A stretch of DNA of 59,172 nucleotides from the NCBI GenBank assembly GCA_017553445.1, contig JAFZMD010000076.1, forward strand, positions 1-59,172. Direction: 5' to 3'. The notes beneath the pieces are model-generated. The model searched no databases and was not told the DNA's origin. It saw nothing but the letters and a program-made list of their open reading frames with translations. The stretch is from Methanobrevibacter sp. GTDB lineage: Archaea; Methanobacteriota; Methanobacteria; Methanobacteriales; Methanobacteriaceae. A program made the translations under genes and the position numbers. Positions 1 to 59,172 of this stretch are shown in pieces. Position 1 is the first letter of the stretch; each line of letters begins with the position of its first letter.

Positions 1-10
1 ATTCGGTCAT
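1..10 (-). CDS. Start of a divergent gene cut by the window edge
   Basis: Read on the minus strand, an ATG at position 10 is followed by ACC GAA (Met-Thr-Glu) before the window ends. It is preceded by GGAGG at 19-23 with eight bases between, a good ribosome binding site. An in-frame ATG at 26 is an alternative start. Only three codons are visible, so the product cannot be named. The gene is divergent from glyA. Confidence 0.4.
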
Positions 11-94
11 ATGAATTTCCTCCATGATATTTTGTAAGAAAACATTAACCTTTATGTTTTAAATATCTTGATAATTGAATTAAACCATCTAAAC

Positions 95-109
95 TTATAT
101 TAAATATAT
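95..109 (+). promoter_or_regulatory. Probable TATA box of glyA
   Basis: An AT-only stretch (TTATATTAAATATA) lies about 55-69 bases before the glyA start. Archaeal transcription normally begins about 25 bases downstream of the TATA centre, giving a leader of roughly 35 bases that carries the GGTG ribosome binding site. This rests on position and composition only. Confidence 0.4.
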
Positions 110-163
110 TTTTGACTGTAAAATTTAATACATACTATTTTAATTAATATTAAGGTGTAGTAA

Positions 164-1432
164 ATGACTAATTATCATGATGAAATTTTAAACTTTGAAA
201 AGATTGCTCAAGAGCATACCCAATATATGAGAAACAGTATTAATTTAATTGCTTCTGAAAACGTAACCAGTGTAGAAGTTACAGAAGCATTAGCTACAGA
301 TTTTGCTCACAGATATGCTGAAGGACAAGCATTTGAAAGATTTTATGAAGGATGTCAATTTGTTGATTTAATTGAAGATAAAACTAAGAAACTTTCATGT
401 GAAGTTTATGATTGTGATTATGCTAATGTCCAGCCAGTTTCTGGTGTAACCGCAAATCTAGCAGCATTTTTCGGATTTTCAAAACCTGGTGATAAGGTAA
501 TGGCTTTGGAAGTTCCATCTGGCGGACACATCTCACATGCAGATGTAAGTGCTGCTGGTATCCATGGTCTTAAAACTGTTTTTCACCCATTGGACAGTAA
601 TATAATGAACATTGACATTGATGCAATGAATAAAAAGATTTTAGAAGAAAAGCCTAAAATCGTTTTATTTGGTGGAAGCTTGTTTTTATTCCCTCATCCT
701 ATCAAAGAAGCTCGTGAAGCTGCTGATGAAGTTGGAGCTACCGTAATGTATGATGGGGCTCATGTTTTAGGTTTAATTGCCGGAGGTCAGTTCCAGCAAC
801 CTTTAAAAGAAGGTGCTGATTTAATGATGGGAAGTACCCACAAGACTTTCCCTGGCCCACAGGGAGGAATTATCCTTTCCAGTAAAGAAAATGAAGAAAT
901 AATTGACAATGCAGTTTTCCCTGGTGTTGTAAGTAATCACCATTTACACCATTTACTTGGGTTAGGTATTGCTACTGCTGAAATGTTGGAGTTTGGTGAA
1001 GCTTATGCTAAACAAACCATTAAAAATGCTCAGGCTTTAGGTCAAGCAATGTATGAAAGGGGATTCAATGTATTATGTGAAGATTTAGGTTTCACAGAGT
1101 CTCACCAAATTGCAGTTGACTTAACAAATATTAGATCTGCTTCTGATATTGCAAAAGAATTAGCAGATAATAATGTTATTTTAAATAAAAATCTATTGCC
1201 TGGTGATGATAGGGATAATTCAGATAATCCATCTGGTATCAGAATAGGTACTCAGGAAATTACCAGAAGAGGTTTAAAAGAAAAAGAAATGGATGAGGTT
1301 GCTGAATTCATTCGCCGTGTTGCAGTTGATAAAGAAGATATTGCAGACGAAGTTGCAGAATTCATGAATCAATACACAACACTGGATTATGCATTTTCTG
1401 ATAAGGATGCTTACGAATATCATAAATTATAG
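164..1432 (+). CDS. glyA: Serine hydroxymethyltransferase
   Basis: PLP enzyme interconverting serine and glycine with transfer of a one-carbon unit. In methanogens the carrier is tetrahydromethanopterin (H4MPT) rather than folate. The 422 residues match the archaeal family length. The family lysine motif [12 protein letters not shown] is present with the PLP lysine at residue 227, the cofactor aspartate is in YDGAH near 197, and NLIASEN is at 27-33. The start is supported by GGTG six bases upstream. The next gene begins six bases after the stop, so the two are probably co-transcribed. That gene is a dihydromethanopterin reductase-like protein, which fits shared use of the C1 carrier. Confidence 0.95.
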
Positions 1433-1438
1433 ATTACT

Positions 1439-2131
1439 ATGAGAATTGGATTTGCCTTTACTGGAGCAGGTCATTTACTAAATGAATCTGTCCAAGTTGC
1501 AGAAAAACTAGCCAAAGAACATGAAGTAACTATATTTCTTTCAGGAGCGGCTGAAGAAGTATTGAAAATGTATGGGCTTTATGAAAGAGTTACCAGGTTA
1601 ACTGGCGGTAAATACAGGGAACTTGCAACAGATTCCAATCAAAAATTTTCATTTCCAATAACAGGCAGATTCTCTTTAGGTAAATATGATTTATTGATAG
1701 TATCCCCCGCAACTGCCAATACCGTTTCAAAAATAGTCTATGGTATTGCAGATACGTTGGTAACAAATGTTGTTGCTCAAGCAGGCAAAGGGGCAGTAAA
1801 GACTTTCATGGTTCCTGTTGATATTCATCCGGGACCTGTCGATACCGTTTTACCTTCTAAAATCGAAAAAGATAAATGTCAAAATTGTGATGAGTGTGTT
1901 GCGGCTTTGGCGTGTCCTGAAGGTGCAATAATTCCTCATGATGAAATTGATTTGACAAAATGCGTTGGATGTGGACAATGCAGAAATTCCTGTCCATATG
2001 ATGCAATTTCTGAAGGTAAAATAATTACTATTTATATGCGGGATATTGATATCGAAAATACTCGTAAATTATCTCAAATTGATGATATTCAAATATTTGA
2101 ACATCCAAATGATGTTTTAAAATTTATTTAG
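1439..2131 (+). CDS. Dihydromethanopterin reductase-like iron-sulfur flavoprotein (DmrX type)
   Basis: Residues 1-140 form a flavoprotein (PF02441-like) fold beginning MRIGFAFTGAGH, with SPATANT near 89-95 contacting flavin in the family. Residues 147-185 carry two 4Fe-4S motifs: Cys 147, 150, 153, 159 and Cys 175, 178, 181, 185. This architecture matches the archaeal dihydromethanopterin reductase (acceptor) DmrX, which makes the last reduction in tetrahydromethanopterin synthesis with electrons from a ferredoxin-like centre. It directly follows glyA, which uses that carrier. Its stop codon overlaps that of the convergent DUF192 gene by four bases. The substrate is inferred from family and context, and a different flavin-dependent reduction is possible. 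Confidence 0.75.
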   Translation: MRIGFAFTGAGHLLNESVQVAEKLAKEHEVTIFLSGAAEEVLKMYGLYERVTRLTGGKYRELATDSNQKFSFPITGRFSLGKYDLLIVSPATANTVSKIVYGIADTLVTNVVAQAGKGAVKTFMVPVDIHPGPVDTVLPSKIEKDKCQNCDECVAALACPEGAIIPHDEIDLTKCVGCGQCRNSCPYDAISEGKIITIYMRDIDIENTRKLSQIDDIQIFEHPNDVLKFI

Positions 2132-2421
2132 ATAAAATTAATTTTATCTCCTTTTTTTAAATTTAAAGAATTTTCTTTTGTTTCTATAATATATTTAGCT
2201 TTTTTTGATGGTTTATAAAATTTCCAAGGTTTTAAAGTTATTTTATCAAAAATTATCTTATTTTCATCTAAAAAATAAACATCGATATTAAATCTCATAA
2301 AACAGGTATGAATACTTGATCCATATTTTATAATAAAAACTAATCCATAATCAATATCTTTTTTGAACATTAAACCTATTAACCTTTTAATATAATTATC
2401 TGCATATTTGATTTTAATCAT
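2128..2421 (-). CDS. DUF192 family protein
   Basis: A 97-residue protein with the DUF192 hallmarks: an early RLIGLMF segment (13-19), SIHTCFMRFNIDVYFLD near 36-52, a KPWKFY segment and the terminal LKKGDKINF strand. No signal peptide is present, so unlike many bacterial DUF192 proteins this copy looks cytoplasmic. The family's biochemical role is not established. It is transcribed alone and converges on the dmrX-like gene with a 4-bp overlap of stop codons. Confidence 0.75.
   Translation of the reverse strand: MIKIKYADNYIKRLIGLMFKKDIDYGLVFIIKYGSSIHTCFMRFNIDVYFLDENKIIFDKITLKPWKFYKPSKKAKYIIETKENSLNLKKGDKINFI
2131..2158. terminator. Bidirectional terminator between dmrX-like gene and DUF192 gene
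   Basis: A perfect 18-base palindrome, GATAAAATTAATTTTATC (2131-2148), begins on the last base of the dmrX-like stop codon and lies inside the 3' end of the convergent gene. It is followed on the plus strand by a seven-T run at 2152-2158. The symmetry lets it act for both genes. Confidence 0.6.
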
Positions 2422-2505
2422 GGATTATAGCTTATCTAACTAATCTATATTAAGTTTAACTTATTTTTAAAAGCAATATTTATCTTAGAATGTAATTTTA
2501 TAGTA

Positions 2506-3171
2506 TCATAGGAAAGTTTTTGATTCAATGTCTCCACTTTTTAAATCCTTTAGTGAGTTTTTAAATCCTTCTTTTGATAATGCACCAGGTATTACTAACG
2601 TTTCACTCCCATTTTTAATAAAATAACATGGCACAGCTTCGACTCCATTTAATATAGCATCTTCCTCATCAAGCTGAACTTCAACTTCGTATCGGTTGCT
2701 GTCAAGCATTTCTGTTATTTCGTCTTTGCCAAGTCCCTGTGATGTTCCGATTTCAATTAGGACTTCTTTTTCGGCCAATGGCTTGTTTTCACATAGAAAT
2801 GCATTATATGTCTTTTCAATAATGCTGTCCGCTAATGAAGGGATGTTTCTGCTCATTGCCAATTTCACTAATCTGTGGGCATCTTTTGATGAGGTGACTT
2901 TTGCATTTGAATATTCAATATTCAGACCCTCTTCCTTTGCGATGTCATCAATCTCTTCAAGCCGGGATTTTGCCTCAGATTCGGGGATTCCATATTTTCC
3001 TGCGTAATAGTTAATCATAGGGGTAATTTCATCATCAAGATTAGGTTCAATCTCAAATGCTTTCATTTCCAGTTCTATGTCCAATTTCAATTCCCTTATT
3101 GCCTTTTTCAGTTGCACATATCCCATGTATGAGTATGGGCAATTGAAGTCACTCCAATATATTATTTTCAT
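2506..3171 (-). CDS. DsbA-family (FrnE-like) thioredoxin-fold protein with a CPYS active site
   Basis: The protein opens with MKIIYWSDFNCPYSYMGY, the strand-loop of DsbA/FrnE/2-hydroxychromene isomerase-like proteins (PF01323). The usual CxxC is CPYS at residues 11-14, so only the first cysteine remains and disulfide oxidase activity is unlikely. A glutathione- or thiol-dependent isomerase or transferase is more plausible. An alternative ATG eight codons upstream (3195) lacks a ribosome binding site, whereas the chosen ATG follows GGCGAG. There is no signal peptide. The gene is transcribed alone, divergent from ileS. The substrate is unknown. Confidence 0.7.
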   Translation of the reverse strand: MKIIYWSDFNCPYSYMGYVQLKKAIRELKLDIELEMKAFEIEPNLDDEITPMINYYAGKYGIPESEAKSRLEEIDDIAKEEGLNIEYSNAKVTSSKDAHRLVKLAMSRNIPSLADSIIEKTYNAFLCENKPLAEKEVLIEIGTSQGLGKDEITEMLDSNRYEVEVQLDEEDAILNGVEAVPCYFIKNGSETLVIPGALSKEGFKNSLKDLKSGDIESKTFL

Positions 3172-3416
3172 ATTCAACACTCGCCATGTAAACACTTTTT
3201 AATTTAGAGCTGGGCATTATTATTGTTTTCGGATATTATTGTCTTTAAATGGCATTGTATGTGTCACTATCATGCCTCTGAGATGATTTCAAAAAACAGC
3301 TAGTTGAGTCAATGATAAAAAAGTGGGTGGTGAAATTGAAAAATTGTAAAAACCTTTATTTATTATCTAAAACAAAATATTACATATTATAGATTATTAA
3401 TTTTTGAGGAGTTACA

Positions 3417-6400
3417 ATGCCAATAAAAGAGGCAGATAAATCATACGATCATGATAAAATAGAAAAGAAAGTACAAAAATTCTGGAAAGATGAAGATACT
3501 TTCAAAAAAGTCAATGAACTTAGAGAAAACGGTCCTAGATACTCATTTCTAGATGGTCCGCCATATTGTAGTGGAAAAATTCACTTAGGTACTGCTTGGA
3601 ATAAAGTTATTAAAGATTCATATTTACGTTATAAGTCTATGAATGGTTTTAGCTTAAGAAGACAGGCCGGTTGGGATATGCATGGTCTTCCAATTGAAAA
3701 TAAGGTTGAACATTTAATGGGAATCAAAGATAAACAGGAAATTGAAGAAGATATTGGAATTGCTACTTTTGTTGATAAGTGTAGAGAATTTGCAATGGAA
3801 AATAAAGTAGCTATGGAAAAGGAATTTGATTCATTAGGTGTTTGGATGGATTGGGATGACCCATACATGACGCTTGACCCTAAATACATGGAATCTTCAT
3901 GGTGGACATTGAAAAGAGCCAATGAGCAAAATTTACTGGTTAATGACCAGAGGGTTATCAGCTGGTGTCCTCACTGTGGAACGGCGCTTGCTGCGGCTGA
4001 AATAGAATATGAGGAAAAAGTCGACCCGTCCATATTTATAAAATTCCCTGTTACGGGTGAGGAAAATACATATTTCCTTGTATGGACAACCACTCCATGG
4101 ACACTTCCGGCAAACTTGGCTATCTGTGCAAATCCTGAATTTGATTATGTTTACGTTAAAAAAGACGGCGAAATATTGATTTTGGCTGAAAACTTAATGG
4201 AAGACGTTTTAGGAAAACAGATTAAAATCCATAGAACCAAGATACCTGCCGAAAATGAGGATGAGGAAGACCAGATTATCGAAGAAAAGGAAGTAATGTA
4301 TGAAGTTATCAAAACCGTAAAAGGTGAAGAATTAATTGGTCTGGATTATGATTATATTTTAGCGGATGAAATTCCAAAACAGATGGAATTCGACTCCGAA
4401 ATTGAAAAAGTCCACACGATTTTACCTGGAGACCATGTAGAGCTCGGTGAAGGTACAGGTCTTGTTCACACCGCACCTGGGCACGGTCCAGACGACTTTG
4501 AAGTAGGTCAGGCCAACGGACTTCCAATTTTCTGTCCTGTCGGCGAAGACGGATGCTTTACAGAAGCTGCAGGAAAATATGCAACCAAATTCACAAAAGA
4601 TGAAAACGCACAAATCATCAGCGATTTGGAAGAAAAAGGCTTGATGTACAGGTCAGAAACCATTGAACACAGGTACGGAGTGTGTTGGAGATGCAAAACT
4701 CCAATCATCTACATTGCAACCAAGCAATGGTTCTTGAAGGTAACTGATATCAAACAGAAAATGCTTGATGAAATCGACCGTGTTGAATGGGTGCCTAAAT
4801 GGGCAGGCGAAGGCAGATTCCATGACTGGGTGGACAATGCACGTGACTGGACAATTTCAAGGCAAAGGTACTGGGGTATTCCGATTCCTATTTGGGAATG
4901 TCCTGACTGTGGCGAAATCAAGGTTATAGGCTCACTGGACGAACTAAAATCAGAATCATTGACAGAAATCAACGTATCCGACGCCGAGCTTATCCACAGG
5001 CCATATGTTGATGAGGTTGAAGTGAAATGTGACGGATGCGGAAAAGCCATCAAAAGAATTCCTGACGTCCTGGACGTATGGATTGACTCAGGAGTTGCGG
5101 GATGGGCTTCACTTTATTATCCTGAAGAAAAGGAAAAATTCGAAGAATGGTATCCATATGACTTCATTACAGAAGGTCATGACCAAACCAGAGGATGGTT
5201 CTATTCACAATTGGGTACTGGAGTAATTTCAATGGGCCAAAGTCCATATCAAAAGGTACTGATGCACGGATTTGTATTGGACGATAAGGGAAATAAGATG
5301 TCCAAGTCACTGGGCAATGTTGTCGCTCCCGAAGAGGTAATTGAAAAATACGGAGCCGACGTATTGAGATTCTATCTGTTATGGGCTTCAAAGCCATGGG
5401 ATGATTTGAAATTCGTATGGGACGAACTCCTCAACATCAACAAAATGTTCAACATCTTATGGAACGTTTATGTATTTTCAACCACTTACATGTCCCTGGA
5501 TAACTTCAATCCAATTGAATTAACAGAAGACGACATCATTTTAAGGCCGGAAGACAGATGGATAATATCCAAGGCCAACACTTTGGTAAAGGAAGTCGGC
5601 GAAGACTTGGATAAGCTATTCTTCCACAAGGCTACAAGAAAAATCAACAACTTCATCCTTGAAGACTTAAGCCGCTGGTATGTAAGACTCATCCGTGGAA
5701 GAACCTGGGTTGAAAGCGACGATCCGGATAAACTTGGAGCATATTACAGTTTATACACGGCTCTTATCAAACTCATTTCAGTATTATGTCCGATTGCTCC
5801 CCACGTTTCAGAGGAAATCTATGAAAACCTCGTGAAAGGCGTCAATCCCGATGCGCCTGAAAGCATTCACATGAATGATTGGGGATGGGATGAGGATGCC
5901 ATTGACGAGGAACTGGAAGCTAAAATGGATGTCGTGCGAGACGTAATCGATTCATCCATCAGGGCACGTGACATTGCACAGTACAAACTCAGATGGCCGG
6001 TTTCTGACATTACTGTCGTATCTCAAGATGATAACGTTTTAAAAGCTATTGAAGAGCTGACTGATATTATCAAAGACCAGTCAAATACCAAAGAGGTCTT
6101 ATGCGCAAGCGAATTTGAAAAACTGTCCTTCAACGCAAAGCCAAACCTCAAGACATTGGGACCAAGGCTTAAGGGCGACATGGGCAAGGTAATGAATGCC
6201 TTAAAACAGGGTGACGGCAATCAGATTAAGGCAGACCTTGAAGCTAATGGAAGCATAACAATCGAAGGACACGAACTTTCTGCCGATGACGTACTGTTTG
6301 ATTCAGAACTTCCGGATGATTTCGTATCCTCAGAATTTGAAGGCGGAAACGTATTCGTAAATACCAATATCACACTTGAAATCAGACAGGAAGCTATGGC

Positions 6401-6656
6401 CCGTGAACTGATTAGGAGAATCCAGGACATGAGAAAGGATTTGGACTTGGATGTTGAAGCAAACATCAACGTTGATGTGGAAACTTCCACAGAATTCAAA
6501 AATCTAATCGTGCCGCAGGCCGAATTCATCTCTCATGAAGTAAGGGCAAATAGCCTGATTATAACTGACAGCGAAGAATGCAGTAAAGATTCTAAAGATT
6601 ATACCAAAGAATGGGACATTGAAGGAGAAAAAGTAATTATTTCAATTAAAAATTAA
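3417..6656 (+). CDS. ileS: Isoleucyl-tRNA synthetase
   Basis: Class I synthetase of 1079 residues, the archaeal/eukaryotic-like length. The HIGH-equivalent HLGT is at 56-59 after PPYCSGKI, and KMSKS is at residues 627-631. The editing domain contains the [13 protein letters not shown] segment, and paired cysteines (CPHCG, CPDCG, CDGCG) provide zinc sites. The start has GAGGAG seven bases upstream. A TATA-like TTTATTTATTA lies near 3355-3365 in the 221-base gap before the gene. No T-box or leader peptide is evident. It is followed after ten bases by purL. Confidence 0.97.
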
Positions 6657-6666
6657 AGGTGTTAAC

Positions 6667-8805
6667 ATGACTTTAGCTGATTCTGAAATTGAATATATTG
6701 AAGGAATCCTTGGAAGGGAAATGAATGAGTTGGAAGAGGGAATGCTTGATGTAATGTTTTCAGAACACTGTTCCTACAAAAGCAGCAGGCCATTTTTAAG
6801 GGCTTTTCCAACTGAAGGAGAAAACATTATTCTAGGTCCGGGAGACGATGCGGGACTTGTATCCGTAACAGACAAATATGCATTGGCTGTAGGAATGGAA
6901 TCTCATAACCACCCATCAGCTATTGAACCATATGGTGGAGCAGGTACCGGTATCGGCGGAATATTAAGAGACATTATTTCAATGGGCGCAATGCCTATCG
7001 CACTTTTGGACTCATTAAGGTTCGGACCTCTGGAAGATGAAAAATCAAGATATCTCTTCGAGCACGTCGTTAAGGGAATTTCAGACTACGGTAACAGGGT
7101 TGGAGTTCCGACCGTTGCCGGTGAAATAGAATTCGATGAATCCTTTAGAACAAATCCTTTGGTAAATGTAATGTGTGTGGGACTTGTTGAAAAGGAAAAC
7201 ATTGTTCGTGCTCAGGCACCTAATTTCGGTGATGTTTTCCTATTGATGGGAGGAACAACCGGACGTGACGGTATTCATGGTGTAACATTCGCATCTGAAG
7301 AGCTTACCTCTGATTCTGAAACCGAAGACAGGCCTGCAGTTCAGGTTGCAGATCCATTTACCAAAAAGAGAGTATTGGAAGCGTCTTTGGAAATTCTAGA
7401 AAAAATTGATGTCAGCGGTGTCAAGGACTTGGGAGGCGGAGGCCTCACATGCTGCATTTCAGAGCTTGTTGACGCATCTGGAAATGCCGCATTTGTAGAC
7501 TTGCGCGCAATTCCTTTAAGGGAAACCGGAATGACTCCATATGAAATCATGCTTTCAGAGTCTCAGGAAAGAATGGTATTCGTTATCAACCCTAAAGACG
7601 TTGAACTCGCTCAAAAAATCTGTGACAAACATGAAATTGTATCTGCAGTTATTGGGGAAGTTCGTGAAGGAAACAACATGATTATTTCAGATGAAGGCGA
7701 AGAGATTGCAAACCTTCCTACAATATTGCTTGCAGACCCACCTTCCATAGACAGGCCTTTGGAAGAGATTCCTGAAGATTTGGAAAAAGTTGAAGTTACT
7801 CATCCGCCGGTTAATGAATCATTGCTTAAATTATTGTCTTCACCTAATATAGCTTCAAAAAGCTGGGTTTACAAACAGTACGACCATGAAGTTCAGGTAA
7901 GAACAGTTGTAAAACCAGGAGACGATGCGGCAGTTTTAAGAATTGATGATGAAACAGCTATTGCACTTACAACAGATTCCAATACAATCCACACTAACCT
8001 GTCTCCGTTTGACGGAGCGGCAGGCTGTGTAGCTGAAGCTATCCGTAATGTGGTTTCAATGGGCGCCACTCCATATGCGGTAGTGGACTGCCTTAACTTT
8101 GGAAATCCGGAAAAGCCTGAGATATTATGGCAATTCAAGACAGCCATTGAAGGAATGAGTCTTGTGGCTGAGAAATTTGAAGCACCCGTAATCAGCGGTA
8201 ACGTAAGTTTCTACAATGAAACCGAAGGAATAAAAATCAATCCTACTCCAGCTGTCGGCGTCATCGGTGTTGAAAATATTGAAAATATCAGAACCATGGA
8301 CTTCAAAAACGAAGGGGATAAAATCTTATTGATTGGAAAAACTTATGACGAGCTCACAGGTTCCGAATATCACAGGTCAATACACGGCATAGAAAAGGGC
8401 ACCGCTCCAAGAATCAGAGTAGATGATGAAGTCGCTAATGCTAAAACAATATTAGGCCTTTTGGATGAGGATGCAGAAAAAGACATCACTGCGGTTCATG
8501 ACGTTTCAGCCGGAGGATTGGCTGTTGCACTTTCAGAAATGGTTATATCTTCTGATTTGGGCTGTGAAGTAGAATTAACCAGCGATGAACTGGATGAAAA
8601 TCAACTGCTTTACTCTGAAAGCCATGGAAGGTATTTAATAACCGTTAAAGCTGATGTGTTCGATGACATTTTATCAAAAATAGATGTTCCTGTAACTGTT
8701 TTGGGGGAAGTTAAAGGAAACGTCTTAAAAATTAATGAAAATGAGTTTACAATTGAAGATTTAAAAGATTCTTATTACGGAGTCATTGAACAATATATGG
8801 CTTAA
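6667..8805 (+). CDS. purL: Phosphoribosylformylglycinamidine synthase II (PurL)
   Basis: ATP-dependent amidation of formylglycinamide ribonucleotide in purine synthesis. The 712 residues match the small PurL form, which works with separate PurS and PurQ subunits (absent from this window). Diagnostic segments include [14 protein letters not shown] near 36-49, [20 protein letters not shown] (78-97) and two AIR-synthase-like halves, each with an aspartate-containing GDDA loop. It lies ten bases after ileS with a GGTG ribosome binding site, and eight to twenty-two bases before moeA, consistent with one plus-strand transcript. Confidence 0.96.
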
Positions 8806-8827
8806 ATAAAAGTTGACTGGTGTTTAC

Positions 8828-10045
8828 ATGTTTTTATCAAAATTGGACTCTTTAAGCAATGCTTTAAAATTGATTGATGAAAATCAAAAGGTGATGGGGA
8901 TCGAAGAAATTCCATTAGCTGAAGCACATGAAAGAGTTTTAGCAGAGGATATCATTGCATATCATAATTCTCCGCCTTTTGATAAATCGGCTATGGATGG
9001 ATTCGCACTCAAAGGGGAAAATACATTTGGCGCATCACAATCCAATCCTAAAACCTTAAAAATAGTTGATGCAATCGGTGCTGGAGATTTTTGTGATAAG
9101 ATAATTAAAGAAGGAGAAGCTATTGTAATAGCGACTGGAGCACCTGTTCCTGAAGGGGCTGATGCAGTCTTAATGAAAGAATACACTACAGAAGATGGGG
9201 ATGAATTGACTATTTATTCCCAGGTTACGCCTGGTGAAAATGTCTCTCCAAAAGCGGAAGACATTAAGAAAGGCGAAAAGATACTGTCTAAAAACACTTT
9301 CATCAGATATCAGGAAATGGGACTTATTGCTTCAGCAGGTTATACTAGCATTAAAGTTTACAAGAAACCGAAAATCAAGCTTATAATTACAGGAAATGAG
9401 CTGGTAGAGCCTACTAAAGAGGAAATAGATAAGGCTAAAATCATTAACTCTAATCAGTTTACAATAAAGGCCATTTGCGAAGATGCAGGGGCTGTTGTAA
9501 ATATTTCTCATGCCGGAGATACTTTCGAAGAAGTCAGGGATGAAGTTTTAAAGGCAAGCAAAGAATATGACGTTATAATGACTACTGGGGGAACGGCCAT
9601 CAGTAAGGGTGACGTTGTGCTGGATGTTGTCGATGATTTGGGCGAAATATTGTTCCATGGGGTTGCAATAAGGCCAGGCAAACCGATCGGTGCCGGAATT
9701 GTCAATGACAAAATGGTTTTTACTTTTTCAGGCCAGCCCGTAGCAGCCATGTCCCAATTCGATATCTTTGCAAGAAAGTACTTGTTCAGAATGCAGGGAA
9801 GGGACTTTGATTTCCATATCGTTAAAAGGGAAGCTAAGCTAAAAATCCCATCTCAGCTTGGAAGAACAGACTTTATCCGCGCATTTTCCGATGATGACTA
9901 TGCAAGGCACGTGTTGAACAGGGGTTCAGGCATTATCCGCTCAATGGTTGAGGCTAACAGCTATATCATAATAGACGAAAATGATGAAGGATATCAAAAG
10001 GGCGATATGGTTGATGTTGTCTTTTTCGATTCACTGCTTTGGTAG
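8828..10045 (+). CDS. moeA: Molybdopterin molybdenumtransferase (MoeA)
   Basis: Inserts molybdenum or tungsten into molybdopterin. Recognisable segments are the N-terminal ERVLAEDI, PPFDKSAMDGFAL, the MoCF-binding TTGGTAISKGDVV, and GKPIGAG in the substrate loop. At 405 residues it has the typical MoeA length without the extra C-terminal substrate-binding domain of some archaeal homologs. An upstream in-frame TTG at 8813 gives a longer reading, but the ATG at 8828 is preceded by GGTG at 8819-8822 and fits the family N-terminus. moaC is at 25 kb. The cofactor serves formylmethanofuran and formate dehydrogenases. Confidence 0.93.
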   Translation: MFLSKLDSLSNALKLIDENQKVMGIEEIPLAEAHERVLAEDIIAYHNSPPFDKSAMDGFALKGENTFGASQSNPKTLKIVDAIGAGDFCDKIIKEGEAIVIATGAPVPEGADAVLMKEYTTEDGDELTIYSQVTPGENVSPKAEDIKKGEKILSKNTFIRYQEMGLIASAGYTSIKVYKKPKIKLIITGNELVEPTKEEIDKAKIINSNQFTIKAICEDAGAVVNISHAGDTFEEVRDEVLKASKEYDVIMTTGGTAISKGDVVLDVVDDLGEILFHGVAIRPGKPIGAGIVNDKMVFTFSGQPVAAMSQFDIFARKYLFRMQGRDFDFHIVKREAKLKIPSQLGRTDFIRAFSDDDYARHVLNRGSGIIRSMVEANSYIIIDENDEGYQKGDMVDVVFFDSLLW

Positions 10046-10061
10046 TTGATGAGGTATTTAA

Positions 10062-11195
10062 ATGAATGGGATTTATTATTATTTGATAGCTTTCTTTATC
10101 ATCTGGGTAGTGGCTTTAGTATTTAATAATAAATTATCCAATCACGGCTTTGAAATTGATTTTCCAATTATAATGTGGAGAACAGAAAGGCTCAGGGGAT
10201 TGATCAAGCGCATTGCAGGCTTGTCTCCACGCTTTTGGAAATATTTCATGAATCTGGGCATTCTCATATCATTTATAGCAATGGCGGGGATGACATGGCT
10301 TCTGGTGTCGTCTCTTGAAACGGTAACGACCACTCCATCGGTATCACTTGTAATTCCAGGTGTTGAAATGCCAGGTTCATCGATTTATGTTCCTTTGGGA
10401 TATGGACTGATAGGCCTGGCTACCGTATTGGTGGTCCATGAGTTTTCACATGGTATATTGGCTATCTGTGAAAAAATAAGCATCAAATCCATTGGGTTGC
10501 TACTATTTGCCATTATACCTGGAGCTTTTGTCGAGCCGGATGAGGATGAACTTAAGGCATCCTCCAGACTCTCGCAGCTTAGGGTTTATGCCGCAGGTTC
10601 TGTTGCAAACATGTCACTTGCAGCTGTAGCTTTAGTTATATTTCTGGTGATATCCTCCTATGGGATTCCGGGCAACTTTTCTGAAAACGGCATTGAAATC
10701 AACCGTGTGGTTGGAGATTCACCGGCCAGCGAGTTTTTAAAGGAAGGAATGATAATAGAATCCATTGACAATCAAACAATCAATGATTCAAGCAGCTATT
10801 TGGACATTGTCAGCTCATTCAAGCCGGGCGATAATGTCACTGTCGGAACAGATCAGGGCTCCTACACGCTGACGCTTGGAAAAAACCCAAACAATGAATC
10901 TGTAGGATATTTCGGTATTCAGGCAGCCAAACATTATGAGTTAAAAAACAGTGCATTTGGTCCTGTACCTTGGATTCTTTTCAGTTTGGCCGAACTGTTC
11001 CAGTGGATGTTTGTTTTGAATCTGGGAATCGGTACATTCAATCTGCTTCCGATGAAACCTTTAGATGGAGGCAAAATGCTTGAAATACTTCTTAGCTACA
11101 AGCTTCCGGAAAGTCAGTACAAACCCCTTGTCAATTCAATATCTGTTGTGATGGCATTGATTATTATTGTTAGCATTATTGCCAGTTTCATGTAG
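10062..11195 (+). CDS. Site-2-protease-like M50 membrane metalloprotease with PDZ domain
   Basis: An intramembrane zinc protease of 377 residues. The HExxH motif is HEFSH at 126-130 inside a membrane helix. The third zinc ligand is probably Asp335 in PMKPLDGGK near the C-terminal helices. Between them lies a PDZ-like segment (about 205-285, with GDSPASEFLKEGMIIESI). Hydrophobic segments lie near 3-20, 64-84, 110-130, 170-195 and at the C terminus. It follows moeA by 16 bases with GAGGT as ribosome binding site. The substrate is unknown. Family members release membrane-bound regulators or clear signal peptides. Confidence 0.88.
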   Translation: MNGIYYYLIAFFIIWVVALVFNNKLSNHGFEIDFPIIMWRTERLRGLIKRIAGLSPRFWKYFMNLGILISFIAMAGMTWLLVSSLETVTTTPSVSLVIPGVEMPGSSIYVPLGYGLIGLATVLVVHEFSHGILAICEKISIKSIGLLLFAIIPGAFVEPDEDELKASSRLSQLRVYAAGSVANMSLAAVALVIFLVISSYGIPGNFSENGIEINRVVGDSPASEFLKEGMIIESIDNQTINDSSSYLDIVSSFKPGDNVTVGTDQGSYTLTLGKNPNNESVGYFGIQAAKHYELKNSAFGPVPWILFSLAELFQWMFVLNLGIGTFNLLPMKPLDGGKMLEILLSYKLPESQYKPLVNSISVVMALIIIVSIIASFM

Positions 11196-11340
11196 ATTAA
11201 GCAATTTCAAAATTATTTTTTCATATTCTATTTTTATTATTTTAATTTTATAATAAATTATTTTAATATTTTTTATAATAAGCTACTGAAATATTTATCA
11301 TTATTTTAAGTAAATGCTATTGAAAAAGTGTCTGGAAATA

Positions 11341-12363
11341 TCATTTTTCTTTATCTTTCAGCTCTTTAATTTCATTTTCCAAATTTTCAATTTTTTCGCT
11401 GTATTTTTCCAATTCATTTTGCAATTGATTTATTGTGTCTTTTTCACTATCTGTGGAATCCATTTTTTCTTTTTGAGATTTAAGAACTAATGAGAATAAT
11501 AACATTCCTGAAACAGATGCAAATAACATTATCGGGTAAATATGTTGAATAAAAGGGAATGAAATATCTGGTGGAGTTAGCAGGACAACTATTAGCATCT
11601 CGAATCCTGTAAATAATAACATTAATATGAGGGCGGGAATAGTATTGAGGAATTTTTTATCATTCCAGATAAAGATTAGACTTCCGATAATTCCACTAAT
11701 CACTGTTGAAATGGCAGATGGCAGAGCAGTGGTTCCTCCTAAGCTTAATCTATATGCTCCGGATATTAGTCCTACAGGTATTCCAACGATAGGGCCTCCA
11801 AATAAACCACTAATCATAACTATCAAACATCTGATGTTTGCAGGCATGCCATTAACCCTTACGAAAGCATCTGAAGCAAAAAGTCCAACCAATGCAAATA
11901 CCACTAAACATATCAATTGATTTCTTCTGGTAAATTTTCCTTTCATCATCTCTTTAAATGGTTTTAGGTGGGTTGAAAGAATAACAAATATCAAAACAGC
12001 ACATAAAATTCCAAACATGTCTAAATATGGACCAAAAAACACTGCAGTATCAACTTTATCATCAAAATAAGTACTCATTAGACCTATTACACATATAATA
12101 AGAGAATACATAATTCCATAAACTGCACTATCTCCCAAACCTTTTATTTTGCTCAATTGTCCTGAAAGAAATCCTAAAATACAAATGGTAGCTATAGCTG
12201 AAGCAATATCTTCAACAGTTTCTATACCAATATGCAGTCCAACTTTTGAATGGTATTGAATTAACCCTATTAAAAGTATAATATTTGAAATGATTAATGC
12301 CAGAAATAGCATATTCATTTTCAAATAATTCTTGTTGGTTATCTTGAGTTTCTCTTTAAGCAT
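11341..12363 (-). CDS. 5TMR-LYT-type membrane receptor with C-terminal coiled coil
   Basis: A 340-residue protein with about eight membrane segments between residues 15 and 295. The middle contains the conserved run of the 5TM-5TMR_LYT sensor module: RVNGMPANIRCLIVMISGLF followed by GGPIVGIPVGLISGAYR and a GGTTALPSAIST segment. The last 50 residues are a charged coiled coil with regular ENEIKELKDKEK-like heptads. The histidine kinase or diguanylate cyclase output domain usual in bacterial LytS-like proteins is absent, so signalling would need a partner bound through the coiled coil. The ligand is unknown. It sits downstream of the rbr-fprA pair on the same strand, but a terminator separates them. 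Confidence 0.75.
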   Translation of the reverse strand: MLKEKLKITNKNYLKMNMLFLALIISNIILLIGLIQYHSKVGLHIGIETVEDIASAIATICILGFLSGQLSKIKGLGDSAVYGIMYSLIICVIGLMSTYFDDKVDTAVFFGPYLDMFGILCAVLIFVILSTHLKPFKEMMKGKFTRRNQLICLVVFALVGLFASDAFVRVNGMPANIRCLIVMISGLFGGPIVGIPVGLISGAYRLSLGGTTALPSAISTVISGIIGSLIFIWNDKKFLNTIPALILMLLFTGFEMLIVVLLTPPDISFPFIQHIYPIMLFASVSGMLLFSLVLKSQKEKMDSTDSEKDTINQLQNELEKYSEKIENLENEIKELKDKEK

Positions 12364-12465
12364 TGGAATCGTATAATGAATTTGATTTTAAAAAATTTTA
12401 ACATTTCTTATTATATTGGTAATTATATTAATATTTTTTTAAAAATTGTGTAATGGATTATGGGC

Positions 12466-12482
12466 AGACCATTTTCTGGTCT
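12466..12482 (-). other. Short stem-loop between rubrerythrin and 5TMR genes
   Basis: A perfect 6-bp inverted repeat, AGACCA and TGGTCT, separated by five bases, about 100 bases upstream of the 5TMR start. It is GC-richer than its surroundings. It could be a second terminator or part of the 5TMR leader. No known riboswitch class is recognised. Confidence 0.35.
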
Positions 12483-12494
12483 TTCGGTGTAAAA

Positions 12495-12530
12495 AAAATA
12501 AAAGAATTGAAAGAAAATTAATTCTTTCAA
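12495..12530 (-). terminator. Terminator after the rubrerythrin gene
   Basis: On the minus strand TTGAAAGAA pairs with TTCTTTCAA (12522-12530 with 12507-12515), starting on the base after the stop codon, and is followed by a T-rich tract with eight consecutive T residues. Confidence 0.65.
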
Positions 12531-12944
12531 CTAGAAGTATCTTTCTAAAATTCCTTCTAAGATTTTGTAGTGACGGCCTTCGTCTTTGGAACTTTCTCTG
12601 AAGAAATCAGCGGCGGTTTCAATTCCAGCTTCCTGGGCTTTTTCGGAAGCTTCTCTTTTTTCGGCGTTAGCCATTTTTTCTCCGCCCATCATCCATTCAA
12701 TGTTTTCTTTGAGGGTGTCTTTGATGATTCCGTTCATTTCACAGAATCTTGCAGCATGTTCAGCTTCTTCCCATGCTAATCTTTTGAATACTTCAGCCAA
12801 TTCTCCGTAACCTTCTCTTGAAGCTTGTCTGGACATGGCCAAGTAGATACCTACTTCGTTGGTTTCTCCTTCAAAGTTACCTGCAACGAATTTTTCTACA
12901 GGAGTTCCTTTTGTAATTCCGATTTCATGTTCGTATTTTACCAT
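12531..12944 (-). CDS. Rubrerythrin-like diiron protein without rubredoxin domain
   Basis: A 137-residue four-helix bundle of the ferritin-like/rubrerythrin family. Diiron ligands are suggested by [20 protein letters not shown] and the C-terminal [13 protein letters not shown] (glutamates with ExxH-type spacing). The C-terminal Cys4 rubredoxin domain of classical rubrerythrins is missing, so electrons must come from a separate donor. The likely role is peroxide reduction. The start has GAGGT seven bases upstream. It lies 13 bases downstream of fprA on the same strand, so oxygen reduction and peroxide removal are probably co-expressed. Confidence 0.85.
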
Positions 12945-12957
12945 AATAATACCTCTC

Positions 12958-14184
12958 TTATAATTCTTTACAAGCTTGAGCTAATTTTTTACCTAATTCG
13001 TAGCTTGCATTGTTTTCTTCATCATCCGGTACAAAGTAGATTTCCTGAGTATCTACAATATCGAATCCACAGTTGCCTAATTCTTCAGCGAGTTTTTCAG
13101 GAGCTCCTCCTCTTCCACCCATTGAACCGAAGGTGACTGCTTTTCTTTCAATGCCTGTTCTGTTGAATAGAAGACCTTTAAGATAGTACATGATGTCACC
13201 GATACTTGGGTATGGCACATCGTTAATGGTAGGATCACCGATTGCGACTCCTTTACTGGTCAATATGCTTTTAACGATTTCTGATCTTTCATCTTCATGC
13301 AAGAAGAATATTTCAACATCATATCCTTCAGACATTGCACCTTCAGCAATTTCATGAGCCATGGTTTGGGTTGAGTAGTGCATTGTGTCGTAGATAATGG
13401 TAATCTTATCTTCACATACACCGGTTGCCCAGTTTTGATATGCTCCAATGATTTGCATTGGATCAGTCCAGATTTGACCGTGGGATGGTGCAATTACTTT
13501 AATTTGGTCAAGTAAACCTAATTCCACTACTTCATTTAATTTTTTAAGTACTAATTTTGAAAGTGGGGTAATTAAATTCGCATAGAATTTTTGTGCTGCA
13601 TCCATTAATACATATTCGGGGATTTCGTCACTGAATCTTTGTGTGAAACATAAGTGTTGACCGAATGCATCATTAGGGAATAAGATACCGGTTTCATCAG
13701 CAAGCAGGGTAAACATGCTGTCAGGCCAGTGGAGCAGGAATGCATCTAAGAACGCTAAGGTTCTTCCACCAACATCCAAGCTGTCTCCGGTTCCAACAGT
13801 AACAAATTCAGCACCTTCCAATTTAGGGTAATGTTTTAAAAGACCTTTTACAGCAATTTTACTGCAGTAGATAGGTGCTTCAGGGAATCTTTTATGTAAA
13901 TCATATAAAACACCGGAGTGGTCTTTTTCGACGTGGTTTTGAATGATGTAGTCGACTTTGATGTCTCTTCCTTCTTGAGCGAATGCATCGTCGATACGTG
14001 CCATCATTTCAGCTGTTTTTCCAGGGTATGCATTATCAATAATTGCTACTTCATCTTCTCCAAATACAATATAAGCATTGTAAGTGGTTCCGTCTAAGGT
14101 GTATCCGTGGTAGCTTCTTAAATCCCAGTCAAGAACACCAATCCAGTATACTCCTTCAGCTATTTTTTGAGCATTAGCTTTCAT
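12958..14184 (-). CDS. fprA: F420H2 oxidase (FprA), flavodiiron protein
   Basis: Reduces O2 to water with reduced coenzyme F420, protecting the strict anaerobe. The N-terminal metallo-beta-lactamase-like domain holds the diiron site: HVEKDH at residues 84-89, an aspartate in FPNDAFGQH, and the histidine of APSHGQIW. The flavodoxin domain starts near residue 257 ([13 protein letters not shown]) with [10 protein letters not shown] near the FMN site. Length 408 fits the family. It has a strong GAGGAAG ribosome binding site. It is followed by the rubrerythrin gene. Its upstream region faces the HTH-V4R regulator gene. Confidence 0.93.
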
Positions 14185-14255
14185 AATATCTTCCTCAAAA
14201 TTTTGTTTTAATCTATACGAATGATATATAGACTGATTATAACTTTGTCAAAGAA

Positions 14256-14267
14256 AATATATATAAC
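14256..14267 (-). promoter_or_regulatory. Probable TATA box of the fprA-rubrerythrin operon
   Basis: On the minus strand AGTTATATATATTTTC spans this position, with TATATATA at 14258-14265, about 75 bases before the fprA start. The expected transcript start near 14232 leaves a leader of about 48 bases. Confidence 0.45.
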
Positions 14268-14311
14268 TTATGTTTTGATAAACAGTTCGTTTTTTTTTAA
14301 TAGCGGTCATG

Positions 14312-14323
14312 CTGAAATTTCAG
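14312..14323. promoter_or_regulatory. Palindromic candidate operator in the fprA/HTH-V4R divergent region
   Basis: CTGAAATTTCAG is a perfect 12-bp palindrome in the 418-base gap between the divergent fprA and HTH-V4R genes. A looser dyad, CAGTAGTAACTG, overlaps its right side. The rest of the gap is AT-rich, with a nine-T run at 14290-14298, the fprA TATA box, and an AT-rich promoter-like segment near 14550-14565 ahead of the regulator gene. No open reading frame or RNA gene was recognised in the gap. Confidence 0.35.
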
Positions 14324-14602
14324 TAGTAACTGCAATGTTTTGAGCATTAATTTAGAGTTATAATAGTGTTGTGTTAATAAATCAGCCTATACATTCAAAA
14401 AAGCTGCCATGTCAAGTTTGGTATTATAATGGAGTAATTGGTAAAAATGAGAGATTCTGTTTTTCTTGTTTAAAATTTTTAAGTTTTAATTAATTAAACA
14501 AACTAGATTATTGTCTTATTTTTTTCATATTCTTTTCAATATTTTCTTAGTTAATTATATTAACATAGAAGTTTAAAAATCTAAATCAAGAGGTGTAATT
14601 TA

Positions 14603-15361
14603 ATGGGTGATGACAAACCGATTCAAATATTCTCAAATCCTGAAAAAAATATTGGTGTTAATGTAGTCAAAAGTCCGGTGAAGCTAACTATTCTTGAAAT
14701 GTTAAGGGGCAGTGACATGGAATTTGATGAAATCGTTTCAAATATTGGAAAATCCAAATCCACTGTTTCTGTGCACTTGAAAGGCCTAAGGGAATTGGGA
14801 ATTGTGTCATATAAATTTCATCCTGAAGACAATAGAAGAAAGATTTTCTATATTAATTCTAAATATTTGGGCTCAGTTAATGTATCCGAGCAAAAAGAAC
14901 TTGAAGAGACGCAGAAAGAATATTTGGTTAACAATATCATTAATGATGAGGGTGATTTCACCATCTTGTTATTCCATACTTTAAGGGCAATGCTTATACA
15001 GGAAGGAATTAATATAGATCCGATATTGCAGGCCACTGGCAATCGAATCGGAAGATCCTTATTTGATTCATTGTATGATGATGATTTAGAAACTTTTTTA
15101 GCCAACATTGTTCAGTTCTGGAGCGATAAGGGTTTAGGAAGGGTTTCTTTTGAAGTGGGAGAAATTATAAAAATAACCTCTTTGGACTGTTTTGAATGTG
15201 AATTATTACCTAAGACAGGAAAACCTGCATGCTTTTTAGATACTGGTATTTTTGAAGCTTTATTTTCAGAATACTTTAATTGTCCCGTCAGTGTAATTGA
15301 AATTCAATGTTATACTATGGGTGATGGCAAATGCGTTTTTGAGGTTGAACTATTGAATTAA
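14603..15361 (+). CDS. HTH (ArsR-like) transcriptional regulator with C-terminal V4R domain
   Basis: Residues about 20-95 form a winged helix (KSPVKLTILEMLRGSDMEFDEI, then SKSTVSVHLKGLRELGIVSYK as recognition region). Residues about 145-250 resemble the V4R small-molecule-binding domain, with a cysteine-containing CFECELLP...PACF segment and the terminal CYTMGDGKCVFEVEL motif. Such proteins are sensory regulators in methanogens. The cysteines suggest metal or redox sensing, which is inference. The gene is divergent from fprA-rubrerythrin, making that operon a plausible target. It has a GAGGTG ribosome binding site. Its stop overlaps the convergent cbiL stop by four bases. Confidence 0.8.
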   Translation: MGDDKPIQIFSNPEKNIGVNVVKSPVKLTILEMLRGSDMEFDEIVSNIGKSKSTVSVHLKGLRELGIVSYKFHPEDNRRKIFYINSKYLGSVNVSEQKELEETQKEYLVNNIINDEGDFTILLFHTLRAMLIQEGINIDPILQATGNRIGRSLFDSLYDDDLETFLANIVQFWSDKGLGRVSFEVGEIIKITSLDCFECELLPKTGKPACFLDTGIFEALFSEYFNCPVSVIEIQCYTMGDGKCVFEVELLN

Positions 15362-16059
15362 TCATCCAATTTAATTATTGTTGTAGTGAGATAAGGCTTG
15401 TCCTTTGAAAAGCCGTCAATAATTTCCTCGTTTTCGCGGGTACAGTTTTGGACTGAATAAATGTCTGTTGTACGCTTGTTGTTTTCAATTTTCAGCTCCA
15501 ATTTACGCATATTTCTTGATGCCTTCATTAAAGCTATTGCATTACTGTATTCCATTACATCAGCTAATCTGTCATCAATTTTAGGAACTACTGATAATAT
15601 ATCGTTTTGTTCCACCAATGCTTCATTTCGAGCAGCTGCACAAGCGGTAAATGATGTAATTCCAGGAACCGTTTCAATTTCGTAAGCTCCTTTCAATTTC
15701 TTTTGAACATAAGAATAGGTACTGAAAATTGAAGGATCTCCGAGGGTAATGAATGCAACATCACGTCCAGTGTCGAGATATTGTGCAATCAACTCTGAAG
15801 CGGATGTCCATACCTTTTCAAGTTCATCCTTGTTTTCAATCATTGGAAATATAGGTTCTACCAGCATTAATTTATTGTAATCCTCCCTACCTTCAATCAC
15901 AGGTTTAACGATTGAAAGTGCTATACTTTCCTTTTCTTTTGAGGATTTTGGTGAAAAAACAACAGGAACCGTTTCCAATATTCTAACAGCTTTCAATGTT
16001 AACAATTCCGTATCTCCAGGTCCTACACCAATTCCATATAATTTTCCTCTTTCAGCCAT
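15358..16059 (-). CDS. cbiL: Cobalt-factor II / precorrin-2 C20-methyltransferase
   Basis: SAM-dependent tetrapyrrole methylase acting in the anaerobic cobalamin pathway. The N-terminus reads KLYGIGVGPGDTELLTLKAVR, the family SAM-binding loop, followed by PVVFSPKS typical of C20-methyltransferases, and FITLGDPSIFSTY near 105-117. About 233 residues from the chosen start, the usual length. ATG 16059 is preceded by GTGTGATAAT. An ATG four codons upstream has no better site. Methanogens need cobamides for methyl transfer by Mtr. The gene is divergent from the helicase gene with an apparently shared TATA element. Confidence 0.9.
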   Translation of the reverse strand: MAERGKLYGIGVGPGDTELLTLKAVRILETVPVVFSPKSSKEKESIALSIVKPVIEGREDYNKLMLVEPIFPMIENKDELEKVWTSASELIAQYLDTGRDVAFITLGDPSIFSTYSYVQKKLKGAYEIETVPGITSFTACAAARNEALVEQNDILSVVPKIDDRLADVMEYSNAIALMKASRNMRKLELKIENNKRTTDIYSVQNCTRENEEIIDGFSKDKPYLTTTIIKLDD

Positions 16060-16093
16060 ATTATCACACATAAATATTTCTTGTCAAATGCTC

Positions 16094-16101
16094 TTATATA
16101 A
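16094..16101. promoter_or_regulatory. Palindromic TATA element shared by divergent cbiL and helicase genes
   Basis: TTATATAA reads the same on both strands. Its centre is equally distant (38.5 bases) from the chosen cbiL ATG at 16059 and the helicase ATG at 16136, so it could position transcription in both directions with leaders of about 12 bases. Assignment is by symmetry and spacing only. Confidence 0.4.
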
Positions 16102-16135
16102 TTTATTTATACTATACTATACTAATATATTTTTG

Positions 16136-17965
16136 ATGTCAAATTCTATGTTTTGTCCAAATTGTGGTATGCTTAAAAGCAATTGTATCTGCGGTCATAA
16201 GAAGGTCGTTGAAAATGAAAGTTCTTCTGACTTATTTAGCTTTGAAAAGCCTAGGTCATCTTCAATTTTAGATGATGAGATTCCAGAAGTCTATTCAATC
16301 GAAGACCATAAGATGCAGGTCAACAGGTTTTTCGAACTTAAGGAGCAATACCCGAACATTGATGAGGAGATAATTGAAAATTTCCCGTTTTATGAACCTA
16401 GAGTAGGCCAGTTTGAGATAATACAGGATATTGATGATGCGATAAAGCAGGGATATAAATATATTATTTTGGAGGCAGGAACAGGAACGGGAAAGTCTGC
16501 AATAGCCACTACACTTGCTAAAATGTATGGTTCAGCCTATATCTTAACCATGACGAAACAGCTACAGTCACAATATAGCGATGAATTTGTATTCCCTTTA
16601 GTTAAGGGAAGGTCTAATTTTTCATGTTTGAATGACGGACTTGATGTTACATGTGACATGGGAACCTGCAAGACATCTCCAACTTCAAGTAAGTTCTTCT
16701 GCCCTTACGGGGTTGCAAAAAATCCGACCTTGGATGCAGAACTTGCCTTTGAGGATTCCTTTGGAGGCACCGTATTTTATCAGTCAGCGGACCATTGTCA
16801 CTACTGGCAGCAGAAGGCCAATGCAATCAACTCACCGATAACCCTGATGAATTATGATTACGCAATAGCGGAGCTGAATTATGTCAAGCATTTCGGAACC
16901 CGTTCACTTCTTATTCTGGATGAGGCCCATAACATAGAATCAAAGTTAATGAACACGATGGAAGTCAATCTATACAACTACAGGCTTGAAAAGGACATTA
17001 GTAAAGTCATATCCAAGGAAACCCTTAAGGATGGTGAGCTTGAGGATTGGCTTTTGGAAATTGAAGCCATCAGTGAATCATATGAAGACATTGACATCAA
17101 GGATCTCTCAAAAAATAAGGCCGAAAGAATCCAGTCTACAGTTTCCAGACTCAAAACACTTAAGAAAAATCTTGAAACTGAACCTGAAAACTGGGTCATT
17201 GACAGCGATGAAAATGGTGTTTCATTCAAACCATTGAGAGTTCATCATTATGCTAAAAACAGCCTGCTTAAGTACGGTGATGTTGTAATATTCATGAGTG
17301 CTACAATTTTATCCAGCACTCTCTTTTCAAAGTGGCTTGGTTTGTCTCCGGATGAAGTATATCATATAAAGGTTGACAGTCCGTTTACAAAAGAAAAAAG
17401 GCCGATTATTTTAAATCTTGCTGGAAAGATGTCTAAAAACAGAATTAAAAAGACAGCGCCTAAAACCATTCCTATTTTAAAGGAAATTCTTGAAAAGCAT
17501 AAGGATGAAAAGGGGTTAATCCATACGAACAGTTATAAATGCCAGCATTTCATCAATAACAACCTGATTAATTCCAGGCTGATTTCACACAACTCAGACA
17601 ATCGTGAGAGAATCCTGAATTACTTTGAAAATGATGAAAATCCATTGGTACTGGTTTCCCCGTCAATGAGTGAAGGGGTGGATTTGCCTTATGACAAGTG
17701 CAGGTTCCAGGTAATCTATAAGGTTCCTTTCCCTTATCTTGGAGATATGCAAATTAACATGAGAAGAAAAAGCGACCAAAAATGGTATGCGTATAAGACC
17801 GTAATGACGTTGATGCAGGCTTATGGGCGTGGAATGCGTGCAGAAGACGATTACTGTTACACATACATTCTGGATTCGGATATTAATATGGTACTTAAAA
17901 GTCCAATTTATAGATCTTTAGTCCCAGACTTCTTTAAAGAGGCTTTGGTTAGGGTTAAAAAATAG
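16136..17965 (+). CDS. XPD/DinG-type superfamily 2 DNA helicase with iron-sulfur cysteines
   Basis: ATP-dependent 5'-3' DNA helicase family. It starts with a small zinc ribbon (CPNCG...CICG), then Walker A EAGTGTGKS near residues 113-121, four spaced cysteines near 163, 173, 178 and 188 that match the 4Fe-4S insertion of XPD/DinG, DEAH near 262, and C-terminal motifs with VSPSMSEGVDLPYD and QAYGRGMRAEDD. The ATG at 16088 lies ahead of the probable TATA box, so 16136 (or 16148) is preferred. About 609 residues. A role in repair or replication fork processing is inferred from the family. Confidence 0.87.
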   Translation: MSNSMFCPNCGMLKSNCICGHKKVVENESSSDLFSFEKPRSSSILDDEIPEVYSIEDHKMQVNRFFELKEQYPNIDEEIIENFPFYEPRVGQFEIIQDIDDAIKQGYKYIILEAGTGTGKSAIATTLAKMYGSAYILTMTKQLQSQYSDEFVFPLVKGRSNFSCLNDGLDVTCDMGTCKTSPTSSKFFCPYGVAKNPTLDAELAFEDSFGGTVFYQSADHCHYWQQKANAINSPITLMNYDYAIAELNYVKHFGTRSLLILDEAHNIESKLMNTMEVNLYNYRLEKDISKVISKETLKDGELEDWLLEIEAISESYEDIDIKDLSKNKAERIQSTVSRLKTLKKNLETEPENWVIDSDENGVSFKPLRVHHYAKNSLLKYGDVVIFMSATILSSTLFSKWLGLSPDEVYHIKVDSPFTKEKRPIILNLAGKMSKNRIKKTAPKTIPILKEILEKHKDEKGLIHTNSYKCQHFINNNLINSRLISHNSDNRERILNYFENDENPLVLVSPSMSEGVDLPYDKCRFQVIYKVPFPYLGDMQINMRRKSDQKWYAYKTVMTLMQAYGRGMRAEDDYCYTYILDSDINMVLKSPIYRSLVPDFFKEALVRVKK

Positions 17966-17968
17966 AAA

Positions 17969-18042
17969 CGGACCTGGAGGGATTTGAACCCCCGATTTCA
18001 GGATCCGAAGTCCTGTGTCATTCCTGACTAGACCACAGGCCC
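17969..18042 (-). tRNA. tRNA-Arg (anticodon TCG)
   Basis: The minus strand folds into a 74-base cloverleaf. The acceptor arm GGGCCTG pairs with CAGGTCC (one G-U), with discriminator G. The anticodon arm CAGGA/TCCTG encloses the loop CTTCGGA, giving anticodon TCG, which reads CGA arginine codons. The T arm contains GGTTCAAATCC. CCA is not encoded. The 3' end lies three bases from the stop codon of the convergent helicase gene, so little room is left for a terminator of either transcript. Confidence 0.95.
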
Positions 18043-18052
18043 AAAATTAAAA

Positions 18053-19006
18053 TTAATTATCTTCATTTTTTAAGTCTTCAACTTCAGCGAAGATGTCATC
18101 GATAGATTCGCCATCCAAACGGGCTTGCTCATAATCTTTCTCTTCAATCTCTTCTTTTATGAGTCCTTTTTCATCAGGTGCTTTTTCCCGTGCAGGAGGA
18201 ATGTCTTCAACATCAATGTCTTCCTCTTCTTCTATTACTTTAGGTTTATCTATGCTTTTGGAAAAGGATTTTCTGAGGGTGCTTTTAAGCTCGTCCATAT
18301 CGAATTCGCCTATTTTGTAGGATTCCTTGTCAAGAGGGATGTTGCTTTTAGGAATAACTGGCTCTTCCTTTTCTTCGACTTTACTTAATTTATCAGGTTT
18401 ATCTTCATCCATTGATTCAAACATCGATTCAAACGGATTTTTAACATTGAATATCTTAAATGCGCCGTAAATTATTAATAGGGCGCCTATAATTATTAAG
18501 GATACAACTAAAAATGGATTTTCACCGGAAACAACATTGTCGACTATTCTGTCAGTTCCTGAATTAAATACTAGGATTGAAGCTATTATGAATATGATTC
18601 CAAGAATTAGGCTAACAATAGCCAAAATAGGCTTTTCGCCAATTTTCATATTAACCACATTGTCAAAGTTTTCATTGATTTCATTTTCAAAACCTTGCGG
18701 TTTATTGACAATCTGGGATTTATTATCTAATTTTTCATTAATATCGGTTTCAATAATGAAATCTTCATCAATTTCTGATTCATCTTCCAAATTAATCACG
18801 CTTGAAGAATCTTTTCCGGGATGGTAAATGAATTCATCGTCAATTTCGTATTCTTCCATACCTTCATTTAAAAAATTGATTAATTCTTCATCTTCTTCGA
18901 TATCGTCATATTCGTCAATTTCTGGCTGTTCTTCCTCTTCATTCATATGATCGAACATGTTTTTTAAATTAGATATCCTGGCTTCTTTTTCTTTAGAATC
19001 TTTCAT
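18053..19006 (-). CDS. Acidic protein with two membrane segments, function unknown
   Basis: About 317 residues. The first 120 and last 130 residues are highly acidic and low complexity. Two adjacent hydrophobic helices (ILAIVSLILGIIFIIASILVF and a second beginning PFLVVSLIIIGALLIIYG) form a hairpin, so both acidic tails should face the same side of the membrane. ATG 19006 is preceded by AGAGG, while the longer reading from 19048 overlaps the upstream gene and lacks a site. It lies directly downstream of the TFS gene and upstream of tRNA-Arg. No family is recognised. Confidence 0.7.
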   Translation of the reverse strand: MKDSKEKEARISNLKNMFDHMNEEEEQPEIDEYDDIEEDEELINFLNEGMEEYEIDDEFIYHPGKDSSSVINLEDESEIDEDFIIETDINEKLDNKSQIVNKPQGFENEINENFDNVVNMKIGEKPILAIVSLILGIIFIIASILVFNSGTDRIVDNVVSGENPFLVVSLIIIGALLIIYGAFKIFNVKNPFESMFESMDEDKPDKLSKVEEKEEPVIPKSNIPLDKESYKIGEFDMDELKSTLRKSFSKSIDKPKVIEEEEDIDVEDIPPAREKAPDEKGLIKEEIEEKDYEQARLDGESIDDIFAEVEDLKNEDN

Positions 19007-19017
19007 AATGAATCCTC

Positions 19018-19332
19018 TTAGTCGTAATCTCTCCATTTGTGTCCGCATTTAGCACATTCAAAGAATCTTGTAGGTGCTTCATCAGCACTACGGGTTTGCT
19101 TAAGTTCGTAATAAGCTTTATCATGGCCACATTCAGGACATACTTCTGTTATTTGCGACCTCATGTCTTCAACTTCGCCCATATTAACGACACCCTGTTT
19201 GCCTTCTACTTTTTGTGAAACAGAGTACTCGCTGCTGTTTGAAGCTAAATCTTTTGTATATCCACAACTGCATTTAAGTTTATTGTCATTAGGAAGTAAC
19301 ATTGCTCCACATTCTGGGCAAAATTCCATCAT
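19018..19332 (-). CDS. tfs: Transcription factor S (TFIIS/RPB9-like)
   Basis: A 104-residue zinc-ribbon protein that stimulates RNA cleavage by stalled archaeal RNA polymerase. The N-terminal ribbon is FCPECGAML...CSCGY and the C-terminal ribbon CPECGHDKAYYELKQTRSAD ends in FFECAKCGHKWRDYD. The conserved acidic pair of the catalytic hairpin lies in TRSADEAPTRF. Two consecutive ATG codons (19332 and 19329) follow GAGGTTGAT. The second gives spacing more like neighbouring genes. Its stop lies 11 bases before the acidic membrane protein gene. Confidence 0.94.
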   Translation of the reverse strand: MMEFCPECGAMLLPNDNKLKCSCGYTKDLASNSSEYSVSQKVEGKQGVVNMGEVEDMRSQITEVCPECGHDKAYYELKQTRSADEAPTRFFECAKCGHKWRDYD

Positions 19333-19410
19333 ATCAACCTCATTTTTTTCAGTTTATTATAAATTTTTATTTTATAATTATTAAATTTATAGTTTTTTTC
19401 ATATTAATAT

Positions 19411-19827
19411 TTACCTTAGAATAGCATTTAGGCAGTCATTTATAATTTTGTCATGGTCAAATGCAAGATTCATTTTTTCCAAATCTCCCTTTGTAAAAAT
19501 GTCTATGTCACATGCATCATCGTCAGCCTTCATTTCTTCCATGTTTCCTATTGCCGTATAGGCTATGCTTACGGTGTGGCCACGGGGATCTCTTGAGGGA
19601 TTGGAATATACTCCAACAAGCTTTTCAAGCTTCACATCAATGCTTGTTTCTTCCAACGCTTCCCTTATTGCAGTGTCCTCAACGCATTCACCATACTCTA
19701 CAAATCCTCCGGGCAATGCCCAGTAATCTTTATATGGCTCATTCTTGCGTTTAATTAAAATAAAATTTTCATTATCATCAAAAATAAAAATATCTGCCGT
19801 TAAGCTGGGAGTTTTATACTTTCCCAT
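19411..19827 (-). CDS. Nudix hydrolase (ADP-ribose pyrophosphatase-like)
   Basis: A 138-residue single-domain protein. The Nudix box starts GGFVEYGECVED and ends in REALEETSIDV, giving the GX5EX7REUXEE pattern that binds magnesium and pyrophosphate. The upstream segment KRKNEPYKDYWALPGG and the downstream SRDPRGHTVSIAYTA resemble ADP-ribose and NAD-like pyrophosphatases. ATG 19827 follows GTGAT. The upstream GTG is part of that site rather than a start. The exact substrate cannot be set from sequence. Confidence 0.88.
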   Translation of the reverse strand: MGKYKTPSLTADIFIFDDNENFILIKRKNEPYKDYWALPGGFVEYGECVEDTAIREALEETSIDVKLEKLVGVYSNPSRDPRGHTVSIAYTAIGNMEEMKADDDACDIDIFTKGDLEKMNLAFDHDKIINDCLNAILR

Positions 19828-19859
19828 AAATATCACATAAAAAAAATAAGTTATTGAAG

Positions 19860-20135
19860 TTATAAGTTTTCTTCAATAAGTTGTTTAAAAGATTCGCTGT
19901 CTGCCTTAAGCTGTTCGGCAGCCTTTTTTAATGCATCTTTTGGATCTGCACCCTTGGTTTTAATGGTCATTATTGGTTTTCCGGTAAGGGGGTGGTCAAT
20001 GTTATAAACTGCATATTCAACATCTTCATCCTGCATTAAAATATGTCTGAGTGCGTTACAGACACCGTGACTTTCGTCTTCAATTTCAAATTCCATTTCA
20101 GTTGCAGTTTTATTGAGAACTTTAATATTATCCAT
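19860..20135 (-). CDS. rpoL: DNA-directed RNA polymerase subunit L
   Basis: A 91-residue homolog of eukaryotic Rpb11/AC19, which pairs with subunit D as the assembly platform. The diagnostic segment is DESHGVCNALRHILMQDEDV near 19-38, followed by YNIDHPLTGKP. The start has AGGTAGATATT upstream. It is 12 bases after csl4 in a minus-strand run hpt-dph2-csl4-rpoL-Nudix, a grouping of archaeal information-processing genes. Confidence 0.95.
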   Translation of the reverse strand: MDNIKVLNKTATEMEFEIEDESHGVCNALRHILMQDEDVEYAVYNIDHPLTGKPIMTIKTKGADPKDALKKAAEQLKADSESFKQLIEENL

Positions 20136-20146
20136 AATATCTACCT

Positions 20147-20719
20147 TTATTCGTTTACATAGTTTATTGAAACTTTACGTTTTTCCTTTTTATTGCATGA
20201 ATTACATTGAACTTCGTCTCTTTTCTGGGTGGTGTGCATATAGTCTCTGCAACGTGTACACATCGCTTTTAAAACACCACAATCTTTATCTACAGTACTT
20301 AAATCAACATTATCTCCAGTTATTTTAACGACTTTAGCTTGCACAATATCTCCTATTCTGAATGCATCACCCAATTTTTCCAAATAATCTTTTTTGGCCT
20401 GGGATATGTGAATTGCACCCATATACGGCAATGCTAATGGTCTAGGATTATCTTTAATACAATCAATATTAATGTTTGCTCTTTGCGGTTTGATGTCGGT
20501 TATCTGACCGTATACAATATCTCCTTTTTTCAAAAGAGCAGGTTTTCCAAATTTTGAGTCAACTGAGATAATTCTCTTTTTTGAGTTAATTTTTACATTT
20601 CCTAGTACTGATGATTTAATTTCTCCATCGTCATCATAAGTACCTTCTCCAGGTACGTATTGTTCAATTATTCCTAATTTATCGCCTGGCATCACAATTT
20701 TTTCTTCATTCTCCACCAT
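20147..20719 (-). CDS. csl4: Exosome RNA-binding protein Csl4
   Basis: Cap subunit of the archaeal RNA exosome. The N-terminal domain begins VMPGDKLGIIEQYVPGEGTY, the S1 domain spans about 65-140 (KKGDIVYGQITDIKPQRANI onward), and a C-terminal zinc ribbon has CTRCRDY and CNSCNKKEKRK. Length 190 is typical. GGTGATTTAAT precedes the ATG. It is upstream of rpoL by 12 bases. Confidence 0.94.
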   Translation of the reverse strand: MVENEEKIVMPGDKLGIIEQYVPGEGTYDDDGEIKSSVLGNVKINSKKRIISVDSKFGKPALLKKGDIVYGQITDIKPQRANINIDCIKDNPRPLALPYMGAIHISQAKKDYLEKLGDAFRIGDIVQAKVVKITGDNVDLSTVDKDCGVLKAMCTRCRDYMHTTQKRDEVQCNSCNKKEKRKVSINYVNE

Positions 20720-20793
20720 ATTAAATCACCAAAGTAAGAAAAATTTCATTAATATAATAATTATGTCGATGTTTATATTTAAAAGTTAGTGTA

Positions 20794-21792
20794 CTATCTT
20801 CGCCTGAAGAGTATTTCATCCAACTGATAATTTTCCCATTCCCTTTTATCCAATACAATTTCCAGTTCCTGTGGGGTTATCAGCGGTTTTTTATACATCT
20901 GGGAATCATCAATAGCTATTCTCGGACATGCAGTCACTACAAAAGCATCCAGATCAAAGTACGGCAGCAGCACATCAGGATTCACATTGTCAACCATTAT
21001 GATAAATCCTTCCATGCCATGGTCTTTCAGCAGCTTTTTAATCTGGTTTGCAAGCTCGAGCCTATATTGGCCCTCCTTTGAAGACACGATTATTCCCCAT
21101 TTTTTGGCATCCCTGGCTTTTGTGATTCTTGCAAATCTTATTCTTAAAATTCTATCGGCATAATCCGTCATTTCTCTTAATTCATTATTGTATGGATCAA
21201 GGGCATAAACGGGAGATTTTGTAAATAAATAAATGCCCAATGGGTGGAAATTGCCGCTTCCGATGAATAGATAAACTTCGGCATCCAGATTTTTAATGGA
21301 AGAAAAGTTGCATCCCAAAACCTGGCCTTTTCGTGTGCTTTTGGAAGAGCCTAAAACAACTTCCTTGCCGTTGTCTTCAAGAAAATCTTTCATTTCATTT
21401 AATAAATGCAGGTGCTGAGTTGTCGTAACCAATGCAACTCTGGAATAGTCTTTTAAGCTTTCAAGACATTTCTTCAAATCCTTTTTCACGTCAATATTTG
21501 CAAAGGCCTCTATGAAAAGGGTAGGAACTTCATATCTTATCGGCAATGGTGTGTGGCCGAAATGAATAATCAAATCAACGGAATCCTTCATTTTATAGTC
21601 GCTAACGTCGCATGCTCCAAAACAGGGGTCTCCGGATATAATTACATTAACGTCACATTCCTCTTCAATCTGGCGTGCAATGTTTACTGCCTGCATTTTA
21701 AGGCCTTCCGGGAATTGAAGGCCTACCGTTTTAACGTTTTTGGAATTGATTTTGCGGATTACCCTATCCAAATCCATATTGTATAATGACAT
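20794..21792 (-). CDS. dph2: Diphthamide biosynthesis protein Dph2
   Basis: Radical-type iron-sulfur enzyme that transfers a 3-amino-3-carboxypropyl group from SAM to a histidine of elongation factor 2. From the chosen ATG, residues 57 and 61 are the cysteines of DPCFGACD. Further conserved cysteines lie in VLGCNFSS near 161 and [11 protein letters not shown] near 283, one per domain, as in archaeal Dph2 homodimers. The start at 21792 is one base beyond the hpt stop. Longer readings run back into hpt and are not supported. About 332 residues. Confidence 0.93.
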
Positions 21793-21793
21793 T

Positions 21794-22363
21794 TTAATCT
21801 TCAATTGTTTTTTCAATGACCACTTTTCCGTCAATGACATCAAGTTTAACTATTGACAATACGTTAATGCCGGTTTCTTTTTCAACTATTTCTTTTCCCT
21901 CTCCTTTTTCGATAACGGCAACAGCGGATTTGATTTCCAGACCCAAATCTTTCAGCGTTTCTAAAAGTGCGATTAAGGTTCCGCCGGTACTTACAACATC
22001 ATCAATAAGTAAAATCCTTTCGCCGGCATGCAAATCATTAATGAAAAGGTTTGAGGAACCGTATCCTGTTTTTTGATAAACTTGGGTTTCTCCTTCAAGT
22101 CCGTATTGTCTTTTACGGATTACAACAAATGGTATGTCGGTTGCAAGAGATAATGCGGTAGCTAAATGTATTCCCATCGCTTCAACAGCCACAATTTTAT
22201 CAACATCCAAATCAGCATATTTATGAACTACAAGAGACAATTCACGCAACATTTTAGGGTCCATTGCAGGAACGCCATCACTTATGGGATTAACGAAATA
22301 ATTATAATCTCCTTTTTTTACAACTGGTGATGCTTCCAAAGATTTTTTTACTTCCTCTAACAT
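21794..22363 (-). CDS. hpt: Archaeal hypoxanthine/guanine phosphoribosyltransferase
   Basis: Purine salvage: transfers a phosphoribosyl group from PRPP to hypoxanthine or guanine. The PRPP loop is [20 protein letters not shown] near residues 116-135, and [23 protein letters not shown] matches the archaeal APRT-like HGPRTase group. About 189 residues. The ATG at 22363 follows GTGGTT. The GTG at 22372 belongs to that site. It is the first gene of the minus-strand hpt-dph2 unit and is divergent from srp54. Confidence 0.88.
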
Positions 22364-22444
22364 AGTAACCACACAAAAATTTTAAAACTTAATATAAATA
22401 TAAATATATCTTAATGGATTAATAAATTTATTTAAAGTGATAAT

Positions 22445-23785
22445 ATGCTTGGAAATTTAGGTGAAAATCTCACTAACACGATGAAAAAATTAGTGGGAAT
22501 GTCAGTTATTGATAAAAAAACAATAAAAGAAGTTGTTAAAGATATTCAACGTGCATTAATTCAATCTGATGTTAATATCGCTTTAGTTTTAGATTTATCT
22601 AAAAGAATAGAATCAAGGGCTCTTGAAGAGGAACCGCCAAAGGGAATTACTCCAAGAGAACATGTTATAACAATTATTTATGAAGAAATGGTAAATCTCT
22701 TAGGCAGTGAAGCTGCCGGTTTGGATATTAACGAAAGGCCTTATAAAATATTATTCCTGGGTCTTCAGGGTAGTGGTAAGACAACCACCATTGGAAAACT
22801 GTGCAGGTATTTGCAGAAAAAAGGTTTCAATCCTGCCGTAGTCTGTACGGATACATGGAGACCTGCCGCTTATGAACAGTTAAGACAGTTAACCGAAGAG
22901 ATGGATGTTCCGCTTTATGGTGATCCGGATAATAAGAATGCATTGGAATTAGCTGAAAACGGGTTAAAGGAATTTAAAAATCGTAAAGTTATCATTTTCG
23001 ATACTGCAGGTAGACATAAGGAAGAAGCAGATTTGATTGCAGAAATGGATGAATTGGATGATATAATCAATCCTACAGAAGCCATACTGGTCATTGATGG
23101 AACAATCGGTCAGCAGGCAGGTGAACAGGCAAAAGCTTTTTCACAGGCAACAGACATCGGATCAATCATTATAACAAAATTGGACGGTTCAGCAAAAGGT
23201 GGAGGTGCATTGTCTGCCGTTGCAGAAACAGGCGCTCCAATCAAGTTCATAGGTACCGGTGAGAGAATTGATGACTTTGAATTGTTTGACCCTGAAAGAT
23301 TCATATCCAGATTGCTTGGAATGGGAGACATCAAAAGCCTAATAGAAAAGGCTGAAGAAGAAATCGATGAGGACATTGCAGAGCAAACAATGAACAACAT
23401 GCTTAAAGGTAAATTCACTCTTGTTGATATGAAAAATCAGTTTGACATGATGAATAAAATGGGGCCTATGCAGCAGGTATTGAACATGATTCCGGGAATG
23501 GGTAATAAAATCCCAAAAGAGGCATCAAAGATGACAGAAGAAAAAATCCAGTCATATAAGATTATGATGTCATCAATGACTCAAGAAGAAATGCAAAACC
23601 CAAAAATAATTAAACATTCAAGAATTCAAAGAATTGCTCGAGGAGCAGGTGTAGATGAATCTGAAGTTAAAGACCTTTTAAAATATTATAATAATACTAG
23701 AAAGACCATGAAAGGATTAGGAAAACGTGGCGGTCGTTTAAGTGGCGGTGCAATGAACCGTATGATGGGTCAATTCATGAAATAA
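22445..23785 (+). CDS. srp54: Signal recognition particle protein Srp54 (Ffh)
   Basis: GTPase that binds SRP RNA and signal sequences for co-translational targeting. The N domain occupies 1-95, the G domain has the P-loop [10 protein letters not shown] at 106-115, with [14 protein letters not shown] and [12 protein letters not shown], and the methionine-rich M domain runs from about 300 ([15 protein letters not shown]) to the RRxSxG-like end. Length 446 is standard. GTGATAAT precedes the start. pus10 begins seven bases after the stop. Confidence 0.97.
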
Positions 23786-23792
23786 GATTAAT

Positions 23793-24986
23793 ATGCAACT
23801 TTTAGAAGAAATATTGGAAAAAACAGATGGCAAAATATGCAAACATTGTCTTGGAAGAATGCTGTCAAAAACAATTGATGGTGAAGATAATGTTTCAAGG
23901 GCAGAATCTTTAAATCTTGACCTGGATTTTGAAGAATGTATAATTTGTAATAATGTCTTTGACAAAATTAATGATGAATTATTTACTAAAATCTACGATA
24001 AGCTGGATTTTCTAAAAGTCGAATTCGATTCATTTATTGTAGGGTCTCGTATTGATAAAGAGATTAAAAAACGAGATGATGAATTCATTAAAGAATTGAA
24101 TTTGGATGTTGAACCTATTAAAAAGGAGATTAACAGAATCATCGGTAAAAAATTAGAAAATGAACTTGAAAAAGAAGTCAATTTTGAAAAGCAGGATATT
24201 ATTGTCAATGTTAACTTAATAAAAAATCCTAAGGTTCGAATACAAATCAATCCGATATTTATCGAAGGAAAATATAATAAGCTTGTACGCGGAATTCCTC
24301 AAACCAAATGGCCTTGCCGTAAATGTAAAGGTCGGGGATGTGAGGAATGTAACTTTACAGGAAAGCAGTATCCATGCTCAGTTGAGGAGCTGATTTCCGA
24401 GCATATATTGAAGGCCACCAATGGGTATGAAGCAAAATTCCACGGTGCAGGAAGGGAAGACATAGATGTATTGATGCTGGGTTCAGGCAGGCCTTTTGTG
24501 CTTGAAATAAAGGAACCTAAAATCAGAAAAATTGATTTAAATAGTTTAGAAAAAGAAATCAATGAAATTAATCAGGGCAAAACTCAATATCATAATTTAA
24601 AGTTTACACATAGAAACAGAAAAGCCGAAATCAAGGTGTCATCACCTGATGCATATAAGGTCTATAAGGCATTGGTTGAGTGTGATGGGGCTTATGATAA
24701 GGATAAATTAGCTATTTTATCTGAGTTGGGTGAAATCCACCAGCAGACTCCAATAAGGGTTTCACACAGACGTGCGGATAAGGTGCGTATTAAACATGTA
24801 CTAGATTTGTCCTGTGAAGTCATTGATGATACCCATTTTGAGATGACCATCAAAACCGAAGGGGGATTGTACATTAAAGAACTGATTTCCGGTGATGAAG
24901 GAAGGTCACAGCCTAATGTGGCAGATAAATTGGGTGTAAAGGCAGTTTGCAAACAATTGGATGTAATTGAAGTAAGTGAAAAATAA
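23793..24986 (+). CDS. pus10: tRNA pseudouridine synthase Pus10
   Basis: Makes pseudouridine 54 and 55 in the T loop of archaeal tRNAs. Cys16 and Cys19 (CKHC) and a second zinc cluster near 175-187 (CRKCKGRGCEEC) frame a THUMP-like N-terminal domain. The catalytic domain contains HGAGREDIDVLMLGSGRPFV with the active-site aspartate near 222. A C-terminal TEGGLYIKELISGDEGRS segment is also typical. At 397 residues it is a usual length. It is sandwiched between srp54 and moaC with short gaps. Confidence 0.95.
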   Translation: MQLLEEILEKTDGKICKHCLGRMLSKTIDGEDNVSRAESLNLDLDFEECIICNNVFDKINDELFTKIYDKLDFLKVEFDSFIVGSRIDKEIKKRDDEFIKELNLDVEPIKKEINRIIGKKLENELEKEVNFEKQDIIVNVNLIKNPKVRIQINPIFIEGKYNKLVRGIPQTKWPCRKCKGRGCEECNFTGKQYPCSVEELISEHILKATNGYEAKFHGAGREDIDVLMLGSGRPFVLEIKEPKIRKIDLNSLEKEINEINQGKTQYHNLKFTHRNRKAEIKVSSPDAYKVYKALVECDGAYDKDKLAILSELGEIHQQTPIRVSHRRADKVRIKHVLDLSCEVIDDTHFEMTIKTEGGLYIKELISGDEGRSQPNVADKLGVKAVCKQLDVIEVSEK

Positions 24987-24995
24987 GGCGATAAT

Positions 24996-25463
24996 ATGGG
25001 TGAAGAATTTACACATTTAACAGACAGTGGAGTACATATGGTTGAAGTTGGTGCTAAACCAGATCAAAAAAGGAAAGCTATAGCTTCAGGCAAGATATTT
25101 CTCGATGAAAATACTATTAAAATGATTCAGGATGAAGAAATCAAAAAGGGCAATGTTTTAACAACGGCACAAATTGCAGGAATTCAGGCCGTTAAAAATA
25201 CTTCATCAATAATTCCTTTATGTCATCCTCTAAATTTAACGGGAATAGAAATAGATTTTGAAGTTGACACTCATGAAATCACTTGTACCTGTGCAGTCAA
25301 CATGTCAGGCAAAACTGGCGTTGAAATGGAAGCCATTACAGGTGTTAGCGTAGCATTATTAACGATATGGGATATGGTAAAGGCCGTTGAAAAAGATGAG
25401 GATGGTCAATATCCTGATACCAAAATAAGTGATATTAAAGTACTAAAAAAGGAAAAAATTTAA
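24996..25463 (+). CDS. moaC: Cyclic pyranopterin monophosphate synthase (MoaC)
   Basis: Second step of molybdopterin formation. Characteristic segments: [33 protein letters not shown], and [26 protein letters not shown]. 155 residues, the usual size. The GGCGATAAT site precedes the ATG ten bases after pus10. Together with moeA at 8.8 kb it serves the tungsto/molybdopterin enzymes of methanogenesis. Confidence 0.95.
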
Positions 25464-25504
25464 TTTTACAAAATTATTTTTTTAAAAATTTCAAGATTGA
25501 TAAA

Positions 25505-25516
25505 TATTATATACTA
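25505..25516 (+). promoter_or_regulatory. Probable TATA box of the Sec61-beta gene
   Basis: TATTATATACTA lies about 55-66 bases before the start codon at 25571, leaving a leader of about 30 bases that contains the AAAGGAGAT ribosome binding site. Confidence 0.45.
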
Positions 25517-25570
25517 TAAAGAAAATAATTATTATCAGTTATTTTTATTAATTAATTGAAAGGAGATATT

Positions 25571-25732
25571 ATGGCAAAGAAAGATAATAAAATTAGTATG
25601 CCTCAAACCGGTGCAGGTTTAGTAAGGTACTTTGATGAAGAAAGTGTTGGACCAAAACTTTCTCCTGAGCATGTTTTAGTTTTAACTGTTATTTTAGCAA
25701 TATTCTGTTTTGTTTTAAGATATTCAGCTTAA
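25571..25732 (+). CDS. secG: Protein translocase subunit Sec61-beta (SecG-like)
   Basis: A 53-residue tail-anchored protein. The N-terminal half is polar, with SMPQTGAGLVRYFDEES, the conserved archaeal Sec61-beta motif. A single membrane helix follows (residues about 36-51, VLVLTVILAIFCFVL). It is the beta subunit of the SecYE channel. It has the strongest ribosome binding site of the region (AAAGGAGATATT). It has its own promoter and a strong terminator directly after the stop, so it is probably monocistronic. Confidence 0.92.
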   Translation: MAKKDNKISMPQTGAGLVRYFDEESVGPKLSPEHVLVLTVILAIFCFVLRYSA

Positions 25733-25734
25733 TA

Positions 25735-25768
25735 TTATTGTTTTTTAAAAACAATAACTACTTTTTTT
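25735..25768 (+). terminator. Terminator after the Sec61-beta gene
   Basis: Arms TTATTGTTTTT (25735-25745) and AAAAACAATAA (25747-25757) form an 11-bp palindrome around one T, then seven T residues at 25762-25768. It ends 12 bases before the hisF ATG, so hisF expression must depend on readthrough or an unseen start very close to the ATG. Confidence 0.7.
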
Positions 25769-25780
25769 CTATTTGATATT

Positions 25781-26605
25781 ATGTTAACTAAAAGAATTAT
25801 TCCCTGTCTAGATTGTGATTTGCAGGTTCCAGAAGGACGTGTTGTTAAAGGCGTTGAATTTAAGGAAATCAAGTATGCAGGAAATCCCGTAGAACTTGCA
25901 ACCCGTTATTATGAGGAAGGCGCTGATGAGGTTGTCGTACTTGACATAACTGCTTCACATGAAAGGCGCGCCACCATGGCCGATGTCATTGACAGATTAA
26001 CGGAAAATGTATTCATGCCAATCTGTGTCGGCGGGGGAATAAGAAAGGTTGAAGATTATATTAAAATGTTAAAGGCAGGAGCAGACAAATGCTCAACCAA
26101 CACTGCGGCCATTAAAAACCCCAGCTTATTGACGGAAGCTTCCAAAGTTGTCGGTTCCCAGGCTGTCGTTATTGGAATCGATGCAAAAAGAAGATATGTC
26201 GACCATCCTGATGATGCTAAAGATAAGATAGTCATCGAAACCGAAAAAGGATATTGCTGGTTTGACTGCAGTATCTACGGAGGACGTGAATTCACAGGCA
26301 TGGATGCAATAGCCTGGGCTATTGAATGTCAGGATCGTGGCGCAGGTGAAATCCTTTTAACCAGTATGGATGGGGATGGAACGCAGGCAGGCTATGACAT
26401 AGAACTGAACAAGGCTATCAATGATGCAGTTGACATTCCTGTCATTGCAAGCGGCGGTGTAGGTGAGCCAAAAGATATTTTGGATGTTTTTGAAAAGACA
26501 GATGTCAGTGCAGCTCTTGCAGCAAGTATTTTCCACTTTAACCAATATTCCATTGGTGAGGTAAAGGAATACTTGAAAGAAAATAATGTGGCTGTCAGAT
26601 TATGA
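25781..26605 (+). CDS. hisF: Imidazole glycerol phosphate synthase subunit HisF
   Basis: Cyclase subunit of the glutamine-dependent step of histidine synthesis (with HisH, not in the window). TIM barrel starting [14 protein letters not shown] with the first catalytic aspartate near 11, the second in VIGIDAKR, phosphate-binding loops [12 protein letters not shown] and [14 protein letters not shown]. 274 residues, as expected. Its last codons overlap the glycosylase start by four bases (ATGA-type), so those two are coupled. The ribosome binding site is weak. Confidence 0.96.
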
Positions 26606-27504
26606 TTATTAATGCTTCAATCGATTTGGAACTGACCCAAAACTCAGGTCAGACTTCACAGCCTCCATGGAAAAAAACAAATGATTCTTACAGTGATTTG
26701 GTTTATATAAATAACAATCCTGCTATTTTTAATGTTATGCAGTCCGGTAAAAACATTGACTTTTCATACACTGGAAACGTAACTGAAGATGCAGCTGTTG
26801 AAAAGCTTAAAGAAATTTATGATTTGGATTTTGATTTAAACAAGTTTTACCGATATTTGGACAGCTATGATGAACTTAAGGATATGGCAAAGTTTTGCAA
26901 TGGCTTAAGACTATTTCAAGCCAAGGACCCGTTTGAATGTGTAATTTCTTCAATATGTTCTGCCAATAATTCAATCAAACGATGGACAAAGTCAATAAGC
27001 GATATGAAAGTCAAATGGGGTCGAAATTTTAATAACCATTATTCATTTCCTGATGTTAAAATATTTAATGATTTATATTTGGATGACGAAGAAGAGCTAT
27101 TTGAAACTAATGCAAATAAAAATAATAATTTAAAAGCTTGTGGTGTTGGTTACAGAGCGCCTTATATGCGAAAAGCAAGTGAAATTTTTACAGTTGAAAT
27201 GGACCTTTCAGATATCCCAAAAATGTCATATGATGAGGCTTTTGAAACAATCCTTGAAGTGCCGGGAGTAGGGCCGAAGGTTGCAGATTGCATTCTTCTT
27301 TATGGATTCGGGTTTAGACAAGCCTTTCCAAGTGACGTATGGATTAAGCGCATTGTATCCCATTTATATTTTGATGGGAAAGATATAAAAGTTGAAAAAG
27401 TCCGTGAATTTGGAATGGATGAATTTGGTGAGTATGCAGGTTATGTTCAGTTATATATGTTTCATTATGCCCGCAAATCCGGTTTGATGGAAAGATTAAA
27501 ATAA
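26602..27504 (+). CDS. ogg: OGG1-like 8-oxoguanine DNA glycosylase
   Basis: Base-excision repair glycosylase/lyase of the HhH-GPD superfamily. The hairpin [18 protein letters not shown] carries the catalytic lysine at residue 226, and the catalytic aspartate is Asp245 in FPSDVWIKR. The 19-residue spacing equals that between Lys249 and Asp268 of human OGG1. The N-terminal domain ([14 protein letters not shown] onward) resembles the OGG_N beta domain. 300 residues. It overlaps hisF by four bases, so it is translated from the same message. Confidence 0.88.
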
Positions 27505-27528
27505 TTTTACATCATATAAATTAATTCA

Positions 27529-28893
27529 ATGGAAAAGAAAAATTTAATCCTTTTAATCTGTACAGTATTGTCATTTTTCACAGTTTTTGCAGTTAATGCA
27601 GTCATGGTTGTCATTCCAACCATAGCCGGCGAATTTCATATGAGCAATATTGTTCAGAATTGGATTACGATTATTTTTCTTTTGGTCGTTGCGGTAATGT
27701 CCGTTCCGGCAGGCCAGATTTCTGGAAAATACGGCCTTAAAAAAGTCACGATTTTAAGCATTATTCTTTTTATTATAATTTCCGTTGTAAATGTCTTGGT
27801 AACATCTGCAGAAGAGTTTTTAGCATGCCGTTTTGTTTTGGGAATAGCGTTATCATTTATCAATGTTACTTCCATGGCAATGGTGGTTTCTGCATTTAAC
27901 CCGGAAGAGAGAGGAAAGGCTTTGGGAATTAACATTACTGGAGTCTACATTGGTTTATCATTGTCCCCTGTCCTTGGAGGAATCCTCAATTACCAGCTGG
28001 GCTGGAGGGCAGTGGTATTGTTTGGAGTTCCATTTCTGTTTGTAATATTGGCATTGCTTTTAACGAAAATCGACGAGGAATGGGTTACTTTTGAAAACAT
28101 TCCCCTTGATATTAAAGGATCTGTTGCCTATGGAATAGGTATGGTACTGTTCATGTATGGCTTTACAATACTTAATAGCCTGTCTGGTGTGGTATTGACG
28201 GTTTTGGGTATAATAATATTAATCGTATTCGGATTAATAGAGCTGAGAGAGCCTAATCCGGTTTTTGATATAAGATTTTTCAAAAACCGTAAATTTTTAT
28301 CTTCTAATTTCGCTTCATTGTGTGCTTATCTGGCAACTTTTGCAGTTACGACAATTCTAAATTATCATCTGCAGTATATTAAAGGTTTTAATTCACAGTC
28401 TGCAGGTATAATCCTGCTAGTTGCACCCTTATGCCAAGTTGTTCTCGCCCCGATAGCCGGAAGATTATCCGATAGGTATGTTCCGCAAATCCTTGCAGCT
28501 ATTGGAATGGCATTGGGTACGATTTCACTAATTTTATTTTCATTTTTAGGCAGTGAAACGCCCCTTGAGTTTTTAATCGTATCAATGATAATATACGGTG
28601 TCGCTTTCGGACTGTTCTCCCCGCCAAATACGAATGTCATAATGAGTTCGGTTCCTCCAAAAGACACTTCGGTTGCATCTGCTGCAGTATCAACCATGCG
28701 TACCGTTGGCCAGGCAATGAGTATTGGAATATTAACATTGGTATTTGCATTTGTAATGGGTAATGTCGAGATTGTTGAGCAAAATTATCCGTTATTGATA
28801 AGCAGCTGCCAGATAACTTGCATTATTTGTGTGGTGTTATGTATAGCATCTGTATTTGCTTCACTCGTTGGAATTAAATCTGGTGATGTTTAG
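27529..28893 (+). CDS. MFS multidrug exporter of the EmrB/QacA type
   Basis: A 454-residue membrane protein with about 13-14 hydrophobic helices. The motif after helix 2 is GQISGKYGLKKV, and the drug:H+ antiporter-type motif C is recognisable as GVYIGLSLSPVLGGIL near 140-155. GRLSDRYVPQ is the repeat in the second half. The substrate is not predictable. No clear ribosome binding site is seen, and the short 24-base gap after the glycosylase gene contains ATATAAATTAA, so either leaderless expression or readthrough is possible. Confidence 0.85.
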   Translation: MEKKNLILLICTVLSFFTVFAVNAVMVVIPTIAGEFHMSNIVQNWITIIFLLVVAVMSVPAGQISGKYGLKKVTILSIILFIIISVVNVLVTSAEEFLACRFVLGIALSFINVTSMAMVVSAFNPEERGKALGINITGVYIGLSLSPVLGGILNYQLGWRAVVLFGVPFLFVILALLLTKIDEEWVTFENIPLDIKGSVAYGIGMVLFMYGFTILNSLSGVVLTVLGIIILIVFGLIELREPNPVFDIRFFKNRKFLSSNFASLCAYLATFAVTTILNYHLQYIKGFNSQSAGIILLVAPLCQVVLAPIAGRLSDRYVPQILAAIGMALGTISLILFSFLGSETPLEFLIVSMIIYGVAFGLFSPPNTNVIMSSVPPKDTSVASAAVSTMRTVGQAMSIGILTLVFAFVMGNVEIVEQNYPLLISSCQITCIICVVLCIASVFASLVGIKSGDV

Positions 28894-28903
28894 TATCAAT
28901 ATT

Positions 28904-29300
28904 TTACAATTCATATGGTGGAGATTTTTTCAGCGCATCTAATGATTCTAATGCTTTTTCAGATTCATTTTTTGCTTGAATTAAACTCTTTTCATAATAT
29001 TCACCATCTTTTGTTAACCAGTCATAATCTGCCTGGTTTCTGATTTCTCTTAATTGTTCTAATATCTCTCCGATTTCATTTTCTGTTAAATCATTAGATT
29101 TCATTAATTCTTCGCACACTTCTTTATGAATATTTTTTCTTTTCAAAAAAATATTTTTTGTTCTTTGTTTCAACTAAATATTGTCTAGTTGAGCAAAATA
29201 TTGAATAGTAATACCTTCCAATTGCTGATCGGGTAAATGATTCCTCTTTATGTGCAGATAACACATCCCCCACTTTTGAAAATTTTTTAAAATCAAACAT
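28904..29300 (-). pseudogene. HEPN-domain (UPF0332-like) gene interrupted by a frameshift
   Basis: From ATG 29300 the minus strand encodes about 58 residues beginning MFDFKKFSKVGDVLSAHKEE and including RSAIGRYYYSIFCSTRQYL, a typical HEPN helix, then stops. The adjacent frame continues from about 29125 downward with IHKEVCEELMKSNDLTE and the family motif REIRNQADYDW, ending at 28904. Skipping one base in the A/T homopolymers between about 29125 and 29150 joins the two into one HEPN protein of about 131 residues. The start overlaps the upstream gene's stop by eight bases. It could be a true pseudogene, phase variation, programmed +1 shifting or a homopolymer sequencing error. Confidence 0.75.
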
Positions 29301-29688
29301 TTAAGACACCCGGCATTATCAATAATTCCCTAAAAAGATTCATTTTTCTTTTTAATGGATATATTTCTCTTCTAAGAGCTCTGATTTCGTCTCCAATTCC
29401 ATTTTTATATCTTTCGTAATCGACATTGATTATAAGGACTAGTTTTTCATAGTCAATTATTTCGGGGTCATGGCTCACATATAATTCATATTCTCCGTTT
29501 GCAAAATCCTTTTTTAAGTGAGGTTTTAAAGCATCTAGCAATATTAAAATTCCAGGATTTTTTTGTATGAATTTATGGATTTCCTTTTTGGATGTTAATG
29601 TATAGCAATTTTCTAATTGATTAAATTTATCTTCAAATAACTTTTTATCATTGTTTAATTCTTCTTTATACTTTAATTCATTAGTCAT
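29293..29688 (-). CDS. Uncharacterised small protein, operon partner of the HEPN gene
   Basis: A 131-residue protein: a charged N-terminal helix, a middle part with SKKEIHKFIQKNPGILILL, then a beta-rich GEYELYVSHDPEIIDYEKLV segment and a basic C-terminal helix (ALRREIYPLKRKMNLF). It lacks the GSxARG-type nucleotidyltransferase signature expected of the usual MNT antitoxin of HEPN pairs. The ATG follows GAGGAATTAAA. The eight-base overlap with the HEPN start implies translational coupling, so an antitoxin-like role is suggested by position only. Confidence 0.65.
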   Translation of the reverse strand: MTNELKYKEELNNDKKLFEDKFNQLENCYTLTSKKEIHKFIQKNPGILILLDALKPHLKKDFANGEYELYVSHDPEIIDYEKLVLIINVDYERYKNGIGDEIRALRREIYPLKRKMNLFRELLIMPGVLNV

Positions 29689-29834
29689 TTTAATTCCTCA
29701 TAATTATATATTCTTTAATCATTTAAAAAACTTTTTATTTTATCCTATACAATATTCTAAGCCTATATGACTATTTTAATGGCGAGGTTATATTGTTTGA
29801 ATTTGGAAAAATTTAAAATGATGGTATGGTGTTA

Positions 29835-29860
29835 AAAGATAGTTTAAGTCAACTATCTTT
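29835..29860 (-). terminator. Hairpin at the end of the cyclophilin gene
   Basis: AAAGATAGTT (29835-29844) and AACTATCTTT (29851-29860) form a 10-bp stem with a six-base loop. The cyclophilin stop codon (29853-29855) is inside the stem. The downstream tract is only moderately T-rich. Confidence 0.5.
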
Positions 29861-30284
29861 CTTCAACATATACTTTATTCATTTTGTCTCCTTGCTGGAT
29901 TGCATCTACAACGTCCTGGCCTTTAATTACTTGACCGAATACGGTATGCACTCCATCTAAGTGAGGTTGTGGTGAGTGTGTAATAAAGAATTGGCTTCCG
30001 CCAGTGTCTTTACCTGCATGTGCCATTGATAAAGCACCTGTACCGTGTTTGTGTGGGTTTCCTTCGGTTTCACATTTGATGGTGTAACCTGGGCCTCCGG
30101 TACCGTTTCCATTAGGACATCCGCCTTGAATTACAAAGTCTGGTATTACTCTGTGGAAGGTTAATCCATCATAAAATCCTTCATTAATTAACTTTTCGAA
30201 GTTAGCTACAGTACCTGGAGCTTCGTTTGGGAATAATTCCAATTCAATATTTCCTTTATCAGTTTCAATTATTGCGACTTTCAT
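29853..30284 (-). CDS. Cyclophilin-type peptidyl-prolyl cis-trans isomerase
   Basis: A 143-residue cytoplasmic cyclophilin. The core motif [25 protein letters not shown] contains the catalytic arginine, and [21 protein letters not shown] forms the substrate groove. No signal peptide. GGTGATTAA precedes the ATG. It is transcribed alone, divergent from argD, and its stop codon sits in a hairpin. Confidence 0.95.
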
Positions 30285-30348
30285 TTAATCACCTTTTTTT
30301 ATAATTATAATATAAATATCATTATTTATAAAATTATTAGTGATTAAT

Positions 30349-31509
30349 ATGAATACTAAAGAACTAATTGAAATTGAAGATAATTATTTTATTAATACTT
30401 TCACAAGACAACCTATAGTTTTAGACCATGGTGAAGGTGTAAAAGTTACAGACATTGATGGAAATGAATATATAGATATGTTTGCAGGTATTGCAGTCAA
30501 TGCGTTAGGTCACAACCACCCAAAACTTGTAAAGGCAATACAGGACCAGGCAGAAAAGCTCATTCACGTTTCAAGCATTTACTATAATGGGCCTGCATTG
30601 ATATATGCTAAGAGATTAGTTGATAAAACTAACTTTGATAGAATATTTTACGCAAACAGCGGTGCTGAAGCTAATGAGGGAGCCATTAAGCTGGCCGTCA
30701 AATACACAGGAAAAAGTGAAGTAATATCAACCGTCGAATCATTCCACGGAAGAACCATAATGACCCTTGCGGCAACCGGACATGAACATTATCATGAACC
30801 GTTCAGATCAATTTTACCAAAAGGCTTCATCAACGTGCCTTACAATGACATTGAAGCTATTAAAGAAGCAATTACAGAAAACACTGCAGCTATCATTGTC
30901 GAACCTATTCAGGGTGAAGGCGGTGTAAATGTTCCTGACATTGACTATCTAAAGCAAATTGAAGAAATCTGTCATGAAAAAGACATCGTATTTATTGTGG
31001 ATGAAGTGCAGACAGGCTTTGGAAGATGCGGAACATTATTTGCCCATGAACTGTTCGATGTAAAACCTGATATCATGACAATGGCTAAAGGAATCGGTGG
31101 AGGAGTCCCAATGGGCGGAATTCTTGCAACCGAAAAGGTAGCCGGTGCATTCGTACCTGGAGATCATGGAACCACTTTCGGCGGAGGACCTCTAGTCTGT
31201 GCAGCAGCCAATGCAGTATTAGATGCCTTTGAAGAGGAAAACCTCCTGGATAATGTTAATGAAGTTGGCGATTACTTTATCGGAGAACTTAAAAAATTGG
31301 ATAAGGAAATCATCGCTGATGTAAGAGGTAAAGGATTGATGGTAGGTTTGGAATTAACAGAACCTGGTGCAGAATATGTTGATAAACTCCGCGAAAAAGG
31401 ATTTTTAATCAACTGTACTGCAGATAAAGTATTAAGGTTCGTACCTCCTTTAATCATTACTAAAGATGAAATTGATGAATTTGTAAAGGCTTTAGATGAA
31501 ATACTCTAA
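30349..31509 (+). CDS. argD: Acetylornithine aminotransferase
   Basis: PLP enzyme of arginine synthesis, transferring an amino group to N-acetylglutamate semialdehyde. It may also act in lysine synthesis. The PLP lysine is K247 in MAKGIGGGVPMGG, the cofactor aspartate is in FIVDEVQTGFGRCG, and GTTFGGGPL follows. About 386 residues. The GTG at 30340 is read as part of the GTGATT ribosome binding site, so ATG 30349 is chosen. Its stop overlaps the convergent Nudix stop by four bases. The neighbouring lysA and dapF make an amino-acid-synthesis block. Confidence 0.93.
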   Translation: MNTKELIEIEDNYFINTFTRQPIVLDHGEGVKVTDIDGNEYIDMFAGIAVNALGHNHPKLVKAIQDQAEKLIHVSSIYYNGPALIYAKRLVDKTNFDRIFYANSGAEANEGAIKLAVKYTGKSEVISTVESFHGRTIMTLAATGHEHYHEPFRSILPKGFINVPYNDIEAIKEAITENTAAIIVEPIQGEGGVNVPDIDYLKQIEEICHEKDIVFIVDEVQTGFGRCGTLFAHELFDVKPDIMTMAKGIGGGVPMGGILATEKVAGAFVPGDHGTTFGGGPLVCAAANAVLDAFEEENLLDNVNEVGDYFIGELKKLDKEIIADVRGKGLMVGLELTEPGAEYVDKLREKGFLINCTADKVLRFVPPLIITKDEIDEFVKALDEIL

Positions 31510-31910
31510 AGTTTCTCATTTCTTTTTTTGATTATTTTTTCTAGTGATGAAGTAATATCTAGAGATTTAATCTCATTAACGCTGGCCCACATCCAGTCAT
31601 CGTGCTCTTCACTTATTTTAACTTCACCTTCAATGTCTTTTGCATACATTATAAGCTGCACTGTTCTTTTATGCGGATAGTCATCCTGCACTGCCTCACA
31701 AAAGTCTCCGACTTTAACATCCAAATCAGTTTCTTCTTTGATTTCACGAACCAGCGCTTCATCAAAAAATTCTCCCTTTTCTATTTTTCCTCCGGGCAGT
31801 TCCCATTTGTGGGGATTGGTTCTTGATTTGGGATGTCTTCTCAAAACTAAAATTTTTCCTTCTTCATTTTTTACTACACTTCTCATTGTCAGTCCGTATG
31901 GTTTTTCCAT
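31506..31910 (-). CDS. Nudix hydrolase (MutT/CTP-pyrophosphatase-like)
   Basis: About 134 residues. The Nudix box starts GGKIEKGEFFDEA and ends REIKEETDLDV. The N-terminal MRSVVKNEEGKILVLRRHPKS and the KWELPGG lead resemble small MutT-type nucleotide-cleaning enzymes. ATG 31910 follows GTGATATC. A longer reading from 31949 lacks a good site. Substrates such as 8-oxo-dGTP or modified pyrimidine nucleotides are possible but not determinable. Confidence 0.85.
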   Translation of the reverse strand: MEKPYGLTMRSVVKNEEGKILVLRRHPKSRTNPHKWELPGGKIEKGEFFDEALVREIKEETDLDVKVGDFCEAVQDDYPHKRTVQLIMYAKDIEGEVKISEEHDDWMWASVNEIKSLDITSSLEKIIKKRNEKL

Positions 31911-32063
31911 GATATCACATTTTCCAGTTATTGCTATTGAATTTGTCATTAATCCATTAAAATATTATTCAAAATCGCTGGAAAAATCATTTCCTTCGCT
32001 ACTTATAAATAAGATACGATACATAATTAAAATTATAATGAAACTTTTTTAGGAGTTTAAATT

Positions 32064-33347
32064 ATGGATTTAAATATTAAAGTCAATGATAAAAACCACT
32101 TGGATATCGGTGGTGCGGATGCAGTAGATATTGCAGAAGAATTTGGAACTCCAACCTATGTTATTGATGAAAATAGGATAAGAGACAATTATAACAGATT
32201 TTATGGTGCATTTTCTAAATACTATCCTGATTTCAAAGTATTTTACGCATGTAAAGCTAACACCAATTTGGCTGTAATGAAAATATTGGAAAGTGAAGGA
32301 TGCTGTATTGATGCAGTTTCACCTGGTGAAGTTTATACAGCTAAAAAATTAGGATTTGATGGTAAAAGAATCCTGTTCACTGGGAATAACATTACAAATG
32401 AAGAATTGAAATTCGTTCACGATGAAGGGGCAGTCTTAAACATAGATTCCATTTCAGCGCTTAACAGATTGGCTAAAGTCGTTGACCCTGAGGGATTAAA
32501 AATATCATTTAGAGTAAACCCAATGGTCGGTGCAGGACATCACGATCACTGTATCACCGGTGGAGTAATGAGTAAATTTGGTATTATGGATTCAGAAGCT
32601 GTTGAAGTTTATGAAATGGCTAAAGATTTAGGATTCAATCCAATCGGTATGCACTCCCACATCGGTTCAGGAATCTTGGATCCGGAACCGTTCAAATTAG
32701 CTATTGAATCAACAATGGACATTGCAGGAAAAGTTCACCAGGAAGCCGGAATCGACTTTGAATTTGTTGATTTTGGTGGAGGTGTCGGTGTTCCTTACAC
32801 TCCTGAAGAAAATATCGTTGATTTGGACAAATTCGCAGAAGTCAATGTCGGATTATTCAAAGAGAAATTGGAGCAGTATGATATGGGTTCACCTACAATG
32901 TATCTTGAACCTGGCAGATTCTTGGTCGCTGATGCAAGCGTACTTTTAGTAACAGTTAACAGCGTAAAACAAAGCTACAGAAAATTCATAGGCGTAGATG
33001 CAGGTTTCCACACTCTATTAAGGCCGGCAATGTATGATTCATACCACCATATTGTAGATGCAAGCAAAATGGATGCTCCTGATACCCAGGAAGTTGACAT
33101 TGCAGGAAATGTATGTGAATCCGGTGATTTATTTGCACGTGACAGACCAATGCCTGACGTGGAAGAAGGAGATGTCTTGGGAATATTGAATGCTGGTGCT
33201 TACGGATTTACAATGTCTTCAAATTACAATTCAAGACCATTGGCCTCTGAAGTATTGGTAACTGATGGTGAATGCCAAATTGTCCGTGAAAGACAAACAT
33301 TTGAAGATTTATTTGCACAGCAAATAATTCCAGATCATTTAAAATAA
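32064..33347 (+). CDS. lysA: Diaminopimelate decarboxylase
   Basis: Final step of lysine synthesis by the diaminopimelate route. Fold III PLP enzyme: Lys64 in FYACKANTN binds PLP. Other motifs are HSHIGSGI, the glycine-rich [11 protein letters not shown] and the C-terminal catalytic [11 protein letters not shown]. 427 residues, normal. GGAGTTTAAATT precedes the ATG. dapF follows in the same direction with about ten bases between, so the two diaminopimelate enzymes form an operon. Confidence 0.96.
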
Positions 33348-33357
33348 GTTGATTATT

Positions 33358-34218
33358 ATGTTAGATTTAAAAGGATTGAAATTTTCTAAAATGCACGGTA
33401 TAGGAAATGACTTCCCAATCATTGATGAATCAAAAGGTGAAGTGATTCCCGAAGCTGACAAACCGGAAGCATGCAGGATATTATGTCACAGAAACTTCGG
33501 TGTCGGTGGAGATGGAGTATTGTTTGTAGAACCATCTGACGTTGCTGATATTGGATACAGAATGTTTAATCCAGATGGAAGCGAAGCCGAAATGTGCGGT
33601 AATGGTATTAGATGCTTCGGTGATTTTGTTTACAGAAAAGGAATTTTAAAACAGGAAAAAATGACTGTTGAGACAAGAGCTGGAATAAAAACCATTGAAA
33701 TCACATTGGAAGATGATGAACCTGTTCTATTTAAAGTGAATATGGGAACATCAACTTTTAAGACTCCTGAAATCCCAATGACTTCAGATAATGATGAGTT
33801 CATTGATGGAGAACTTGAAGTGCTGGATACAACATTTAACGTTACAGCCATCAGTGTCGGCAATCCCCATGCAATAATATTTGTCGATGATGTTGAATCT
33901 GTTGACATCAATAAGTATGGTCCGGCCATTGAGGCTCATGAAGTTTTCCCTGAAAAAATCAATGTGCACTTTGTTGAGGTTATAAGTAAAAACGAAGGTA
34001 AAATGATTACTTGGGAACGTGGGGCTGGCGTTACACTTGCTTGCGGTACTGGTGCAACTTCAACAGCTATTTCCGGTTTCAAATTAGGATTATTCGATGA
34101 AAACGTATTGCTTCATTTGCCTGGTGGAGACTTGAACTTCACGATTTATGAGGAAAATGATGAATTAGGTGCTTTCATGGAAGGTCCTGCAAAGCTTGTT
34201 TTTGATGGAGAATTCTAA
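33358..34218 (+). CDS. dapF: Diaminopimelate epimerase
   Basis: Converts LL- to meso-diaminopimelate, the substrate of the preceding lysA. The two catalytic cysteines are Cys80 in MCGNGIRCFG and Cys229 in LACGTGATST. The N-terminus is FSKMHGIGNDF. 286 residues from ATG 33358. The TTG at 33349 is in the ribosome binding region (GTTGATT) and is not taken. The cell wall is pseudomurein, so lysine rather than meso-diaminopimelate is the expected end product. Confidence 0.95.
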   Translation: MLDLKGLKFSKMHGIGNDFPIIDESKGEVIPEADKPEACRILCHRNFGVGGDGVLFVEPSDVADIGYRMFNPDGSEAEMCGNGIRCFGDFVYRKGILKQEKMTVETRAGIKTIEITLEDDEPVLFKVNMGTSTFKTPEIPMTSDNDEFIDGELEVLDTTFNVTAISVGNPHAIIFVDDVESVDINKYGPAIEAHEVFPEKINVHFVEVISKNEGKMITWERGAGVTLACGTGATSTAISGFKLGLFDENVLLHLPGGDLNFTIYEENDELGAFMEGPAKLVFDGEF

Positions 34219-34233
34219 TCATTCTCCTTTTTT
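34207..34233 (+). terminator. Terminator of lysA-dapF
   Basis: GGAGAAT (34207-34213) and ATTCTCC (34221-34227) form a stem whose loop contains the dapF stop codon. Six T residues follow immediately (34228-34233). Confidence 0.65.
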
Positions 34234-34235
34234 AA

Positions 34236-34817
34236 TTATATTAAATATCCATTAATCAACACAATATCTTCGAAAAAATAGTGTTCTTTTTTTGCAATTT
34301 CAGCTATAAATCCAAGTTCATCAAGACGGTTCAGTGTTTCGTCATTGTCCGACAATGAAGACTGAATCAGCTGGACAATTCCACCATCATTTAAATGATT
34401 TTTCACTTCATTTAAAAATAAATCTATAACTTTCCTACCATTTAATCCACCGTCAAATGCATAATTTAGATTGTCATCTAAAACTTCACCTTCTTCGGTC
34501 GGTAGATATGGAGTATTGAATAAAATTACATCAAACTTTCTTTCTTTAATGGGTTCAAACAAGTTTCCAAAGATCAGTTCAATGTTATCGATATTATTGG
34601 CCTTAAAATTAGATTCTGCCAGCATGATGGCATCAAAATTAATGTCTGTGGCAGTCACTTTATCAGTTAGCTTGGAGGCATACATTGCAACGATTCCTGA
34701 CCCAGTACCGATTTCCAAAACGCTTTTTCCGTATTCTATCTCTAAATTCTCCGCAAGCAAATAACTGTCCTCTGCGGGAACATAAACATTTTCGTTTGTG
34801 TTAATTATAAAATCCAT
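34236..34817 (-). CDS. HemK2/Mtq2-like protein methyltransferase
   Basis: SAM-dependent class I methyltransferase. The SAM loop is VLEIGTGSGIVAMYA, the acidic motif II TATDINFDAI, and the catalytic NPPY is varied to NTPY in LFNTPYLPTEEG. Archaeal relatives methylate a glutamine in release factor aRF1. About 193 residues. The start is uncertain: ATG 34817 follows GATTGAT, while ATG 34826 lies inside the ksgA end. It is the last gene of the rpl21e-rpoF-DUF655-ksgA run. Confidence 0.85.
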   Translation of the reverse strand: MDFIINTNENVYVPAEDSYLLAENLEIEYGKSVLEIGTGSGIVAMYASKLTDKVTATDINFDAIMLAESNFKANNIDNIELIFGNLFEPIKERKFDVILFNTPYLPTEEGEVLDDNLNYAFDGGLNGRKVIDLFLNEVKNHLNDGGIVQLIQSSLSDNDETLNRLDELGFIAEIAKKEHYFFEDIVLINGYLI

Positions 34818-34818
34818 A

Positions 34819-35727
34819 TCAATCATTGAAAATAGGGTTAAGTTCTTTTGAAACAAATAATATTTCTTCAGGGTTCAGTGTGATAACTCTTTTGGTTAAA
34901 TATTCATTAAGCTTTTCATCAGAAATGTCATTGAGCCTTTTTTTAATTTCCTTTTTGTCCAGGTTGCTTACAATATGTCTTGAATCAATTAATGCATTTT
35001 TAATTTTTTTATTCCGGTGCTGGAATAGTGCCTTGCAGAATTTTGAATAGGAATCAAAATCATCACAATCTAGCTCGGATTCCTTGGGAGTTAAGCTCAT
35101 AACGACAGAATCGATTTTGGGCTTGGGAATAAAGCTTTCACAGCTCACATCAGTCAGTTTTTTGACATCACATTTAAAATAAAGCATAGCCGAAAGTCTG
35201 GAATAGTTTTTGCTTCCGACTTCACCGTTCATTCTTTCAGCAAATTCTTTCTGATACATTAAAACGGCTAAATCAAAATTATAATCTAAAAATTTGAATG
35301 TAATGGGTGATGATATTTGATAAGGTAGATTAGATACTATCTTATTGAATTTTGGAAATTCAATTTTCAATGCATCCTCATTAATGAGCTCTACATTATC
35401 AATTTTCTCCTCTTTTAAGCGCTGTTCCAATATTTCACAGATATTGGAATCTTGCTCAATAGCTATTACTTTTTTAGCCTTTTTGGCTAATTCTATTGTA
35501 AGTGTACCGATTCCCGTACCAATCTCTAAAACAACATCTTCCTTTGTTATGTTTCCAAAATTAATAATTTGATCACGTTTATTCCTATCAATCAAATAAT
35601 TTTGTCCAAGATTTTTATTTAATCGTATTCCATATTTGTTTAGAATGGATTTTGTCGTTTTAGATAATGATTCGTTACCGTCACTATTCAAGTTATCACT
35701 TTTATCTTTTATTCCTGCTTTGAGCAT
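34819..35727 (-). CDS. ksgA: 16S rRNA dimethyladenosine transferase (KsgA/Dim1)
   Basis: Dimethylates two adjacent adenines at the 3' end of 16S rRNA. Motifs: LNKNLGQNYLID, DVVLEIGTGIGTLT, VIAIEQD and the catalytic NLPYQISSPI. The C-terminal helical RNA-binding part includes FCKALFQHRNKKIKNAL. The first 30 residues are non-conserved and acidic, so the true start could be further in. The gene overlaps the DUF655 stop by 26 bases, implying coupling. Confidence 0.94.
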   Translation of the reverse strand: MLKAGIKDKSDNLNSDGNESLSKTTKSILNKYGIRLNKNLGQNYLIDRNKRDQIINFGNITKEDVVLEIGTGIGTLTIELAKKAKKVIAIEQDSNICEILEQRLKEEKIDNVELINEDALKIEFPKFNKIVSNLPYQISSPITFKFLDYNFDLAVLMYQKEFAERMNGEVGSKNYSRLSAMLYFKCDVKKLTDVSCESFIPKPKIDSVVMSLTPKESELDCDDFDSYSKFCKALFQHRNKKIKNALIDSRHIVSNLDKKEIKKRLNDISDEKLNEYLTKRVITLNPEEILFVSKELNPIFND

Positions 35728-36337
35728 TTCTAGGAATAGGGGTAAATAAATAATATTTTTGTTTACCTTTTTTAACTGTTGTATTATCCAGTTCCTGTTT
35801 TACACGATTAACAATCATGCCAACAGGATCGGATATTGCAGGAACTCTTTGAGTAATATCTTCAAAGCTTTCAAATTCTTTTTTCTTACGCTCTTCGATA
35901 ATTTCCCACATGTATTTTTTACCGATTCCCGGAAGCAATTCCAGTTGATGTAATCTTGTATTGACAGGGCCGGCATTATTGAAAAAGCTAACGAATTCAT
36001 CTTCTCTTGAAATAACGATATCTTTAATTGCATATTCAAGTTCTATTCTACTTGTAGCAGTTAAATTTTCAAAATCTAATTTTCCAAGGACTCTATAAAT
36101 TTTATCTCTTTTTCCTTTTCCAATATAAACGGTATCTTGAATTTCTAAATCAACACCCTTTTTCGGGGTTAATTCTAATAAAGTGAAGTAATCAGTACCA
36201 ATAGCTTGAGCAATAGCTTTTCCTTTAAACTTAGACATGTCAGATTGAACATATCCTAAACTAAGATAATCCAAGATAACTGCATTGTCTTCAGTTTTTT
36301 GAGGAGGGTTTTTTCTTTTATTATTTCTTTTTTCCAT
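35702..36337 (-). CDS. DUF655 archaeal protein, probably RNA-binding
   Basis: About 211 residues. The N-terminal tail is basic (KRNNKRKNPPQK). A central OB-like segment (DLEIQDTVYIGKGKRDKIYRV) and a helix-hairpin-helix-like LELLPGIGKKYMWEIIEERK match the DUF655 family found beside ksgA and rpoF in archaea. ATG 36337 follows GTGATAATT. The function is unknown. Context (L21e, Rpb4, KsgA) points to ribosome or RNA metabolism. Confidence 0.88.
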   Translation of the reverse strand: MEKRNNKRKNPPQKTEDNAVILDYLSLGYVQSDMSKFKGKAIAQAIGTDYFTLLELTPKKGVDLEIQDTVYIGKGKRDKIYRVLGKLDFENLTATSRIELEYAIKDIVISREDEFVSFFNNAGPVNTRLHQLELLPGIGKKYMWEIIEERKKKEFESFEDITQRVPAISDPVGMIVNRVKQELDNTTVKKGKQKYYLFTPIPRNAQSRNKR

Positions 36338-36414
36338 AATTATCACTTCACTATTTTTTAAAAATCTAATATTTAATTTAATGTTTAATAGTAATAAATA
36401 TATCTAAAAAAAGT

Positions 36415-36457
36415 AGTTTAAAAAAGTATTGAAAAGAATAGTAAAAAAACTATTCTT
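36415..36457 (-). terminator. Hairpin and T-tracts at the end of rpoF
   Basis: AAGAATAGT (36434-36442) and ACTATTCTT (36449-36457) form a 9-bp stem with the rpoF stop codon in it. T-rich tracts follow on the minus strand near 36415-36425. Because DUF655 lies downstream in the same direction, this would partly separate rpl21e-rpoF from DUF655-ksgA-hemK2. Confidence 0.5.
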
Positions 36458-36794
36458 CAGGGAAATATTGATTTAAGATATCAAGAATTTGTTCCATTTC
36501 TTCTTTGCTTATTTGTGTTGGTTCTTTAGCGAAAATTAATCTTAAATCAGATAAATCTTGTGGAATTAAATCTGCAATATGTACAGCAACTTTGTGCCTT
36601 AAACCAATTTTGGTTTCAAGTTCCTCAACGATTTTTTCTGTATCTTCAAGAGAAAATCTTGGAAATCTTGCAAGATGGTTTAATGTAACATTTTGCTCAT
36701 AATTTAATTCATAGTTTTGAGAAAATTCTTCCAGAGTATCTTTAACTTCAGCTCCGGTTATTTCCTCTTTTTTAATGATGTTTTTACCAATCAT
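36450..36794 (-). CDS. rpoF: DNA-directed RNA polymerase subunit F (Rpb4)
   Basis: A 114-residue all-helical protein of the archaeal Rpb4 family: EEITGAEVKDTLEEFSQ, YEQNVTLNHLARFPRFS, LRHKVAVHIADLIPQDLSDLR and the terminal EEMEQILDILNQYFPEE. It pairs with subunit E (Rpb7) in the polymerase stalk that handles RNA exit. It lies five bases after rpl21e, the common archaeal arrangement. Confidence 0.94.
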   Translation of the reverse strand: MIGKNIIKKEEITGAEVKDTLEEFSQNYELNYEQNVTLNHLARFPRFSLEDTEKIVEELETKIGLRHKVAVHIADLIPQDLSDLRLIFAKEPTQISKEEMEQILDILNQYFPEE

Positions 36795-36799
36795 TTAAA

Positions 36800-37090
36800 T
36801 CAGTTTTGTAATTTTAAGTGGTCAGGTCTAACAATTAATTCTTTTGCTTTGTTTCCTTCTTTTAAAGCGATTAAATAAGCTTTACCTTTGGTTCCAACAA
36901 TTTTACCAGTTTTGCCGTGGAATCTTGAGTGTGGTTGACCTTTTTGAATACTTGGATTAATAATAATGTGAACTAAATCTCCTTCTTCAAATTTTTGGAA
37001 TCTGTTTGTAATAGGATTAGTTCTTCCTTTTCTTTCGACTTTAGTTAATTTTTTTCTTGATCTGCTTTTAAATCCTCTTGATCTTTGCAT
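36800..37090 (-). CDS. rpl21e: 50S ribosomal protein L21e
   Basis: A 96-residue basic protein. [20 protein letters not shown] at the N-terminus and [24 protein letters not shown] in the middle are the L21e signature. GAGGTAATAAAA precedes the ATG. It is first in a run with rpoF. Its presumed leader holds a long interrupted stem (37134-37186). Confidence 0.96.
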
Positions 37091-37133
37091 TTTTATTACC
37101 TCGATTTGTTAATGCACTGGGTATTAATTAAGT

Positions 37134-37186
37134 CTATGTTATCAGCTACCTAGTATCAAAAAAGCCCATAAATACTAGTAACATAG
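37134..37186 (-). promoter_or_regulatory. Long stem-loop in the presumed leader of rpl21e
   Basis: CTATGTTA (37134-37141) and CTAGTAT (37150-37156) pair with ATACTAG (37172-37178) and TAACATAG (37179-37186), giving 15 base pairs with an eight-base bulge on one side (37142-37149) and a 15-base apical loop. It lies 44-96 bases before the L21e start, downstream of a TATA-like region near 37220-37235. The 236-base gap between nrdD and rpl21e contains otherwise the nrdD terminator and AT-rich promoter sequence. Confidence 0.5.
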
Positions 37187-37295
37187 TGTATGAAAATAAT
37201 TTTATCATCAGTGATATGATAATAGTATAATTTATATTTAAAGATATTAATATACTTTTAGTTTTTTGCCATATTATGTTGATGATGGAAGTGAT

Positions 37296-37338
37296 TTTAA
37301 AAAAATGGTGTGGAAGATAACTGCATTTAGTTATCTTC
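37296..37338 (-). terminator. Terminator of nrdD
   Basis: GAAGATAACT (37313-37322) and AGTTATCTTC (37329-37338) form a perfect 10-bp stem that contains the nrdD stop codon region, followed on the minus strand by a seven-T run at about 37299-37305. Confidence 0.7.
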
Positions 37339-39645
37339 AAATCTTCTTCTGTCAATTAATTCTTGACGTTTACCAGGGTTCCAACCACCAGATGCAGATT
37401 TTGCACGACCTACTTGTTGTACGTATCCGGTAATTCTGTCATACCATTCTACATCTTCACTTTCACCGCAAGTTGGACAAGTGTGGTTTAATCCTTTCAT
37501 TAAAGTTTTACATTTTAAACAGAAACTTAAAGCTGAGCTGTATGCCCAGAAACCGATATCGGATTTTCTTGCAATTTTATTTGTTAAGCTCATTAATGAA
37601 TCAGGGTCAGAGTATGATTCGCCCATGAATGCATGGAAGATGTGTCCACCAGGAGTTAATGGGTGATATTGCTCTTCTATTTTGATTTTTTCAATTAATG
37701 ATGCGGAAGTGTCTACTGGCACATGAGATGAGTTTGTGTAGTAGTTGGCATTGCCGTCTCCCTGCACGATAGCTTGATCTCCGAATTGTTTTTTATCAAG
37801 AGTTGCAAATCTGTAAGCAGTAGATTCTGCAGGAGTTTGCAATACAGACCATCTGAGTCCAGTTTCTTCTTTTAATGTATTTGCTCTTTCATTAATGTAT
37901 TCAAGACATTTTATACCAAATTTATTAGCATCTGGGTTTTCAATACCTTCGCCGAATAGGGATAATAACATTTCATTAAGTCCAACAAAACCAAATGATA
38001 AGGTTGAATTTTGGATTCTGTAGTATGAATCTTCAGCTACTTGTTGTTTTAAGAATGGTAAAATGTGGAAATCATTTAAACATTTTAAACCTTGTTCTCT
38101 TCTAAGCATTAAGGTTTCAGTAGCCAAATCCATGTATTCGTCCAAGTATTCAAATACTTGGGTTTCGTCTTTGGATTGGTATCCGATTCTTGGGAGGTTT
38201 AAGGTTACGTATGCAAGGTTACCTGTTCTTAAACAGTCTTGGTCCCAGTCACCGGTCCAGTTGTCTTGTAAACAGGTTCTGCAGCCCATGTAATTTGCCA
38301 TGTCTCCTCTGTATCCTGCTAACATGTTAACAAAGTATGATGAACCGTATTTTGCGGATAATTCATGAACTAAACGGATGTCGTCTTCATATTCGCTTTT
38401 CATGGTTTCTTCACGTAGTGTGTAAATGGTATTTGGGAACAAATGAGGTTTTCCTTCATTGTCTCCTTCAAGTAAAGTTTCGGTGAATGCTCTTTGAATC
38501 AATCTGGTTTCTTCTTCAAAGTCACCATATGTTCCAACTACTTTTCCTTTTGGACCATATGCTGTTTCATCTTTTAAGAAGTTAGGAACTCCGAATTCCA
38601 ATGCCATACTTGTAAATGGTACTTGTGATCCACGAGCTGCATAAGCCATGTTCAAGTTATAAATGAGCATTTGAACGGACTGTTTGATTTCATCGTAGGT
38701 TCTTCCTCTTGCAAACGGTGCTACAAACACGTTCCATAAGGACATTCCTTGTCCACCGGACATGTTTTGCTGAGCTGCAAGCATGATTTCGCCAGTGTGG
38801 TTCATTAAGGTTTCCATGTGGTTTGGTGCACCTGCAATGGATGTGTGGTCTCCGGTACCGTCTACTTTAAGTCCGTATTTGATGAAGGTTCTTATATCAT
38901 GTTGCATACAGTTTAATGGCCTTCCTGCGAAGAATTCCAAATCGTGGATGTGGATATCACCGGACATATGTGCATCAGCCAAGTTTGCAGGAAGCATTTT
39001 TAATAATGCGTATTGTTTCAATGCTTCATCTGCCACATGCTTATGAATACTTTCCGGGTTGTGAATCATGTTAGCGTTATCTCTGTTACCGTTTTCAATT
39101 AAAGAGGTAATGTTATAAACAGGGATACCTAAACGAGTGTAACGGCTTCTTAAATCTTCTAATCCGTATTCGACCAATTTTGTGTTGACGATTTCCCTTA
39201 TCATTGGTGCAGTCAAGTATTCAACATTTAATTTTTTGAGTTCTTTCCAGGTTTCTGTTGCTATTTCAAATGCTGTTTCTTGGCTTGCGCCAGTCTCTTC
39301 AATTAAAGTGTTGGCGATTTTAGATAAATCGAATGCTTCAATAGTGTCTCTTGAAGTACGTACTTTCAATTGAGTACTTGCTAAGTATTTGTTTGCAATT
39401 TCACCATCAATGTCTTCTAGACATTCGTATACTATTTTTTTAATTTCTTTGGTTGTAATTCCATCATATAATTGTGATACAACTGTTGCTACAATTTTAT
39501 CGGATTCAAAGAATGGGGTTTCAACCATCACTAATGATTTCATTAATTTTTCGTAACTGAATCTTTCTTTTATTCCGTTATTTTTCTCCACATTAATTTT
39601 AACGGATTTATTTAGATTGTTTATAATTTCTGAACTTTTTTCCAT
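37327..39645 (-). CDS. nrdD: Anaerobic ribonucleoside-triphosphate reductase (NrdD)
   Basis: Oxygen-sensitive glycyl radical enzyme making dNTPs. Residues about 15-170 contain one and probably two ATP-cone domains for allosteric control, then the catalytic barrel (GDIHIHDLEFFAGRPLNC). The C-terminal zinc site is CLKC and CPTC, with the radical glycine in RITGYVQQ near the end. 772 residues, no intein. The activase nrdG is not adjacent. The ATG follows GGTGTG. A structured leader and an inverted repeat upstream suggest dedicated regulation. Confidence 0.95.
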   Translation of the reverse strand: MEKSSEIINNLNKSVKINVEKNNGIKERFSYEKLMKSLVMVETPFFESDKIVATVVSQLYDGITTKEIKKIVYECLEDIDGEIANKYLASTQLKVRTSRDTIEAFDLSKIANTLIEETGASQETAFEIATETWKELKKLNVEYLTAPMIREIVNTKLVEYGLEDLRSRYTRLGIPVYNITSLIENGNRDNANMIHNPESIHKHVADEALKQYALLKMLPANLADAHMSGDIHIHDLEFFAGRPLNCMQHDIRTFIKYGLKVDGTGDHTSIAGAPNHMETLMNHTGEIMLAAQQNMSGGQGMSLWNVFVAPFARGRTYDEIKQSVQMLIYNLNMAYAARGSQVPFTSMALEFGVPNFLKDETAYGPKGKVVGTYGDFEEETRLIQRAFTETLLEGDNEGKPHLFPNTIYTLREETMKSEYEDDIRLVHELSAKYGSSYFVNMLAGYRGDMANYMGCRTCLQDNWTGDWDQDCLRTGNLAYVTLNLPRIGYQSKDETQVFEYLDEYMDLATETLMLRREQGLKCLNDFHILPFLKQQVAEDSYYRIQNSTLSFGFVGLNEMLLSLFGEGIENPDANKFGIKCLEYINERANTLKEETGLRWSVLQTPAESTAYRFATLDKKQFGDQAIVQGDGNANYYTNSSHVPVDTSASLIEKIKIEEQYHPLTPGGHIFHAFMGESYSDPDSLMSLTNKIARKSDIGFWAYSSALSFCLKCKTLMKGLNHTCPTCGESEDVEWYDRITGYVQQVGRAKSASGGWNPGKRQELIDRRRFEDN

Positions 39646-39672
39646 TTAACACACCATTTTTTAGTTAATTTC

Positions 39673-39720
39673 GATTAGTAAAAAAAGTGATAGGGCAAGC
39701 TATCTACTACTAATCACTTA
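39673..39720 (-). promoter_or_regulatory. nrdD leader with overlapping alternative stems
   Basis: GATTAGTA (39673-39680) is a perfect inverted repeat with TACTAATC (39708-39715). Inside, AAGTGAT (39685-39691) pairs with ATCACTT (39713-39719), and GATAG (39689-39693) with CTATC (39700-39704). The first two stems share bases and cannot coexist. Read on the minus strand, the inner hairpin is followed by ACTTTTTTT, the look of a terminator. The element lies 28-75 bases before the nrdD ATG. Confidence 0.45.
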
Positions 39721-39750
39721 ATTATAATATTGGTAAGTACTTGTATATAG

Positions 39751-39774
39751 ATTGTTCGTGTTTATACGAACAAT
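39751..39774. promoter_or_regulatory. Inverted repeat upstream of nrdD, candidate operator
   Basis: ATTGTTCGT and ACGAACAAT are perfect 9-bp arms separated by six bases. A TATA-like CTATATAC on the minus strand lies just downstream (about 39742-39750), so the repeat occupies the position of an upstream regulator or BRE-overlapping site for nrdD. Confidence 0.5.
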
Positions 39775-39823
39775 TTTTTTACCATATTATGCAATTAATA
39801 ATTATATTAATTAATATAGTTTT

Positions 39824-39881
39824 GACTTGTCCGAGAGCGTCTGACAAGTAATATTTGTCCTTTAGAAAAATACGTCTAAAG
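39824..39881 (-). terminator. Structured 3' end of polC with a motif repeated elsewhere
   Basis: CTTTAGA (39860-39866) and TCTAAAG (39875-39881) form a stem containing the polC stop codon. ACTTGTC (39825-39831) and GACAAGT (39843-39849) form a second stem just beyond. The loop and 3' arm of the second stem contain the motif seen again at 50426-50450. Confidence 0.5.
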
Positions 39882-42800
39882 AGCTTTGTTTTGATTTATC
39901 ACTTTCAAATAAAGAATTGATACCAAATTCTTGAATCTCCAAACGTTGCTTTAAATACGGAGACACAGGGTACCTGTTAACAAGATCCTGTGAAATTCCA
40001 AGATACTTTTGAACAGATCCTTTCGAAACTGAGAGAATAAGATTTCCTCCACATTTTGTACATTTTCCCGTTAGTGGTATTCTTCTGTATTTTGAATTAC
40101 ATTTTGTACATCTTACTTTTTGCTTGGAGAATGCCCTTGAATTACCCATGATATCTGGAAGGAAATGTGATGACAACACTCTTTGAACGACATCCCTTTG
40201 GTCAACAGCCCTGATTTTTTCTGCAAGTTCAATCTGGGCTTCAACCTTTTCTTTCATTGAAGGCAATCTCTTATAAAGACAAAGCGTTGGACCGGCATGA
40301 ATGCTTGAGGTGTGATGGGAAAACATCAATCCCTCATACTGCTCCGGTGTTCCCAAATGCTTTTCGACATTGTCAATCAAATCCAAAACCTCGGCAGGTT
40401 TTAGGGGGTCTTTTGTCTTATCATAGAACTCAACAGGAAAACGTTCATAAATGTCCAGGTTGTGTGATTCGTCATCGATTTCTTCGGGATCGATTCTTGA
40501 AGATAAAACCAATGGAGCATCCATACTTCCTCCTCTGGTATTAGGCAAGTAAGTCTTTGAAAAGTTAATTAACGCATCTAAAAGCAACATTACAGCATCT
40601 TCATCACTATCACAGTTTCTACGTTTTGCAGAATGGAAATAGGGGTGAGCATAACATCCTAAAGCTTTTGTAAATCCAATAATACGACCTAAAACTCCAG
40701 CAGATGTGTGGGGAGCAAGCCCTGCAATCAGATGGCCAATCAAATCGGTTTTGGTCTTAACGTTATAGAAACTGTCCATACCATAGAATTTGGTAAGTTC
40801 ATCATCAATAAAGTGGGAGGTATTGACCAAATATTCCGCACAGTTGTTTGAAATGACAACGTCCTGCACCTTCAATTCTATAATTTGGTTCTCATTTTCA
40901 ATCGGATTTCCATAGCAGTCATTTTCATAGCCCATTTCCAGGAGCTTTTCAACACTAACCCCAATTTCCTTTGGAATGAAGTGGGTCAGCGGCAAATCTG
41001 TAGAATCGTGACGTATGGTACCATCTTTAAAGGTAAACACTTCATTTTTGGATCTTAATATTCCTTTTTCCAATGGTTCGGGAAGTTTTAATTCTGATAT
41101 CATACCCACTACAGCTTTAAATTTATCAACTTTTCTTACATTAACGTTATCGGATGCCTTTTTAAGCATTGATGCTAAATTGATTTTTTTATTTTCAGGT
41201 CTTCCCTTTTCTGTTGGAGAACCGCATTTAGGACAGATTGAACTGAATGACATCAGCCTGCAATCGGGATTTGTACATTTTCTTCGTGACAGTTCGACTT
41301 GTATAGTACCTTTCTTGGCTGCATTGGCGACAAGTCTTTGGGCTCCGCCATAGGTTCCAATCGGGAACAGTCCGTGAGGTGCAGGTTTCATAAGTCTTTC
41401 TTTTGATTTTTCAGGCCTTCCTACACGGGTACCGATATATGCAGGAGCTTTATTTTTAATTTCAATGTTCGAAATTTCATTTAAAGCTTCTATTGTAGTA
41501 TCCCTTTTAGGCAATCGGTCTACCAGTGTTGCAAGAAGGGCATAGGAATTATCAGCATCTATGATTATTTCGCCATTGCGGACAATGTGGGGAACACCAA
41601 TCATTTCAAGTGTTCTTTTAGGATAGGATAACCTTAATTTAATTCCTTCCTTTATGCTATAGCTGTCTTTGCATTCCATCAATAAATCATATAATGAATT
41701 CAAGTCATCAATGGTCACATCATTATAGCAATAAGTGTATTTCGGATGGAGGGGGATATCGTATTTTTTAGATAATTCAAAAGCCTCTTTAGCAGGTAAA
41801 TAATCATATTCAAGACGACCTAAGTCAAGATTATCATCTTCTGAATAGTTCTCGCTCGCCTTTAAAAGTCCAATCCACCATTCTTCACACCATCCTGAAG
41901 GATAAAGCGGTTGGTTATTTCTTAAGAATTCACCGAATGCAACTAACATGTCTCCCAAGAATAATATCTCGACAACATCTTTTTTAAGCTCACGGGCTTG
42001 TTTAACGCTGTTGATTATTACAACATCGCCATTTTTAAGCTTAACGGTTGGAGCTTCTATTGAATCAACCGGCACTACACAATTTCCTTTTCCAGGATAT
42101 TCAATTTTAAGCTGTGTTCCGACAGCCAAAAATTCAAGCAACGCCATGGTTGCCGGATGAACGCCCATTGTAGCAAGACCTGTATTTCTTGATCTGCCAT
42201 ATCTTAATCTGAAACCTCCTTTTTCAGAAGGATGCCCCAATACTGGCCTACCTCCAATAATATCTTGAATATATTTTGGTTCATGAACAATTTCGGATTC
42301 TTCAGATGATTCGGAAGATTCTTCTTTTTTCGGTTTGGAATATTCAGTAAGCCATTCCCAATTGAGATTGAGCTTATTTGAAATCTTATGTATCTTTTTG
42401 GATTTCTGTATAACTCCTTCAACCATAGCCAATAATGCTCCTCCACGGATATTGTTCGTTTCAACACGTTCCAAATCTCTATGTGATACTTCAACGGCAT
42501 CAGTTTGCTCACCAGTAACCTCAACAGGGATATGGGTGGCAGCAAATCTTACTTCTTCAGGCGTTGGAGAGTATTGGAGGTTGGTCACTTCAGATTCATA
42601 AAGCTCAACTTCCTCTACATAACGCTCAATTTCATCTTCAATAGGTTTAAATTCATCAATATTAATAGCTTGTCTAATTTTATCTCCAAGCAATACTGCA
42701 AGTGCAGCTGCAGTACCTCCAGCACTTCTGATTGGTCCTGCAAAATAAACGGCGATATATTTTGTAGAATCAAAGTTTTCTTTAATCTTAACTTGTGAAA

Positions 42801-43158
42801 TACCTTCCAAAGGAGCGGCCACTACACCTTCTGTTAAAATAGCCAGAGCGGTTCTTAATGCCTGGTCGCATCTTTGTTCTTCATCATAATCTGCTTTTTC
42901 ACCATGCAATTCAAATTTTGATGATGCGATTTCAGCAGCAATTTCAAAAGCAACTTCTTCTCTAGAAATATCTTTCTCTAATTCCTTAATACGTTTAGCT
43001 ACTCCTTCAGGACCAACAAGCCCTTCAACTCTTTCGGCTAAATCCTTTGCCAGGGGAACTTCTGTTTTAGTTTCAACATCAAGTCCTTTTGAACGAGCTT
43101 CGTTAGCTATCTTGTATAATTCACGTGTTTCAGCTTCTAATCTGTCAAAATAATCCAT
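39862..43158 (-). CDS. polC: DNA polymerase D large subunit (DP2)
   Basis: Catalytic subunit of the archaeal replicative PolD. 1098 residues, an intein-free length. The active-site segment RRNCDSDEDAVMLLLDALINF holds the metal-binding aspartates. Zinc sites are CTNPDCRLMSFSSICPKC and the C-terminal CTKC/CTKC pair. The N-terminus is EGVAKRIKELE-like, followed by AGPIRSAGGTAAALAVLLGD. GGCGATATT precedes the ATG. The C-terminal tail SKQSSLDVFF resembles a PCNA-interacting peptide. The small subunit DP1 is not in the window. Confidence 0.97.
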   Translation of the reverse strand: MDYFDRLEAETRELYKIANEARSKGLDVETKTEVPLAKDLAERVEGLVGPEGVAKRIKELEKDISREEVAFEIAAEIASSKFELHGEKADYDEEQRCDQALRTALAILTEGVVAAPLEGISQVKIKENFDSTKYIAVYFAGPIRSAGGTAAALAVLLGDKIRQAINIDEFKPIEDEIERYVEEVELYESEVTNLQYSPTPEEVRFAATHIPVEVTGEQTDAVEVSHRDLERVETNNIRGGALLAMVEGVIQKSKKIHKISNKLNLNWEWLTEYSKPKKEESSESSEESEIVHEPKYIQDIIGGRPVLGHPSEKGGFRLRYGRSRNTGLATMGVHPATMALLEFLAVGTQLKIEYPGKGNCVVPVDSIEAPTVKLKNGDVVIINSVKQARELKKDVVEILFLGDMLVAFGEFLRNNQPLYPSGWCEEWWIGLLKASENYSEDDNLDLGRLEYDYLPAKEAFELSKKYDIPLHPKYTYCYNDVTIDDLNSLYDLLMECKDSYSIKEGIKLRLSYPKRTLEMIGVPHIVRNGEIIIDADNSYALLATLVDRLPKRDTTIEALNEISNIEIKNKAPAYIGTRVGRPEKSKERLMKPAPHGLFPIGTYGGAQRLVANAAKKGTIQVELSRRKCTNPDCRLMSFSSICPKCGSPTEKGRPENKKINLASMLKKASDNVNVRKVDKFKAVVGMISELKLPEPLEKGILRSKNEVFTFKDGTIRHDSTDLPLTHFIPKEIGVSVEKLLEMGYENDCYGNPIENENQIIELKVQDVVISNNCAEYLVNTSHFIDDELTKFYGMDSFYNVKTKTDLIGHLIAGLAPHTSAGVLGRIIGFTKALGCYAHPYFHSAKRRNCDSDEDAVMLLLDALINFSKTYLPNTRGGSMDAPLVLSSRIDPEEIDDESHNLDIYERFPVEFYDKTKDPLKPAEVLDLIDNVEKHLGTPEQYEGLMFSHHTSSIHAGPTLCLYKRLPSMKEKVEAQIELAEKIRAVDQRDVVQRVLSSHFLPDIMGNSRAFSKQKVRCTKCNSKYRRIPLTGKCTKCGGNLILSVSKGSVQKYLGISQDLVNRYPVSPYLKQRLEIQEFGINSLFESDKSKQSSLDVFF

Positions 43159-43372
43159 AATATCGCCGTGGTTTTTTAAAATTAGTTTGTTATTATATGT
43201 ATATTTCGAACTATATTAAATTTGGGGAAGTGCACATGTGTGAAAAAATAACATTAATAAATAATAAACTTCGGATATAATAAAATAAATTTAAATATTT
43301 AAAAAAAGAAATGTTTATTTTACATGGACTGTCGAACTTAAAAATTTTACATTGCTTTTAGTGGTGTTTAAA

Positions 43373-44386
43373 ATGGATGATGAACCGGTAAATAAATTAT
43401 ATGGAAATAAAATGAAATTGGATTTTACTAAATTAGGTAAAAAATCTAATAAAGAGCCTTCAACAACTGTTGAAGTTAAAAAAGAAAATTTAAAACCACA
43501 ACCTGAGATTAAACCTTCTGTTGAAGAAGTGGTTGATGATGAACCTGTTGAAGAGGTTAAAGAAGAAATTGTTGAAGAGGCTTTAGATGAACCTGTTGAA
43601 GAGGTTGTTGATGAACCTAAAGAAGTGGTTGATGAAGAGCCAAAATCTAAAGATGATGATTCTAAAATATCTCAATTAAAAGATGAGTTGAAGGAAAAAG
43701 AATCAAAATTAAAAAACCAATCAAATGAGTTAAATTATTTGACTAACACCATAATTCCTGATCTTAAAAAGGAAAATTCAAAATTAAAATCTCTTAAAAT
43801 TGAATTAACTAATGCTTTAGATAAAGCTTCCAGAAAATATTATGATCAGCTTGATATCAATGAGGATTTAAGTAATCGTATTGGTGAATTGGGTGCAGAT
43901 AGTGCTGTTAGCAAAGCAAGAACCGATAGGTTAGAATCCGAATTGGAAACTATTAAAGATAAATATGAAGCAAAAATCACATCTTTAAAAGAAAGAATCA
44001 GTGATTTGGAATCATCAAATGTTGATGAATTAGAAAATACTAATCAAAAATTAAGAGATAATTTACAAGCATCAAATGAAGAATTGGATGATTCTAAAAA
44101 AGAAAATGATAAGCTTAAAGCAGAAATTGACGATTTAAGAAAAAAACTCATTGAGATGGGTGATTATAAAGATGAAGTCGATGAAAAAGCTCAAAAATCC
44201 ATCGATAAATTAAAAGAAGAAATCGTATCCCTTAAATCTGATTTAAAAATTAAGCAGAGTAATTACGACAAGCTATCAAATGAATCTCAAAAATCCATTT
44301 CTGATTTAAGAAACCAAATTGAGAAACTTAAAAAAGATGCTGAAAATCAGTCTAGCAAAGGCGGATTTTTAAACAGATTCAAATAA
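43373..44386 (+). CDS. Long coiled-coil protein, function unknown
   Basis: About 337 residues. Residues 30-90 are acidic repeats of the EPVEEV type. Residues about 95-325 are an almost continuous coiled coil rich in Leu, Lys and Glu heptads. The C-terminus ends in GGFLNRFK. There is no signal peptide or membrane segment. ATG 43373 follows GGTGTTTAAA. The longer reading from 43352 is not supported. It is divergent from polC across 214 AT-rich bases that show only promoter-like sequence. A structural or chromosome/cell-division role is conceivable but not shown. Confidence 0.7.
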   Translation: MDDEPVNKLYGNKMKLDFTKLGKKSNKEPSTTVEVKKENLKPQPEIKPSVEEVVDDEPVEEVKEEIVEEALDEPVEEVVDEPKEVVDEEPKSKDDDSKISQLKDELKEKESKLKNQSNELNYLTNTIIPDLKKENSKLKSLKIELTNALDKASRKYYDQLDINEDLSNRIGELGADSAVSKARTDRLESELETIKDKYEAKITSLKERISDLESSNVDELENTNQKLRDNLQASNEELDDSKKENDKLKAEIDDLRKKLIEMGDYKDEVDEKAQKSIDKLKEEIVSLKSDLKIKQSNYDKLSNESQKSISDLRNQIEKLKKDAENQSSKGGFLNRFK

Positions 44387-44387
44387 A

Positions 44388-44424
44388 GATGATTAATTAA
44401 TTAATCATCTAAAACTTTTTTTTT
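44388..44424 (+). terminator. Terminator after the coiled-coil gene, abutting the deaminase start
   Basis: A perfect 22-base palindrome (44388-44409, arms GATGATTAATT and AATTAATCATC) is followed by a nine-T run at 44416-44424. The deaminase ATG follows at once at 44425. Confidence 0.65.
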
Positions 44425-44895
44425 ATGAATGATGATTCTTATTTTATGGAATTAGCTATTAAGGAAGCTCAAAAATCTTTAAAAGAGGGCGGAATTCCAA
44501 TAGGTGCTGTCCTTGTAAAAGATGGTGAGGTAATCTCTAAAGGCCATAATAGGCTGATTCAAAAGGGTTCTGTAATTTTGCATGCTGAAATGGATGCAAT
44601 TGAAAATGCAGGGCGATTAGATTATGAAGATTATATCAAATGTACATTATATACTACTCTTTCTCCGTGTCCAATGTGTTCTGGCGCCATAATATTATAT
44701 AACATACCTCGTGTCGTTATAGGTGAAAATACTACATTAATGGGTGCTGAAAACTTACTTAAATGTAATGATGTTGATGTTATTGTTTTAAATGATTTAA
44801 GGTGTAGGGACTTATTTTTGGAATTCACTTGCAATAACTGTGAGATATGGGATAAAGAGCTTGCAAAAGTAGGAAATACTACAGAGGTTAAATAA
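44425..44895 (+). CDS. Cytosine deaminase of the yeast Fcy1 type
   Basis: A CDA-fold zinc deaminase of 156 residues. His53 and Glu55 (HAEMDA) plus Cys82 and Cys85 (PCPMC) form the site. The 29-residue gap between the His and the first Cys equals yeast Fcy1 (His62, Cys91). Shared segments beyond the catalytic core include KEGGIPIGA, QKGSVILHAE, ENAGRL, CTLYTTLSPC and IPRVVIGEN, which favour cytosine (salvage to uracil) over the tRNA adenosine deaminase TadA. No ribosome binding site is seen at 44425, and ATG 44446 is an alternative. It overlaps the next gene by one base. Confidence 0.8.
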   Translation: MNDDSYFMELAIKEAQKSLKEGGIPIGAVLVKDGEVISKGHNRLIQKGSVILHAEMDAIENAGRLDYEDYIKCTLYTTLSPCPMCSGAIILYNIPRVVIGENTTLMGAENLLKCNDVDVIVLNDLRCRDLFLEFTCNNCEIWDKELAKVGNTTEVK

Positions 44896-45275
44896 TGGAA
44901 GTCATTGTAACTGATGAGAGGGATGAAAGATTTATAGAATTTTGCAAATCATTCGGTTGTTTTCTGGATGAACCTCAGATAGTTTTGCTTTTGCTAAATT
45001 ATGAATCTGCGGTAGGGTGCGCCAGCTTTAAAATATTTGATAAAGATTCTATTGAAATCATAAGCTTGTTTGTTGACGCTAAAAACCGTGAAGAGATTTC
45101 ATATAAGTTAATAAAACAACTGGAAAAAATAGCCATTGACTTGGAATTCAAATCTTCTTATGCCTTTTTGGATGAGGATGACCTGCTTTTGGACATTTTT
45201 AAAAAACTGGATTATCAGATAGTCAGTAGTGACGGCGAAATATTAATAAAAAAAGAGTTTAGAAGCTTAATTTAA
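44895..45275 (+). CDS. GNAT-like acetyltransferase fold protein
   Basis: A 126-residue protein with the GNAT strand order. [24 protein letters not shown] is followed by [17 protein letters not shown] at the place of the acetyl-CoA loop, which lacks the usual RxxGxG/A glycines, so catalysis is uncertain. The ATG overlaps the deaminase stop (TAATG) and follows GAGGTTAAATA, so the two are coupled. It converges on lysS with a 4-bp stop overlap. Confidence 0.65.
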
Positions 45276-45282
45276 GCTTCTT
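45262..45282. terminator. Bidirectional palindrome at the convergent ends of the GNAT-like gene and lysS
   Basis: Arms AGAAGCTTAA (45262-45271) and TTAAGCTTCT (45273-45282) flank one T. The TTAA at 45272-45275 supplies stop codons on both strands. T-rich tracts lie beyond it on each strand, longest (seven T) on the minus strand. Confidence 0.65.
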
Positions 45283-46855
45283 TTCTTAGTCTTTTAACAA
45301 CAAAGTCTTTATCTAAGGATAGTAAGAATGATGCTGCTCTAGGGCCTTGTTTTTGACCAAGTATCATTTTATAAATTGCCTGGAAACCTTTTTGTGGTTT
45401 TAAGCCTTGACCTTCTAAGATTTCATACATCGCGTCATGTAATTCTGCTGCATCATTGAACTCAGTTGTTTCAATCAGATTTGCCAAATCACTTAAGAAC
45501 TGATCTTGATCTTCTGTTAATGGCAATTTAGGAACACTTTTTTCTTGTACTTGGAATTTAACGAATTTAGGTGCATAAGTATCTAACCAATATTTCACAT
45601 TATCGACACGTTGCCTGTATTGTGATAGTTCAGCTTCACTCAAATCACCAAATTCCTTATTCTCAAAGCTTTTGGTTAATTGTGAGTTTCTTTTTAAAAT
45701 TCCAAATATTTTCTCTAAATCGTCACCAGCAATCTGATAAGCGTTAACTAAGAATCTGAATGGTGGTCTGAATGGAAGCGGTTCACCAACATTGATTTGA
45801 GCGATTTCATATATTTCCCTGAATTTTTTATCCTCTTTTTCGGATGGTGCTTCTTCTTCATTATAGAATACTTTTTCCACTTTATCAAACTGATCAATGA
45901 AGTCTAGATATGGCATTTTTGGTGAGAAATCTTTAGCTTTCATAGGTTTTGATCTAAATAAGTAGTAGTTAAGGCTTTCAGCCGGACCAATTTTCAACCA
46001 TTCATCCGGTGCAAAGAACACTCCATGGGATTTACTCATTGCTTCACCGTCAAGTGTAATCCATTCATATGGCACAGGATAAGGTGCAGGATAATTGAAT
46101 ATCTTTTCGGAAATTACACTACTTACATCGTAAGATCCTCCGCTGGCAGCATGGTCTTTTCCAAATGGTTCGCAGGTGGTTCCGAATATTTTCCATCTTG
46201 CCGCCCATTCAACTCTCCAGGTTAATTTACCGTTTCCGGATTTTATGTCCATTTCACCATCATGTCCACATTCACATCTGTATTTGACGGTATCTCCATC
46301 GTAATCATAAGCGTAAGTTGTATTAACACGGCCACATTCATCACAAATAGGGTTATATGGTAACCAGTCATCGCCTAAAGGTTCTCTTCTGTATTCATTG
46401 AATATTTCTTTAATTTCATCTACTCTTTCAAATGCGGTTCTTATGTAATCATTATAGACTCCACTTTTATACATTTCAAAACCGGATTTGGCTTCCATTT
46501 CGATACCATAATCTTCCATAACTGAAAGCAACGGCTTTTCAAAATGTTCCACAAAATTGGCACAACAGCCGTCAGGACATGGAATCATTGAGTATGGCAT
46601 TCCCAAGTATTTGTCGTAGTCTTCCGGAAGGGGATATGGGACTTTTCTTAAAGGATCGTGGTCATCCGCAATCCAAATTGTTTTAGCTTTTTTACCTTTT
46701 TCCCTTAATTTTTTTCCTATTGCATTTGCTATAAATATATCACAAGAGTTTCCAATGTGTATTGAACCAGATATGGAAGTTCCACTCGCTATAATATGTT
46801 CTTCCACATCTCTTTTACTTAATTCATTAGCTATATTTTCAATCCAATGTGTCAT
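45272..46855 (-). CDS. lysS: Lysyl-tRNA synthetase, class I
   Basis: Archaeal class I LysRS of 527 residues. The HIGH-like [11 protein letters not shown] is near 29-39 and the KMSKS-like [10 protein letters not shown] lies in the second half. A zinc-ribbon-like CDECGR...[10 protein letters not shown] separates them. The N-terminus [11 protein letters not shown] is typical. GGTGAATTAG precedes the ATG. It is transcribed alone. Confidence 0.96.
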
Positions 46856-46999
46856 CTAATTCACCGTTATATAATAAAAAAATTATCTTAAAAATTAGTA
46901 TAATTTAATTTATTGTAAGTAGTCATATAAAAAGATTAATTATTATTTAAATAATATTTCAAAGTTTTTAGAAATAATTTTAAAATTAGTAGGAGGTAT

Positions 47000-47039
47000 G
47001 TTAAAATAAAAAAGAAAAATAGATTAAAAAAATCTATTT
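47000..47039 (-). terminator. Terminator of thiC
   Basis: AAATAGATT (47017-47025) and AATCTATTT (47031-47039) form a 9-bp stem containing the thiC stop codon, followed on the minus strand by a T-rich tract with six consecutive T residues. Confidence 0.65.
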
Positions 47040-48332
47040 AATTAAGTCAGAATCAGATTGGTCTAACCATTCGTTAACGATTTTTACTGCACAGTAATTT
47101 CCGCACATGGTACAGGTGTCCTCTTCTTCAGGAGGTCTTTCATCTCTTTTTGCACGTGCAGCTTCCGGAAACATTGCACATTCATATTGTGCTTCCCAAT
47201 CTAATTTTTTCCTTGCTTCTGCCATTGCCAAGTCTTGTGATCCGTCAATTTGGCCGCTTGCTAAATCTCCAGCATAAGCTCCAATTTTAGTTGCAATGAC
47301 TCCTTCTTTTACATCTTCTGGAGAAGGTAAAGCCAAGTGTTCTGCAGGGGTTACATAACAGATAAAGTCTGCTCCGGCTTTTGCAGATGATGCTGCTCCA
47401 ATTGCAGATACGATGTGGTCGTAACCTGGCGCTACATCACATACAATAGGTCCTAACATATAGAATGGTGCATTGGAACACATTTTCTTTTGAATCATGA
47501 CGTTTGTTGGGATTTCATTGATTGGAATGTGGCCCGGTCCTTCAATCATACATTGCACACCTGCTTCACGGGATCTGTCAATCAATTCTCCTAAAATAAT
47601 CAATTCTTGTATTTGGGCCCTGTCTGTTGAATCAGCAATGGATCCTGCTCTCATACCGTTTGCAAGGGAAAGAACTACATCATGCTCTTTTGCAATATCT
47701 AAAACATAATCGAAGTTTTTGTATAATGGATTTTCCTGTTCGTTTTCTACAATCCATCCTGACATGAATGATCCGCCTCTTGAAACAAGTCCTGTTACAC
47801 GGCCTTGTCTTTTGAGTCTGGTTAAAGTTTCAATGTTGATACTACTGTGGACAGCCATGAAGTCTATACCGTCTTTTGCTTGTTTTTCGATGGTGTTGAA
47901 TAAATCATCTTCAGTCATGTAAATTACAGATCCGTCTCTTCTGATACTTTCAATTGCTGCCTGATAAACAGGTACGGATCCTACTGGGAGTGGGGACATG
48001 TCAAGAACTCTGTTTCTGATGACATCCAGGTCTCCGCCAATACTCAATTCCATTAAACAGTCTGCACCGTTGTCAATTGCAATTTGGGCTTTTTGGACTT
48101 CTTCATCAAAGTTTACAATGTCTGTTGAAGTTCCAACAGTTGCATTTACCTTTGTTCTGAGTCCTGCACCAATACCTGCTGCCTCAATCTCTCGGTTAAC
48201 GTTACTTGGAATAACAATAGTCCCTTCGGCTACTGATTTTAAAATAAATTCTTCTGAAACATTTTCTATTTCTGCCACATGTTTCATTTCATCGGTTAAA
48301 ATACCTTTTTTTGCATCACTTATTTGTGTCAT
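47034..48332 (-). CDS. thiC: Phosphomethylpyrimidine synthase (ThiC)
   Basis: Radical SAM enzyme converting aminoimidazole ribotide to the pyrimidine of thiamine. The C-terminal cluster motif is CTMCGNYC (CxxCxxxxC). [42 protein letters not shown] and [14 protein letters not shown] are family blocks. About 432 residues, the shorter archaeal form. ATG 48332 follows GTGGTAATA. No TPP riboswitch is recognisable upstream. Confidence 0.96.
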
Positions 48333-48372
48333 TATTACCACTCAATTATTTTTTACTTAAATCAAAATTATT

Positions 48373-48386
48373 TGATTTTAAAATCA
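48373..48386. promoter_or_regulatory. Palindrome upstream of thiC, candidate operator
   Basis: TGATTTTAAAATCA is a perfect 14-bp palindrome 41-54 bases before the thiC start. A second, weaker repeat (AAATCA/TGATTT, about 48359-48378) overlaps it. Archaeal thiamine genes can be controlled by ThiR proteins binding palindromes, but AT-rich palindromes also arise by chance. Confidence 0.3.
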
Positions 48387-48475
48387 TTTTAGTTTGATAT
48401 TAATCCTTTTTGTATTAATGATATTTAAATTGATTGATTCCAAATCTATAAAATTTGATAAATATAAAATAAGCT

Positions 48476-49345
48476 TTAAAATAATGTTGTCTGTTTAGTG
48501 TTATTTTTTGAGGGCATTTCATGAAGATAAGAAAATATTTTATTGGGTCTATTCATAATTCCTGCATCATTTGTTCTTCTGTAGAAAATTCTCATTAATT
48601 TTGAATTATTTGGGCTTGGAACATGATAATTGCTTTTAAAATGGGTTATGTATTTGTCTTTTAAGCCAGGAAAGTTTTCATCCAGTTTTTTATAAAAATA
48701 GTCTCTATTTCCATCTCTTAGGGTTAATCCCATTTCAAAGGACAGTATTCCTTTAACGTTGCTATCGATGCAGTAATCAAGGATTTTATTTATGTTTTCT
48801 TCAGTATCATTAATGAAAGGTAAAATTGGACATAACCAGACAACAGTTGGAATATTGTTTTTATTCAATGTTTTCAAGACTTCCACCCGTCTTTTAGTCG
48901 AACAGACATTGGGTTCCAGTATTTTGCATAAGTCTTCATCTGCAGTAGTTAATGTCATCTGAACAACGGATTTGCTGTTTTCATTGATTTTTTTAATTAA
49001 ATCCAAATCCCTTAAAATCAAATCAGACTTTGTAATGCATGTAAAGCCATGCCCATATTTATATATTAGTTTTAAGGCATTTCTTGTATATTCAAGTCTT
49101 TTTTCAATCGGCATATATGGATCGGCCATTGAACCGGTACCGACCATCACTTTTTTGCGTTTGTTTTTCAGTGATTTTTTCAGTAATTCCAGGGAATTCT
49201 TTTTGACTTCAATGTCTTCAAATTCGTGGTTCATCTGATATATGTCACTTCTTGAATCGCAGTAAATGCAGCCGTGAGTGCATCCACGATAAAGATTCAT
49301 TCCATTATTCGGTGATAGTATTGTCTTAACTGTGGTGTAGTGCAT
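48476..49345 (-). CDS. Radical SAM protein of the SplB-like (COG1533) family
   Basis: About 289 residues. Cys22, Cys26 and Cys29 in GCTHGCIYCDSRSD form the radical SAM cluster site. ILSPNNGMNLYRGCTHGC and VGTGSMADPYMPIE with TLTTADEDLCKILEPN are typical of COG1533 proteins related to spore photoproduct lyase. The family's substrates are mostly unknown, and a DNA repair role cannot be assumed. It lies downstream of the PfkB kinase gene with a terminator-like hairpin between. Confidence 0.85.
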   Translation of the reverse strand: MHYTTVKTILSPNNGMNLYRGCTHGCIYCDSRSDIYQMNHEFEDIEVKKNSLELLKKSLKNKRKKVMVGTGSMADPYMPIEKRLEYTRNALKLIYKYGHGFTCITKSDLILRDLDLIKKINENSKSVVQMTLTTADEDLCKILEPNVCSTKRRVEVLKTLNKNNIPTVVWLCPILPFINDTEENINKILDYCIDSNVKGILSFEMGLTLRDGNRDYFYKKLDENFPGLKDKYITHFKSNYHVPSPNNSKLMRIFYRRTNDAGIMNRPNKIFSYLHEMPSKNNTKQTTLF

Positions 49346-49365
49346 AAATATCAAAAAATAAGTTA

Positions 49366-49387
49366 AATGAGTTTAATAAAACTCATT
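49366..49387 (-). terminator. Hairpin at the end of the nucleoside kinase gene
   Basis: AATGAGTTT (49366-49374) and AAACTCATT (49379-49387) enclose four bases. The stop codon (49373-49375) is at the edge of the stem, and a six-T run follows on the minus strand. Confidence 0.55.
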
Positions 49388-50287
49388 CATTCTTTCAAAT
49401 GCGTCATCAAAGCTAGGTATGTTAGTTTGACAACCTTGATGTTCAATAATAAATGATGAAACGGCTGATGCGAATTTAGCGGATTCTTCCAAAGACTCTC
49501 CATTTAAGAATCTGGATAAAAATCCTGCCCTATAGGAGTCTCCGGCACCAGTTGGATCAACTACATTAACATCAATTGCATCAATTTTTATTTTATCTTC
49601 GCTGGAATATATTTCGCTTCCATTAGCTCCGCAGGTTTTAACAATTATTTTAGGACCTAATTCTCTTAACCCGTTCAAATCAGTTTCGAGTGAATCCATA
49701 ATTCTTTCGATTTCATGATGATTTCCGAAGAGAATGGTTGCGTTTTCAATAACTTCTTTTAATTTTTTAGTATCATACATTCCTAAATCTTGCCCCGGAT
49801 CAAATGAAATAAGCATGTCTTCATTTTTAGCCTCTTCAGAACATTTCCAATTAAATTCAGGATCTCCAGTCGCCAAATGCACAGCTTCCGCATCTTTTAT
49901 GGCAAGACTTGGTGCTTTACTTTCAGCAAATTCTTTTGCAGCACCCCAATAGAAATAACTAATTTGGTCTGAGTTGTCATCGGTTAATACAAAAGCAGTT
50001 GGGGTTTTTTCTCCAGGAACAATTATCAATGAATCTGTGTCAATTCCTAGATTTTCCATATGTTCATAGTATTCGGTCTTTTTAAAATCTCCACCAACAG
50101 CTGAAACTAAAGAGGTTTTTAATCCAAGGTTAGCTCCAACACATGCAACATTGGCTGCTGCCCCACCATTAAAAGTTTTCATATCTGTTATTGGGGATGA
50201 AAAGTTTGCTTTTGGAAAAGAAGGTACTCTAATAATATAATCATGAGCTGTATGACCAATTGCCAGTAAATCAATATTTTTTACCAT
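49373..50287 (-). CDS. PfkB-family nucleoside kinase (MJ0406-like)
   Basis: Ribokinase-superfamily enzyme of 304 residues. The N-terminal FNGGAAANVACVGANLG binds substrate, and VDPTGAGDSYRAGFLSRF holds the catalytic aspartate and anion hole. Runs such as YFYWGAAKEF, HLATGDPEFNWKC, SFDPGQDL and the end GCQTNIP resemble what I recall of the Methanocaldococcus jannaschii nucleoside kinase MJ0406, so phosphorylation of inosine, guanosine or cytidine is favoured over sugars. The start codon is ATG, and CGATATT lies upstream. Confidence 0.83.
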   Translation of the reverse strand: MVKNIDLLAIGHTAHDYIIRVPSFPKANFSSPITDMKTFNGGAAANVACVGANLGLKTSLVSAVGGDFKKTEYYEHMENLGIDTDSLIIVPGEKTPTAFVLTDDNSDQISYFYWGAAKEFAESKAPSLAIKDAEAVHLATGDPEFNWKCSEEAKNEDMLISFDPGQDLGMYDTKKLKEVIENATILFGNHHEIERIMDSLETDLNGLRELGPKIIVKTCGANGSEIYSSEDKIKIDAIDVNVVDPTGAGDSYRAGFLSRFLNGESLEESAKFASAVSSFIIEHQGCQTNIPSFDDAFERMNEFY

Positions 50288-50425
50288 AATATCGCCTTTT
50301 TATTCTTTTTTAATTTAAATTTTATTTAGTAATTGGTAAAATTTCAACTGATATGAATGAAATTTCACAACTTTATTATGAGGTGTAATATACATTTTGT
50401 TTTTACAGTATAAATAATGTTTGTG

Positions 50426-50450
50426 AGAGCATCTGATAAGTATTAGTCCA
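50426..50450 (-). other. Second copy of the polC 3'-end motif, after the ModE-like gene
   Basis: On the minus strand this region reads GGACTAATACTTATCAGA then TGCTCTC. The polC 3' flank reads GGACAAATA, three extra bases, then CTTGTCAGACGCTCTC. The core CTT-TCAGA-GCTCTC differs at two positions. Both copies lie at a gene's stop codon on the minus strand. The 155-base gap from here to the kinase gene has no other recognisable feature except AT-rich promoter-like sequence and a TGAAATTTCA palindrome at 50358-50367. Confidence 0.35.
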
Positions 50451-51312
50451 TAGGTATGAAACCTTGTTTTTCAATATCTTTTTGGGCTTTGGTTAACAGA
50501 TAACTGATGAAATCGTCTGTCTTTGGGTCATCATCATTAACTTTAACTAAACTGATAACATGTCTTGTATCAAACTTTAATATTTCATTTCCAGTAAAAT
50601 AACTCGCATTTAAAAAACTATGGAGGTTTTTGGAGTTTTTTACTAATTTAAAAGCATCAAATTGTGAATTGACTTCATGTTTAATATTATAATTTAAATC
50701 ATAATGTTTAAGGCTGTTCCAGGCAAGCCGTTGTGCGGAACCGTCAACTTTTACAAAATCCAGATTGTCCAAATCCTTTATGCTGTTGATTTCAGGCGAA
50801 TCGGGACTTGAAATTAAAACAAGATAATCGTAGGCTATTGGTATAAAGTTGATATCCCTTTCATAAGCAATTAAAGGATCGTCCAATGTCAATAAATCAA
50901 CAACACCTCTTCTGGCTAATTTAAAAGCATCCTCATCGCTGCTGCTGTAAACATTGATATTGAATGGCAGATTGATGCTTTCCAAAAGACTGGAGCTAAT
51001 ATGTCCTCCGGCAATATTGATGTTGTCCGGTTCGGCAATTTGAATTAAATACTTTCTATATTCTTCTAAAAGTCTCATGCCGTCACTTGTAAGGCCGCTT
51101 CCATTTCCTTTTTTTTCGGTCAATTTAACGCCTAATTTGCCTTCTGCTTTAAGTATTCTTCTATTAAAAACAGTATGTGAAATATTTAATTCTTTTGCAG
51201 ATCTTCTTTGGGAATGGGTTCGGTTTAATGATTCTAAACTTTGATATAGTTTATAGCCATAAATTTCACCATTTATTTCTAAGCTGATTAGGCCTTTACT
51301 TTCAAGTTTCAT
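50443..51312 (-). CDS. ModE/LysR-type HTH regulator with periplasmic-binding-protein-like domain
   Basis: Residues about 20-90 are a ModE/LysR-type winged helix (RRSAKELNISHTVFNRRILKAE, then KLGVKLTEKKGNGSGLTSDG). Residues about 100-289 resemble a PBP-like ligand domain (LLESINLPFNINVYSSSDED, DLLTLDDPLIAYERDINFIPI, LVLISSPDSPEI). This is the architecture of one-component regulators that sense oxyanions or molybdopterin-related signals. Nearby fdhD, a type II ABC importer and fmdE suggest molybdate or tungstate. Divergent from hxlB by 57 bases. Confidence 0.8.
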   Translation of the reverse strand: MKLESKGLISLEINGEIYGYKLYQSLESLNRTHSQRRSAKELNISHTVFNRRILKAEGKLGVKLTEKKGNGSGLTSDGMRLLEEYRKYLIQIAEPDNINIAGGHISSSLLESINLPFNINVYSSSDEDAFKLARRGVVDLLTLDDPLIAYERDINFIPIAYDYLVLISSPDSPEINSIKDLDNLDFVKVDGSAQRLAWNSLKHYDLNYNIKHEVNSQFDAFKLVKNSKNLHSFLNASYFTGNEILKFDTRHVISLVKVNDDDPKTDDFISYLLTKAQKDIEKQGFIPMD

Positions 51313-51369
51313 TAATTATATATTAAAGTTTTATTAATATATTTAAATAGTGTTTTTGGGAATGATATA

Positions 51370-51960
51370 ATGGAATTAATGAAAAGTTCAATTAAAGCTA
51401 TTATCGGAAATATTGTCAGTGCTGAAGAATTTTTAGATGCAGATTCAATAGATAGATTTGAAAATATCATTATAGAATCAAAAAATGTTTTTGTTACGGG
51501 AGCTGGAAGGTCCGGTCTCGCCGCTAAAGCGTTTGCAATGAGACTGATGCATTTGGGCCTTAGTGCATATGTTGTCGGCGAAACAATTTCGCCAGCTATT
51601 AATGAAGATGATTGTATTGTAGCAATTTCAGGATCAGGTGAAACTAACACTATCGTATCAGCAGCTAAAATTGCAAAAAAAAGAGGCTCAAAAGTTTTGG
51701 CAGTTACCTCTTACCCTGAATCTACTTTAGGTGAATTGGCAGATACCTGTCTTTTGGTTAAAGGAAGAACTAAAAAAGAAGTTGATGATGAAAACTATAT
51801 GAAACGTCAAATTTATGGAAATTATACTTCATTAACTCCTTTAGGAACTGCTTTTGAATTAACCACTCTTGTATTTTTAGATGCAGTTGTATCTGAGTTA
51901 ATGGAGAAAATGCATCAAACAGAAAGTGATTTAAAAGCTAGACATACAGTATTAGAGTAA
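51370..51960 (+). CDS. hxlB: 6-phospho-3-hexuloisomerase
   Basis: SIS-domain isomerase of 196 residues: FVTGAGRSGLAAKAFAMRLMHLG and VAISGSGETNTIVSAAKIAKK bind the sugar phosphate. GKTISPA-like VGETISPAINEDD and KGRTK are HxlB features. In archaea it works with hexulose-6-phosphate synthase, often in reverse, to supply ribulose 5-phosphate. It converges on fdhD with a shared hairpin. Confidence 0.92.
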   Translation: MELMKSSIKAIIGNIVSAEEFLDADSIDRFENIIIESKNVFVTGAGRSGLAAKAFAMRLMHLGLSAYVVGETISPAINEDDCIVAISGSGETNTIVSAAKIAKKRGSKVLAVTSYPESTLGELADTCLLVKGRTKKEVDDENYMKRQIYGNYTSLTPLGTAFELTTLVFLDAVVSELMEKMHQTESDLKARHTVLE

Positions 51961-51980
51961 TTTAGTCAAAAATTACTCTA
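51953..51980. terminator. Shared hairpin at the convergent ends of hxlB and fdhD
   Basis: TAGAGTAATTT (51953-51963) and AAATTACTCTA (51970-51980) form an 11-bp stem with a six-base loop. The hxlB stop (51958-51960) lies in the stem and the fdhD stop (51962-51964) at its loop edge. Confidence 0.6.
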
Positions 51981-52711
51981 TTTTGATTATTATAAATATT
52001 ACATCTGTTGCCTCGTAAAAAGCCAACTAATGTAACATTACCTTTTTTTGCTATATTATAACCGGAATTTGCCGGAGCGGCATTGGATGCTAAAATTGGA
52101 ACACCAACTCGAGTCATTTTAATAACCATGTCAGCAGGCATTCTGCCACTGTAAATAACATATGAATTGCTCAAATCAAAATCATGTAATAATCCATATC
52201 CGATTACCTTATCAACTGCAACATGGCGGCTTACATCTTCCTTAACGATAAACTGGCCTTTATGGACGATTCCTGCAACATGGGTTCCGCCTGTCGCCTG
52301 CCAGATTTCAGCATTGTCTTTCAACTCTTCGATTCTGTCAATCAACTCATGAACTGAAACCTGAAAGTCAGATTCAACGGCCTTTACATTTTTTATCTTA
52401 CTTCTCCATCCTCCTGCAGAGTCAGAACATAGAACCGTTTCATTAGTTTTTAATAAAGTATCATCAATTTCGGCATAAATCTGATTTCCTTCTATTTTTA
52501 TTTCTTTAATCGCATCCATTGAATCAACCATATTTTCATTAAACATATATCCGACAGCAAATTCTTCGAGTGAATCTTCAATTGCAGATAAGCTACGGCT
52601 AATATCCTTGTTAATGGTTAATGTGACTGTTTCATCCTGAACAACATTTTCTTTTACTTCTTTTGCTTCATTGTCTTTATATGATATGGCGTCAATTTCT
52701 TCGATTCTCAT
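51962..52711 (-). CDS. fdhD: Formate dehydrogenase accessory sulfurtransferase (FdhD)
   Basis: Delivers sulfur to the molybdenum/tungsten cofactor of formate dehydrogenase. Family blocks: EEFAVGYMFNENMV, ATGGTHVAGIVHKGQ, KEDVSRHVAVDKVIGYG, SGRMPADMVIKMTRVGVPILASNAAP and VGFLRGNRCNIY. In the loop that carries the CxxC of Escherichia coli FdhD only Cys95 is present (LCSDSAGG). 249 residues. It points away from the ABC importer gene, sharing a 145-base control region. Confidence 0.93.
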   Translation of the reverse strand: MRIEEIDAISYKDNEAKEVKENVVQDETVTLTINKDISRSLSAIEDSLEEFAVGYMFNENMVDSMDAIKEIKIEGNQIYAEIDDTLLKTNETVLCSDSAGGWRSKIKNVKAVESDFQVSVHELIDRIEELKDNAEIWQATGGTHVAGIVHKGQFIVKEDVSRHVAVDKVIGYGLLHDFDLSNSYVIYSGRMPADMVIKMTRVGVPILASNAAPANSGYNIAKKGNVTLVGFLRGNRCNIYNNQNRVIFD

Positions 52712-52781
52712 TTTTATATCTCCTGTTTTTATATTTGCATATCTGTTTATATATTAATTTTCAATTTGGTTGGAAGTGCCG

Positions 52782-52795
52782 ATATCAAATGATAT
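52782..52795. promoter_or_regulatory. Candidate operator between fdhD and the ABC importer
   Basis: ATATCA and TGATAT, two bases apart, form an inverted repeat about 25-35 bases after a TATA-like TTTATATATTAA (52746-52757), so it would cover the importer's transcript start. A related ATATCAAAGATTAT recurs 49 bases on (52831-52844), just before the ribosome binding site. Confidence 0.35.
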
Positions 52796-52856
52796 TAGTA
52801 AGTTATTTATTATGTTGAGAATAAATATTCATATCAAAGATTATAATGTGGTTGAT

Positions 52857-53963
52857 ATGGAAAAGAAAAGTAAAATTATTATTTTAATTTTAGCTATTTT
52901 GGTAGTAATGGGCATTGCTACTCATTTATTTTTAACTCCATCTACTGTTGAAAATTCAGGAGCTAAAAATGTAACTGATATGTTGGGGAGATCAGTTGAA
53001 ATACCAGAATCACTTAATAAAGTGGTTGCAACTTCACCTCCAATGACTACTGTAGTTTATATGCTCGCTCCAGAGAAATTGACTGCCTTGAATTTTGAAT
53101 GGACCGATGATGAAAAGGCTTATGTTCCATCACAATATCAGGGACTTCCTAATATTGGCGGTTGGTATGGAACCCAAGATGGCAGTTATGAAGAATTCAT
53201 CGCATCAGAACCAGATATCGTCATAGAATCTATTGATGAGGGTGGGGATGGAGATTTATCAACAGTTGATGAAAGACAATCAAAATTTGGTAAAATACCT
53301 GTTGTTGCAGTTAATGACACTACTCATGTCGAAAAGGTAGATGATTCAATCATGTTCATTGGAGATGTTATTGGTGCAAAAGATAATGCTCAAAAATTAG
53401 TCGATTTCAATGATAAATATTTGGATGAAGTTCACAAAAAATCTGCACAATTATCTGACAGCGATAAAAAGACTGTTTATTATGCTGAAGGTAATGACGG
53501 TTTGAAAACAAACCCTTCCGGATCTGTTCACGGACAATTAATTGATTTGGTTGGAGGTAAAAATGTTGCAGATTCACTTAATCAGGGAAATACCACCTCC
53601 GGTGTTCAGGTATCAATAGAACAGGTAATCAAATGGAATCCGGACATTATCATTACAACCGATCCAGATTTCTATGCTAAAGTCTATAATGATTCAAATT
53701 GGGCAAGCATTAATGCTGTTAAAAATCATGAGGTCTATCTTTCACCACAATCTCCATTTAAATGGTTTGACAGACCTGTCGGTGCAAACATGATTATTGG
53801 TGTTCCTTGGACTGCTAAAGTAATTTATCCGGATAAATATACTGACATTGACATGGTAAGTGTAACAAAAGAGTTTTATTCAAACTTTTATCACTATGAT
53901 TTATCTAATGAGCAGGCTAAAGAAATTTTACTTGGTTCAGGCCTTAAGGAATCTAATTTGTAG
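52857..53963 (+). CDS. ABC importer substrate-binding protein (type II, PF01497-like)
   Basis: About 368 residues with a basic N-terminus and one hydrophobic helix (about 6-25) that serves as signal anchor. No lipobox cysteine. The mature part starts VTDMLGRSVEIPESLNKVVATSPPMTTVVYMLAPE, typical of BtuF/FhuD/MolA-like binding proteins, and has IASEPDIVIESIDEG and the late INAVKNHEVYLSP. ATG 52857 follows GTGGTTGAT. The 29-codon-longer reading from 52770 covers the candidate promoter. Ligand possibilities are iron chelate, cobamide, or molybdate/tungstate. Context favours the last. Confidence 0.85.
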   Translation: MEKKSKIIILILAILVVMGIATHLFLTPSTVENSGAKNVTDMLGRSVEIPESLNKVVATSPPMTTVVYMLAPEKLTALNFEWTDDEKAYVPSQYQGLPNIGGWYGTQDGSYEEFIASEPDIVIESIDEGGDGDLSTVDERQSKFGKIPVVAVNDTTHVEKVDDSIMFIGDVIGAKDNAQKLVDFNDKYLDEVHKKSAQLSDSDKKTVYYAEGNDGLKTNPSGSVHGQLIDLVGGKNVADSLNQGNTTSGVQVSIEQVIKWNPDIIITTDPDFYAKVYNDSNWASINAVKNHEVYLSPQSPFKWFDRPVGANMIIGVPWTAKVIYPDKYTDIDMVSVTKEFYSNFYHYDLSNEQAKEILLGSGLKESNL

Positions 53964-53972
53964 GATGATTTT

Positions 53973-54986
53973 ATGAAAAAAGAAAATAAAGAAATTATAA
54001 GTATTGTACTTTTAGTTTTTTTACCCATTATTCTTTTTTTCGCATCCTTCTTAATGGGAAGATATCCGGTCAGTCCAATTGATGTTATAAAGACAATTTT
54101 AAGTCCAATATTTCCACAATTGGCTGTTTCATCAACAGTCAATACAATTGTCTGGCAGATTAGGCTTCCAAGAATTTTAGCTGCTATTTTGGTTGGCGCT
54201 TCACTTTCAATGGCGGGAACTGCCTTTCAGGGAATATTCAAAAACCCTTTAGTTTCATCTGACCTTTTGGGAGTATCCAATGGGGCAGGTTTCGGAGCGG
54301 CATTGGCTATTTTATTGAGCGGATCAGGGATAGTTATTCAAATTTTTGCTTTTGTTTTTGGTATTATTTCAGTTTCAATAACTTATTTAATATCAAGGGC
54401 TTATAAGGCAGGGGGAATTTTGATTTTAGTGCTTTCTGGAGTTGCTATTTCCGCATTTTTCAATTCTTTAATATCTGCGATTAAATTCGTTGCCGATCCT
54501 GAAGATAAGTTGCCTGAAATTGTTTATTGGCTGATGGGCAGTTTGGCTTCAGTTACAATGGATGAAATTATCATGATTATCATTCCACTATTCATTGGAT
54601 TTGTTATTCTTTATCTGTTAAGATGGCAAATGAATATTTTGGCTATGGGTGATGAAGAAGCCCAATCTTTAGGTTTAAACCCTTCAAGAGTCAGATTAAT
54701 AATAATCGCTGCCTGTACTTTATTAACATCCGCTGCAGTATCAATAAGCGGTATTATCGGATGGATTGGTATGATTATCCCGCATATGGCAAGAATGATT
54801 GTCGGACCGGACAATAAGATATTGATTCCGGCTTCTCTAAGTTTGGGAGCAAGCTTTTTATTGTTGATAGACAATATTTCCAGAGTTGTCATTTCAATTG
54901 AAATACCTATTGGAATTTTGACCGCAGTTATCGGTGTTCCGATATTTCTTTATTTGCTTAGAAGGGGGTATTCAGAATGGTCTTAG
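53973..54986 (+). CDS. ABC importer permease, FecCD/BtuC family
   Basis: A 337-residue membrane protein with about ten helices. RLPRILAAILVGASLSMAGTAFQGIFKNPL is the FecCD/BtuC N-terminal signature (quoted in part: RLPRILAAILVGASL), and GWIGMIIPHMARMIVGPDN is the loop that docks on the ATPase. GGATGATTTT precedes the ATG nine bases after the binding protein. The 3' end overlaps the ATPase gene by ten bases. Confidence 0.92.
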   Translation: MKKENKEIISIVLLVFLPIILFFASFLMGRYPVSPIDVIKTILSPIFPQLAVSSTVNTIVWQIRLPRILAAILVGASLSMAGTAFQGIFKNPLVSSDLLGVSNGAGFGAALAILLSGSGIVIQIFAFVFGIISVSITYLISRAYKAGGILILVLSGVAISAFFNSLISAIKFVADPEDKLPEIVYWLMGSLASVTMDEIIMIIIPLFIGFVILYLLRWQMNILAMGDEEAQSLGLNPSRVRLIIIAACTLLTSAAVSISGIIGWIGMIIPHMARMIVGPDNKILIPASLSLGASFLLLIDNISRVVISIEIPIGILTAVIGVPIFLYLLRRGYSEWS

Positions 54987-55771
54987 ATGTTAAAAACATT
55001 TCATTTTCATATGAGGATGAATTAATATTTGAAAATATCAGTTTTTCCATTGAAAAAGGAGATGTCTTATGTATACTTGGACCTAATGGAACAGGTAAAA
55101 CCACTTTGATAAAATGTTTGAATAATATTCATAAGATTGATTCCGGAGAAATATTGATAAATGGTGAAAATATTGAAGATTTATCATTTGCCCAGATATC
55201 AAGACATATTGGTTATATTCCCCAATCACATATACCCACATTTCCATTTTCCGTATTTGATGTTGTTTTAATGGGAAGAGCTCCTTATTTGAATTTAACG
55301 GACACTCCTAAAGATGAAGATAAACAGATTGCATTAAATGCACTGAAAACTTTGGGAATTGAAGATTTAAAAGATAAGGAGTATACCAATTTAAGTGGCG
55401 GAGAACGCCAACTTGTATTTTTGGCAAGAATATTATGTCAACAGCCGGACATTTTAATTCTTGATGAACCGACTTCACATTTGGACTTTGGAAATCAGAT
55501 AAAGCTTTTGGAAATAATTGATAATTTAGCTAAATCCGGCTTATCTATAATAATGTCTTCACATTTTCCAGATCATGCATTTTTAAGCTCTACAAAAGTA
55601 GCTATCATGAAAGATAAGTCATTCATTGATTTTGGACAACCTGAAGATGTAGTGACAGAGGAAAATCTTAAAAAAGCTTATTCGATAGATGTTAAATTAA
55701 TAAATATTGATGATAATAGGAAAGTTTGTGTTCCTTTAAAGACAAATTTAAAATTAGGTGATATTAAATGA
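54977..55771 (+). CDS. ABC importer ATP-binding protein
   Basis: 264 residues. Walker A LGPNGTGKTT near 35-44, Q-loop IPQSHIPTFPFS, signature LSGGERQL, Walker B ILILDEPTSHLD and H-loop SSHFPDHAF. It resembles the FecE/BtuD/MolC class that works with FecCD permeases. It overlaps the permease gene by ten bases and the FmdE-family gene by four, so all four are one translationally coupled operon. Confidence 0.93.
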   Translation: MVLDVKNISFSYEDELIFENISFSIEKGDVLCILGPNGTGKTTLIKCLNNIHKIDSGEILINGENIEDLSFAQISRHIGYIPQSHIPTFPFSVFDVVLMGRAPYLNLTDTPKDEDKQIALNALKTLGIEDLKDKEYTNLSGGERQLVFLARILCQQPDILILDEPTSHLDFGNQIKLLEIIDNLAKSGLSIIMSSHFPDHAFLSSTKVAIMKDKSFIDFGQPEDVVTEENLKKAYSIDVKLINIDDNRKVCVPLKTNLKLGDIK

Positions 55772-56337
55772 ATCAAAAAGATTATGAAGAACAGTTAAAA
55801 ATGGCAGGAGAATTCCATGGGGAAATCTGTGGAGGAATAGCCATTGGTACTAAGCTTGCAATGTACGGTTTGGAATTAATGGGTATGGAGTTAAATACCC
55901 GTCATAAAAATTTAATTGTTATTTTGGAAATTGACAGATGTATGGCTGATGCAGTTCAAGCGGTTACTAAATGTTCCATGGGAAAACGTTCTCTTAAACA
56001 GGCTTATTACGGTAAATTTGCTGCTACTTTCTATAATATGGATACCGGCGAAGCTTTAAGAATTATCGATGCTGATGCCAATAAGAAAGATAAGAAAAAA
56101 GAAACCCGTGACGAAATGATAGAAAGGTTTAAGACAACCCCTCCTGAAGAGCTATTCGAAGTGCAAAAAGTTAAAGTTGAACTAACAGAAGCACAAATGC
56201 CAGGTAAACCACACACTACTGAAATATGTTCTGTTTGTGGTGATAAAGTTACTGACGGCCGTCATTTAATCGTTGATGGTAAACCGGTTTGCAGGCCTTG
56301 TGTTGAAGGTGCTTATTACGAGTTAATAGAAGAATAG
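55768..56337 (+). CDS. fmdE: FmdE-family protein (tungsten/molybdenum formylmethanofuran dehydrogenase subunit E-like)
   Basis: 189 residues. The N-terminal domain has FHGEICGGIAIGTKLAMYGL, RCMADAVQAVTKCSMGKRSL and GKFAATFYNM, as in FmdE proteins. A C-terminal zinc ribbon contains CSVCGDKV and PVCRPCVEG. FmdE was found with formylmethanofuran dehydrogenase and is also found as a stand-alone protein near molybdate systems. Its exact function is not settled. GGTGATATTAA precedes the ATG, which overlaps the ATPase stop (ATGA). Confidence 0.9.
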   Translation: MNQKDYEEQLKMAGEFHGEICGGIAIGTKLAMYGLELMGMELNTRHKNLIVILEIDRCMADAVQAVTKCSMGKRSLKQAYYGKFAATFYNMDTGEALRIIDADANKKDKKKETRDEMIERFKTTPPEELFEVQKVKVELTEAQMPGKPHTTEICSVCGDKVTDGRHLIVDGKPVCRPCVEGAYYELIEE

Positions 56338-56372
56338 ATAGTAAAATTAATTACTATCTCTAATTTTTTTTT
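56336..56372 (+). terminator. Terminator of the ABC importer-fmdE operon
   Basis: AGATAGTAA (56336-56344) and TTACTATCT (56351-56359) form a 9-bp stem that begins inside the fmdE stop codon, followed by a nine-T run at 56364-56372. Confidence 0.7.
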
Positions 56373-56403
56373 ATTTTGAATTTCTGAATCCCCAACAGGA
56401 AAC

Positions 56404-59172
56404 TTAATAATATACTGTGGTGTCTAGATAGTCATCTTCTGGGACATAGTAAGTGTATGTTACCCTAAATGGTCTGTCACTGTCAAACAATGAGCCGGAT
56501 GATCCTTCAATAATGTTTCCAGTTGAATTAAAGTTTTTTAGAGGGAATCCAATAACTGCTTCACCTTCATGAGCATAGGCTATTACTTCTTTTTGCAATT
56601 CAGTATATGCATTTAAAGTGAAGTAATAAGTGAAATCAGGTAATTCACTCGCTATTTTATCTCCATTTAAGAAAAGGACTTTATAAAATCCATTTCCTTG
56701 ACTAATCAATGTACAGTTAATCAATGTTGTTTTAATTCTAGGACATATTGTTCCAGGACCAGTTTCGTTTTCGCCCCATTTTGTATATAGTGTTGTTCCA
56801 TACCAGTTTGGGCCCAATTGAAGTTTCAAATCATCATCCCATTCGCCGGGACCATAAATTCCTGCAGGATTTGCGCTGACTTCACCTAAAGTCATTAAAC
56901 TAGGGCCTTTTGCATTATTGTAAAGTGCATTATTTTCTACAATTAATGTTGCTCCTGCTGCAGGAGTATAGTTTTCATTAGCGGTAAATCCTTCGATAAT
57001 ACTGTCTCTGATTTCATTTCCAGTAATTACAATTCCGGATGAATTTTTAGAGTCTAAAAATATTCCCATATAATTCTCATTAATCAGATTGTCAATTATG
57101 TTAATGTTTACTCCGGAATGTCTTACGCTAATTCCATAACCGTATGGGCCTTCTACCATGTCAAATGTTATCCATCCGAGTTGTTTTGAAATATTGTTCT
57201 CTATAATATCCGTGTTTTTAACGTTTGCATCAAATTCTATTCCAAAATTATTTTTTGTTATTGTATTTTCCTTAATGATTGTTGTATCGGCATTTTTTAG
57301 AAATATTCCATTTTTGAAATTGGTTATTTTATTGCCAATGATTTTAGTATTTTCTCCTGAAACATCTATACCATTTGCTTTAAGCAAGACTTCATCAGAA
57401 TCATAGATATCAATGTTGCTTTTAGATGCTTTATTGATTATTATATTATCTTTAATGACAGCATTTTTAACATTATTCAATGCAATTCCAGATTCATTGT
57501 TTGCATTGATTTTTGTATTTTTAATAAATGTGTCATCTGCATTTATTGTTATGGCTGGTGAATCAAGCTTTGCATTTAATGTTGTTCCATTTCCATTAAA
57601 TAAAATGGCTTTATTTATGTTCAGTGAAATGTCTGAATATTCACTGCCCATAAATCTGACAGCCACTTTATCAGTTACTGAATCCAAAATGGACTGGATT
57701 TCATCATTTGATAAATTAGGATCAACTTTTAAAGTTTCTAAAACTTCGATAGTGTTGGCAATTTGTGCGTCATTGTAAGTTGAAGTTATTATGTATTTGC
57801 CTACAGGCAATCTGATATTTAAAGCAGCTATTCCACTGCTGTTTGTGGTTTTTTGGTAAAATACTCCGTTTATATTAAATGTTATAACTTCTCCATCGCG
57901 AACTTTACCTTCACCGTCAACCAATGTTACTTTAAACTGGTCTAGAATATCGTATTCTTTTACCATATCTTCAGCGATTAAAGTAGGCAATACAGTAATG
58001 TTATTTGAAACCCTGCATCCGTTATATTCGGCAGTAATGATATAATTTTCAGGTCTTAAGTTAATATTCAATTTTGCATATCCGCTTTCATTTGTTGTCC
58101 TTTGGTAAAATACTCCGTTAATGTTAAATGTAACATTAGTGTTTGCTAATGGATTGCCTTTCTCATCAAGGAGTTTTACAATGTATTGTGTACCGTTGCG
58201 ATAATATTTTACAATATCCTTATTTTCAGCTATTAATGGTAAAACGGTTACGTTATTTGATTTTTTCTCTTTTGTTAGAGGATTATGTGCAGTAATAATG
58301 TATGTTCCTTGGACCAGATTGATATTTAATCCGGCAACTCCGTTTTCATCGGTAGTTCTGTTATAGAATACTCCGTTAATGTTAAAGGTCACGGTCTTAT
58401 TTTTTATTGGATTGCCTGAAGCATCAACGAATTTTGCACTGTATCTTGTTCCATTTTTAAACATTTTGGTAATGTCTGAGCCTTCTACTGTTGATAATAT
58501 TGTAACTACATTTGTTGTATTTGATGCAGGATAATCATCGGTTCCATTAAATGAAGCTATTATGTTATATTCCCCCGTATTAAGGTTAATATTCATTTTT
58601 GCAGTACCGTTTTCATCAGTTGTTCTTGTATAAGGCCTTCCATTTAAGTTTATGGTAATATTCTGATTGCTTAAGTAATATCCATCACTGTCTTTTAAAG
58701 TGACTGTATATGGTGTTGAATCACTGAAATATTTGGTTAAATTGTTTCCAACAAGTTCCGTTTCAAGAACTACTGTTCCATTAGGTATATTGCTATCGGG
58801 AACTTCATAAATTGCTGATAATCTGTCTGTTGTTACTTTCACATCTATAGCACCATATCCAATACTTATTGCAGTTATTGTATTTCCTTTTGATTTGTAT
58901 TTTGAGTCGGTGAAATTAACTGTTGCAGTTCCATTGACTACAGTGATAATTTTTGCCTGGTCATTTGGTTCAATAGCTGCTTTTGTTGTAGCTTTATTCA
59001 AGAAAAACGTAACATTTGTGACATTCAAGTATGTTGCTATTTCTCCGGTATCTTTTTTGACAAATGAAACATTATATATTCCAGGTTCCAATTCTTTTAT
59101 TGCGCTGAAAACCAAGTCTCTTTCATTAGTTGTTCTATACACTCCAGGTTCATAATACATAGTTGGGCAGAA
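56404..59172 (-). CDS. Adhesin-like surface protein, 5' end beyond the window
   Basis: The frame is open to the window edge (four more codons precede Met at 59160), so the N-terminus and any signal peptide are missing. At least 918 residues are seen. Residues about 140-477 are four Ig-like repeats, 485-745 a right-handed beta-helix of PbH1-like units rich in Asn and Ile (NTKIIGNKITNFKNGIFLKN), and 745-918 a closing domain with GPGEWDDDLKLQLGPNWYGT. Many NxT/S sequons occur. No C-terminal membrane anchor is visible. Such proteins in Methanobrevibacter are thought to mediate contact with hosts or partner microbes. Confidence 0.88.
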   Translation of the reverse strand, partial: FCPTMYYEPGVYRTTNERDLVFSAIKELEPGIYNVSFVKKDTGEIATYLNVTNVTFFLNKATTKAAIEPNDQAKIITVVNGTATVNFTDSKYKSKGNTITAISIGYGAIDVKVTTDRLSAIYEVPDSNIPNGTVVLETELVGNNLTKYFSDSTPYTVTLKDSDGYYLSNQNITINLNGRPYTRTTDENGTAKMNINLNTGEYNIIASFNGTDDYPASNTTNVVTILSTVEGSDITKMFKNGTRYSAKFVDASGNPIKNKTVTFNINGVFYNRTTDENGVAGLNINLVQGTYIITAHNPLTKEKKSNNVTVLPLIAENKDIVKYYRNGTQYIVKLLDEKGNPLANTNVTFNINGVFYQRTTNESGYAKLNINLRPENYIITAEYNGCRVSNNITVLPTLIAEDMVKEYDILDQFKVTLVDGEGKVRDGEVITFNINGVFYQKTTNSSGIAALNIRLPVGKYIITSTYNDAQIANTIEVLETLKVDPNLSNDEIQSILDSVTDKVAVRFMGSEYSDISLNINKAILFNGNGTTLNAKLDSPAITINADDTFIKNTKINANNESGIALNNVKNAVIKDNIIINKASKSNIDIYDSDEVLLKANGIDVSGENTKIIGNKITNFKNGIFLKNADTTIIKENTITKNNFGIEFDANVKNTDIIENNISKQLGWITFDMVEGPYGYGISVRHSGVNINIIDNLINENYMGIFLDSKNSSGIVITGNEIRDSIIEGFTANENYTPAAGATLIVENNALYNNAKGPSLMTLGEVSANPAGIYGPGEWDDDLKLQLGPNWYGTTLYTKWGENETGPGTICPRIKTTLINCTLISQGNGFYKVLFLNGDKIASELPDFTYYFTLNAYTELQKEVIAYAHEGEAVIGFPLKNFNSTGNIIEGSSGSLFDSDRPFRVTYTYYVPEDDYLDTTVYY
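57730..58743 (-). repeat. Four tandem Ig-like repeats inside the adhesin
   Basis: Units of about 78-85 residues begin at residues 140, 229, 315 and 398 of the visible protein. Each has a start like DITKMFKNGTRYSAKF, a GNPxxNxxVTFNINGVFY strand pair, TTxxSGxAxLNINL and an ending TVLP. Units 2-4 share the exact FNINGVFY, suggesting recent duplication or conversion. Confidence 0.85.

What the first reader, a model, noticed from the sequence alone, without database searches (positions are those of the whole stretch)
28904..29688. Frameshifted HEPN gene coupled to an unfamiliar partner
Two minus-strand frames together encode one complete HEPN (UPF0332-like) protein. Helix RSAIGRYYYSIFCSTRQYL lies in one frame, REIRNQADYDW in the next, and a single extra base in A6/T7/A4/A6 homopolymers separates them. 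The HEPN start overlaps by eight bases the stop of a 131-residue gene that is not the usual MNT nucleotidyltransferase antitoxin. The pair looks like a toxin-antitoxin-type module with a non-standard partner, where the HEPN half is inactivated, phase-variable or expressed by +1 shifting.
Basis: partly seen in the sequence, partly recalled or inferred. Interest (0 to 1): 0.6.

Follow-up and report, generated by a model that had tools for sequence, protein, structure and literature searches.

The report
Broken HEPN toxin beside unnamed antitoxin
A gut methanogen carries a two-gene cassette, a small gene of an unnamed family overlapping an RNA-cutting HEPN gene, that recurs in archaea and many bacteria and looks like a toxin-antitoxin pair; in this genome the toxin gene is knocked out by a frameshift.

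Summary
Two minus-strand frames (29300-29124 and 29173-28904) together encode one HEPN protein; the HEPN start overlaps the stop of a 131-aa gene (29688-29293) by 8 nt. The pair is real: it recurs in Methanobacteriaceae with the HEPN in a single frame, and the 8-nt overlap is kept in 11 distinct loci. A HEPN-only scan of 85,000 species (plus two cyanobacterial plasmid loci) found the partner next to the HEPN in 73 of 82 loci: 21 of 21 archaeal, 52 of 61 bacterial. The partner fits no Pfam, NCBIfam or PADLOC family, is not a nucleotidyltransferase, and has no confident PDB fold match. The HEPN lacks Rx4-6H but keeps the Tyr/His/Arg set reported as catalytic in the type IX retron HEPN. Best reading: a type II-like toxin-antitoxin or defence cassette with an undescribed antitoxin family, at a variable ppiB-MFS site that is empty in eight relatives. 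The window copy has an inactivated toxin. HEPN-broken/partner-intact outnumbers the reverse 12 to 1, as expected if HEPN is the toxin. Programmed or phase-variable shifting is not supported. Toxicity, neutralisation and target are untested.

The parts
29293..29688 (-). Partner gene, 131 aa, intact; predicted antitoxin of an unnamed family (alpha-helical N-terminus followed by an alpha-beta-beta-alpha-alpha-beta domain with a DPE-containing hairpin)
   Evidence: Open frame; homologues in 50 of 139 family genomes; no Pfam, NCBIfam or PADLOC match; AlphaFold model pLDDT 94.7
29695..29699 (-). Possible ribosome-binding site (GAGGA) upstream of the partner ATG
   Evidence: Read directly in the sequence; inference only
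29293..29300 (-). 8-nt overlap of partner stop and HEPN start (ATGTTTGA), suggesting translational coupling
   Evidence: Same -8 geometry in 11 distinct loci; -4 in 9 others
29124..29300 (-). HEPN N-terminal frame, 58 aa, with conserved R24, R29 and Y30-Y32, ending at an early stop
   Evidence: family conservation
28904..29173 (-). HEPN C-terminal frame (open 89 aa) with the conserved H58 and R87..A90-D91-Y92
29124..29173 (-). Interval in which the single-base frame change must lie (A6, T7, A6 runs)
   Evidence: Both frames open here; runs listed
29853..30284 (-). ppiB-like peptidyl-prolyl isomerase, one border of the variable site
   Evidence: Up to 97% identical orthologues with the site empty or occupied
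27529..28893 (+). MFS transporter, other border of the variable site (convergent)
   Evidence: Match begins within 27-93 bp of ppiB in eight relatives that lack the pair

Best explanation
The locus is a mobile two-gene toxin-antitoxin or defence cassette. The second gene encodes a small HEPN ribonuclease toxin of the HEPN-T type that lacks Rx4-6H and uses a split active site (Tyr cluster, His in helix 3, Arg in helix 4). The first, translationally coupled gene encodes a cognate antitoxin of an undescribed, non-nucleotidyltransferase family, which most likely binds the HEPN protein directly and keeps it off RNA. In this genome a one-base frame change between the Tyr cluster and His58 puts the active-site residues in two different frames, so neither frame holds all of them: the toxin is inactivated and the antitoxin remains. 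Shown: pairing, residue conservation, frame change, variable site. Inferred: RNase activity, toxicity, neutralisation by binding, defence role.
For: The pair recurs in Methanobacteriaceae with the HEPN in one frame. A HEPN-only scan plus two plasmid loci found the partner adjacent in 73 of 82 loci, including 52 of 61 bacterial ones; a profile holding only archaeal and two Gloeothece partners already gave 72 of 82, and archaeal and bacterial partner profiles align (E = 1.1e-13). Overlapping start/stop is conserved. HEPN residues R26, R31, Y33, Y34, R87 and Y92 (profile numbering) are invariant in 77 relatives, D91 is kept in 76 and H58 in 75; they correspond to Y40-42, H64 and R122 of retron-Kva2 HEPN, where H64A, R122A and Y40-42A abolish defence (PMC13405049). 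The predicted HEPN fold matches the HEPN toxin of an MNT-HEPN pair (probability 1.00, TM 0.61). Decay is lopsided: 12 loci with HEPN broken and partner intact against 1 the other way, although the genes are about equally long (sign test p = 0.003). In a Chloroflexi locus the partner domain is fused to an Xre-type HTH (PF01381, E = 4.6e-14), an antitoxin-like architecture. Mobility: the ppiB-MFS site is empty in eight relatives and holds diverged pairs in six others; pairs also lie on cyanobacterial plasmids and a viral contig.
Against: No experiment shows toxicity or neutralisation. The partner's mode of action cannot be read from sequence or fold (no confident PDB match). The sign test treats lesions as independent and most genomes are fragmented assemblies; one further partner-broken locus of a more divergent type (L214) would make it 12:2 (p = 0.013). 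Orphan partners exist (e.g. L006, L015, L173, L180), so some may have other roles. Only one HTH fusion was found, and the RHH-like N-termini in Cyanobacteria were not confirmed by Pfam. A sequencing or assembly error at this one site cannot be excluded.
Confidence: 0.72

Rival explanations
1. The frame change is a sequencing or assembly error and the organism has an intact, ordinary pair.
For: The genome is a 94-contig draft; the shift lies among A6/T7/A6 runs; no raw reads or second assembly of the species were available.
Against: The window's other long ORFs hold 101 A/T runs of 6 or more without obvious breakage, and 52 ORFs cover 92% of the window. HEPN, not the partner, is recurrently broken in other genomes, including near-complete ones (G036, G117).
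Confidence: 0.2
2. The HEPN is made by programmed +1 frameshifting or switched by slipped-strand phase variation.
For: Homopolymer runs sit at the junction, and runs of 6 or more are denser in this gene than in the window average (5 in 397 bp, Poisson p = 0.008).
Against: Intact relatives read the region in one frame; lesions elsewhere are at different positions and include a nonsense codon. Runs of 6-7 are short for phase variation (general knowledge).
Confidence: 0.06
3. The pair is not a toxin-antitoxin but a sensor-effector defence or regulatory unit in which the partner activates or targets the HEPN, as retron parts do for the type IX HEPN.
For: The closest characterised HEPN is a retron effector held inside a defence complex. 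The partner's C-terminal half has the helix-strand order of type II KH-like domains, with weak hits to ribosomal S3 and RbfA, so RNA binding is conceivable.
Against: Only two genes fill the otherwise empty site, with no third component seen. The HEPN decays while the partner stays, and there is an HTH fusion, both antitoxin-like. Fold hits are not significant and no GXXG is conserved.
Confidence: 0.2
4. It is a decayed MNT-HEPN (HepT/MntA) pair with a degenerate nucleotidyltransferase.
For: Same gene order, sizes and HEPN fold as MNT-HEPN (PMC3710099).
Against: No GS..DxD motif in the partner; no nucleotidyltransferase match for 42 archaeal partners in Pfam or 34 bacterial ones in PADLOC, Pfam and NCBIfam; no nucleotidyltransferase among the top 50 PDB fold matches. 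A neighbour with a clear GS..DxD motif beside a HEPN exists in another genome (L225) and looks quite different.
Confidence: 0.04

Closest known systems
MNT-HEPN (MntA-HepT) toxin-antitoxin systems; PADLOC candidate PDC-M05
   Same: Two small overlapping genes, HEPN usually second, HEPN fold, patchy mobile distribution
   Different: Partner is not a nucleotidyltransferase; HEPN lacks Rx4-6H and has a conserved His elsewhere
Type IX retron HEPN effector (retron-Kva2, PDB 36ht; PADLOC HEPN_IX)
   Same: Sequence relatives (E = 4.5e-6 by profile; HEPN_IX E = 1.9e-9) with the same Tyr cluster, His and Arg reported to be catalytic
   Different: The retron operon has a reverse transcriptase, ncRNA and winged-helix protein; here there is a single small partner
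HEPN-T family (PF05168) with Asp replacing His (Anantharaman et al. 2013, PMC3710099)
   Same: R..D-Y motif with a conserved His elsewhere, as that survey noted
   Different: The survey passages read here do not describe this partner; Pfam detects only some members, and the window protein falls below its cutoff
MAE_18760 HEPN-ParA/Soj dyad (PMC3710099)
   Same: Precedent for a HEPN toxin with a non-MNT partner
   Different: That partner is an ATPase; this one is a protein of about 110-150 aa without known domains

Membership tests
MNT-HEPN toxin-antitoxin | Antitoxin is a minimal nucleotidyltransferase (GS..DxD) | tested here: not met
   No motif in the sequence; no family match; no NTase among the top 50 fold matches
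MNT-HEPN toxin-antitoxin | HEPN carries Rx4-6H | tested here: not met
   R87 is followed by N-x-A-D-Y, no His; R87, D91 and Y92 are kept in 76-77 of 77 relatives
HEPN superfamily (HEPN-T type) | HEPN helical-bundle fold | tested here: met
   Model of an intact relative, pLDDT 94.5; top PDB HEPN chains probability 0.97-1.00, TM 0.54-0.61 (E-values 0.09 and above)
HEPN superfamily (HEPN-T type) | Pfam PF05168 above the gathering score | tested here: not met
   Joined window protein 14.1 bits against 22; 8 of 32 rows of A2 reach E of 0.01 or better, best 2.4e-6
Type IX retron | HEPN with catalytic Tyr cluster, His64 and Arg122 | tested here: met
   Corresponding residues conserved in 75-77 of 77 relatives; activity itself untested
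Type IX retron | Reverse transcriptase, ncRNA and winged-helix gene in the operon | tested here: not met
   Only the pair lies between ppiB and the MFS gene here, and pair-sized inserts in relatives; no dedicated RT profile search was run
Type II toxin-antitoxin module | Two small co-directional, overlapping or adjacent genes conserved as a pair | tested here: met
   73 of 82 HEPN loci; overlaps of 8 or 4 nt common
Type II toxin-antitoxin module | Mobile, patchy distribution | tested here: met
   Empty versus occupied orthologous site; plasmid and viral contig copies
Type II toxin-antitoxin module | Toxin arrests growth and the partner protein neutralises it | not testable with these tools
   Indirect only: decay asymmetry 12:1 and one HTH fusion

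The most novel reading that the evidence does not exclude
A widespread, unnamed HEPN toxin-antitoxin system in archaea and several bacterial phyla, in which a split-active-site HEPN RNase is neutralised by a new antitoxin family through binding rather than nucleotidylation, and which may share its toxin ancestry with the type IX retron effector.
Probability: 0.55. Interest if true: 0.65.

Novelty: new variant of a known kind. Interest (0 to 1): 0.5.

Why it matters
HEPN proteins lacking Rx4-6H have been a puzzle: a 2013 survey (PMC3710099) noted that some are toxic without a visible active site. This family ties such proteins to the residues recently reported as catalytic in a retron effector, and supplies a simple two-gene setting in archaea and bacteria where toxicity and neutralisation can be tested. 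It also defines a protein family that current annotation misses: in the Gloeothece plasmid records its members are called hypothetical protein.

Tried and rejected
Programmed or phase-variable frameshifting: rejected as the main reading (no conserved shift site, short runs). Degenerate MNT partner: rejected on motif, profile and fold. PDC-M05: reported to be nucleotidyltransferase plus HEPN (PMC12988326), so not this pair. Partner fold: PDB and viral structure searches gave no match at E of 0.001 or better; the weak S3/RbfA (KH-like) similarity is kept only as a hint. Partner alignment A1 was too divergent for a contig scan, so the HEPN was used. Phage records gave no HEPN match. Literature searches for a HEPN with this kind of partner found none, but the library lacks most subscription journals. 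No second assembly of the species was available to check the frame change.

Full report
Observation. On the minus strand a 131-aa frame (29688-29293) is followed, with an 8-nt overlap, by a 58-aa frame (29300-29124); a second frame in the next register is open from 29173 to 28904. Both pieces match consecutive parts of one HEPN profile (1-51 and 46-126), and the distance from the Tyr cluster to the conserved His equals that of intact relatives once the frames are joined.

The pair elsewhere. The window lies in a 94-contig draft, 91% complete; the closest named relatives of this HEPN group in the species-wide scan are Methanobrevibacter. Neither gene has another detectable copy in this assembly. 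In 139 genomes of the same family, 50 hold the partner and 73 a HEPN relative. Where both occur they are neighbours, usually partner first, sometimes HEPN first, with tandem partners in some loci. The 8-nt overlap is kept in 11 distinct loci and a 4-nt overlap in 9.

A scan of one genome per species with a HEPN pattern only gave 80 loci. With two Gloeothece plasmid loci this makes 82, and a partner sits next to the HEPN in 73: 21 of 21 archaeal and 52 of 61 bacterial. A partner profile that held only archaeal and two Gloeothece sequences already found a partner in 72 of 82 loci. Archaeal and bacterial partner alignments match by profile comparison (E = 1.1e-13). Hosts include Cyanobacteria, Chloroflexota, Planctomycetota and Acidobacteriota.

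The HEPN. Pfam sees it weakly, but PADLOC's HEPN_IX model matches (18 of 22 relatives). A profile search of the PDB gives Retron-Kva2 HEPN at E = 4.5e-6. The intact relative's model is a confident helical bundle whose best PDB matches are HEPN proteins, led by the HEPN toxin of an MNT-HEPN pair. No Rx4-6H exists. Instead R26, R31, Y33, Y34, R87 and Y92 are invariant in 77 near-full-length relatives, D91 is kept in 76 and H58 in 75. These correspond to Y40-42, H64 and R122 of retron-Kva2, which a 2026 preprint reports as the active site, with mutants losing defence (PMC13405049). The 2013 HEPN survey had noted that HEPN-T proteins with Asp in place of His keep a His elsewhere (PMC3710099). In the window the frame change separates the Tyr cluster from His58 and Arg87, so neither frame holds the full set.

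The partner. It matches nothing in Pfam, NCBIfam or PADLOC; its archaeal relatives give only scattered weak Pfam hits, and among the bacterial ones no family is shared by more than one member, the clear Pfam case being one HTH domain. Its model is confident (pLDDT 94.7) but has no significant PDB or viral match. The C-terminal half has the helix-strand-strand-helix-helix-strand order of type II KH-like folds, and ribosomal S3 and RbfA appear among weak hits; this is a hint only. It has no nucleotidyltransferase motif. In a Chloroflexi locus (L124) the same domain follows an Xre-type HTH (PF01381, E = 4.6e-14); several cyanobacterial copies have an N-terminus that looks ribbon-helix-helix-like by eye but not by Pfam.

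Which half is the toxin. In Methanobacteriaceae, 12 loci have a broken or remnant HEPN beside an intact partner (this window, G076, G072, G034, G078, G081, G021, G018, G036, G049, G040, G117) and one the reverse (G100); four have both broken. HEPN hits in the same genomes were also checked, to limit ascertainment bias. Lesions differ in position and type. The genes are about equally long, so random error should hit both alike; a sign test gives p = 0.003 (0.013 if one more divergent partner-broken locus is counted). This is what a toxin decaying beside its antitoxin would show. It does not prove toxicity.

Mobility. The genes flanking the pair are a ppiB-like isomerase and a convergent MFS transporter. 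In eight relatives the two are 27-93 bp apart with no gene between; in six others the same place holds a diverged partner-HEPN pair (one with a broken HEPN), and one has a partner-like gene alone. A viral contig and cyanobacterial plasmids also carry the pair. The closest partner to the window's own (46% identity, G084) lies on a different contig from that genome's ppiB, so the cassette at this site has probably been exchanged rather than inherited in place.

Is the frame change real? The window's long ORFs hold 101 A/T runs of six or more, all compatible with open frames, and 52 ORFs cover 92% of the window. That argues against general homopolymer error but cannot exclude one at this site. 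I put 20% on error.

Conclusion. A type II-like HEPN toxin-antitoxin or defence cassette with an undescribed antitoxin family, whose toxin is inactivated in this genome. As a HEPN pair it is a new variant of a known kind. The mechanism (direct inhibition of an RNase) is inferred.

Noticed in passing
27529-30284: The ppiB-MFS intergenic site is a variable cassette site: empty in eight Methanobacteriaceae relatives, holding diverged partner-HEPN pairs in six others (L236, L237, L241, L246, L248, L249).
   Followed up: partly
L124:2369-2998: Chloroflexi partner fused to an N-terminal Xre-type HTH domain (PF01381), directly upstream of HEPN.
   Followed up: yes
L106, L108, L126, L134: Cyanobacterial partners carry an N-terminal segment that resembles a ribbon-helix-helix domain by eye; Pfam does not confirm it.
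   Followed up: partly
L005, L024, L029, L030, L093, L129: Tandem partner genes around one HEPN (partner-partner-HEPN or partner-HEPN-partner).
   Followed up: no
L243, L237, L249, L051, L099: Partners at the ppiB site and some other loci share an N-terminal motif like QRLEMQIPxENxYTG, absent from the window's partner.
   Followed up: no
L026 and similar long hits (G048:C23, G094:C53, G095:C27): Longer partner relatives of 200-248 aa with a C-terminal extension; no HEPN was seen next to L026, the only one of these examined for a neighbouring HEPN.
   Followed up: no
L262:2538-3357: A 24-kb IMG/VR viral contig carries an intact partner-HEPN pair.
   Followed up: partly
L225:1174-1868: A likely genuine MNT-HEPN pair (GSVARN..SDID motif beside a HEPN) in another Methanobacteriaceae genome, for contrast.
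   Followed up: no
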